Below are positions 1 to 36,802 of a DNA stretch of 36,802 nt, in pieces. This DNA comes from an uncultured Holophagaceae bacterium. Its GTDB lineage: Bacteria > Acidobacteriota > Holophagae > Holophagales > Holophagaceae. The stretch lies in NCBI GenBank assembly GCA_903857495.1, contig CAIOFF010000015.1, positions 1 through 36,802 on the forward strand, written 5' to 3'. Each line of letters opens with the position of its first letter. The stretch's first letter is position 1. Position numbers and translations under genes: made by a program. Below the pieces are notes generated by a model, which saw nothing but the letters and a program-made list of their open reading frames with translations, made no database searches and had not been told where the DNA came from.

Positions 1-301
1 CGGACAAAAAAGCTGATGGACCGGTGAGGAACGGTGAGGGCCGGTGAGAAAGAGCCTTAGCTCGTGGCAGTCTCACCGTTCCTCACTGTTCCTCACCGGT
101 TTCCTTTGGATTTATTGCTTTTCTGGCCCTGGCAGCGGGGCCCTGGCAGGGATGAGGAGAACTGGTTTCCCGGGCGCCAACCTCCACGCTAAAACGCGAT
201 GAACCCAAAGAAAAGCCTTGCTCCGCTTTCCTCCGCTCCTCAGCAGTCCTCCGCGCTCATTCAGCCTTTTCGCTTCGGAATCGTGAGGCCCGCTGGGGGC
301 T
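1..301. other. Intergenic region 3' of the efflux pump gene, repeat-rich, no gene seen
   Basis: No credible coding frame is visible. The stretch holds a long palindrome at 20-100 (listed separately), an 11-base direct repeat GGCCCTGGCAG at 125-135 and 139-149, and around 218-260 a pyrimidine-rich run with several imperfect copies of TCCTCCGC. The last resembles one decayed arm of the same class of short-unit repeat elements found elsewhere in this window. The region is downstream of the MFS gene that ends at 302; the gene on its other side lies outside the window. Confidence 0.6.
20..100. repeat. Inverted short-unit repeat element A (ACCGGTGAGG units)
   Basis: Left arm 20-49 and right arm 71-100 are inverted copies that match at 27 of 30 positions by hand alignment. 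Each arm is three imperfect tandem 10-mers of the form RCCGGTGAGR. The 21-base centre carries its own tip hairpin, GAGC-CTTA-GCTC at 52-63. As RNA this would form a stem of about 30 bp. It lies about 200 bases past the stop of the MFS gene. It shares its architecture, though not its unit sequence, with elements B to F. Confidence 0.85.
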
Positions 302-1864
302 TCAGTCGATGGCGACGGGGCCTGCGGACTTGCCCTGGCGCATGAGGAAGAGCAGGGGGAAGAGCAGGAAGCACATGATGCCCATGAACCAGAAGGTGTC
401 CGAGAAGGCCATCATGGCGGACTGCTTGGCCATGGTGCCGTAGACCGCGCCCTGGGCCATGTGGCCGGCATCCACGGGGGAGAGGCCACCGCTGGTGGCG
501 CCCAGCTGCGTGGCCCGATCCAGGAAGCCCTGGTAGGCCGGATTGCCCGGGGCCAGGTTCCCGACCAGGTTGGCCTGATGGAACTGGGAGCGGCGGGACA
601 GCAGCGTCGTGACGATGGCGATGCCCGTGCTGCCGCCGATGTTGCGCACCAGGTTCATGAGGCCCGCGGCGTAGGCGGTCTTGTGCGGCGGGATGTGCTG
701 GAAGGCGAGCACGTTGATGGGGATGAACAGGAAGGCGAAGCCGAGGCTCTGGACCACGCGAGAAGTCATGGCCGTCTGAAAGTCCACCTGCAGGTTGAAG
801 CCCGACATCTGGATGAGACCCAGCCCGCAGACCGTGAAGCCGATGCCGATGAGCCAGCGGGTGTCCACTTTCTTCAGCAGCATCGCCACCACCGGCATCA
901 TGAACATGACCGCCAGGCCGCCCGGACTGAGCACCCAGCCGCTGAGCAGGGCCGTGTAGCCCAGCAGGGTCTGGAGGAAGATGGGCAGCAGCGCCAGGCT
1001 GCCGTAGAGCACGAAGCCCAGGACGAACAGCATGAGGATGGCCACCGCGAAGGTGCGGTCCTTCAGCAGGCGGAGGTCCACGATGGGCCGCTCCTTGCCC
1101 AGCTCGTAGATGACCGCGAAGAGCAGCGCCACCACGGCCACGATGGCGAAGAAGATGATGAAGCCCGAGGAGAACCAGTCCTTCCGCTGGCCTTCATCCA
1201 GCACAATCTCCAGCGAGGCGAGTCCCAGGGTGAGGACGCCGATGCCCAGGTAGTCGAAGCGGGCACCCTCCTTGAGCGAGATGCGGTGGAAAGTCGGCGG
1301 GTCCTTCACGAGGGCGCTGGTGAGGGTGAAGGACAGGATGCCGACCGGAATGTTGATGAGGAAGATCCAGTGCCAGCTGAAGTTGTCCGTGATCCACCCG
1401 CCCAGCACCGGGCCGATGATGGGGGCCAGCACCACGCCCATGCCGTAGACGGCCATGGCGGCGCCGCGCTTCTCGTGCGGGAAGGTCTCCACCAGGATGG
1501 CCTGCGAGATGGGCTGCAGCCCGCCGCCGCCCAGGCCCTGCAGCACCCGGAAGAAGATGAGCCAGCCCAGGGACGGCGCGATGCCGCAGAGGAAGGACGC
1601 CACCGTGAAGACACTCACGCAGGTGAGATAGAACCGCTTGCGCCCCATGAGGCTGGAGAAGTAGCCGCCCAGAGGCAGCACCACTGCGTTGGCCACCAGG
1701 TAGGAGGTCAGCACCCAGGTGGTCTCCTCCACCGTGGCCGACAGGTTCCCCGCGATATGCGGCAGCGCCACGTTCGCCACGCTGGTGTCCAGCACCTCCA
1801 TGAACGTCGCGATCATCACCGTGAGGGCGATGATCCAGGGGTTGATGGCGCGGGTGGAATTCAT
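302..1864 (-). CDS. DHA2-family MFS drug exporter (EmrB/QacA type)
   Basis: A 520-residue inner-membrane proton antiporter predicted to pump drugs or other toxic compounds into a periplasmic adaptor and outer-membrane channel. The length and hydrophobic pattern fit the 14-helix DHA2 family. The helix-1 signature LDTSVANVALP, the loop 2-3 motif around GRKRFYL, and the antiporter motif C (residues around APIIGPVLGGWI) are all present. It is the last gene of a minus-strand set after the TolC-type and HlyD-type genes, the usual partners of an EmrB pump. The start at 1864 gives the standard short cytoplasmic N-terminus, but the Shine-Dalgarno sequence before it is poor. Element B lies only 27 bases upstream, between this gene and the adaptor gene. 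No TetR or MarR regulator is nearby. Substrate unknown. Confidence 0.92.
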   Translation of the reverse strand: MNSTRAINPWIIALTVMIATFMEVLDTSVANVALPHIAGNLSATVEETTWVLTSYLVANAVVLPLGGYFSSLMGRKRFYLTCVSVFTVASFLCGIAPSLGWLIFFRVLQGLGGGGLQPISQAILVETFPHEKRGAAMAVYGMGVVLAPIIGPVLGGWITDNFSWHWIFLINIPVGILSFTLTSALVKDPPTFHRISLKEGARFDYLGIGVLTLGLASLEIVLDEGQRKDWFSSGFIIFFAIVAVVALLFAVIYELGKERPIVDLRLLKDRTFAVAILMLFVLGFVLYGSLALLPIFLQTLLGYTALLSGWVLSPGGLAVMFMMPVVAMLLKKVDTRWLIGIGFTVCGLGLIQMSGFNLQVDFQTAMTSRVVQSLGFAFLFIPINVLAFQHIPPHKTAYAAGLMNLVRNIGGSTGIAIVTTLLSRRSQFHQANLVGNLAPGNPAYQGFLDRATQLGATSGGLSPVDAGHMAQGAVYGTMAKQSAMMAFSDTFWFMGIMCFLLFPLLFLMRQGKSAGPVAID

Positions 1865-1891
1865 GAAAGAGGAGATCCACAGAAAAAGAGC

Positions 1892-2013
1892 AAATTAACC
1901 ACAAAGAACACAAAGGGCACAAAAAGGGAAAAGGCTGTTGGGGTTCTACTTCATCTGGCAGCTATTGATCTCAGGTCTTTCTTTGTGTTCTTTGTGCCCT
2001 TTGTGGTTAATTT
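1892..2013. repeat. Inverted short-unit repeat element B (ACCACAAAG units)
   Basis: Left arm at about 1892-1925 is built of tandem 9-mers ACCACAAAG, AACACAAAG, GGCACAAAA. The right arm at about 1979-2013 is the inverted counterpart, but the two inner units appear in swapped order. Outer ends pair perfectly through AAATTAACCACAAAG. The spacer is about 53 bases. A run of nine T follows the right arm on the plus strand, and a T-rich tract follows the left arm on the minus strand, so it could act as a bidirectional terminator. It nevertheless lies inside the efflux operon, 90 bases after the adaptor stop and 27 bases before the pump start. Confidence 0.85.
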
Positions 2014-2103
2014 TTTTTTCTCATGAGGCATCGATCAGCAAGTTGTTGATTGCCTGCTTCCCTTGTGGCTACCAGGAGCAGTGGTCCCTCTGCGAGCGTG
2101 GTT

Positions 2104-3216
2104 TCATTTCAAGATCACCGTCGCTTCGACGTTCATGCCGGGGCGGAGGACGACCTTGCCGGCTTCGGCGTCGTCGATGCGGATCTTCACCGGGATGCGC
2201 TGGACCACCTTCACGAAGTTGCCCACGGCATTCTCGGGGGGCAGCAGGCTCATGCGCGAGCCGGTGGAGCCGGCGATGGAGTCCACGCGGCCCTTGAGGG
2301 TGCTGCCAGTCATGTCCACCTTGATCTCGACCTCCTGGCCGGGCCGCATGCGGGCGATCTGAGTCTCCTTGAAGTTGGCCGTGACCCAGGTGCGGTGCAG
2401 GGGGATAAGCGTCAGCAGGCCCTGACCCGGCTGGATGGTCTGGCCCTGCTCCACGAAGCGGCGGGTCACCACGCCTTCCACCGGCGCGAGGATCTTGGTG
2501 TAGCTCAGCTGCAGCTCGAGGCCGTCCTGGTTCGCGCGGGCCGCGTCCACCTGGGCCAGGGCCGAGGTCAGCCGCGCCTCGGCGGCGCTCACAGCGACCT
2601 TGCGGATGTCCGCTTCCCGCTGGAGGGAGGCCAGCCGCTGCTGGGCGGCGCGCCACTCGCCATCGGCTACGTCGGCCTGGGTGCGGGTGCCGTCGAACTG
2701 CTGGGCGGAGATCTCCTCCCGCTCGGCCAGCGGCTTCATGCGCTGGACATCCATCCTGGCCTTGTCGAGGCTGGCCTTCCGGGCATCGAGGTTGGCCTTG
2801 GCGGTCTCCTGATCCGAGCCCCGGGCCTGCTGGAAGGCCACCTTGCCGCGCTCCAGCTCGGCCTTGGCGCCCTCGACCTGGGCCTTGGCCTGGGCCAGAG
2901 CGGCCTTGGCCTGGTCCAGGCGGGCCTGGATGTCGCGGGGATCGATGGCCACCAGGGGGTCGCCGGCCTTCACGGCTTGGTTGTCCTCCACCAGCACCCT
3001 CTCCACGCTGCCGTAGACGCGGCTGGATACCGGCACCAGGTGACCGTCCACCTGGGCGTCGTCGGTGCTCACGTGGTTGCGATTCACGAACCACACGCCG
3101 CCCAGCAGCAGCAGGGCGATGGGGGTTCCGATCATCAGCATCCGCATCGCCTTGGAGGTGCTGGGGGCGGCGGAGGCCTCCGCACTGACGGGCTGGCTGG
3201 CGGGATCTTGGCTCAT
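2104..3216 (-). CDS. HlyD/EmrA-type membrane fusion adaptor of the efflux pump
   Basis: A 370-residue periplasmic adaptor that links the inner-membrane MFS pump to the outer-membrane channel. A short cytoplasmic tail is followed by one membrane anchor (IALLLLGGVWFV, roughly residues 30-42), the STDDAQVDGHLVPVS beta segment typical of EmrA, a lipoyl-like half, a long Ala/Gln/Lys/Glu-rich coiled-coil hairpin (about residues 90-210), the second lipoyl half (YTKILAPVEGVV) and a beta-barrel domain. I place the start at 3216 rather than at an in-frame ATG 12 bases upstream, because GGAG lies six bases before the 3216 codon. It lies 52 bases downstream of the TolC-type gene. Family assignment is firm; the transported substrate is not deducible. 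Confidence 0.92.
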   Translation of the reverse strand: MSQDPASQPVSAEASAAPSTSKAMRMLMIGTPIALLLLGGVWFVNRNHVSTDDAQVDGHLVPVSSRVYGSVERVLVEDNQAVKAGDPLVAIDPRDIQARLDQAKAALAQAKAQVEGAKAELERGKVAFQQARGSDQETAKANLDARKASLDKARMDVQRMKPLAEREEISAQQFDGTRTQADVADGEWRAAQQRLASLQREADIRKVAVSAAEARLTSALAQVDAARANQDGLELQLSYTKILAPVEGVVTRRFVEQGQTIQPGQGLLTLIPLHRTWVTANFKETQIARMRPGQEVEIKVDMTGSTLKGRVDSIAGSTGSRMSLLPPENAVGNFVKVVQRIPVKIRIDDAEAGKVVLRPGMNVEATVILK

Positions 3217-3268
3217 GGGAGTCTCCATCGGCGGGCGTCTTCAGGAATCGGGTGGGGCAGGTGCGGAC

Positions 3269-4648
3269 TCAGCGGGAGGGGCCCTGGAGTTGGAACTGGC
3301 TCTCGAGCTGGCCGGTGGCGCGGGCCAGGTCCGCCCGGGCCTGGTTCAGGCGGTAGAGGGCGCTGATCTGGTTGTCGGTGGCGCGGGCCAGCTCGTCCTG
3401 GGCGTTGATCACTTCGATGTTGCTGCTGACGCCGGCCTCGAAGCGGTGCCGCGCCTGGCTGAGCGCCTCGGTGGACAGGCTCACGGCGAGGTTGCCCACC
3501 TGCACCTCACTGGCGGCGGCCTCCTGCTCGGCCTGGGCCACCTGGACCTCGAAGCCCACCTGGGCGCGGACCTCGCGCCGGGCGTCCTGGACGCGGTCCA
3601 GCTCGGACATGGCGCGGGAGATGCGGGAGCTCACGAGACCGCCGGTGAAGAGCGGCACGCGGACGCCCAGGGTCAGCTGGTAGGTGGTGGCCCAGGGCTG
3701 GGACTGGAGCCCTGTGGTGCTGTACGCACCGGTGGCGACCAGGGTGGGCAGGCGCAGGCCCTGGGCGGCCTGGCGCAGGTTCTCGGCGATCTGCTCCCGG
3801 GCCTCCAGCACGGCCAGCTCTGGCCGCTGGGCCAGGCCCGCCTGGTAGGCCTCCGGGAAGCCGATCTGGGGCAGCACCGGCGCCGCGAGGGTGTCCAGCA
3901 GCTCGATGCGCGTCGTGGGCTCCAGGTCCAGCAGGCGGCCCAGGCCCGCGAGCGAGGTGAGGCGCTGGGTCTGGGCCTGGATCAGCCGCTGCTTCTCGGT
4001 CTGCAGCTGGAGCTGGGCGCGCAGGGTGTCGAGCTTCGTGCCCACGCCCTGCTTCTGCTGGTTCTCGGCCAGCTGGGCCAGGGCTCCGGCCAGCTCCACG
4101 CGGGACTCGCCGGCCTTCACCGAAGCCTGGGCGCGCAGGGTCCGGAGGTACTGGCCCACCACCAGGGCGGCCACTTCCTCACGCACGGCGCGGTTCTGGG
4201 CCTTGGCTGACGCCTCGCCGTACTGGGCGGCCCGCCACTTCTTCCAGAGGCTCAGGTCGAACAGGGACACGTGGGCTTCGAGTCCCACCTGGCCCCAGTT
4301 GAAGGGGCCGACAACCTCGGGGCCGTGGGGGGTCGGGATGCCGATGAAGGCGTCCAGGTTGTTCTTGGCCCGCTGGCCCAGGGCCTGGGCGGCGACGGTG
4401 GGCATGAGGGAGGCGGCGGCGGCGCGGCGGTCGTCGCCGCTCTCGGCGATGGCCAGCAGGGACAGGTGGACGCGGGGATTCTGGTCCAGGGCCCGGCGTA
4501 ATGCCTGGGCCAGGGTGAGCTGCACGGTCTTGGGGGCCGCAGGGGCTTGGGCAAGGCCGGGACCGGCGGTGGCCAGGGTCACGAGGGCCAGGGCGGTGCC
4601 GCGAAGCGTGCGGGTCGCGCCGGGAACTCGGGAGAAGCAGCAGACCAT
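3269..4648 (-). CDS. TolC-family outer-membrane efflux channel
   Basis: A 459-residue exported protein of the outer-membrane efflux family, expected to trimerise into the exit duct for the adjacent HlyD-MFS pair. The N-terminus is a basic stretch then a hydrophobic core ending in GLAQ-A, a plausible signal peptide. The mature part has two repeats of long Ala/Gln/Arg-rich helices (LTLAQALRRALDQNPRV at the start, RVPLFTGGLVSSRI in the second half), the usual OEP signature. The frame stays open upstream, but the ATG at 4648 is preceded by GGAGG with five-base spacing and gives the signal peptide directly, so I reject the longer forms. First gene of the efflux operon. No N-terminal lipobox is apparent. 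Confidence 0.9.
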   Translation of the reverse strand: MVCCFSRVPGATRTLRGTALALVTLATAGPGLAQAPAAPKTVQLTLAQALRRALDQNPRVHLSLLAIAESGDDRRAAAASLMPTVAAQALGQRAKNNLDAFIGIPTPHGPEVVGPFNWGQVGLEAHVSLFDLSLWKKWRAAQYGEASAKAQNRAVREEVAALVVGQYLRTLRAQASVKAGESRVELAGALAQLAENQQKQGVGTKLDTLRAQLQLQTEKQRLIQAQTQRLTSLAGLGRLLDLEPTTRIELLDTLAAPVLPQIGFPEAYQAGLAQRPELAVLEAREQIAENLRQAAQGLRLPTLVATGAYSTTGLQSQPWATTYQLTLGVRVPLFTGGLVSSRISRAMSELDRVQDARREVRAQVGFEVQVAQAEQEAAASEVQVGNLAVSLSTEALSQARHRFEAGVSSNIEVINAQDELARATDNQISALYRLNQARADLARATGQLESQFQLQGPSR

Positions 4649-4955
4649 GAAGACCTCCATCCCGCCGCTTTGCCGAGGCACCCAGACCATGGGGTGGCCT
4701 TGCGCAGACAGTGGTCGATCGCGGGCCGCCATTCGACGCCGGACCGGAGGTTCAGTTTACGCATTCTGGAGGGCTAGCTCGTCAGCATTCAGTGAAGTTT
4801 CTGTCTGTCGGTCGGGTTGTTCCGAGCAAGATAGGGGCGCTTAGGCGGGGTTTTCGTATGGGTTGGGCGGGGTCTGGAATTGACGGCCGCCTCCCCTTTT
4901 CTGGCATCGTGATGCTGCCGGGCCTTTCCACGGCACATCCCTTCCGGAGCGCCCC
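4649..4955. promoter_or_regulatory. Divergent promoter region between efflux operon and exported hydrolase
   Basis: No gene is credible here. The region must hold promoters for the minus-strand efflux operon and the plus-strand hydrolase. A TTGACG hexamer at 4880-4885 could be a -35 for the hydrolase, but no good -10 lies at 16-18 bases. GCATTC occurs twice (4761-4766 and 4785-4790), 24 bases apart, next to a small palindrome TTCAGTGAA. These are weak candidates for an operator; no regulator gene adjoins them. Confidence 0.35.
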
Positions 4956-6275
4956 ATGCTACGCCCCCTCGCTGCCCAGATCCTCGTCCTCGCGTCCCTG
5001 TCTGCCCAGCCTGCCCCCTCGTTGGCGGGCTACTGGGAGGGGGTCATCCAGATTCCGGGGACGGAGATGAAGATCCAGGTGACTCTGGAAGGCAGCGGTG
5101 CGGTCTGGTCGGGTCGCATCTCCATCCCGCCCCAGGGCGCCAAGGATCTGGCCCTGGGCGACGTCAAGGTGGCGGGCGACGCGGTGTCCTTCGCCATGCC
5201 CGGGATTCCCGGCAGCCCGAAGTTCAGTGGCCAACTGGGCAAGGCCGGGCGCATCGAGGGGATGTTCAGCCAGGGCGGCCAGGTCTTCCCCTTCGGGCTG
5301 GCCCGGGTCGGCGCCGCTGCCCCGGTGGCAGTCGCCGCGCCCAAGCCGGATCCCCAGGACCGGGAGCTCGGCTTCCCTGGTTTCAACGCCTTCCCCCTGA
5401 AGGGCAGTGTCCGGGCGGGTGGCGCGCACCCATACTTCGCCGTGATGGTGGCTGGCTCCGGACCCACGGACCGCGACTGGTCGAACCCGCTCATCAATGT
5501 GCCCAGCCACGGCGGCCGCGACTTCGCGGCCTGGCTGCAGGGCCAGGGCCTGGGCAGTCTGCGCTACGACAAGCGCTTCATCGGCTCCCGGGATGCCAAG
5601 CTCGACATCTCCCTCGACGCCCAGGTCGGCGACATCAAGGCGGCTCTGAAGGCGGCGCGGCTGCTGCCCGAAGCCAAGGGGAAGCGGCTGCTGCTGGTGG
5701 GTCACAGCGAGGGCTCCCTGCTGTCGCTGCTGGCGGCGGGCGAGGCGGACGCGGCGCTGCTGCTGGCCATGCCCGGCGCCAGCATGGGCAAGCTCATCGT
5801 CCTCCAGGTGAAGAACCAGCTGGACGGGGCCGGTGCCCCCGAGGACTTCAAGAAGCAGAACCTCGCCTACCTGGAGGGCGTGCTGGAGGCCATCCGCGGG
5901 GACAAGGAGCCGCCCGCTGCGGCAGAAGGCATTGCCCAGGGCATCGTGAACCTCGCGAAATCCCTGACCCGGCCCGAGACCCGCGGGTTCGTCCGCGCCA
6001 CCATGGACCTGGATCCCTGGGGCTCGGCCCAGCGGCTCGCTGTGCCCTGCGCCGTGGTGTGGGGCGAGCGCGACATCCAGACCTGGAAACCCGCTGCCGT
6101 GCCCCCGGAGTTCAAGGGCACCGTGCTCCAGATCCCTGAGGCCAACCACCTCTTCAAGCGCGAGACCCGCGACAAGGCCAGCCTCGCCGGCCCCGCCGCC
6201 CTGACTACCTACGGCGACAGCACCCCCCTCGCCGACCTGAGCCCCCTGGCCGCGTGGCTGAAGACGCTCAAGTAG
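4956..6275 (+). CDS. Exported alpha/beta hydrolase
   Basis: A 439-residue serine hydrolase with a hydrophobic N-terminal leader (about residues 1-22), so probably periplasmic or outer-surface. Residues 25-115 form a beta-rich domain starting AGYWEGVIQIPG, of a kind often seen before an alpha/beta hydrolase core. The core has the nucleophile elbow GHSEG with Ser251, an acid in the loop GERD (Asp373) and a histidine in EANHLF (His398), completing a triad. Start chosen at 4956, with GGAG six bases upstream. Substrate is unknown; an esterase or acyl-peptide type activity is possible. It is separated by 70 bases from fabG and may or may not share a transcript. Confidence 0.85.
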   Translation: MLRPLAAQILVLASLSAQPAPSLAGYWEGVIQIPGTEMKIQVTLEGSGAVWSGRISIPPQGAKDLALGDVKVAGDAVSFAMPGIPGSPKFSGQLGKAGRIEGMFSQGGQVFPFGLARVGAAAPVAVAAPKPDPQDRELGFPGFNAFPLKGSVRAGGAHPYFAVMVAGSGPTDRDWSNPLINVPSHGGRDFAAWLQGQGLGSLRYDKRFIGSRDAKLDISLDAQVGDIKAALKAARLLPEAKGKRLLLVGHSEGSLLSLLAAGEADAALLLAMPGASMGKLIVLQVKNQLDGAGAPEDFKKQNLAYLEGVLEAIRGDKEPPAAAEGIAQGIVNLAKSLTRPETRGFVRATMDLDPWGSAQRLAVPCAVVWGERDIQTWKPAAVPPEFKGTVLQIPEANHLFKRETRDKASLAGPAALTTYGDSTPLADLSPLAAWLKTLK

Positions 6276-6345
6276 CGCAGGCGGGCTTCAAGCGGCTCAC
6301 CGCGTCGCCCTTGTTATGCTGGTCGTTCATCCCTCTGGAGGCCCC

Positions 6346-7092
6346 ATGTTCCGTCTTGATGGCAAGGTCGCACTGGTCACCGGCGCCAGCCAGGGCATCG
6401 GCGAAGCCATCGCGAAGCGGCTGGCGGCGCAGGGCGCCACGGTGGTCTGCGCGGCGCGGACGCTGACCAAGCTGCAGCAGGTGGCGGACGCCATCGTCGA
6501 GGCGGGCGGGAAGGCGGATGTGCTCGAGGCGGACCTCGGCGACAGCGCCTCCGTGCGAGCCGCGATTGCCACCACCCTCGAGCGGCACGGGGCCCTCCAC
6601 ATCCTGGTGAACAACGCCGGCATCACCCGCGACAAGCTGCTCATCCAGATGAAGGAAGAGGACTGGGACGCGGTGCTGGACACGAACCTCAAGGGCGCCT
6701 GGACGGCCATCCAGGCCGCGACGAAGCCCATGATGAAGCAGCGCTGGGGCCGGATCATCAACATCGCCTCGGTGGTGGGCCAGATGGGCAACCCGGGTCA
6801 GGCGAACTACGTGGCCGCCAAGGCGGGGCTCATCGGCCTCACCAAGTCCGTGGCGCGGGAGCTGGCCAGCCGCAACGTCACCGCCAACGCGGTCACGCCG
6901 GGCTACATCGAGACCGCCATGACCGCGGGCCTCTCGGGCGACGTGAAGGCCGCCTTCACCCAGCAGATCCCCCTGGGTCGCATGGGCACCCCCGAAGACA
7001 TCGCCGCCGCCGTGGTCTTCCTCGCCAGCGACGAGGCCAGCTACGTCACCGGCCAGGTCTTGAGCGTCAACGGCGGGCTGTTGATGGCCTAG
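6346..7092 (+). CDS. 3-oxoacyl-ACP reductase (FabG-type SDR)
   Basis: A 248-residue cytosolic short-chain dehydrogenase/reductase that, by family, reduces 3-oxoacyl-ACP with NADPH in fatty-acid elongation. It has the Rossmann glycine motif TGASQGIG (residues 12-19), NNAG (89-92), and the catalytic set Ser142, Tyr155, Lys159 in YVAAK. It ends with the VTGQVLSVNGGLLMA segment typical of FabG. I use the ATG at 6346, preceded by GGAGG with four-base spacing; an in-frame ATG at 6316 lacks a ribosome site and would add an atypical ten-residue extension. A TATGCT hexamer at 6315-6320 could be a -10, without a matching -35. The next gene begins 10 bases downstream. No other fab genes are near, so a special-purpose reductase is also possible. 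Confidence 0.93.
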   Translation: MFRLDGKVALVTGASQGIGEAIAKRLAAQGATVVCAARTLTKLQQVADAIVEAGGKADVLEADLGDSASVRAAIATTLERHGALHILVNNAGITRDKLLIQMKEEDWDAVLDTNLKGAWTAIQAATKPMMKQRWGRIINIASVVGQMGNPGQANYVAAKAGLIGLTKSVARELASRNVTANAVTPGYIETAMTAGLSGDVKAAFTQQIPLGRMGTPEDIAAAVVFLASDEASYVTGQVLSVNGGLLMA

Positions 7093-7102
7093 GACCCAAA
7101 CC

Positions 7103-9043
7103 GTGGCCCTTTCCACTCTACTGACCGGATGGCCGGAGCGCCTCCGCAGCCTCTGGGCCTCCTTCCGGTTCAAGCGGGACCTGCCTTGGCTCCTTCTGGT
7201 GATGGGCCTGCTCTTCTGGGTTTTTGATTCCCAGGGCCGTTCCAACGCCCTCTTCTGGATCGGGGGACTGGTTCTCGTCGGGCGCGGACTGCGCTGGGTC
7301 TGGGACCGCCTGCTCTTCAAGGTCTCGCGCCGGCTCTGGATCATTCTCCTTCTGATGTCGGTCCTCCCCATGCTCACCCTGGGCCTGATCCTATTGTCCT
7401 TCGCCTGGTTGGGCCTGGGTGCCCAGGTGAGCCGGTCCACCCAGCAGACCCTCACTGCCTGGGAGGAGGCCCTCCGGACCGCCAACACCGCCCCAACGGA
7501 TGCGGCCGCGCTGCAGATGCTGAAGACCTACGGCGGCACCTGGGTGGAGCGCACGGGTACCCTGCCGGCGGGGGTCGATGAAAGATTCGTGGGCATGGTC
7601 TGGGCCGACCCCGGGGAGGGCACTTCTGGCCAAGGTAGGAAGGAGACCTACCTGAGAGCGGTCCGCAAGGTTCCGGGTGGCTATCGCCTGCTTTCGCTCG
7701 GCCTGGACGTGCTCGGCGATCGGGTCCAATCCCTGTCGGGCGGTCAGGTCGCCTTCCGCCTCTCCTCCCTGCGGGGGGAGGATACCCACGGAGATACGGT
7801 GCGGATCAAGGTTTCGGGGCAGACTCCATCGACGGAGCCCATCCTCGCCGGGAAGGCCGAGACGCTGGCCCAGTGGAGCAAGGGGCAGCCGCTGCAGGGC
7901 TCAGGGCTCAACGCGCCATTCCCTCTTCCGCCGCTGGCGTTCCCCATCTGCGACTGGGCCACGGGTCAGGCCCTGGTCCTCACCGCCAGGCCGCAGTCCA
8001 ATCTCTACGCGCTCTTCGCCGGCTACCGGAGTGCGGAGCGCCAAGTGCTGTCCGAAGGGGCCGTGACCGCCATGGTCGTGGTTGGTCTCATCCTGTCGGT
8101 TCTGATCCTGATGCAGGCAGGGGCGACGCTTCTGGGCCTGCGTCTAGCCTGGACCCTCGGCCGCGCCGTAAATGCTCTCCATGGTGGAGTGCGCCGCCTC
8201 AGTCTTGGCGACTTCGCTACCCGCATTGCCCCCCGAGGCCGCGATCAGGTGGCGCAGCTCTCCATGGCCTTCAACGAGATGGCCTTGCGGATCCAGATCG
8301 CCCAGACCGAACGGGAAGGGCATCTTCGGATGGAGGAGGAACTGCGCGTCGCCCGGGAAGTGCAGATGCGCCTGCTGCCAGATCTGGAATCCCTCCGCCT
8401 GCCCTCGGTGCGGGCGATCATCCTGCCCGCCCGCGAGGTGGCAGGGGACTACTACGACGTGTTCCCCTTGCCGGATGGCGGACTGGCCTTCCTCATCGCG
8501 GACGTCAGCGGCAAAGGCACCAGCGCGGCGTTTTACGCGGCCGAGACGAAAGGGGTCTTGTCTGCCCTGGACAAGCAGGCCCTGGATCCGGTGGAAGTGG
8601 CTGATCGCCTGAACTCGATCTGGTGCGAAGGGCATGGCCGTAAACTCTTCCTCACGCTGGCCTACGGAACCTTCCACCCCAGGACCGGAAGCTACCGGTT
8701 CGTCCGGGCGGGTCATCCCGCCGCCTTCCTGCGGTGCGGGGACGGTCAGGTGAGACGCCTCTGCCCTAAGGGCATGGGCGTGGGGCTCAGCGCCAGCCGG
8801 TTCCGGGCGGCGCTGGAACTCTGCGAGGGAACCTTGGCAACCGGCGACAGCCTGCACTTCTTCACGGACGGCCTGTCGGAGGCTCAGGCCCCCGATGAGA
8901 GCTTCTATGGGGAGGAGCGTCTGGCGGCGCTACTCGGCCGGCCCAGCGAGGACCTCCAAGCCGCCATCCTGGCCGATGTGGTGGCCTTCACCCAGGGCCG
9001 CCCCCTGGCCGATGATCTGACCCTGCTCAGCCTCAGTCGCTGA
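7103..9043 (+). CDS. Membrane-bound SpoIIE-type PP2C serine phosphatase with HAMP domain
   Basis: A 646-residue signalling protein read from a GTG codon at 7103 with AGGA eight bases before it. Hydrophobic helices lie at about 28-41, 48-62 and 78-104, an extracytoplasmic sensor region at about 105-315, another helix at about 318-347, then a HAMP segment (about 345-400) and a coiled linker. The C-terminal 220 residues are a SpoIIE/RsbU-type PP2C domain with GDYYD (448-452), ADVSGKG (466-472), FTDGLSE (587-593) and the final metal motif DDLTLL (637-642). By family it dephosphorylates phosphoserine on an anti-sigma antagonist or similar partner; no such partner is encoded here. It is just 10 bases from fabG and converges on a Ser/Thr kinase gene with one base between the stops. 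Confidence 0.92.
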   Translation: MALSTLLTGWPERLRSLWASFRFKRDLPWLLLVMGLLFWVFDSQGRSNALFWIGGLVLVGRGLRWVWDRLLFKVSRRLWIILLLMSVLPMLTLGLILLSFAWLGLGAQVSRSTQQTLTAWEEALRTANTAPTDAAALQMLKTYGGTWVERTGTLPAGVDERFVGMVWADPGEGTSGQGRKETYLRAVRKVPGGYRLLSLGLDVLGDRVQSLSGGQVAFRLSSLRGEDTHGDTVRIKVSGQTPSTEPILAGKAETLAQWSKGQPLQGSGLNAPFPLPPLAFPICDWATGQALVLTARPQSNLYALFAGYRSAERQVLSEGAVTAMVVVGLILSVLILMQAGATLLGLRLAWTLGRAVNALHGGVRRLSLGDFATRIAPRGRDQVAQLSMAFNEMALRIQIAQTEREGHLRMEEELRVAREVQMRLLPDLESLRLPSVRAIILPAREVAGDYYDVFPLPDGGLAFLIADVSGKGTSAAFYAAETKGVLSALDKQALDPVEVADRLNSIWCEGHGRKLFLTLAYGTFHPRTGSYRFVRAGHPAAFLRCGDGQVRRLCPKGMGVGLSASRFRAALELCEGTLATGDSLHFFTDGLSEAQAPDESFYGEERLAALLGRPSEDLQAAILADVVAFTQGRPLADDLTLLSLSR

Positions 9044-9044
9044 A

Positions 9045-11831
9045 TCAATGCAGGGCATCCTTCAGCTCCCGAATAATCTCAGGAGCCTGGATCCGGGCAG
9101 TGCTCAGCGCCTTGAGGAAGAGGGCCTGGGCCTCCGGGGCGCGACCTTCGCTGCGGGCCAGCCAGGCCTGGGCGCGGAACAGGTAGGGAGTCTGCTCGCC
9201 AGACAGGGCCGGGATGCGCTCCAGCAGGGCGCGGGCCAGGCCGCGCCGGCCTTCCCGGGCCAGGCACTCGGCCTCACCCGCCAGACAGTGGGCCTCCATG
9301 CCCACATCCTGCAGCTCCTCGTGCAGCACCAGGGACTGTTGGTAGTAAGCGCGGGCTGCTTCGTACTTGCCCCCGGCGCGGTGCACCTCGCCCAGGTTGT
9401 AGAGAGCGAGGGCCTCCAGGGGGCGCAGGCGGGTCTTCTGGGCCTGCGCCAAGAACTGGCGGTCCAGGTCCTCGGCGCGGGCCAGTTCCCCCCGGGCCTG
9501 GGCCACGCTGGCCAGCCCCATCAGCGTGTAGGTCAGGCCGCTCTCATCGCCGTTGGCTCTCCGGAGGACCTCGGCCTTCCGGTAGAAGGCCTCCGCGCGG
9601 TCCAGCGAGCCCTCCTGAGCCAGGGCCAGGTCGCCGAGGTTGTTGAGGAGGAACGACTCTCCCCACTTGTCGCCGTAGGACTGGACGATCTGCAGGGCCT
9701 CGAGGTAGCGGCTCTCCGCGCCGGTCAAGTTGCCGCGCTCCCGGTTGACCACAGCCAGGTTGTTCATGGCGCGGGTGGCGCTGTGCTTGTCACCGATGCT
9801 CGCGAACAGGGTGAGGGCCTGCTGATACTCGGCCTCGGCCTCGGGGATCTTGTGCCGGCGCTGGAGGGTGGTACCCAGGGTCGCGTGGACGCCAGCTTCA
9901 AAGGCGGCCTCCCCCAGCTCGTGGGCCAGGCGCAGCGCTTCCTGGGCTGTGTGGTCCGAGGCCTCCCACTGCCCCCGGTCCCCCAGGCGGATGGCGAGAT
10001 AGTGCAGGGCCTTCATCTCGTAGATGCGGTTGCCCTGGGCCCGGGCGGACCAGCGGGCCCACTGGTAGACAGGTTCCGCCGGCATGTCCGCGAGTCGGCT
10101 GAGGCAGCGGGCGTAGCCCAGCACCGCCGGCGCATAGTCCGGCGCGGCTTGGACGGCGGCCTGGAAGGCGGGGGCTGCCTCCTTGAACTCGCCCCGGTCC
10201 ATGAGATCGGTGGCTCTCGCGTAGGCATCCAGCGCCACGGCTGGAACCACCGGAAGGGTTCTGGTGGAGGACGAAGAGTAAGGCGCCACCGCCTTCAGCA
10301 AGGCGCTGGCGAGGCTCCGGGCCAGAGGCAGCACCACCACGGTGCGCTCGCCCGCTTCCCGGGCTTCTCCGGCGTGGCGAAGCTTGCCGCTCGCGTCACT
10401 GAGCTCGTAGGCCAGCACGAAGCTGTTGCCGGCGCCCTTGGTCAAGGTTCCGGTCAGCAGGAGCTGGGTGCCCAGGGCACTGGCCAGCCGGGATCGGTCT
10501 TCAGCGCGGAGAGGACCGTCGCTGGGGAGGCGCATGGCCTTCCGTGCCCGGGCGACGCTCTCGGGATCCAGGGGGGCCAGCTTGGGGTGTTCCCGCAGCG
10601 CGCTCTCCAGCATCTCCGGCAGGATCAGCCGTGCTGTGGCGTCCAGGTGGGGGTCCCCGGTGCTGTTGACAAAGGGCAGCACCGCCAGGCGGGCCGGGCG
10701 CTGGCGGGTGAGGTCGGGGATGATGCCGCGGCCCAGGAACAGGTTCACGCCCGCGGCCAGCAGCAGGGCGCCCCCCACGGCGAGGGCGGTCCACTGCAGG
10801 GCCCGGCGCGGACGCGCCAGCTGGCCCAGCACCTCGGCCACCTTGGCGGCGCTGGGCCGCTTGAAGGGATGGGTCTCCAGCATGGCCTTGAGGAGATCCA
10901 CCGTGCCGGAGGGCAGGCCGCGGACCTTCAGCTCGCGTCGTTCGCCATCGACGATGGCGCGCATCCGGATCCTACCCTCGCCGGGATAGGGATGCTCGTC
11001 AGCCAGCAGCTCCCAGGCGAGGATGCCCAGGGAGAAGACATCGCTGGCGGGCCCGACGGCCTGGCCCTGGATCTGCTCGGGGGAGGCGTAGCTCGGGCTG
11101 CCCATGAAGGTTCCGGCCCGGGTGATGCGGCCCCAGCCCTGGGGACCGGACTCCTCCCGCGCTCCCCACTCCGCTCGGTGCACCGCCGTGACCTCGGTGT
11201 CTGCGGTCCGCTTCTGTTCGGCTTGTTCGAGGAACTGGCGGGCGGCCGGGCTGGTTCCCGCGAAAGATGGCTGCGAACGCTCCGTCTGTCCCACGGGATC
11301 CATGAGCCGCGCCAGGCCGAAGTCGAGCACCTTCACCTGGAGCTCGTGGCTCTCCCGGTCCTCGGTGACCATCACATTCCGGGGCTTGAGGTCGCGGTGG
11401 ACAATGCCCTTGCTGTGGGCCGCCGCCAGCCCCAGAGCGGCAAAGCGGAGCACCTGCAGCTTCTGGAGGAGGGTGAGGGCCTCTGCGGCCTGGTCCAGGG
11501 TCTGGCCCTCCACCAGCTCCATAGCGATGTAGGATCCCCCGGGCTCATCCACGAGCTCATGCACCTGGCAGACGTTGGGGTGGTTCAGCTGGGCCAGGGC
11601 CAGGGCTTCCCGGCGGAAGCGCTCGACCGCGCCCGTTTCGCGGAGCTCGCCAGGATGCAGCGCCTTCAGGGCCACGCTGCGCTCCAGCGAGGGATCCCAG
11701 GCACGGTAGACCTCACCCATGCCCCCGGTGCCGATGAGCGCCTCCACCTGGAAGCGGCCGACCCGGGTCAGCGGGTCCAGGATCGACCGCTCCGGGGAGG
11801 GAGGACCTTCCGGTGGCAGGTTATTGGGCAT
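9045..11831 (-). CDS. Transmembrane Ser/Thr protein kinase with TolB-like and TPR domains
   Basis: A 928-residue receptor-like kinase. Cytosolic kinase domain: glycine loop GTGGMGEV (34-41), Lys56, HRDLKPRN with Asp147, DFG (170-172), then GSPSYASPE (about 244-252). About 80 residues separate DFG from SPE, far more than the usual 25-30, so the activation segment has a large insertion rich in Glu, Ala, Ser and Thr. One membrane helix lies at about 347-366. A TolB/FlgO-like domain starts at LAVLPFVNSTGD (about 382), followed by some nine to ten tetratricopeptide repeats to the C-terminus (for example the NNLAVVNRERGNLTGAESRY unit). The extracytoplasmic half probably binds protein partners. Start at 11831 has a weak ribosome site. 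Its position next to a Ser phosphatase gene suggests they may act on shared targets, which is inference. Confidence 0.92.
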   Translation of the reverse strand: MPNNLPPEGPPSPERSILDPLTRVGRFQVEALIGTGGMGEVYRAWDPSLERSVALKALHPGELRETGAVERFRREALALAQLNHPNVCQVHELVDEPGGSYIAMELVEGQTLDQAAEALTLLQKLQVLRFAALGLAAAHSKGIVHRDLKPRNVMVTEDRESHELQVKVLDFGLARLMDPVGQTERSQPSFAGTSPAARQFLEQAEQKRTADTEVTAVHRAEWGAREESGPQGWGRITRAGTFMGSPSYASPEQIQGQAVGPASDVFSLGILAWELLADEHPYPGEGRIRMRAIVDGERRELKVRGLPSGTVDLLKAMLETHPFKRPSAAKVAEVLGQLARPRRALQWTALAVGGALLLAAGVNLFLGRGIIPDLTRQRPARLAVLPFVNSTGDPHLDATARLILPEMLESALREHPKLAPLDPESVARARKAMRLPSDGPLRAEDRSRLASALGTQLLLTGTLTKGAGNSFVLAYELSDASGKLRHAGEAREAGERTVVVLPLARSLASALLKAVAPYSSSSTRTLPVVPAVALDAYARATDLMDRGEFKEAAPAFQAAVQAAPDYAPAVLGYARCLSRLADMPAEPVYQWARWSARAQGNRIYEMKALHYLAIRLGDRGQWEASDHTAQEALRLAHELGEAAFEAGVHATLGTTLQRRHKIPEAEAEYQQALTLFASIGDKHSATRAMNNLAVVNRERGNLTGAESRYLEALQIVQSYGDKWGESFLLNNLGDLALAQEGSLDRAEAFYRKAEVLRRANGDESGLTYTLMGLASVAQARGELARAEDLDRQFLAQAQKTRLRPLEALALYNLGEVHRAGGKYEAARAYYQQSLVLHEELQDVGMEAHCLAGEAECLAREGRRGLARALLERIPALSGEQTPYLFRAQAWLARSEGRAPEAQALFLKALSTARIQAPEIIRELKDALH

Positions 11832-11924
11832 TCGGCACCAAGTGGTTAGGTTAATTTACCACAATAATGGTGCTAAGCTCATAAAAATTAGGATCTTGCT
11901 GATCATCTTTGCCCAGCGAGCACC
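11832..11924. promoter_or_regulatory. A+T-rich spacer upstream of the Ser/Thr kinase gene
   Basis: This 93-base spacer separates the hybrid histidine kinase stop from the Ser/Thr kinase start on the same strand. It is distinctly A+T-rich compared with its surroundings (notably 11851-11905), which suits a promoter for the downstream kinase gene. I could not settle on a convincing -35/-10 pair. No clear intrinsic terminator is seen. Confidence 0.3.
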
Positions 11925-14522
11925 TTAGGCCCGGCTCCGGGCCAGCACCTCGAGCACCGTGCGTTCCAGGACGCGCAGGGTGTAGGGCTTCTGCAGGAAG
12001 GCGTCCAGCCCCCGGCCCGAGAAGGACTGCAGGGACTCCTGCTCGTTGTAGCCGCTGCTGAGGATCACCGGCAGGTCGGGCTGGAGGCGGCGGATGATCT
12101 GGAAGGCCTCCTTGCCGTCCATGTGGGGCATGGTCAGGTCCATGAGGACCAGATCGAGCTTCAGGTCCGGGCGCTGGACGGCGGCCACCGCCTCCCGCCC
12201 ATCACAGGCCGGGATCACGATCAGGCCCAGGGACTCGAGCACCGCCGTGGCGGCCTCCCGGATCATCTCCTCGTCGTCCACCAGCAGGACGGTCGCCTGC
12301 CGCGCCAGGGCCGGCAGCGCCGTCTGGACGGCCTCGTCCTGGCGCTTCACCTCGGTGGTCGGGAACAGCAGCTTGAAGGTGGTGCCGCGGCTTGGCTCAC
12401 TGTAGATCCGCATGCCCGCACGGTGCCCCTTCAGGATGCCGATGGTGGCCGAGAGGCCCAGGCCGCGCCCGGCCACCTTCGTGGTGAAGAAGGGCTCGAA
12501 GATGCGCTCCAGCACCTCCCCGGTCATGCCGCAGCCGGTGTCGCTGACCTCCAGCGTGACGTAGGTGCCCGGCAGGAGGTCCTGGCCCTGGAAGACCTGA
12601 TCCAGGTAGGCCCGATCCAGGAAGTGGGTCCCGGTGGTGAGCCGGATGGTGCCCTCGCGGTCGCCGATGGCATCGGCGGCGTTGGTCACCAGGTTCATGA
12701 TCACCTGCTGGATCTGGGCGGCATCGGCCTCCACGGCGGGCAGGCTGGGGGTCAGGTCGAAGCGCAGGGCGATCTTCTTGGAGATGGAGACTTCCAGCAG
12801 GTGGGTCACCTCCTGCACCACGTGGTTCAGATCGTAGGAGCGCACCACGAAGCGCCCCTTGCCGGAATACGCGAGCATCTGGCGGGTGAGGTCCGCAGCG
12901 CGGTGGATGATGCGCTCCAGCCGCTCCAGGTGGGGCCGGGCGGGGGACTCCGGGGCCAGCTTGGTCTCGGCGACGTTCATGTGGCCCAGCATGGCCGTGA
13001 GCAGGTTGTTGAAGTCGTGCGCGATGCCGCCGGCCAATACGCCGAGGCTCTCCAGCTTCTGGGCATGCTGCATCTGCCGCTCCAGCAGCTGCCGTGCCCC
13101 TTCGCTGCCGCGCCGCTCCAGCTCCGTCGCGGCCCGGGTCGAGAAGATCCGCAGCAGGGAGGCCGCCTCCGCCGGGGCCGGGAGGATGCTGCGGTGGATG
13201 ACCACCAGGAGCCCCCGGATCTTGCCCTGCGAGTCCATGAGGGGCGAGCCGATGTAGGCCTCGGCCTGCAGCTCCTTGAGCAGGCGGAAGTCCGGGAAGC
13301 GCTCCTGGACTCCCGAGGGAATGATGCAGATCTCCCCGGTGAGGGCCCGCTCGCAGGGCGACCCGTGGAGGGGGTAGTCCCGGTTCTCCACGGCGTCTCC
13401 ATCCAGGCAGACGGCCAGGGTCTGCACGCGCTTCTCGCCGTCCACGGTGACGGTCTCGCCGATGAGGGCGCCGTCCGCGCCGATGGCCTGGGCCAGGTGC
13501 TTGACCAGATCCAGGAAGAAGGACTCACCGTAGGAGCCGGACACGCCGCTGGCCACGTGGAGGATCTGCGCCTCCATGCGCCGCCGCTCGGCCAGCTCCC
13601 GCTCGAGGCCGACGTTGAGGGCGCGGATCTCGCCCGTGGCGGCGTCCACCTGGCGCCGGAAGGCCAGGGCCGCCAGGATGGCCAGCGCCAGGGCCGCCAG
13701 GACGCCCAGGCTCGTGGGGACCAGCCAGCGCGGCAGGCCGGTCTTCAGCTGGGGGGCCAGCCAGTGGTTGAGGGCCCGCCGGTAGCCCGAATCGCTGTGG
13801 CGCTTCCCCTCCGCGAGGTAGCTGTCCAGGGCCTTCAGCAGGTCGGCATTGCGGCCCTTGGTGGTCGCGAAGAAGGTGTCGAAGGGGCTGAAGACGACGG
13901 GCGTTCGCTCGACCTGGAAGCGCGCCTCCTGCGAGTAGCCGAAGATGTTGGTGGCCACGCCCCCCTCTACCTGACCGGCCTCCACAGCCCGCAGGACGTC
14001 TTCGAAGCTGCCGTACTCCACGTAGGTGACCTGGAGGTTGAACTTCGCGCAGAGCTCGCGGAAGTGGTCGCCGTTCACATCCCCGCGCATGAGGCCGATG
14101 CGGCGGTTCAGCACATCCAGCACCGTGTGGATGGCTGCCTTGGGGTGCGAGTAGAGGATGCTCCAGACCGTGAAGGAGGACTCCTTGCCGTAGTCGAGGT
14201 AGACACTGCGGGCTTGGGTCAAGGCGACGCTGGTGTGGAGGTCCACCTGGCCGCTGCGGACGCGGTCGAGGCCCTCCTGGAAGGTGCCTGGCAGGAACCG
14301 CAGCTCCCAGTCCTCCCGGGCGGCGACCTCGCGGAGCATGTCCGCGTAGAAGCCCCGGGCCGTCCCGTCCTCGCCCATGGAGAGCGCCGGGGCGTGGGGA
14401 AAGACCGCGACGGTCACGACCCGGCGCGGCGCGGCCTCAAGGCCGACCACGCCGAGCAGGACCATGGCCACGACCGCCAGCAGCCGAAGTGCTCGGAATG
14501 GTAGAAAAAGGATCTTGAACAT
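11925..14522 (-). CDS. Hybrid sensor histidine kinase with periplasmic solute-binding domain
   Basis: An 865-residue inner-membrane sensor. A signal-anchor (about 11-30) is followed by a family 3 periplasmic binding-protein domain (about 35-258), a membrane helix at about 268-288, a short coiled region and a GAF-like domain (about 325-470). The transmitter has His502 in GGIAHDFNNLL, N box NLVTNAADAI (610-619), G1 DTGCGM (661-666), F box FEPFFTTK and G2 GRGLGL. A C-terminal receiver has the acidic pair at 749-750, phospho-acceptor Asp795 and Lys845. The binding domain suggests direct sensing of a small solute such as an amino acid. No DNA-binding response regulator is adjacent, so output must pass through the receiver to a distant partner. 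It lies 51 bases after xseA and 93 before the Ser/Thr kinase gene. Confidence 0.92.
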   Translation of the reverse strand: MFKILFLPFRALRLLAVVAMVLLGVVGLEAAPRRVVTVAVFPHAPALSMGEDGTARGFYADMLREVAAREDWELRFLPGTFQEGLDRVRSGQVDLHTSVALTQARSVYLDYGKESSFTVWSILYSHPKAAIHTVLDVLNRRIGLMRGDVNGDHFRELCAKFNLQVTYVEYGSFEDVLRAVEAGQVEGGVATNIFGYSQEARFQVERTPVVFSPFDTFFATTKGRNADLLKALDSYLAEGKRHSDSGYRRALNHWLAPQLKTGLPRWLVPTSLGVLAALALAILAALAFRRQVDAATGEIRALNVGLERELAERRRMEAQILHVASGVSGSYGESFFLDLVKHLAQAIGADGALIGETVTVDGEKRVQTLAVCLDGDAVENRDYPLHGSPCERALTGEICIIPSGVQERFPDFRLLKELQAEAYIGSPLMDSQGKIRGLLVVIHRSILPAPAEAASLLRIFSTRAATELERRGSEGARQLLERQMQHAQKLESLGVLAGGIAHDFNNLLTAMLGHMNVAETKLAPESPARPHLERLERIIHRAADLTRQMLAYSGKGRFVVRSYDLNHVVQEVTHLLEVSISKKIALRFDLTPSLPAVEADAAQIQQVIMNLVTNAADAIGDREGTIRLTTGTHFLDRAYLDQVFQGQDLLPGTYVTLEVSDTGCGMTGEVLERIFEPFFTTKVAGRGLGLSATIGILKGHRAGMRIYSEPSRGTTFKLLFPTTEVKRQDEAVQTALPALARQATVLLVDDEEMIREAATAVLESLGLIVIPACDGREAVAAVQRPDLKLDLVLMDLTMPHMDGKEAFQIIRRLQPDLPVILSSGYNEQESLQSFSGRGLDAFLQKPYTLRVLERTVLEVLARSRA

Positions 14523-14573
14523 ACCCCTGCCTAGTCTCCTATCGACGCTGGGCAGGGACTGCCTGAGATTTGG

Positions 14574-15884
14574 TCAGTCCAGATGGGCCTTCCGTTCCCC
14601 ATCCTGCCAGCGCAGCCGGAGCCCGGCGCCGACGGGCAGGGCCGCGGCCCGGGTCACGGGGCGCCCAGCCGCGTCCAGGGCCAGCACAAAGCCCCGCTGC
14701 AGCGGGCCCGTGGGATCCAGACCCTGGAGCCGCTGGGCCAGCACGGCCAGGCGCTGATCCCGGCGCTGGAGGCCCCGGAGGGTCGCCGGGGCCAGGCGGC
14801 GCTGGGCCTCCCGCACCCGGGGCAGGTCTGCCTCCCGGGCCACGAGAGATGCGACGTGCCGCAGCCGCTGCCGCAGCAGGGCCGCCCGGGTGGCGAGCCC
14901 ATCCAGGTGGCGGCTGGGGTGGGCGAGGGCCAGCCGCTGGCCGAGGCCCGCGAGGCGCAGGGCCGGTTCCGCCAGGGGCTCGACCCGCAGCAGGCCCTGG
15001 TCCACCAGGAGGTTGAGGGTCGTCTCCAGGCCCCGCAGGCCCCACTGGGTCTTGGCGAGGAGGGCCTCGCCACGCCGGCGCAGGTCCGCCGCCAGGGCCT
15101 GCCGGTCCGGCGTGGCCAGCTCCGCGGCCTGGCTGGGCGTGGCGGCCCGCCGGTCCGCCGCCAGGTCCACCAGGGTCGTATCGATCTCGTGGCCCACGCC
15201 GGTGATGACGGGGATGCGGCAGTCCGCCACGGCCCGCACCAGGGCCGGGTCGTTGAAGGCCCAGAGGTCCTCCAGGCTGCCGCCGCCGCGCACCAGCAGC
15301 AGGGCCTCGCAGCCCCAGTGGGGGTCCTGGAGCTCCTGCAGGGCCAGCAGGGTCTCGGGCACGCAGCGCTCGCCCTGGGCTGCGGCGGGGGCGATGAGCA
15401 GGTCGATGCCCGGGGCACGCCCGGCAGTCACTTCCAGCACGTCCCGCAGGGCGGCGCCGCCCAGGGCGGCCACCACGCCGAGCTTGCGCGGGAAGCGGGG
15501 CAGGGGGCGCTTGGGTCGGTCGAAGAAGCCCTGGCCGCGGAGCTCTGCCTCCAGCTGCCGCAGGCGGGCCTGGAGGTCGCCCACGCCGGCCGGCTCACAG
15601 TGGCTGACGATCAGCTTCAGGCTGCCGCCGGGCACGTAGAGGTCGAGGCTGCCCTTGAGCACCACGCGCTGGCCGTCCGCCGGGCGCTGGGGCAGGAACC
15701 GCTGCGTGCTGGCCCAGACGGCGCACCCGATGGCGGCGCCTTCTTCCTTGAGGGTGAAGTACCAGTGCTTGCCCGAGACCTTGAAGTTCGAGACCTCCCC
15801 CACCACGCAGACCGCCGAGAAGGGCGGTTCGATGCGGGTCTTCACCTGCTCGAGCAGGCGCTTGACGGAGAGAGGCGCGTCCAT
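14574..15884 (-). CDS. Exodeoxyribonuclease VII large subunit
   Basis: The catalytic large subunit of exonuclease VII, which degrades single-stranded DNA from both ends together with XseB. From the start used here it has 436 residues, close to the E. coli protein. It shows the N-terminal OB fold (GEVSNFKVSGKHWYFTLKE), the linker ending in GFFDRPKRPLP, and the nuclease core signature ITGVGHEIDTTLVDLAADRRA followed by TPSQAAEL. The C-terminal half is the expected long Arg/Leu-rich helical arm. The frame stays open to 15968, but MDAPLSVKRLLEQVK at 15884 is the typical beginning; ATG at 15893 is possible and neither has a strong ribosome site. No xseB is present in the window. It is divergent from the tricorn-like gene. 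Confidence 0.93.
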   Translation of the reverse strand: MDAPLSVKRLLEQVKTRIEPPFSAVCVVGEVSNFKVSGKHWYFTLKEEGAAIGCAVWASTQRFLPQRPADGQRVVLKGSLDLYVPGGSLKLIVSHCEPAGVGDLQARLRQLEAELRGQGFFDRPKRPLPRFPRKLGVVAALGGAALRDVLEVTAGRAPGIDLLIAPAAAQGERCVPETLLALQELQDPHWGCEALLLVRGGGSLEDLWAFNDPALVRAVADCRIPVITGVGHEIDTTLVDLAADRRAATPSQAAELATPDRQALAADLRRRGEALLAKTQWGLRGLETTLNLLVDQGLLRVEPLAEPALRLAGLGQRLALAHPSRHLDGLATRAALLRQRLRHVASLVAREADLPRVREAQRRLAPATLRGLQRRDQRLAVLAQRLQGLDPTGPLQRGFVLALDAAGRPVTRAAALPVGAGLRLRWQDGERKAHLD

Positions 15885-15991
15885 GGACCGCATGATCGCA
15901 TGGGGCGTTTGCGGAATCCCGCCCAGGCAGGTTGCATCGTAATACAATGTCCCCCGATGCTCCTGCACGCTCCCGCCCTTGAGGTGACGCC
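15885..15991. promoter_or_regulatory. Divergent promoter region, xseA / tricorn-like protease
   Basis: A 107-base spacer between two divergent genes. A TACAAT hexamer at 15943-15948 in plus orientation is a fair -10 for the protease gene, about 45 bases before its start, but no matching -35 is seen. The protease start at 15992 has a GAGG ribosome site about seven bases upstream. Confidence 0.3.
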
Positions 15992-18900
15992 ATGTCCATC
16001 CGCACCCTCCTCTTCCGCAGCCTGGCCCTGGCGCTGGCTCTAGCCGGCTTCGCGCAGGCCCAGACCAAGCTGCTGCGCTTCCCGGACATCCATGGGGACC
16101 GGGTGGTCTTCACCCACGGCGGGGACCTCTGGACTGCTGCCACCACCGGCGGCCTGGCCACGCGGCTCACGGCCCATCCGGGCCTGGAGGTCTTCGCCAA
16201 GTTCAGCCCCGATGGCAAGTGGATCGCCTTCACGGGGCAGTACGACGGGGACGAGCAGGTCTATGTCATTCCCAGCACCGGCGGCGTACCGCGCCAGCTC
16301 ACTTTCGACCCCGCCGCCGGACCCCTGGCGCCGCGGGGCGGCTACGACCACCAGGTGGTGGGCTGGACTCCCGATGGCAGCAGCGTGCTCTTCCGGGCCG
16401 GCACGGACGCGGATGGCGTTCTCAGCCGCACGGCCCTCTACACCGTGAGCCTCGGGGGCGGTCTGCCGAAGAAGCTGCCCATGCCCACGGCCGGGCCGGG
16501 TTCCTTCTCCCCGGATGGCAAGCGCATCGTCTACGCGCCCATGTTCCGCGACTTCCGCCACTGGAAGCGCTACGAAGGCGGCTGGGCGCAGGAGCTCTAC
16601 GTCTTCGACCTCGCCACGAACCAGCAGAAGAAGCTGGCCTCCAGCCCGCGCACCGAGCGGGATCCCATGTGGATCGGCGACCAGGTCTGCTTCGCCTCGG
16701 ACCGGGACGGCACCCTCAACCTCTACACCGTGGATCCGGCGACGGACACCGTGAAGCAGCTGACCTTCCAGAAGACCTGGGACGTCCGCTGGCCCTCCAG
16801 CGACCACGCCTCGCGCATCGTCTACGAGCTCAACGGCGAGCTGCGCATCTTCAACGTGAAGGAGGGCGGCGACACGGGTCTGGCCATCACCGTGCCCACG
16901 GACGGCGGGGCCTCGCGGCCCTCGCGCATCAGCGTGGAGCGCAACATCGAGGGCTTCGCCCTGTCCCCCAAGGGCGAGCGGGCCCTCTTCGTGGCCCGGG
17001 GCGATGTGTTCACGGTGCCCGTGGAGAAGGGCCCCGTGCGCAACCTCACCAACAGCTCCGGCGCCCACGACCGGCACGCCCGCTGGTCCCCGGATGGCAA
17101 GCAGGTCGCCTTCATCTCGGACCTGTCGGGCGAGGATCAGCTCTACCTTGTGGCCCAGGACGGCAAGGGCCGGCCCGAAGCCCTCACCACGGGCCTGACC
17201 GTGCAGCTCAACGCCCCCTTCTGGGCTCCGGACGGCAAGCGCCTGGCCTTCACGGACAAGAACGGCATCATCTACGTGGTCACCGTCGCCGACCGGAAGC
17301 TGGTGCAGGCCGGCCGGGACGCCAACGGCCGCGTGAGCGACCTGGCCTGGTCGCCGGATGGCCAGTTCCTGGCCTTCTCCCTCAGCAATCCCAACGGTGT
17401 CCGCAGCCTCCACGTGTGGGGCCTGGCGGACCAGCAGCTGCACCGCCTGACAGGGGAGCTGTTCCCGGTGATGGATCCTGCCTGGGATCCCGAGGGCAAG
17501 TACCTCTACGCCCTCAGCCGCCGGGACTACGCGCCCCAGATGAGCAACCTGGAGTTCGACTACGCGGGCAACCGCAACCTGGACATCGTGGCCTACGCGC
17601 TGCGCCGGGACGTGCCGCATCCCTTCCCGCAGGAGAGCGATGAAGTCGGCGCCAGCGCCGAGAAGCGGGAAGAGGGCGAGAAGAAGGCCGAAGGCCCCCG
17701 GGCGCCGGTCTCTGTTCGCATCGACTTCGAGGGCTTCGAGCAGCGGGGCACCCGCGTGCCCGTACCCGCGGACAACCTCAGCGGCCTCGAGGCCATCCGT
17801 GGCTTCCTGCTCTACGCCAAGGCCCCGGCCAACGTGAACGGTGAGGCCAACGGCCGCCGCGGCGGCGGCAGCAGCCTCTGGATCTTCGACCTCAAGAAGC
17901 GCCAGGAGAGCGAGCTGCTCGCAGAGGTGCAGGGCTGGACCCTCAGCCAGGACGGCAGCAAGATCCTGGCCCGCGCGGGCCAGGGCCCCGCGGCCACCTA
18001 CCAGCTGGTGGACGCCAAGGCCAAGGGCGGCGACAAGAAAACGGTCTCCACCAAGGACCTCTATGTGGACCGCATCCCCGCCGAGGAGTGGCGTGAGGTC
18101 TACGACGAGGCCTGGCGTCGCTTCCGGGACTTCTTCTACGTGAAGAACATGCACGGCTACGACTGGAAGGCCCTGCGCGAGCAGTACCGGCCCTGGCTGC
18201 AGCACGTGACCCACCGCTCGGACCTGACCTACGTCCTCACGGAGCTCATCTCCGAGCTGAATATCGGCCACACCTACACCGAGGGCGGCGATGCCTACCT
18301 GCCAGAGCGCGCCAAGGTGGGCCTCCCCGGCGCCCGCATCGAGCTGGATGCCACGTCCGGCCGCTACCGCCTGGCGAAGATCTACCGGGGCCACAACGAG
18401 GAGCCCAAGTACCGCAGCCCCCTCACCGAGGTCGGCGTGGATGCCCGGGAAGGGGACTTCATCCTCGCCATCGACGGCCAGGAGCTGAAGGCCCAGGACA
18501 ACCCCTACCAGCTGCTCCGCAACAAGACCTTCGCCGTGACCCTCACCCTCAATGACAAGCCCGTCGCCGAGGGCGCCCGGCAGGCCACCTACCGGCCCAT
18601 CGACAGCGACGCGAGCCTGCGCTACCTGGACTTCGTGCTGCGCTCCAGGTCGACCGTGGACCGCCTCAGCGGCGGCAAGGTGGGCTACCTGCACATCCCT
18701 GACATGGGCGCCCCGGGCCTCTACGAGTTCATCAAGTGGTACTACCCGCAGATCCGCAAGGAAGGTCTGGTGGTGGACGTCCGCGCCAACGGCGGCGGCA
18801 ACATCAGCCAGATGATCCTGGAGCGCCTCGGGAAGAAGCTGCTGGGCACCCGCTTCGGACACGTGGGCGACCAGCCCACCACCTATCCCTCCACAGTCTT

Positions 18901-19279
18901 CCACGGCCACATGGTGGCGCTCACCAGCGAGACCAGCGCCAGCGACGGTGACATCTTCCCCTACCACTTCCGCTCCGCGGGCCTCGGCCCCCTCATCGGC
19001 AAGCGCACCTGGGGTGGCGTCGTGGGCGGCGGCAACTCGCCCCTCATCGACGGCGGCAGCGTCTTTGTGCCCCAGTCCGGCACCAACGCCCCCACGGGCG
19101 AGTGGATCATCGAAGGCAAGGGCGTGACCCCTGACATCGAGGTGGAGGACGACCCGATCTCCCTGCTCGCGGGCCGGGACCTGCAGCTTGAGCGGGGGGT
19201 CCAGGAGGTCCTGAAGCGCCTGGCCGAGACGCCCATGCAGCTCCCCAAGCGCCCGGCGGATCCCGTCAAGACCAAATAG
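15992..19279 (+). CDS. Exported tricorn-like S41 serine protease
   Basis: A 1095-residue protein with a clean signal peptide (hydrophobic 6-20, AQA before Gln24), so periplasmic or outer-envelope. Residues about 25-560 form two beta-propeller-like halves with repeated PDG motifs (FSPDGKWIAF, WTPDGSSVLF, WSPDGKQVAF). A helical C1-like segment (about 690-760), a PDZ domain (about 775-860) and an S41 catalytic core follow. The core has VRANGGGN, the nucleophile pair Ser984-Asp985 in SASDGD, His760 in GHTYTEGGD, and a plausible Glu1041, lining up with Ser965, His746 and Glu1023 of archaeal tricorn as I recall them. The residue before the histidine is Gly rather than the Ser recalled from archaeal tricorn. 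Likely role: degradation of peptides for nutrition or envelope turnover. Followed by a weak hairpin. Confidence 0.92.
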   Translation: MSIRTLLFRSLALALALAGFAQAQTKLLRFPDIHGDRVVFTHGGDLWTAATTGGLATRLTAHPGLEVFAKFSPDGKWIAFTGQYDGDEQVYVIPSTGGVPRQLTFDPAAGPLAPRGGYDHQVVGWTPDGSSVLFRAGTDADGVLSRTALYTVSLGGGLPKKLPMPTAGPGSFSPDGKRIVYAPMFRDFRHWKRYEGGWAQELYVFDLATNQQKKLASSPRTERDPMWIGDQVCFASDRDGTLNLYTVDPATDTVKQLTFQKTWDVRWPSSDHASRIVYELNGELRIFNVKEGGDTGLAITVPTDGGASRPSRISVERNIEGFALSPKGERALFVARGDVFTVPVEKGPVRNLTNSSGAHDRHARWSPDGKQVAFISDLSGEDQLYLVAQDGKGRPEALTTGLTVQLNAPFWAPDGKRLAFTDKNGIIYVVTVADRKLVQAGRDANGRVSDLAWSPDGQFLAFSLSNPNGVRSLHVWGLADQQLHRLTGELFPVMDPAWDPEGKYLYALSRRDYAPQMSNLEFDYAGNRNLDIVAYALRRDVPHPFPQESDEVGASAEKREEGEKKAEGPRAPVSVRIDFEGFEQRGTRVPVPADNLSGLEAIRGFLLYAKAPANVNGEANGRRGGGSSLWIFDLKKRQESELLAEVQGWTLSQDGSKILARAGQGPAATYQLVDAKAKGGDKKTVSTKDLYVDRIPAEEWREVYDEAWRRFRDFFYVKNMHGYDWKALREQYRPWLQHVTHRSDLTYVLTELISELNIGHTYTEGGDAYLPERAKVGLPGARIELDATSGRYRLAKIYRGHNEEPKYRSPLTEVGVDAREGDFILAIDGQELKAQDNPYQLLRNKTFAVTLTLNDKPVAEGARQATYRPIDSDASLRYLDFVLRSRSTVDRLSGGKVGYLHIPDMGAPGLYEFIKWYYPQIRKEGLVVDVRANGGGNISQMILERLGKKLLGTRFGHVGDQPTTYPSTVFHGHMVALTSETSASDGDIFPYHFRSAGLGPLIGKRTWGGVVGGGNSPLIDGGSVFVPQSGTNAPTGEWIIEGKGVTPDIEVEDDPISLLAGRDLQLERGVQEVLKRLAETPMQLPKRPADPVKTK

Positions 19280-19304
19280 ACCTAATAATTGCGCCGGGAA
19301 TATC

Positions 19305-19322
19305 CCATCTGTTTATAGATGG
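19305..19322. terminator. Small hairpin after the tricorn-like gene
   Basis: CCATCT and AGATGG (19305-19310, 19317-19322) are perfect inverted copies separated by six bases. No T-run follows, so intrinsic termination is doubtful. An alternative is an operator for the permease gene that starts at 19433. Nearby, TGCAT occurs at 19323, 19366 and 19381, and ATGCA/TGCAT at 19365-19369 and 19381-19385 form a second small inverted repeat. Confidence 0.3.
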
Positions 19323-19432
19323 TGCATGGGTCGTCTAAGGCCTTGGAAGAAACCTCGTTTTTTGATGCATTTTACTGCGGTGCATGAACGCCCTCCCTGC
19401 TAACGTCGGTTTCGTTCACCTGGAGGTAAACA

Positions 19433-21064
19433 ATGCACTACGGTGCCCTCGCGGCCACGCTCCCCCTGATCGTCCTCCTGATCGGCATCCCGATCCTGAT
19501 GAAGCCGGCTGCCAAAGTGGCTCCGGTGGCCTGGCTGGTGACCGTGCTCACGGCCATCTTTGTCTTCCACTTCCCGACGAAGGTGACGCTGCTGGCAGCC
19601 CTCCAGGGCGGCCTCACGGGCCTCTTCCCGATCATGTACATCCCCTTCGGCGCCCTGGTGGTCTACAACGTCCTCAAGGTCACGGGCTGGATGGACAAGA
19701 TGCAGGGCGCCATGGCCAGCCTCACCGTTGACCGCCGCGCGCAGGCGCTGCTCATTGCCTTCGGCTTCGGCGCCTTCCTGGAGGGCATTTGCGGCTTCGG
19801 CGCGCCGGTGGCCATTCCCGCCAGCATCCTCATCGGCCTGGGCTATAACCCCATGATGGCGGCCCTGGTCTGCCTGGTGGCCAACACGGGCCCCGTGCCC
19901 TTCGGCTCCCTGGCCATCCCCACGGTGACCCTGGCCAAGACCACGGGCCTGGACATCATGAAGCTCTCCCAGATGACCGGCCGCTTCATGGCGCCGCTGG
20001 CGCTGATCATGGCCTTCGCCACGGTCTATGCCATGTCCAAGACCAAGGGCCTCAAGGGGGCCATCGGGACCATCCTGGTGGCCGGCCTCAGCTTCTCCAT
20101 CACCCAGTTCCTGGTGTCCAACTTCATCGGCGCGGACCTCACCTCCGTGCTGGCCGGACTCGCCTGCCTCATCGCCACGGCCATCTACCTGAAGTTCCAG
20201 AAACACGCCCAGCCCTGGCTCTTCGAGGGCGACGCCCCGGCCGACAACACCCCCAAGGCGTTCAACCTCAAGGAGCTGTTCCTCTCCTGGCTGCCCTACC
20301 TGCTCCTGGCCGTGCTCGTCATCGCGGTGAACCTGCCCAAGACCAAGCCCCTGTTCGCCGGTGCCGCCGCGGGCTGGAGCTGGGCCGTGATCAAGGTGCA
20401 GATCGCCGACCCCAATCCTGGCAAGTTCTACGCGTTCACCTGGCTCCAGACCCCCGGCACCATCATGCTCATCGCCGGCGCCATCGCCTTCCCCTTCATG
20501 GGCATCAAGTATTCCGTGATGGGCGAGCAGGTCGGCAAGACCTTCAAGCAGATGATCCCCTCCTTCATCGCCGTGGCCTGCATCCTCTCCATCGCCTCGG
20601 TCATGAACCTGGCCCTGCCCATCATCGATCCCAAGACCAAGCTGGCCTTCGCCGGGGACCTGGCCAACAAGCAGATCTCCATGGTGGCCACCATGGCCAA
20701 CGGCATCGTGGCCCTGGTCAGCCAGCACGTCTATCCGCTGCTGAGTCCCCTCTTCGGCACCATCGGCGTGTTCCTCACCGGCAGCAACACTTCTGCGAAC
20801 GCCCTCTTCGGCAACCTGCAGAAGCTCACCGCCCAGGGCATGGGCCTGTCGGACATCCTCATGACCTCTGCCGGCAGCGCCGGTGCCTCCGCCGGCAAGA
20901 TGATCTCCCCCCAGAGCATCGTCATCGCCGCCGCCGCTGTGGGCCTGGCGGGCAAGGAAGGCCTGATCATGCGGCAGACGATCAAGTACACGATCCCCTA
21001 CGTGCTCCTGCTGGCCCTCATGACCTGGGGCTTTGCCTTCCTGTTCCCGGGCCTCGTACCCTGA
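19433..21064 (+). CDS. LctP-family hydroxy-acid permease (first copy)
   Basis: A 543-residue polytopic inner-membrane proton symporter of the LctP family, which carries L-lactate, D-lactate or glycolate. Family hallmarks are present: FGFGAFLEGICGFGAPVAIPASILIGLG, VCLVANTGPVPFGSLAIPT, and near the C-terminus FLTGSNTSANALFGNLQ and GKMISPQSIVIAAAAVGL. The start has a strong GGAGG ribosome site seven bases upstream. Only 36 bases separate it from the glycerate kinase gene, so the two are very likely co-transcribed, which raises D-glycerate as a possible substrate alongside lactate. A second LctP gene follows 2.7 kb downstream with a different neighbour. Confidence 0.93.
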   Translation: MHYGALAATLPLIVLLIGIPILMKPAAKVAPVAWLVTVLTAIFVFHFPTKVTLLAALQGGLTGLFPIMYIPFGALVVYNVLKVTGWMDKMQGAMASLTVDRRAQALLIAFGFGAFLEGICGFGAPVAIPASILIGLGYNPMMAALVCLVANTGPVPFGSLAIPTVTLAKTTGLDIMKLSQMTGRFMAPLALIMAFATVYAMSKTKGLKGAIGTILVAGLSFSITQFLVSNFIGADLTSVLAGLACLIATAIYLKFQKHAQPWLFEGDAPADNTPKAFNLKELFLSWLPYLLLAVLVIAVNLPKTKPLFAGAAAGWSWAVIKVQIADPNPGKFYAFTWLQTPGTIMLIAGAIAFPFMGIKYSVMGEQVGKTFKQMIPSFIAVACILSIASVMNLALPIIDPKTKLAFAGDLANKQISMVATMANGIVALVSQHVYPLLSPLFGTIGVFLTGSNTSANALFGNLQKLTAQGMGLSDILMTSAGSAGASAGKMISPQSIVIAAAAVGLAGKEGLIMRQTIKYTIPYVLLLALMTWGFAFLFPGLVP

Positions 21065-21100
21065 TCCAGTCAGACTGACCTGCAGAGAGAGGTGGACGCC

Positions 21101-22243
21101 ATGCGCATCATCGTTGCTCCGGATTCCTTCAAGGGCAGCGTGTCGGCCCTGGGTGTGGCCGAGGCCATGGAGCGTGGCATCCACGCCGTGTTTCCGACTG
21201 CCGAGGTCTTCAAGGTGCCCATCGCCGATGGTGGCGAGGGCACCGTGGAGGCTCTGGTGGCGGCCACCGGGGGGCAGCTGCGGCACACGGAGGTCCGCGG
21301 TCCCCTGAGCAGCCCCGTGTGCGCCCACTGGGGCGTCTCCGGCGACGGAGCCACGGCCTTCATCGAGATGGCCTCGGCCTCGGGCCTGCCCCTGGTGCCG
21401 AAGGAGCTGCGGGACCCCCGCCTCACCAGCACCTATGGAACGGGCCAGCTGATGCAGGCCGCCCTCGACGCGGGCCTGCGCAAGCTGGTCATCGGCATCG
21501 GCGGCAGCGCCACCAACGACGGCGGCACGGGCATGGCGCGCGCGCTGGGGATCCGCTTCCTGGACGCCGCGGGAGCGGACCTGCCGGAAGGCGGCGGCGC
21601 CCTGGCGCGGCTGGCGCGGATCGACCTCTCGGGGCTGGATCCCCGCGTGGCCGAGGCGAGCCTGCTGGTGGCCTGCGATGTGGACAATCCTCTCTGTGGG
21701 CCCCGGGGCGCCTCGGCGGTCTACGGCCCCCAGAAGGGCGCGACCCCGGAGCTGGTGGCCGAGCTGGATGCCGCCCTGGGTGTCTTCGCCCGGGTGGCCG
21801 CCGAAGCCACGGGCCGCGACCTGGCGACTGCTTCCGGTGCCGGCGCCGCCGGTGGCCTGGGCGCGGGACTGCTCTTCTTCACGCCCGCCAGCCTCCGGCC
21901 CGGCGTGGCCATCGTGCTGGAGACCACGGGCTTCGACGCCCTGGTCAAGGATGCGGACCTGGTCCTCACCGGCGAGGGCCGCACGGACTTCCAGACCGCC
22001 ATGGGCAAGGCGCCCGTGGGCGTGGCCGCCGTGGCCAAGCAGCACGGCGTCCCGGTGATCTGCCTCTCGGGGGGGCTGGGCGAAGGGGCCGACGACGTGC
22101 TGGCCCACGGCATCGACGGTCTCGCCAGCATCGTGCCCCAGCCCATGGCGCTGGAGGACTGCATGGCCCAGGGAGCGGCCCTGCTGGAAGCCGCCGCCGC
22201 CCGGGTCTGTCGCCTGCTCAAGGTGGGTCAGGCGCTGCGGTAA
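21101..22243 (+). CDS. Glycerate kinase (GlxK/GarK family)
   Basis: A 380-residue cytosolic kinase that phosphorylates D-glycerate, giving 2-phosphoglycerate in GarK/GlxK enzymes. Recognised by MRIIVAPDSFKGSVSA at the N-terminus, PIADGGEGTVEAL, IGIGGSATNDGGTGMARALG and LTGEGRTDFQTAMGKAPVGVA. The ATG at 21101 directly follows a purine-rich ribosome site (AGAGAGG) and begins the protein exactly as in the family; a GTG nine bases upstream is less likely. It forms an operon with the LctP permease. Glycerate is the product of tartronate semialdehyde reduction in glyoxylate assimilation, but the carboligase and reductase of that route are not in this window. Confidence 0.95.
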   Translation: MRIIVAPDSFKGSVSALGVAEAMERGIHAVFPTAEVFKVPIADGGEGTVEALVAATGGQLRHTEVRGPLSSPVCAHWGVSGDGATAFIEMASASGLPLVPKELRDPRLTSTYGTGQLMQAALDAGLRKLVIGIGGSATNDGGTGMARALGIRFLDAAGADLPEGGGALARLARIDLSGLDPRVAEASLLVACDVDNPLCGPRGASAVYGPQKGATPELVAELDAALGVFARVAAEATGRDLATASGAGAAGGLGAGLLFFTPASLRPGVAIVLETTGFDALVKDADLVLTGEGRTDFQTAMGKAPVGVAAVAKQHGVPVICLSGGLGEGADDVLAHGIDGLASIVPQPMALEDCMAQGAALLEAAAARVCRLLKVGQALR

Positions 22244-22735
22244 TAGCAAAAGGCAAGTCAGCCACCGATGAAGGCTGCTATACACCGCTGCAAGCCAAAA
22301 GCAAATCAGCCACCGATGAACACCGATGAACACCGATAAAAGCATGATGAAAAACACGTCCTGGTAATCGGCCTTGCTCCGCCAAATTTGGCCTTCAAAG
22401 ATCTCCACCAAGGACACGAAGAACGACCCCGAAGGACCACGAAGGCGCAGTCATCGCGCCGACTCATCCTCTGCATGGGCCCGCCTGCGGCGGCTTCCGG
22501 CGGCGCCGGAAGTCATCCCGGGGTGCCACGGCCGCGCCCCCCAAATGGCGCGACAGTGTCACCCCGAGATGGAGCCCATGCACCGGTGCCGATGAACCCC
22601 AGCATCTTTATCCCCGTTCATCCCTTTGATCCCCGTCAAAGGCCTTTGGACTCGAAGCAAATATATAACATAAGTATTTTCCTTATCATCTTTTAATCAG
22701 CTTTTATCGGTGTTCATCGGTGGCCAATCTTTTCT
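22244..22735. other. Non-coding repeat mosaic between convergent glxK and lysR genes
   Basis: This 492-base stretch has no credible gene. Besides element C it contains fragments of two other repeat classes: an ACCACGAAG-like stretch at about 22405-22446, and a GGGGATGAA-like right arm at about 22600-22642 whose complement closely resembles the CACCGATGAA units of element C. A direct repeat of about 20 bases (AGTCAGCCACCGATGAA and AATCAGCCACCGATGAA) occurs at about 22255-22272 and 22304-22320. The segment from 22640 to 22700 is unusually A+T-rich. Confidence 0.6.
22309..22724. repeat. Inverted short-unit repeat element C (CACCGATGAA units), arms far apart
   Basis: Left arm 22309-22343 has three tandem 10-mers (CACCGATGAA twice, then CACCGATAAA) flanked by GC and AGC. 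The right arm 22700-22724 is the exact inverted copy of the left arm minus one 10-mer. The arms are about 356 bases apart, and the space between is filled with other decayed repeat pieces, as if later elements had inserted. The right arm ends 12 bases past the lysR stop, and a further unit near 22262 lies close to the glycerate kinase stop. Confidence 0.85.
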
Positions 22736-23641
22736 TTATTTCGCCTCTGCCACAGGGACGGCCTTCAGCTGCTCGCGGACGTGCTGGAAGAAGGCCTTCT
22801 CGGCGGCGCTGAGGTGCCGGGCGGGGTTCCACACCAGGTGGGAGGAGATCCGGATCTCGGGGCCATCCCAGTGCAGGGCCACCAGGGTGCCGGCCCGGAG
22901 CTCGGCTTCCACGGCCATCCGCGGCAGGGGGGCGACGCCCAGGCCCTCCATCACGCAGCGCTTGATGGTCTCCACGCCCTGGAACTCGGTGAAGTCCCCG
23001 GGGTGGGCCCCGGCGGTGATGAGCTGCCGCTCGAACTGGTTGCGGTAGCTGCAGCCCAGGGCCTTGAGCAGGACCTCCTCGCCCATGAGGTCCTGGGCGG
23101 AGACGTTGGGGGCGAAAGCCAGCCGGTGGGAGGGGGCGGCCAGGATGAGGATCTCCTCGTCCCGCAGCCGCTCCACGGCCAGGGTCTTCGAGGGGAAGGG
23201 CTCCTCCAGGATGAAGGCGAAGTCCACGGCGCCCTCCAGCACCTGGCGCTTGAAGTCCCGCACGAAACCCGGCTGGAACTGGAGCCGAACCCGGGGAAAC
23301 TTCGCCCGGAAGGTCCGGAGGAGGGGGGGCAGCAGGTAGGTGCAGACGGACTCGGGTCCTGTGAAGCGGAGGGTGCCCACGCCCTCCTCCTCGAGGACCG
23401 AAGCCTTCGCCTCGTGGGTCAGCGATAGGATGCGCTCCGCATACACCAGGAACCGCGCCCCGGGCTCCGTCAGCTCCAGGCGGTTGCCCACCCGGTTGAA
23501 CAGGTCCGTCCCCAGGTCCTCCTCCAGGCTCTTGATCTGGGCCGTGACGCTGGACTGCGCATAACCTAGGCCAGTGGCGGCGTGGGTGAAGTTCAGCGTC
23601 CGGGCGGCGGCGCAGAAGGTGGAGAGCGTGCGGACATCCAT
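22736..23641 (-). CDS. LysR-family transcriptional regulator
   Basis: A 301-residue DNA-binding regulator. The N-terminal winged helix-turn-helix (about 1-60) reads MDVRTLSTFCAAARTLNFTH, then GYAQSSVTAQIKSLEEDLG and LFNRVGNRLELTEPG, a standard LysR pattern. Residues 90-295 are the effector-binding fold. The frame is open to 23686, but the family start is at 23641; the shorter start also frees the palindromes at 23661-23687 to be intergenic. It is transcribed away from the second LctP permease gene, the usual arrangement for a LysR regulator that controls its divergent neighbour and itself. The effector is unknown; glycolate, lactate or glyoxylate are reasonable candidates from context. Confidence 0.93.
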   Translation of the reverse strand: MDVRTLSTFCAAARTLNFTHAATGLGYAQSSVTAQIKSLEEDLGTDLFNRVGNRLELTEPGARFLVYAERILSLTHEAKASVLEEEGVGTLRFTGPESVCTYLLPPLLRTFRAKFPRVRLQFQPGFVRDFKRQVLEGAVDFAFILEEPFPSKTLAVERLRDEEILILAAPSHRLAFAPNVSAQDLMGEEVLLKALGCSYRNQFERQLITAGAHPGDFTEFQGVETIKRCVMEGLGVAPLPRMAVEAELRAGTLVALHWDGPEIRISSHLVWNPARHLSAAEKAFFQHVREQLKAVPVAEAK

Positions 23642-23660
23642 GGCCCGTAGTCTACCGGCT

Positions 23661-23687
23661 GCATCGGAAAACCCGATGCTAAGCATC
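23661..23687. promoter_or_regulatory. Overlapping palindromes, probable LysR operator
   Basis: GCATCGG (23661-23667) and CCGATGC (23673-23679) are perfect inverted copies five bases apart. The second arm overlaps another perfect palindrome, GATGC-TAA-GCATC (23675-23687). They lie 20-46 bases upstream of the lysR start codon. LysR regulators usually bind interrupted palindromes near their own promoter, so this is the best operator candidate. Confidence 0.6.
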
Positions 23688-23746
23688 AGAAATTACCATC
23701 TGGTCAAGAATCAGGGGTCACGGAAGATTGGAATTTCAGGATTCAC

Positions 23747-23766
23747 GCATCGACTTTGTCCGATGC
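23747..23766. promoter_or_regulatory. Second GCATCG/CGATGC palindrome upstream of the permease gene
   Basis: GCATCG (23747-23752) and CGATGC (23761-23766) repeat the same half-sites as the palindrome at 23661-23679, with an eight-base spacer. This copy is 34 bases before the permease start, so it would lie near or downstream of the permease promoter. Two related sites about 87 bases apart suit a recruitment site and an activation site or a DNA loop. Confidence 0.5.
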
Positions 23767-23799
23767 TCCTCCCTCACCGTTCCGTTGAAAGGTCATCCC

Positions 23800-25461
23800 A
23801 TGCCCTGGAATCAGAACTACGCTGCGTTGAACGGGAGCCTCCTGCTGACGGCCCTCGTGGTGGCCATTCCCATCTTCTTCCTGTTCTGGGCCCTGGCGGT
23901 CAAGCGGATGAAGGGCCATGTGGCGGGCCTGCTCACCCTGGCCCTCACCATCGTTATCAGCGTCGTGGTCTACCGCATGCCCATCACCGCAGCGCTCTCG
24001 GCCTCGGCCCTGGGCATGCTGACGGGCCTGTTCCCCATCGGCTGGATCATCCTGACGGCAGTGTTCCTGTTCAACCTGACCGTCGAGTCGGGCCAGTTCG
24101 AGGTCATCAAGAGCTCCATCTCCTCCCTGTCCCCGGATCGTCGCATCCAGGCCCTGCTGATTGCTTTCTCGTTCTCTGCCTTCATGGAGGGCGTGGCCGG
24201 CCAGGGCGCCCCCGTGGCCGTGGCTGCGGCCATGCTCATCGGCCTCGGCTTCCCGCCGCTGACCGCAGCCGTCATCTGCCTCGTGGCCAACACGCCCCCC
24301 GTGCCCTTCGGCCCCGTGGGTGTGCCCACGATCATGATGTCGACCGTGACCGGGATTCCCGCCACCACCATGGCCCGCGCCGTGGGCATCGACATGGCCC
24401 TCATGGCCCTGATCATCCCCTTCTTCATGGTGGTGGTCATGGTGGGCTTCCAGAAGGCCAAGGAAGTGCTGCCCGCGGCCCTGGTGGCGGGTGTCAGTTA
24501 CGCCGCGGCCTCCCTGGTGCTCTCTACCTGGTTCGGGCCCGAGCTGCCGGCCATCACCGCTTCGGTGGTGTCGCTCGTCTGCCTCGTGGGCTTCATCAAG
24601 ATCTGGCAGCCCAAGACCATCTGGACCTTCGAGAACGATGCGGCGGACGCGACCGCCAACGCCACCGCCCACACCGCGGGTCAGGTCTTCAAGGCCTGGT
24701 CGCCCTTCCTCATCCTCATGGTCGTCATGGGCATCTGGGGTACCCCCGCCTTCAAGGCCTATGCCGAGAAGACCCACCACTGGTTCCTGGCCGTGCCCAA
24801 GTGGCCCGGGCTGGACGGCATCGTCTTCAAGGCCGCGCCCATCGTCGCCAAGCCCGCCGCCTACGCCGCCAGCTACAAGTGGCAGTACCTCACGGCCCCC
24901 GGCACAGCGATGTTCCTCTCCGCCCTGCTCTCCATGGTCGTGCTGAAGATCTCCCCCGCCATCGGCGCCCGGGTGTTCGCCAAGACCTTCATGCAGCTGC
25001 GCTTCGCCCTCATCACCCTGGCCTCGGTCATCGGCCTCGGCTTCCTGGCCAACTACTCGGGCATGTCCTTCACCCTGGGTCTGGCCATGGCGGTGCTCAC
25101 GGGCATGGCCTTCCCCATCTTCAGCCCGATCATCGGCCTCATTGGCGTGTTCCTCACGGGCTCGGTGACCTCGTCGGCGGCCCTGTTCGGCAAGCTCCAG
25201 CAGGTCACGGCCATCCAGCTGGGCCTGAACCCCGTGCTCACCACCTCGGCGAACCTCTTCGGCGGGGTCATGGGCAAGCTCATCTCCCCCCAGTCCATCG
25301 CCGTGGCCTGCGCGGCCGTGGGCCTGGTGGGCAAGGAAACCGATATTTTCCGAAAGACCCTCAAGTATTCGATGATCCTGCTGGGTATGGTGATAGTCAT
25401 CATCCTCTTGCAAGCCTTTGTCATGCCCTGGATCTTGCCCACCGCGCCGGTCGTGAGTTGA
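23800..25461 (+). CDS. LctP-family hydroxy-acid permease (second copy, possibly glycolate permease)
   Basis: A 553-residue inner-membrane permease paralogous to the one at 19433. Hallmarks: FSFSAFMEGVAGQGAPVAVAAAMLIGLG, CLVANTPPVPFGPVGVPT, FLTGSVTSSAALFGKLQ and GKLISPQSIAVACAAVGL. Where the first copy has ICGFGAP this one has VAGQGAP, so substrate choice may differ. Start at 23800, with AAAGG eight bases upstream; the longer frame from 23728 has no ribosome site and lacks family similarity. The gene is divergent from lysR and precedes malate synthase. In E. coli an LctP-family permease (GlcA) accompanies malate synthase G in glycolate use, so glycolate is the leading guess. Confidence 0.92.
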   Translation: MPWNQNYAALNGSLLLTALVVAIPIFFLFWALAVKRMKGHVAGLLTLALTIVISVVVYRMPITAALSASALGMLTGLFPIGWIILTAVFLFNLTVESGQFEVIKSSISSLSPDRRIQALLIAFSFSAFMEGVAGQGAPVAVAAAMLIGLGFPPLTAAVICLVANTPPVPFGPVGVPTIMMSTVTGIPATTMARAVGIDMALMALIIPFFMVVVMVGFQKAKEVLPAALVAGVSYAAASLVLSTWFGPELPAITASVVSLVCLVGFIKIWQPKTIWTFENDAADATANATAHTAGQVFKAWSPFLILMVVMGIWGTPAFKAYAEKTHHWFLAVPKWPGLDGIVFKAAPIVAKPAAYAASYKWQYLTAPGTAMFLSALLSMVVLKISPAIGARVFAKTFMQLRFALITLASVIGLGFLANYSGMSFTLGLAMAVLTGMAFPIFSPIIGLIGVFLTGSVTSSAALFGKLQQVTAIQLGLNPVLTTSANLFGGVMGKLISPQSIAVACAAVGLVGKETDIFRKTLKYSMILLGMVIVIILLQAFVMPWILPTAPVVS

Positions 25462-25473
25462 CCGCCCAGGCGG
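25462..25473. terminator. Short G+C hairpin after the second permease gene
   Basis: CCGCC (25462-25466) and GGCGG (25469-25473) are inverted copies starting right after the stop codon. The two-base loop is too small unless the stem opens by a pair, and no T-run follows directly, so termination here would be weak. Confidence 0.2.
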
Positions 25474-25522
25474 CATGAGTTAATCAAGTATTTTCCCCCC
25501 TTTATGGCACATGAAAACCAGG

Positions 25523-25554
25523 GAAGCGCCTAATCAGCGGGTGCTTCTCTTTTT
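25523..25554 (+). terminator. Terminator-like hairpin adjoining the malate synthase ribosome site (possible attenuator)
   Basis: GAAGCGCC (25523-25530) can pair with GGTGCTTC (25540-25547) over eight base pairs, one of them G-U, with a nine-base loop. TCTTTTT follows directly at 25548-25554, which is the form of an intrinsic terminator. The next base begins the AGGAG ribosome site of malate synthase (start 25566). A terminator this close to a start codon means either that transcripts from the permease gene end here or that the leader is regulated by antitermination. Confidence 0.6.
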
Positions 25555-25565
25555 AGGAGCTAGAA

Positions 25566-27440
25566 ATGACCCTCACCCTGGAATTCCGCGACGCGGTCCT
25601 GGCGGCCTATCCCGATGTCTACACCCCGGCGGCCCTGGCGGCCCTGGAGGTGCTGGCGCCCCTCAACCACCGCCGCCACGAGCGGATGGCGGCCCGCACC
25701 GCCCTGCGCAAGCGGCGCGCGGGGCAGGGTGAGCGGATCAGCTTCCTGGATCCCGAGTCCCTCATCCCGGGGACCCAGATCAAGGTGGCCGACGCCCGGT
25801 CCGGCAACTTCGACGGCGCCATCATCCCCCCGGACCTCCAGCGCCAGTGGATCCAGGGTACGGGTCCCGCCACCAAGCCGCGCTCGGATGTGCGCTCGGG
25901 CATCCGCAACGTGGCCTACGCGCTGCTCTCCGGCGCCGACGGCTGGATGTTCGACGGCGAGGACGCCTTGGGCCAGGTGGACACCATGTCCCTGGACAAC
26001 CACCGCAACCTCAAGCTGGCCATCGACCGGGATCCGCTCTTCCTGGAGGTCGCCCAGGAGGTGGCCGGGGAGATGAACACCTGGGCCCAGGGCTTCCTCG
26101 GGCGGCCCATCATCGCCGACTGGCGTCAGCAGCTGGACTTCACCACCGTCATCTTCCGCTGCCGGGGCCTGCACCTGGATGACCGGCACATCCGCCAGGA
26201 CGGCCACGGCTTCTCGGCCTCCCTCTCGGACCTGGTGCTGTTCGTGGTGAACAACCACGAGCGCCTCCTCGCCACGGGCCGCAGCATCGTCATCTACCTG
26301 CCCAAGACCCAGACCGCCGAGGACGCGGCCCTGTGGAACAGCTTCATCCTGGCCCTGGAAGCCCACCTGAGCCTGCCCGTGGGCACCATCAAGTGCTACG
26401 TGCTGGTGGAGCAGCTGGAGCAGTGCTTCCAGCTCATGGAGATCCGCGCCGCCCTGTCCCCGCACTTCGTGGGCTTCAACACCGGCCGCTGGGACTACAT
26501 CAACAGTGTCTCGGACGCGCTGGCCTGGGACCAGGAGTTCGTCAATCCCAACATCCAGGCCATCACCATGACCTACGGCTACATGCGCAACTACGAGGAT
26601 CGCGTCCGCCGGGCCATGAACACGCCGGATCGCAACGGCCGCTGTACCCTCTGGCAGGGCGGCATGGAACCCAACATCCCCGTGGGCTCGGCCGAGGGCG
26701 TGGCCGCCAGCATGAAGCGGGCCGTGGCCGGGGCCGAGCGTGAGCAGCGCGAGGGTGCCTCCGGCAAGTGGGTGGCCCACTGGAAGATGGTCCACATCGT
26801 CCGGCCGGTGTGGGAGAAGGTGGGCCAGGCCAACCAGCTGGGCCGAGCCTTCCCGGCCCTGACCTATGGACCCGCGGATGCCGCCGGTCTCATGCTGCTC
26901 GAGCCCGCTCCTCGCACCATCGCCGGCGCCCGGGACCTGCTCTCCGTGGCCCTGCAGTACGGCAATGCCTTCCTGCGGGGCTTCCAGGCCGCCGCGCTGA
27001 AGCCTGCGGACTTCTTCGGCAACGACGACGTCCTCTACCTCATGGAGGACATGGCCACGGGCGAGATCCGCCTGTCCATCCTCTGGGAGTGGATCCACAA
27101 GGGCGCCGTCCTCACCGAGGCCGATGCCGAGACCGGCTGCGCCGCCGGGGAGGCCTTCACCCCGGCCCTCTTCGCCCGCCTGCTGGAAGAGGAATACGCC
27201 AAGCTCCGCAAGGCCGGCAATCGCGACGTCCACGACGACTCCAAGGACACCACCCTGCCCATCGCCCGGGCCATCGTGCAGACCTACGTCCAGAGCCCCC
27301 TCAAGGCCCCCTGGTACGTGGACCTGCTGAACCTCAACCTCGGCCTCGAGGACCTCAAGACCGCCGAAGCCCGCATCGCCCACTACCTCGAAGCCTTCAA
27401 GAAAGACGGCACCCGCCTCACCGAGAACCAGGACTTCTAG
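25566..27440 (+). CDS. Malate synthase A
   Basis: Condenses glyoxylate with acetyl-CoA to malate, the second step of the glyoxylate bypass and the entry point for glycolate-derived glyoxylate. The 624-residue protein shows family A motifs: WMFDGEDAL (127-135), NTGRWDYI (305-312, as in AceB), QAITMTYGYMRNY (331-343), QGGMEPNIPV (364-373) and GKWVAHWKMVH (400-410). E. coli AceB has 533 residues, so this form is about 90 longer. The start follows AGGAG at a normal distance and is preceded by a terminator-like hairpin. No isocitrate lyase gene is in the window, so feeding from glycolate imported by the adjacent LctP permease is a sensible reading. Ends before a triple repeat array. Confidence 0.93.
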   Translation: MTLTLEFRDAVLAAYPDVYTPAALAALEVLAPLNHRRHERMAARTALRKRRAGQGERISFLDPESLIPGTQIKVADARSGNFDGAIIPPDLQRQWIQGTGPATKPRSDVRSGIRNVAYALLSGADGWMFDGEDALGQVDTMSLDNHRNLKLAIDRDPLFLEVAQEVAGEMNTWAQGFLGRPIIADWRQQLDFTTVIFRCRGLHLDDRHIRQDGHGFSASLSDLVLFVVNNHERLLATGRSIVIYLPKTQTAEDAALWNSFILALEAHLSLPVGTIKCYVLVEQLEQCFQLMEIRAALSPHFVGFNTGRWDYINSVSDALAWDQEFVNPNIQAITMTYGYMRNYEDRVRRAMNTPDRNGRCTLWQGGMEPNIPVGSAEGVAASMKRAVAGAEREQREGASGKWVAHWKMVHIVRPVWEKVGQANQLGRAFPALTYGPADAAGLMLLEPAPRTIAGARDLLSVALQYGNAFLRGFQAAALKPADFFGNDDVLYLMEDMATGEIRLSILWEWIHKGAVLTEADAETGCAAGEAFTPALFARLLEEEYAKLRKAGNRDVHDDSKDTTLPIARAIVQTYVQSPLKAPWYVDLLNLNLGLEDLKTAEARIAHYLEAFKKDGTRLTENQDF

Positions 27441-27463
27441 GCACTTCTCGACGAAAGGACTTT

Positions 27464-27541
27464 CACCACGAAGACAGGAAGACCACGAAGAAGCAGACGG
27501 GCTGGCCGTCTTCCTTCGTGGTCTTTGTGGTCTTCGTGGTT
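27464..27541. repeat. Inverted short-unit repeat element D1 (ACCACGAAG units)
   Basis: The left arm begins CACCACGAAG at 27464 and contains a second ACCACGAAG at 27482-27490. The right arm, about 27508-27540, is three inverted units (CTTCGTGG, CTTTGTGG, CTTCGTGG). It starts 24 bases after the malate synthase stop. Confidence 0.85.
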
Positions 27542-27562
27542 CCTGTTTTTCTGAAAAAGGGA

Positions 27563-27650
27563 TTAACCACAAAGGACACAAAGGACACAAAGAAAAGAAG
27601 GGGCGGGAACTGAAAGTCCTTCTTTGTGCTCTTTGTGTTCTTTGTGGTTC
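27563..27650. repeat. Inverted short-unit repeat element D2 (ACCACAAAG units)
   Basis: The left arm starts TTAACCACAAAG at 27563 and continues with GACACAAAG units to about 27592. The right arm, about 27616-27650, is the inverted counterpart ending CTTTGTGGTTC. Units match elements B and F, not its neighbours D1 and D3. Confidence 0.85.
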
Positions 27651-27671
27651 AGATTTTCCTGAAAAGATGGG

Positions 27672-27751
27672 TTCACCACGAAGACAGGAAGACCACGAAG
27701 AAGACGGGCTGGTTTGTCTTCCTTCGTGGTCTTTGTGGTCTTCGTGGTGAC
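27672..27751. repeat. Inverted short-unit repeat element D3, near copy of D1
   Basis: The left arm starts TTCACCACGAAG at 27672 and the right arm ends CTTCGTGGTGA at about 27751, directly against the stop of the ligase-peptidase fusion gene. Sequence is nearly the same as D1, including the AGACAGGAAG variant unit in the left arm, so one is probably a copy of the other. Confidence 0.85.
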
Positions 27752-30565
27752 TTAGCTCTTCTTCAGCTCCGCCGCGAAGGCGTCCAGGGCGCGGTAGTAG
27801 GGGTCGATGCTGGGGATGTAGTGGCGCTCGCTGGCGGCGTGGGGGCCGATGCCGGTCTGGCCCCAGACCACGCCTTGGCCGCCGGGGGCGAAGCGGGCGG
27901 AGGTGCCGGCGCCCTTGCGGCCGATGCGGACGTCACCGCCCGCGGCCTCGATGCCGGCCAGCAGGGCCTTGAGGCAGGGGTTCTCGGCGTCGCAGGCCAC
28001 GCCGGCTTCCCAGGCGGAGGGGATGAACTCCAGCTCGCGCTCGGCGGCCAGGGCCTCGATGTCGGCGCGCATCTTGGAGACGTCGTCCTGGGGGATGGGC
28101 CGGATCTCGACGCCGATGGCGCCGCGGTCCGCGGTGATGTTGAAGATGCCGGGCGTGCCCACCTGGACGTAGGCGAAGCGGGCCAGGGACTGCCAGCCGT
28201 CCGCGGACTTGAGGGTGAGGTGCTTGGCGAACAGCTCGCGCAGGGCCTCGCGGGCGCTGAGCACGCGCTCGGTCAGGTCGGTGCCGCCGGCCAGCCCGCT
28301 GTGGCCGCGGGTGCCGTGGGCGATGAGCTCGAAGCGCAGGACGCCGCGGTTCTGGGTGCAGACCTCGCCCCAGAGCTCGGTGCCCTTCTCGCCCGTGCGC
28401 TCGCCAGCCACGAAGAAGCTGGGCTCATACCCGTCCCACTGCTCCTTCAGCTGCTGCAGCACGTGCGGGGTGCCCATGGGGTCCAGCTCGCCATTCTCCT
28501 CGTTGCCCACCAGCAGCAGATTCACGGGGGGGTAGGGCGCGCCCTTTTTGAGGGTGTCCTTCATCCAGACGAGGTAGGTGGAGACCACGGTCTTCATGTC
28601 TGCGGCGCCGCGGCCCCAGAGGTAGTCGCCCTCGATGCGGGGGTCGAACTGGCTGTCATCGGGCTCCGGCGCCACCACGTCGAAGTGCCCGCAGAGCATG
28701 GCCGGGGCCTTTTCGCCGCCGGGGAAGTGGGCCAGCAGGGAAGGGAAGGGGCCCTGGTCGAAGCTCACCACGGGCACGCCGTGGTTGCGCAGGTAGTCGT
28801 AGATGAGGGTGGCCGCACGGTGGATCTCGGGCAGGCGCTCCTCGGGGCAGGCGGTGACGCTGGGGATGCGCACCAGGCGCTGGGACATGGCCAGCACTTC
28901 GCTGGTCTTGTCGGGATACGTCGCATCCACCAGGGCCTCGGGCTTGGGGCGGAAGCGGATGGGTGCCTGGGGATCTGTGTGCACTTCCTCGCGGGCATGC
29001 TCCAGGAAGTCCCGGAGCTTGCCTTCTTCCTTGCCGAGGTCGGAGAGGTGGGCCGTGACGGTCTGGACGTCGCCGCGCACCTGATCCTTGCGGGCCTCGG
29101 CCAGGGCGACCAGCATGTCGGGGGGCACGATCTCGGAGGTGCCCAGCTTGCTCTTGAGGTGCTGGCGGATGCGCTCGGCGGTGCTGGGGGCGCCCTCGGC
29201 CATGTCGCGGAGGGGCTGCAGGTCCTCCCACATGCCCAGGGCCTCGGCCAGGGGGCGCAGCTCGCTGAGCGTCCAGGCCAGGAAGGCGCGCATGGTGATG
29301 GGCTTGGCAGTGAGGGGGTTCTCGATGGTGGCGCGCAGGCCCTCCCGGGCCGCCAGTTCTTCGTTGCGGCGGGCCCGCTTGATGTCCTCGGCATCGTAGC
29401 GGAAGCTCCGGGCGAAGTCGGAGTCGGCGTAGAAGCGGAGCAGCAGCAGGTGCTTCAGGGTGAGGTTCGCGACGTCCAGGGCCAGGTCGTGGCAGGGATC
29501 ATCGGTGCGGACTTCCACACGGGCCATGGGCAGGTCGATTCGGGCGAAGAGGTTCTGGCGCTCGATCTGGGCCGCCATGTCCTCGACGTTCCGCGTCTCG
29601 CCGGCGGCGAACAGGCCCCGGGCATAGATGTCGTGCAGCTGGTCGCTGGTGACCTGGATGAGGCGCTCCACCGGCTCCGCCTGGGAGCGGGCGCGGACGG
29701 GGATCCAGTTGTTGTTGCCGAAGCGCACGCCCCGGCGCACCAGGTCGTAGGACAGGCGCAGGTAGTCCGGGTGGCTGCGGTTCAGATCCGGCACGTCCAG
29801 GGAGGGCGGGTTGGGGAAGGTCAGGTTGCGCACGGACTCGAAGGGCGTGAGCCGCACCACGGGCTCGCCGTTCTCTTCGGAGGCCTGCAGGGGTGTGCTG
29901 GCGCTGGCGGAGATGAACAGCGCCGCGAAGGCGCGCATGAGCCGCGTGCCGGTGATGTAGACCTGGTTCTTGTAGTCGTCCAGGTGGATCTCGCCGCGTT
30001 CGGAGGCCGGCAGGTGCATGAAGTCCCAGGCCAGCATGGGCTCGGGCAGGCTGAGGTTGGAGTGGGTGCCCGCCGTGGCCAGCTCGGTGCCGTAGAGTTC
30101 CACGCAGCGCTGGAGGTAGCGGCGCTTGGCCAGGTGCCAGGACTCGGGCACGCAGTCGGGGCCGATCTTGGGCAGCACGAGCAGGTTGCCGTGCCAGTAG
30201 TGGATCGGCTCCCCGAAGGCGCGGCTGGTCTTGGCCAGCGCGTTGATGAGGGCCGCTTCCAGCATGCGCCCTTCATACACGGCGCCCTTGGGGGTGTGGT
30301 AGGGCCGGGTGACCCACTCGATCATCCAGTGGAAGACCTCGAGCTGGTGGTATTCCTCGGTCCAGGGCGAGAGCACCTTGGTGCGCAGGTGGTCCACGAA
30401 GGACATGTGGTCAGGGCCGGTGCCCACCGTGAGCAGGGGGCGGAACTGCGGGTCCACCAGGTTCCACTCCAGCTCGAGCCCGCACAGCCCGCCGCCGGGC
30501 CGCGTCTCCAGCGCCGTGCGCCGGGCCAGCTGGAACTTCTCGACGAAGGCATTCAGGTCAAACAC
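27752..30565 (-). CDS. Fusion of glutamate-cysteine-ligase-like domain and M20 metallopeptidase
   Basis: A 937-residue two-domain protein, probably cytosolic (no signal peptide). Residues about 1-450 resemble the GCS2/EgtA-type carboxylate-amine ligase fold: GLELEW (29-34) matches the metal-binding GxExE strand, with further conserved-looking HYWHGN (122-127) and GTHSNLS (166-172). After a helical linker (about 450-545), residues 550-937 form a complete M20 (DapE/ArgE/CPG2) dizinc hydrolase: His627-x-Asp629, Asp656 in GRGAADMK, Glu689-Glu690, Glu722 in GERTG and His909. All expected catalytic and metal residues are there, so both halves look active. The start at 30565 has GGAG five bases upstream. 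I know no characterised protein with this pairing; a ligase that makes and a peptidase that cleaves a glutamyl or acyl amide in one chain is notable. Product not known. Confidence 0.8.
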   Translation of the reverse strand: MFDLNAFVEKFQLARRTALETRPGGGLCGLELEWNLVDPQFRPLLTVGTGPDHMSFVDHLRTKVLSPWTEEYHQLEVFHWMIEWVTRPYHTPKGAVYEGRMLEAALINALAKTSRAFGEPIHYWHGNLLVLPKIGPDCVPESWHLAKRRYLQRCVELYGTELATAGTHSNLSLPEPMLAWDFMHLPASERGEIHLDDYKNQVYITGTRLMRAFAALFISASASTPLQASEENGEPVVRLTPFESVRNLTFPNPPSLDVPDLNRSHPDYLRLSYDLVRRGVRFGNNNWIPVRARSQAEPVERLIQVTSDQLHDIYARGLFAAGETRNVEDMAAQIERQNLFARIDLPMARVEVRTDDPCHDLALDVANLTLKHLLLLRFYADSDFARSFRYDAEDIKRARRNEELAAREGLRATIENPLTAKPITMRAFLAWTLSELRPLAEALGMWEDLQPLRDMAEGAPSTAERIRQHLKSKLGTSEIVPPDMLVALAEARKDQVRGDVQTVTAHLSDLGKEEGKLRDFLEHAREEVHTDPQAPIRFRPKPEALVDATYPDKTSEVLAMSQRLVRIPSVTACPEERLPEIHRAATLIYDYLRNHGVPVVSFDQGPFPSLLAHFPGGEKAPAMLCGHFDVVAPEPDDSQFDPRIEGDYLWGRGAADMKTVVSTYLVWMKDTLKKGAPYPPVNLLLVGNEENGELDPMGTPHVLQQLKEQWDGYEPSFFVAGERTGEKGTELWGEVCTQNRGVLRFELIAHGTRGHSGLAGGTDLTERVLSAREALRELFAKHLTLKSADGWQSLARFAYVQVGTPGIFNITADRGAIGVEIRPIPQDDVSKMRADIEALAAERELEFIPSAWEAGVACDAENPCLKALLAGIEAAGGDVRIGRKGAGTSARFAPGGQGVVWGQTGIGPHAASERHYIPSIDPYYRALDAFAAELKKS

Positions 30566-30600
30566 GGGGACTCCGGACAGTCAGTAATGAAAACTGAAAA

Positions 30601-30665
30601 CCACCAAGGCACCAAGACACCAAGAAAAGAAAAAAGCAGTTCTTGGTGTCTTGGTGCCTTGGTGG
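30601..30665. repeat. Inverted short-unit repeat element E, perfect 26-bp stem
   Basis: Left arm 30601-30626 and right arm 30640-30665 are perfect inverted copies over 26 bases, with a 13-base A-rich loop. Each arm is three tandem units of the form CACCAAGR. On the minus strand it begins four bases after the aminotransferase stop and is followed by TTTTCAGTTTTC, so it looks like a strong terminator, yet the fusion gene starts only 35 bases further on. Confidence 0.92.
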
Positions 30666-30669
30666 CGAA

Positions 30670-31980
30670 TCACTTCTTTAGGTCATTCAGGGCACTGACG
30701 AGGCGCTCGGCGGCGCCCTGGGTGCGCTCGCGGGGGGTGGCGTAGGAGAACCGGACCCACTCGCCGCCGTAGGGGCTGAAGAAGGCGCCGGGCACGATGG
30801 CCACGCCGTGGTTCTCGGCCAGGTACTGGCCCATGGGCTCAGAGTCGGCCCAGCCCTTGGCCTCCAGCGAGTCGGCGACCTTGATGAAGGCGTAGTAGCC
30901 CTGCCCGATGATGTGGGTGAGGCCCTGCTCCTTGAGGTAGCCCTTCAGCCAGGCGCGGCTGGCCCGGGTGGGCTCGATGATGGGCGCGGCGGCGTTGAGC
31001 AGGCCCTGCTCATAGGCGGCCATGGCCACGGCCAGGCTGAAGAAGGACGGGATGACGGTGTGCGAGGCCTGGGCCACGATCATCTTCACCACAGCCTCGG
31101 GTGCCAGCAGGTGGCAGTTGCGGATGTTGGAGCCGCCCAGGCACTTGGTGATGCCGTCCAGCACCATGATGCGGCTGCGGAGCGCGGGCTCGAAGGCCAG
31201 CAGCAGTGCGTTTACATCGGTCATCCCGCCGTCGGTGACGGCGTGGTACATCCAGTCGTAGAGCACGAAGGCCACGCCCGCTTCGAGGGCCGCGCGGCCC
31301 AGGGCGATCTGGCGCTCCAGGGTGAGGGTCTGGCCCGTGGGGTTGTCGGGGCTGGTGATGACGAGGCCCGCCACCTTGCGGCCCTGCTTCGCGGCTTCGG
31401 CCACACAGGCCTGGATGCCCTCTTCCGAGTAGGACCACGCCTCCTCGGGCCGGCCGGGGGCCCACATGACGTTGGCGCCGATGCCGTAGGGACCCCAGTT
31501 GTAGCTGATCCAGGGCACGCGGCTGACGACGATGACATCGCCCTGGCGGCCGTGGCCCAGGGCCAGCATGGCCTGGTAGGCCTTCACGAGGCCGTCGCGG
31601 CCGCCCTGGGTGCCGATGACGTTGGCCGGTCCCCAGCCCGTCTCCGGGGCCAGCTTCCAATACTGCTCGGCCACGGCCTTGCGGTAGGCGTCGGTGCCGA
31701 AGGGCATGTCGTAGGCGGTGCCGTGCTGCTTCTGCAGCTCGAAGGCGCGGTCAAGCAGGGCCTCGGGCACGCCGGGCAGGGAGGCCCCGCCGTCGCCCTG
31801 GCTGGCGTCGAAGACCGGTACGCCGGGCTGCTTCTCCTGGAAGACCTTGAGCGATTTGTTGATGAGGAACATGCGGGAGGGCGGGATGGCCAGCATGCTG
31901 CCCAGGTGGTTGCTCACCGGGACGAGGTTGGCCTCGGGAACGGCATAGGCCGGAGTCTCAGGGGAGAGAAGGGTGGACAC
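30670..31980 (-). CDS. Class I/II PLP-dependent aminotransferase
   Basis: A 436-residue fold-type I aminotransferase. Visible landmarks are SPDNPTG (210-216, with Asn213), YDWMYH (Asp242 for the pyridine nitrogen, Tyr245), the PLP lysine Lys279 in DGITKCLGGSNIR, Arg287, and a C-terminal WVRFSYA segment with the carboxylate-binding arginine. The lysine context (GITK) is not the more common SxSK. GTG at 31980 is the start: GGGAGG lies four bases upstream. The substrate cannot be read from sequence; most enzymes of this class exchange amino groups with glutamate or 2-oxoglutarate. It lies between proBA and the ligase-peptidase fusion on the same strand, separated from the latter by element E, so a shared glutamate-linked pathway is possible. 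Confidence 0.88.
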   Translation of the reverse strand: MSTLLSPETPAYAVPEANLVPVSNHLGSMLAIPPSRMFLINKSLKVFQEKQPGVPVFDASQGDGGASLPGVPEALLDRAFELQKQHGTAYDMPFGTDAYRKAVAEQYWKLAPETGWGPANVIGTQGGRDGLVKAYQAMLALGHGRQGDVIVVSRVPWISYNWGPYGIGANVMWAPGRPEEAWSYSEEGIQACVAEAAKQGRKVAGLVITSPDNPTGQTLTLERQIALGRAALEAGVAFVLYDWMYHAVTDGGMTDVNALLLAFEPALRSRIMVLDGITKCLGGSNIRNCHLLAPEAVVKMIVAQASHTVIPSFFSLAVAMAAYEQGLLNAAAPIIEPTRASRAWLKGYLKEQGLTHIIGQGYYAFIKVADSLEAKGWADSEPMGQYLAENHGVAIVPGAFFSPYGGEWVRFSYATPRERTQGAAERLVSALNDLKK

Positions 31981-32100
31981 GGTACCTCCCAGTAAGAAAA
32001 TGCCGCCCCGACAAGTTGTTGGGCGACAAGTATCTCTATAAGGTTAACAGTTCGGACCCCCAGCTCAAGTTATCTGGATTTATGCTTTGATTAATTTCAT
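31981..32100. promoter_or_regulatory. Spacer upstream of the aminotransferase gene with repeated octamer
   Basis: The 120-base spacer becomes A+T-rich toward proBA (32030-32100), suggesting a promoter for the aminotransferase gene. The octamer CGACAAGT occurs twice, at 32009-32016 and 32024-32031, 15 bases apart, in what would be the 5' leader; the surroundings can also fold as CGCCC (32004-32008) with GGGCG (32021-32025). A protein or RNA control site is possible but unproven. Confidence 0.3.
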
Positions 32101-34287
32101 TTATGACTCAATGGGCAGATCCCGGTGCAGAAAGGGCCTGGCAGCGGCTCCCGCGTAGTCCGCGACGCGCTGACCCTGGCCCCGCAGCAGGTAGCGGTGG
32201 CTCAGCAGTCCCTCCAGGCCCACGGGACCCCGGGCGTGGATCCGGCCGGTGCTGATGCCCACCTCGGCGCCAAAGCCGTAGCGGAAGCCGTCCGCGAAGC
32301 GCGTCGACGCGTTGTGGTAGACCCCAGCGGCGTCCACCTCGGCCAGGAACCGGGCCGCTGCGGCGGGGTCCTCGGTGATGATGGCCTCCGTGTGCCCGCT
32401 GCCGTGGCGGCGGATGTGCGCGAGGGCCTCGTCCAGGTCCCGCACCACCTTCACGGCCAGGATCGGCTCGCCGTACTCCGTGTCCCAGTCCTCTTCCGTG
32501 GCGGCGGCCAGGTCCGGCACCAGCGCCTGGCACTGGGCGCAGCCCCGCAGCTCCACCTGGTGGCTGCGCAGGTCCGCGGCAAGCAGGGGCAGCAGGCGCG
32601 GCGCCGCGGCGGCGTGCACCAGCACGGTCTCCACCGCGTTGCAGGCGGAGGGATACTGCAGCTTCGCGTCCCGCACCAGGGCCACGGCCATGGCCGGGTC
32701 AGCGGCGGCGTCCAGGTACATGTGGCAGATGCCCTCGGCGTGACCCAGCACGGGAATCCGCGTGGCGGACTGGATGCGCTTCACCAGGGCGTTGGAGCCC
32801 CGGGGGATCACCAGGTCCACCAGCTCCGGCAGGCCCAGCAGGGCCTCCACGGAGGCCCGGTCCTCCAGACCCTGCACCGCCGCCACCGGCAGGCCCACGG
32901 CCTGCAGGGCCTCCTGCACCGCCGAGAGCAGGGCGGCGTTGGAGTGCAGCGCCTCGTGGCCGCCCTTGAGCAGCACGGCGTTGCCGCTCTTCAGGGCCAG
33001 GGCGCTGATCTGGATCAGGGCATCCGGCCGGGACTCGAAGACCACGCCCAGCACGCCCAGGGGGCAGCTCACGCGGGTCAGCTCCAGGCCCTCGTCCAGG
33101 CTCCGGCGCAGCTGCACGCGGTGGAGCGGATCCGGCAGGGCCGCCACGGCGCGCACGCCCGCTGCCATCTCGCGCAGCTTGGCCTCGTCCAGGCGCAGCC
33201 GCTGGTAGGCCGAGTTGCTGATGTGGCTCACCGCCGCATCCAGGTCCCGCTCATTGGCAGCCAGGATGCGGTGGGTCTTCCGCAGCAGGACGTCCGCCAG
33301 GGCGGCGAGGGCGTGGTTCCGGGTGGGTCCGTCCGTGACCGCCAGGCGCCGGGAGGCCTCCCGGGCCGCCTGGGCCAGGGGCCGGACAGGGTTGTCCGCC
33401 AGGATGGGGTGGCTCGCCGCCGCCGGGTCGGGGTTCGGCGCGAAGAGGGTGCCCACGGGGTCGCCCGCCAGGATGCGCTCGAGGACCTGCGGCATCAGGC
33501 CCGAGGCCATCACCACCGGCACGCCCTGGGCCGCGGCCAGCCGGGCCGCCGTCAGCTTGCTGGCCATGCCACCCCGGCCCCGGCCGTTGCTGCCCTGCAC
33601 CTCTGCGGGTGGCTGGCTGGCGTAGGGCACATCCAGGATGGGCTCCGCCGTGGGGTCCAGGCCGGGGTTGCGGGTGTGTAGGGCCGTGACGTCCGAGAGC
33701 AGGACCAGCAGGTCCGCGTCCAGGTGGGCGGCCACCAGGGCCGAGAGGTGGTCGTTGTCGCTGAAGATCGGGGCGCGGTCCTCGGCGGGGCGCTCCAGCT
33801 CCAGGGTCGATACGGTGTCGTTCTCGTTGAGCACGGGGACGGTACCCAGGGAGAGCAGGGTCTCCAGGGTGCGCTTGAGGTTGGCGTGGCGGGTGGGGTC
33901 CGCGAAGTCGTCTTCCGTGAGCAGCACCTGCGCCGCGGGGAAGCCCAGGCGCCCGAGGCCGTCCTGGTAGAGCGACATCAGCTCGCCCTGGCCCACGGCG
34001 GCACTGGCCTGCTTGTCCGCCAGCTCCCGGGGGTGGATGCCCAGGCGGCGGGCGCCGAGGCCCACGGCGCCGGAGGAGACCAGCACCGGCTGGCAGCCGC
34101 GCGCCGCCATGGCGGCCACGGCCTCCATGAGCCCGTAGAGGCGGCCCAGGGCCGGGCGGCCCTCGGCGTCCACCACCACCTGGGTGCCCAGCTTGATGAC
34201 GATGCGCCGGGCCCTGCCCAGCTCGGGCCGGGTCTGGATCGGGGCCTTCCGGCCCGAGGACACTGCGGTGGGGTGCTGGTCAGACAT
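32101..34287 (-). CDS. Bifunctional ProB-ProA fusion (P5CS-type glutamate kinase / glutamyl-phosphate reductase)
   Basis: Catalyses the first two steps of proline synthesis, glutamate to glutamate-5-semialdehyde. The 728-residue protein has a glutamate 5-kinase domain (about 25-285: IKLGTQVV, VSSGAVGLG, NENDTVS, DNDHLSALVA, GRGGMASKL) joined directly to a gamma-glutamyl phosphate reductase domain (about 295-715: VFESRPDALIQI, IPRGSN, VLGHAEGICH, Cys549 in YPSACNAVET, NASTRFADGFRYGFGAEVGIS, HARGPVGLEGLL). The PUA domain that ends typical bacterial ProB is absent, and the chain closes with HRDLPIES, much like plant P5CS. So this is a natural P5CS-like enzyme and not a chance fusion of standard bacterial genes. 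I use the ATG at 34287, which has GAGG upstream, not the longer frame to 34347. No proC in the window. Confidence 0.95.
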   Translation of the reverse strand: MSDQHPTAVSSGRKAPIQTRPELGRARRIVIKLGTQVVVDAEGRPALGRLYGLMEAVAAMAARGCQPVLVSSGAVGLGARRLGIHPRELADKQASAAVGQGELMSLYQDGLGRLGFPAAQVLLTEDDFADPTRHANLKRTLETLLSLGTVPVLNENDTVSTLELERPAEDRAPIFSDNDHLSALVAAHLDADLLVLLSDVTALHTRNPGLDPTAEPILDVPYASQPPAEVQGSNGRGRGGMASKLTAARLAAAQGVPVVMASGLMPQVLERILAGDPVGTLFAPNPDPAAASHPILADNPVRPLAQAAREASRRLAVTDGPTRNHALAALADVLLRKTHRILAANERDLDAAVSHISNSAYQRLRLDEAKLREMAAGVRAVAALPDPLHRVQLRRSLDEGLELTRVSCPLGVLGVVFESRPDALIQISALALKSGNAVLLKGGHEALHSNAALLSAVQEALQAVGLPVAAVQGLEDRASVEALLGLPELVDLVIPRGSNALVKRIQSATRIPVLGHAEGICHMYLDAAADPAMAVALVRDAKLQYPSACNAVETVLVHAAAAPRLLPLLAADLRSHQVELRGCAQCQALVPDLAAATEEDWDTEYGEPILAVKVVRDLDEALAHIRRHGSGHTEAIITEDPAAAARFLAEVDAAGVYHNASTRFADGFRYGFGAEVGISTGRIHARGPVGLEGLLSHRYLLRGQGQRVADYAGAAARPFLHRDLPIES

Positions 34288-34572
34288 GGGGAACCTCAGA
34301 AACAGGAACCCCCGATCCGGAAGGGTCGGGGGCGGCAGAGCGAACACTCAGAAAACCAGCTCAGACGCCCTTCGACCCAACCATCGGGATGGAGTGGCTA
34401 GGGCGCGGGTCGGAGCTCACGGAGACAGTCATGATGCCGTCAGTGTGCGCGAGGGAACCCAGGACACGCAAGGGGATTCCAGTCCCTCCCCCTTCCCGGA
34501 GCGCAGGCCACCGCAAGCCGATGCACCGCAAAGTGAAACCGCCGGAAAAGAAAAAAGGAAAAAATGACATCG
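34288..34572. other. Leader and spacer region upstream of proBA, no gene seen
   Basis: With element F this makes a 416-base gap between proBA and the AraC-type gene. Short frames across it encode Phe/Val/Cys-rich artefacts of the repeats. Apart from the hairpin at 34309-34332 I see no RNA gene. A purine-rich A tract lies at 34546-34564. The proBA promoter should be here but I could not assign it. Confidence 0.5.
34309..34332 (-). promoter_or_regulatory. Strong hairpin in the proBA leader
   Basis: CCCCCGA (34309-34315) and TCGGGGG (34326-34332) are perfect inverted copies with a ten-base loop. On the minus strand the hairpin ends 22 bases before the proBA start codon and is followed by a moderately U-rich tract (TTCCTGTTTCT). 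It could be an attenuator, a block on translation, or a processing site. Confidence 0.5.
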
Positions 34573-34664
34573 ACCACAAAGAACACAAAGAACACAAAGA
34601 ACACAAAAAAAGCAGAGGGCACAGCCGGGGATTCCCTTTTGTGCCCTTTGTGTTCTTTGTGGTT
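34573..34664. repeat. Inverted short-unit repeat element F (ACCACAAAG units)
   Basis: The left arm starts ACCACAAAG at 34573 followed by three AACACAAA-type units and a GGGCACA unit to about 34622. The right arm, about 34637-34664, is the inverted counterpart ending CTTTGTGGTTAA. Unit type matches elements B and D2. It ends about 39 bases past the stop of the AraC-type gene. On the minus strand, T-rich sequence follows the hairpin, so it may end the AraC-type transcript. Confidence 0.85.
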
Positions 34665-34703
34665 AAAAAATCAGTTTTCTCTGCGGTAGTTCGACCTGAC
34701 GCC

Positions 34704-35732
34704 TCAGGCGATCCGCGGCTTGAGGGGCTTGCCTTCGCGGGTGCGCAGGCTGCCGGGGGACTGGCCGAAGCGCTTCTGGAAGGCGGTGATGAAGTTGTTC
34801 ACGTGGGAATACCCCAGCTTGTGGGAGAGGGCTTTCATGGGCACATCGGTCTCCAGCAGGGCGTGCCGCGCCTGGTCCAGCCGGTGGGCGGTGATGAAGG
34901 CGAAGATGGTCTGGCCGTAGGTCTCGCTGAAGGCGGCGTTGAGGCGCTTCGCAGGCAGGTTGAAGGTCTGCGCCAGGGCCACCAGGCTGGGCAGCTTGCC
35001 CTCCAGCCCCAGGAGGTGGTCCCGGCAGGCCGCCACGCGCTCGCTCAGCGTGGAGGCGCAGGTCTCACCCAGGCCCTCCAGGGTCAGGTGTTCGGAGAGC
35101 CCCGATAGATACTCCAGCACCTTCGCCTGGGCGTAGAGCTTCTGGGCTGCGCCCGTGAGCGACCGGGCCATGGCCTGGTGCAGCGGGGCGCTGATCTGCC
35201 GGGGGATGGCCCGGACCGTGACCGAGGGCAGGGCGGTGAGGTTGAGGGCCGCGCGCATGGCGGCCGCTTCTGGCTCACCGAGCAGTCGCTCCAGGGTCGT
35301 GATCTGGGTCTGCAGGGCGACCATGGTGGAGTCCGCGGAGCCATCCACCAGGGGGAGCACCCGCCGCTTCTGGATGTGGAGGAAGAAGTCCCGCCCCTCC
35401 TCGAAGATGAGATTGGCCTCCGGCAGGCGCTCCTGCTGGCAGATCCGGCCGCCCCGCAGGCTCTGGGCCACGAAGGCGGGACCGCCGTAGTCGACCTCGA
35501 TCTCGGCGACGGGGATCAGGTGCCCCGAGGCCGCGGGCAGCAGGCGGTGGCTGCTCCGGTAGAGGCTCATGCCCAGGGCCAGGTTGGTGTGGTCGAAGTG
35601 GCCCTGGCCGAGCTCCGGGGGGAAGTGCAGGGACTGGTGCTCCAGGTCCCCGTCCCCGGGGCTGAACGCGAAGCTGTCCTCGCCCCCGTCGAGGAGCCAG
35701 CGAAAGTGCAGGCGGGCAAAGCTCAGTTCCAT
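34704..35732 (-). CDS. AraC-family transcriptional regulator
   Basis: A 342-residue regulator. The last 100 residues are the double helix-turn-helix: LPSLVALAQTFNLPAKRLNAAF for the first and PMKALSHKLGYSHVNNFITAFQKRFGQSPGSLR for the second. The N-terminal 230 residues have no obvious known ligand domain but resemble the layout of PchR-type AraC regulators. The start at 35732 lacks a strong ribosome site. It is divergent from the outer-membrane-like gene at 35899 and upstream of proBA on the same strand, separated by 416 bases including element F, so co-transcription with proBA is doubtful. Likely targets are its own promoter and the divergent gene; paired TTCATAGAA repeats lie between them. 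Confidence 0.9.
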   Translation of the reverse strand: MELSFARLHFRWLLDGGEDSFAFSPGDGDLEHQSLHFPPELGQGHFDHTNLALGMSLYRSSHRLLPAASGHLIPVAEIEVDYGGPAFVAQSLRGGRICQQERLPEANLIFEEGRDFFLHIQKRRVLPLVDGSADSTMVALQTQITTLERLLGEPEAAAMRAALNLTALPSVTVRAIPRQISAPLHQAMARSLTGAAQKLYAQAKVLEYLSGLSEHLTLEGLGETCASTLSERVAACRDHLLGLEGKLPSLVALAQTFNLPAKRLNAAFSETYGQTIFAFITAHRLDQARHALLETDVPMKALSHKLGYSHVNNFITAFQKRFGQSPGSLRTREGKPLKPRIA

Positions 35733-35782
35733 GGCGAGAGTCTAGGGCTCCCGGAGGATCAAGGGACCCCCGAAGGCTTTGG

Positions 35783-35812
35783 TTCATAGAAATCAGTCCG
35801 CTTTTCATAGAA
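35783..35812. promoter_or_regulatory. Direct repeat TTCATAGAA x2 with 21-base period, probable AraC-type operator
   Basis: TTCATAGAA occurs at 35783-35791 and again at 35804-35812. The 21-base period is two DNA turns, the spacing of tandem half-sites that AraC-family dimers bind on one DNA face. The site lies 50-80 bases upstream of the regulator start and 87-116 bases upstream of the divergent gene start. Confidence 0.6.
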
Positions 35813-35898
35813 CGCCCAGCTTCAGCCCCTTCCATCCGCTCCGAATAATCGACAAAGGGGTCAATTCGCACCCTTGTTTAGAGACAAAGGTGGACAAG

Positions 35899-36489
35899 AT
35901 GGCCCGACTGCAGCGGTACCTGCCCCTGGTGTGCTTGATGGCGACGCCGGGACTCCAGGCTGCGGAAGTGTCAGTTCCAGGGTCGTTCGGCGCCCAGGCG
36001 GCGCTGGTCTTCCCGGTCAGTCCGGACCTGCGGACCACAGCCGGTGCGCCGGGCCTCTCCCTGGGCCTGCATGGCACCTGGGCTTTCGCGGGGGGCCACG
36101 AGCTGCGGCCCCGGGTGGACCTCGCCACCTACGGCAACCAGAACCGGATCGCCAACGGCTCGGCCACGCCCCAGTCCCTGGACACCCGGGTGCGCACGCT
36201 GGCCCTGGGCGCCGACTACCTCTACCGCCTGGATGACCGCTGGGCCGTCGGGGTGGGAGTGCAGGAGCTGCGCTGGTCCGTGGCCAGCACCAACCGGGTC
36301 AGCCCTGTTCCCGGCAGCTCCGTGAGTGCCAGCGGCACCACCCACTGGTGGCGCCTGGGCCTGGGTCCGGTGCTCACCTGCCGCCTGTCGCGCCACCTCG
36401 AGGCCGAGGTCCGCACCACCTTCAGCCGCTACGGCCAGGAGAACCAGCCCGCGAACGCCGCGAGCTGCGGCCTCCTCTGGCGCTTCTAG
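35899..36489 (+). CDS. Putative small outer-membrane beta-barrel protein
   Basis: A 196-residue exported protein with a signal peptide (MARLQRYLPLVCLMATPGLQAAE, cleavage near LQA-AE). The mature part alternates hydrophobic and polar residues in segments such as GLSLGLHGTWAF, RTLALGADYLYRLDDRWAVGVGVQE, THWWRLGLGPVLTCRLS and ends LLWRF with a terminal aromatic residue, as expected for an eight-stranded outer-membrane barrel. I do not recognise a named family. The start at 35899 follows AGGTGG; the frame open from 35779 lacks such a site and would bury the signal peptide. The next gene starts nine bases after the stop, so the two are an operon. Possible target of the divergent AraC-type regulator. 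Confidence 0.7.
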   Translation: MARLQRYLPLVCLMATPGLQAAEVSVPGSFGAQAALVFPVSPDLRTTAGAPGLSLGLHGTWAFAGGHELRPRVDLATYGNQNRIANGSATPQSLDTRVRTLALGADYLYRLDDRWAVGVGVQELRWSVASTNRVSPVPGSSVSASGTTHWWRLGLGPVLTCRLSRHLEAEVRTTFSRYGQENQPANAASCGLLWRF

Positions 36490-36498
36490 GGGAACCCC

Positions 36499-36802
36499 AT
36501 GACCAGCCCCGTTTCCCGAATCCTCCTCGCGACCACCAGCCTGCTGCTGCTCCTGGCCTGCGGCGGCGGCCGTGTCACCGGCGACCGCGCCGCCACCATC
36601 AATCAGGTCATGACGATCAGTCCCGCCGTGGCCACCGTGAGCCCGGGCCAGAGCCTGCAGTTCACGGCCACCATCCCCTGGGGCGGCACCGCCACCTGGT
36701 CCGTGGTGCCTGACACCGGTGGCACCTTTACACCCGCGGGCCTATTCACGGCCTCCACAGCGCCCGGCAGCTACCGCATCGTCGCCATGTGGAACGGGGA
36801 CG
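36499..36802 (+). CDS. Lipoprotein with Ig-like repeat region, cut by window end
   Basis: The reading frame starts at ATG 36499, nine bases after the previous stop, and is still open at the window edge after 101 codons. The N-terminus MTSPVSRILLATTS then LLLLLACGGG is a lipoprotein signal with lipobox LLAC and Cys21 as the acylation site. The following part (ISPAVATVSPGQSLQFTATI, WSVVPDTGGTFTPAGLFTAS) matches the Ig-like BIG2-type pattern common in large bacterial surface proteins. The Gly after Cys21 (no Asp) fits outer-membrane sorting. Full length and function cannot be seen. Confidence 0.8.
   Translation, partial: MTSPVSRILLATTSLLLLLACGGGRVTGDRAATINQVMTISPAVATVSPGQSLQFTATIPWGGTATWSVVPDTGGTFTPAGLFTASTAPGSYRIVAMWNGD

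Follow-up and report, generated by a model that had tools for sequence, protein, structure and literature searches.

The window (the whole 36,802-nucleotide stretch analyzed, which is contig C15 of a 3,695,687-base genome, G000) contains a hairpin and T-run that end directly against the Shine–Dalgarno sequence (SD) of the malate synthase gene aceB. We read this element as a weak, leaky intrinsic terminator between the lctP-type permease gene and aceB, lowering aceB relative to lctP, and put the probability of this at roughly 55%. The likeliest role is that of an ordinary leaky stop between neighboring genes. Its anatomy, its position, its conservation within one small clade and a marginal terminator score are established. 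Polymerase would arrive from the direction of lctP, or else from a promoter that has escaped detection within the 58 nt separating the stem from the lctP stop codon. A partial stop at about 25552–25554 would yield a monocistronic lctP mRNA, and the remaining polymerase would read through into aceB, whose SD is the first bases past the T-run; aceB would thereby be the lower of the two. The contact between T-run and SD would follow from the shortness of the gap and may in itself be without function.

Anatomy and setting of the hairpin

The relatives of the window place it in the Geothrix/Holophagaceae group. Its malate synthase is 99% identical to a homologue from a Holophagaceae metagenome-assembled genome and 82–89% identical to those in records named Geothrix; it scores 242 bits against the malate synthase A equivalog TIGR01344, under the cutoff of 594.5. 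The local order is a LysR-type regulator on the minus strand, the lctP-type permease and aceB (Table 1), with a second LctP-type permease and a glycerate kinase encoded just upstream of these genes. lctP and aceB lie on the same strand with a 104-nt gap in the window and 52 nt in G026 and G032, and it is from spacing only that we infer co-transcription. The region 3′ of aceB (27455–27750) holds long palindromic repeats of the types CCACGAAGAC...GTCTTCGTGG and CCACAAAGGACACAAAG...CTTTGTGTTCTTTGTGG, and similar repeats also occur beside aceB at loci L054 and L084.

Table 1. Positions of the features discussed, in window coordinates unless a contig or locus is named.
Feature	Position	Strand	Basis or remark
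LysR-type regulator, divergent from lctP	22736–23686	-	
lctP-type permease (lactate/glycolate permease family), gene upstream of aceB	23800–25461	+	TIGR00795, 539 bits vs cutoff 341; PF02652
Gap from lctP stop to aceB start, 104 nt	25462–25565	+	no sigma-70-like site listed
Short ORF MAHENQGSA*, 9 codons, stop at stem top/loop	25504–25533	+	start and stop in 4/4 leaders
Hairpin 5′ arm (core 25523–25530)	25520–25531	+	RNAfold
Hairpin 3′ arm (core 25540–25547)	25539–25550	+	RNAfold; in the four-genome clade varies at 25539 (loop-adjacent) only
TTTTT run, predicted 3′-end region	25550–25554	+	sequence; invariant in clade
AGGAG, SD of aceB	25555–25559	+	sequence
aceB, malate synthase, 624 aa	25566–27440	+	PF01274, PF20659
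Hairpin of the C17 TonB-receptor-like gene	L171:1479–1516 (= G000 C17 110833–110870)		loci L180–L191, L222–L230

The core of the hairpin pairs GAAGCGCC with GGTGCTTC in eight pairs, one of them G-U, and is followed in order by TCTTTTT (25548–25554), AGGAG, CTAGAA and the aceB ATG. This agrees with the sequence-only reading, which had described an eight-pair stem and TCTTTTT ending against the AGGAG of malate synthase; these occupy 25523–25559. In the RNAfold model the stem grows to 12 pairs at -18.2 kcal/mol, and hairpin, TTTTT, AGGAG and ATG together span 25520–25568. The folding z varies with the flanks taken, being -3.1 on 25515–25558 and -4.6 on 25519–25554, and the whole 98-nt aceB leader is ordinarily structured (z -0.75, with 42 of 200 shuffles as good). 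With 58 nt between the lctP stop and the stem, ribosomes finishing lctP would not need to cover the hairpin.

The distance from T-run to ATG is 11 nt. No conventional promoter fits there, as had been claimed from the letters, and therefore aceB mRNA must come by read-through. A sigma-70-type scan listed no promoter in the gap between the two genes. It was equally silent at the lctP 5′ end and so has little power.

Predicted terminator strength and conservation among relatives

The predicted hairpin has the anatomy of an intrinsic terminator, namely a GC-containing stem with a T-run directly after it. We scored it by a d'Aubenton-Carafa type formula, whose threshold is 0. The score of 3.8 is just over that threshold and is weak compared with two clear terminators in this genome, which score 27.9 and 20.7; a further one reaches 1.9. 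Among the four clade leaders, three score above 0 (3.8, 8.8 and 8.2) and the fourth scores -7.9. A simple terminator scan of 22600–28000 listed four sites, versus 2.7 in shuffles, and the aceB hairpin is not among them. Our guess is that the scan misses it because the fully extended stem absorbs the first T, leaving four. Custom scripts seeking a hairpin with a T-tail do list it.

The element could also be due to chance, a GC-rich gap folding beside a T-rich stretch without function, which we regard as quite improbable. The aceB score is attained by only 4 of 500 dinucleotide shuffles of the 104-nt gap, and the 22 nt GGTGCTTCTCTTTTTAGGAGCT (25540–25561), comprising the 3′ arm minus its loop-end base, the T-run and the SD, are invariant in all four genomes that carry the leader; both argue against chance. 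In its favor are the ordinary structure of the whole leader and the identity of the gap to G045 (87%) and G037 (86%), which is near that of aceB four-fold sites (86% and 81%). Three of the four substitutions in the 5′ arm preserve the pair, and this is unsurprising because 7 of the 10 possible 5′-arm transitions would do so.

Across the four leaders, 7 of the 12 pairs are invariant, 4 vary on one side with pairing kept and 1 is broken in one of the four sequences; none shows double-sided covariation. Pairing is found in 97.9% of alignment cells, a figure that is favored by taking the structure from one of the aligned sequences; sliding the partners brings it down to 72.9% or less. The stem variation is compatible with a conserved stem and is not proof of one. 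Counting against a terminator, G038, whose aceB protein is 99% identical, has a stem weakened to -12.5 and scores under 0.

A malate synthase match is found in 42 of 47 genus genomes, with a few remote or incomplete ones included. The leader DNA is present in 4 of 77 family genomes (G000, G038, G045 and G037); further matches of the leader query, in G004 and G010, lie inside the aceB coding start only. We compared 39 distinct aceB upstream regions, derived from 62 loci (32 of 80 from the malate synthase search and all 30 from the genus search). Another 10 match rows of the genus search with at least 80% identity, from 9 genomes, have no locus of their own, and several such species are likely among the loci of the malate synthase search. 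The block of hairpin, T5 and SD occurs in 4 of the 39 regions, all from one close clade, and a terminator score above 0 in 3. Part of what would have undone the earlier reading was the lack of a conserved hairpin in relatives; the hairpin is conserved in the nearest three relatives and was not found beyond them.

In 8 of the 39 regions lctP is directly upstream of aceB. The T5 hairpin is present in 4 of these 8 and in 0 of the 31 others, and the 35 regions missing it include the other four with lctP adjacent. Two of those four (L009 and L042, from G036 and G042) carry, at the corresponding position, a strong hairpin without a T-run, abutting the SD at -21.7 (z -5.3) in G036. By eye, this hairpin may be homologous to that of the window, though the gap identity is 0.365. 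Since there is no T-run, termination is not obviously the shared function. The remaining two (L008 and L012, from G032 and G026) have a bare 52-nt gap with no hairpin, like a simple operon. The lctP identities for G036, G042 and G026 were unreliable (stop-anchored reading, unequal lengths) and were left unused. Among the 31 regions without lctP, some (L006, L007 and L092) place a stem of about -15 kcal/mol against the SD with no T-run. A post hoc contrast of 6/8 versus 0/31 (Fisher 8.6e-6) is set aside as evidence, because its cut-off was chosen after ranking, the genomes are related and the stems of L006, L007 and L092 exist. The link between lctP and the hairpin comes from one clade of four related genomes and so represents one or two evolutionary events.

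We considered whether a terminator travels with lctP and rejected it: another gene follows lctP in 7 of 15 high-identity loci, and by eye no such hairpin with T-run is seen there. In these seven relatives (L126 and L128–L133), the lctP ortholog is away from aceB and the next gene follows after about 40 nt; in L126, the one tested against Pfam, it encodes a cupin protein, and the starts in L128–L133 are similar. The leader is also not a repeated element, having no second copy in the genome; the sole other match is 14 bases long (E 3.4). In the Geothrix fermentans group (L016, L017, L021, L022 and L027), several spaced copies of TTGACA lie about 70–140 nt upstream of aceB and are perhaps a regulator-binding or promoter array. 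None of the eight named Geothrix strains in the set, G. fermentans (L017) among them, has the T5 hairpin.

Hairpins against other Shine–Dalgarno sequences

Of 267 predicted starts sampled first, 5 have a hairpin with a T-rich tail within 70 nt, and a pure TTTTT against the SD is found at aceB only. Under lax rules in the same sample, 16 of the 180 co-directional gene ends and 11 of the 122 convergent ones are followed by a hairpin with a T-rich tail. Such signals thus show no excess at the places where termination matters most, and the criterion has little power to discriminate. Counts of a hairpin with at least four T (at least 11 rows against a shuffled mean of 5.2) follow different selection rules and provide no test. 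The pattern TTTTTN0-3AGGAG occurs four times genome-wide and its reversed control three times, and therefore the string itself is not enriched. On inspection, a stem precedes and a plausible start follows three of these four sites, which lie at aceB, at a TonB-receptor-like gene on C17 and at a small ORF on C53. The premise that intrinsic terminators rarely adjoin a start site holds as a frequency, but TTTTTAGGAG is found twice in the genome, both times preceded by a hairpin and followed by a start codon.

The hairpin might instead be an RNA-stability or translation element, protecting an mRNA end between the cistrons or acting as a standby or regulatory structure at the SD, with the T-run incidental. 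This is doubtful in our view. The very stable SD-abutting hairpin that G036 and G042 keep without a T-run supports it, as does the conserved SD-abutting hairpin with variable T-run at the C17 gene in the genus. Against it, the T-run is invariant in all four members of the window clade, and hairpins adjacent to an SD occur at shuffle frequency. In a sample of 759,119 bases with 571 predicted genes, of which 445 have an SD, an SD-abutting hairpin of at least 6 pairs is found at 214 of the 445, versus 225.6 in shuffles; therefore, stems beside SDs are no commoner than chance in this GC-rich genome.

The C17 gene encodes a TonB-receptor-like protein with a carboxypeptidase-regulatory domain (PF13620, PF07715), and the stem GGCCAUC-CGAU-GGUGGCC stands directly before its SD. 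A query of leader and coding start matches 23 of 47 genus genomes, a DNA search that would miss more divergent leaders. After two weak partial matches (G011 and G042) were left out, all 21 leaders that we aligned have the hairpin. Across their 20 distinct rows, pairing holds in 99.3% of cells, and two of the seven pairs are changed on both sides. The pairing percentage is attained by 4, the number of doubly changed cells by 6 and the number of such pairs by 26 of 500 shuffles, which ignore relatedness. The T-run is variable and is lost in several leaders, and no Rfam match is seen for this hairpin at the gathering score. As a functional SD-abutting hairpin, it is a better candidate than that of aceB. 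The C53 small ORF, of unknown kind, has a hairpin, CTTTTT and AGGAGG before its likely start (L173:1471–1513, the same numbers in G000 C53). The T-run is retained in three of the four closest copies, the G000 copy included, and the stem is weaker in one. As the nearest long upstream ORF is divergent, this stem seems not to mark where a neighbor's mRNA ends. One could imagine that the SD-abutting hairpins with or without T-run at aceB, C17 and C53 are a recurrent leader design of the Geothrix group, in which a shared factor chooses between transcription stop at the SD and translation start; we think this highly improbable.

Possible control of read-through, and known systems

Regulated attenuation would have a metabolite, a protein or a ribosome on the short ORF melt the terminator and turn aceB on. 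The position of the hairpin passes a published filter: in the excerpts of PMC2965389 (Genome Biol. 2010) available to us, candidate attenuators lie nearer the downstream than the upstream gene and under 300 nt from it, and the aceB terminator resembles them in its orientation toward the downstream gene and in being nearer to it (11 vs 58 nt). The same excerpts give mean stabilities of -16.5 kcal/mol for 5′ and -20.2 kcal/mol for 3′ terminators, and the aceB hairpin falls between the two. Unlike those attenuators, as excerpted, aceB showed no antiterminator, sensing element or deep conservation. The conserved start and stop of the short ORF also favor attenuation, but its start is preceded by CCCCCCTTT, with no SD, its peptide varies across the four leaders and most codon differences alter the amino acid. 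In the window (-19.9) and G038 (-16.4), the part of the leader that precedes the 3′ arm can adopt a fold that engages the 5′ arm, but the best folds in G045 (-11.1) and G037 (-15.0) use other pairings, and no alternative (antiterminator) fold is common to the best folds of the four leaders. For a riboswitch or other known cis-RNA, the window has 0 Rfam matches at the gathering score; the best for the leader, sbrA, is sub-threshold at 15.3 bits against 45.

Attenuation by a metabolite or protein, one of the candidates raised by the sequence-only reading, thus gains nothing from Rfam at the gathering score or from a shared alternative fold, and the T5 hairpin is missing from most aceB upstream regions. 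The leader alignment it had suggested turned up neither double changes nor a common alternative fold, and the leader was not found outside one clade. We see no positive sign of regulated read-through in the sequence, and judge regulation of this kind to be unlikely. A DNA operator palindrome was also considered and seems less likely: G-U pairs in the window stem break the DNA symmetry and retain the RNA pairing.

The leaky terminator that we favor has parallels. Intrinsic terminators between the cistrons of an operon can set gene ratios. The aceB element is like these in placing a hairpin and T-run between co-directional genes of related metabolism, and unlike them in that its T-run touches the downstream SD and that its read-through is a prediction from sequence. 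The E. coli glc operon combines malate synthase with an LctP-family glycolate permease. The window similarly has an LctP-family permease adjoining malate synthase, along with the second permease and glycerate kinase; it differs in gene order, and the substrate of its permease is a family-level prediction. An archaeal example of intercistronic terminators appears in excerpts of PMC10450193; PMC7815308 and PMC6544118 were consulted as well. Our literature search found no paper combining Geothrix and malate synthase, and in the excerpts of the attenuation and terminator literature among the matches listed, such an arrangement at malate synthase is undescribed.

If read-through were regulated, malate synthase, the glyoxylate-consuming step, would be coupled to permease-mediated uptake, in a phylum that has received little study. 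If the element is a fixed leaky stop, it would be a plain case of ratio-setting inside an operon. When genomes are scanned, the finding of a terminator against an SD does not by itself imply a sensing leader.
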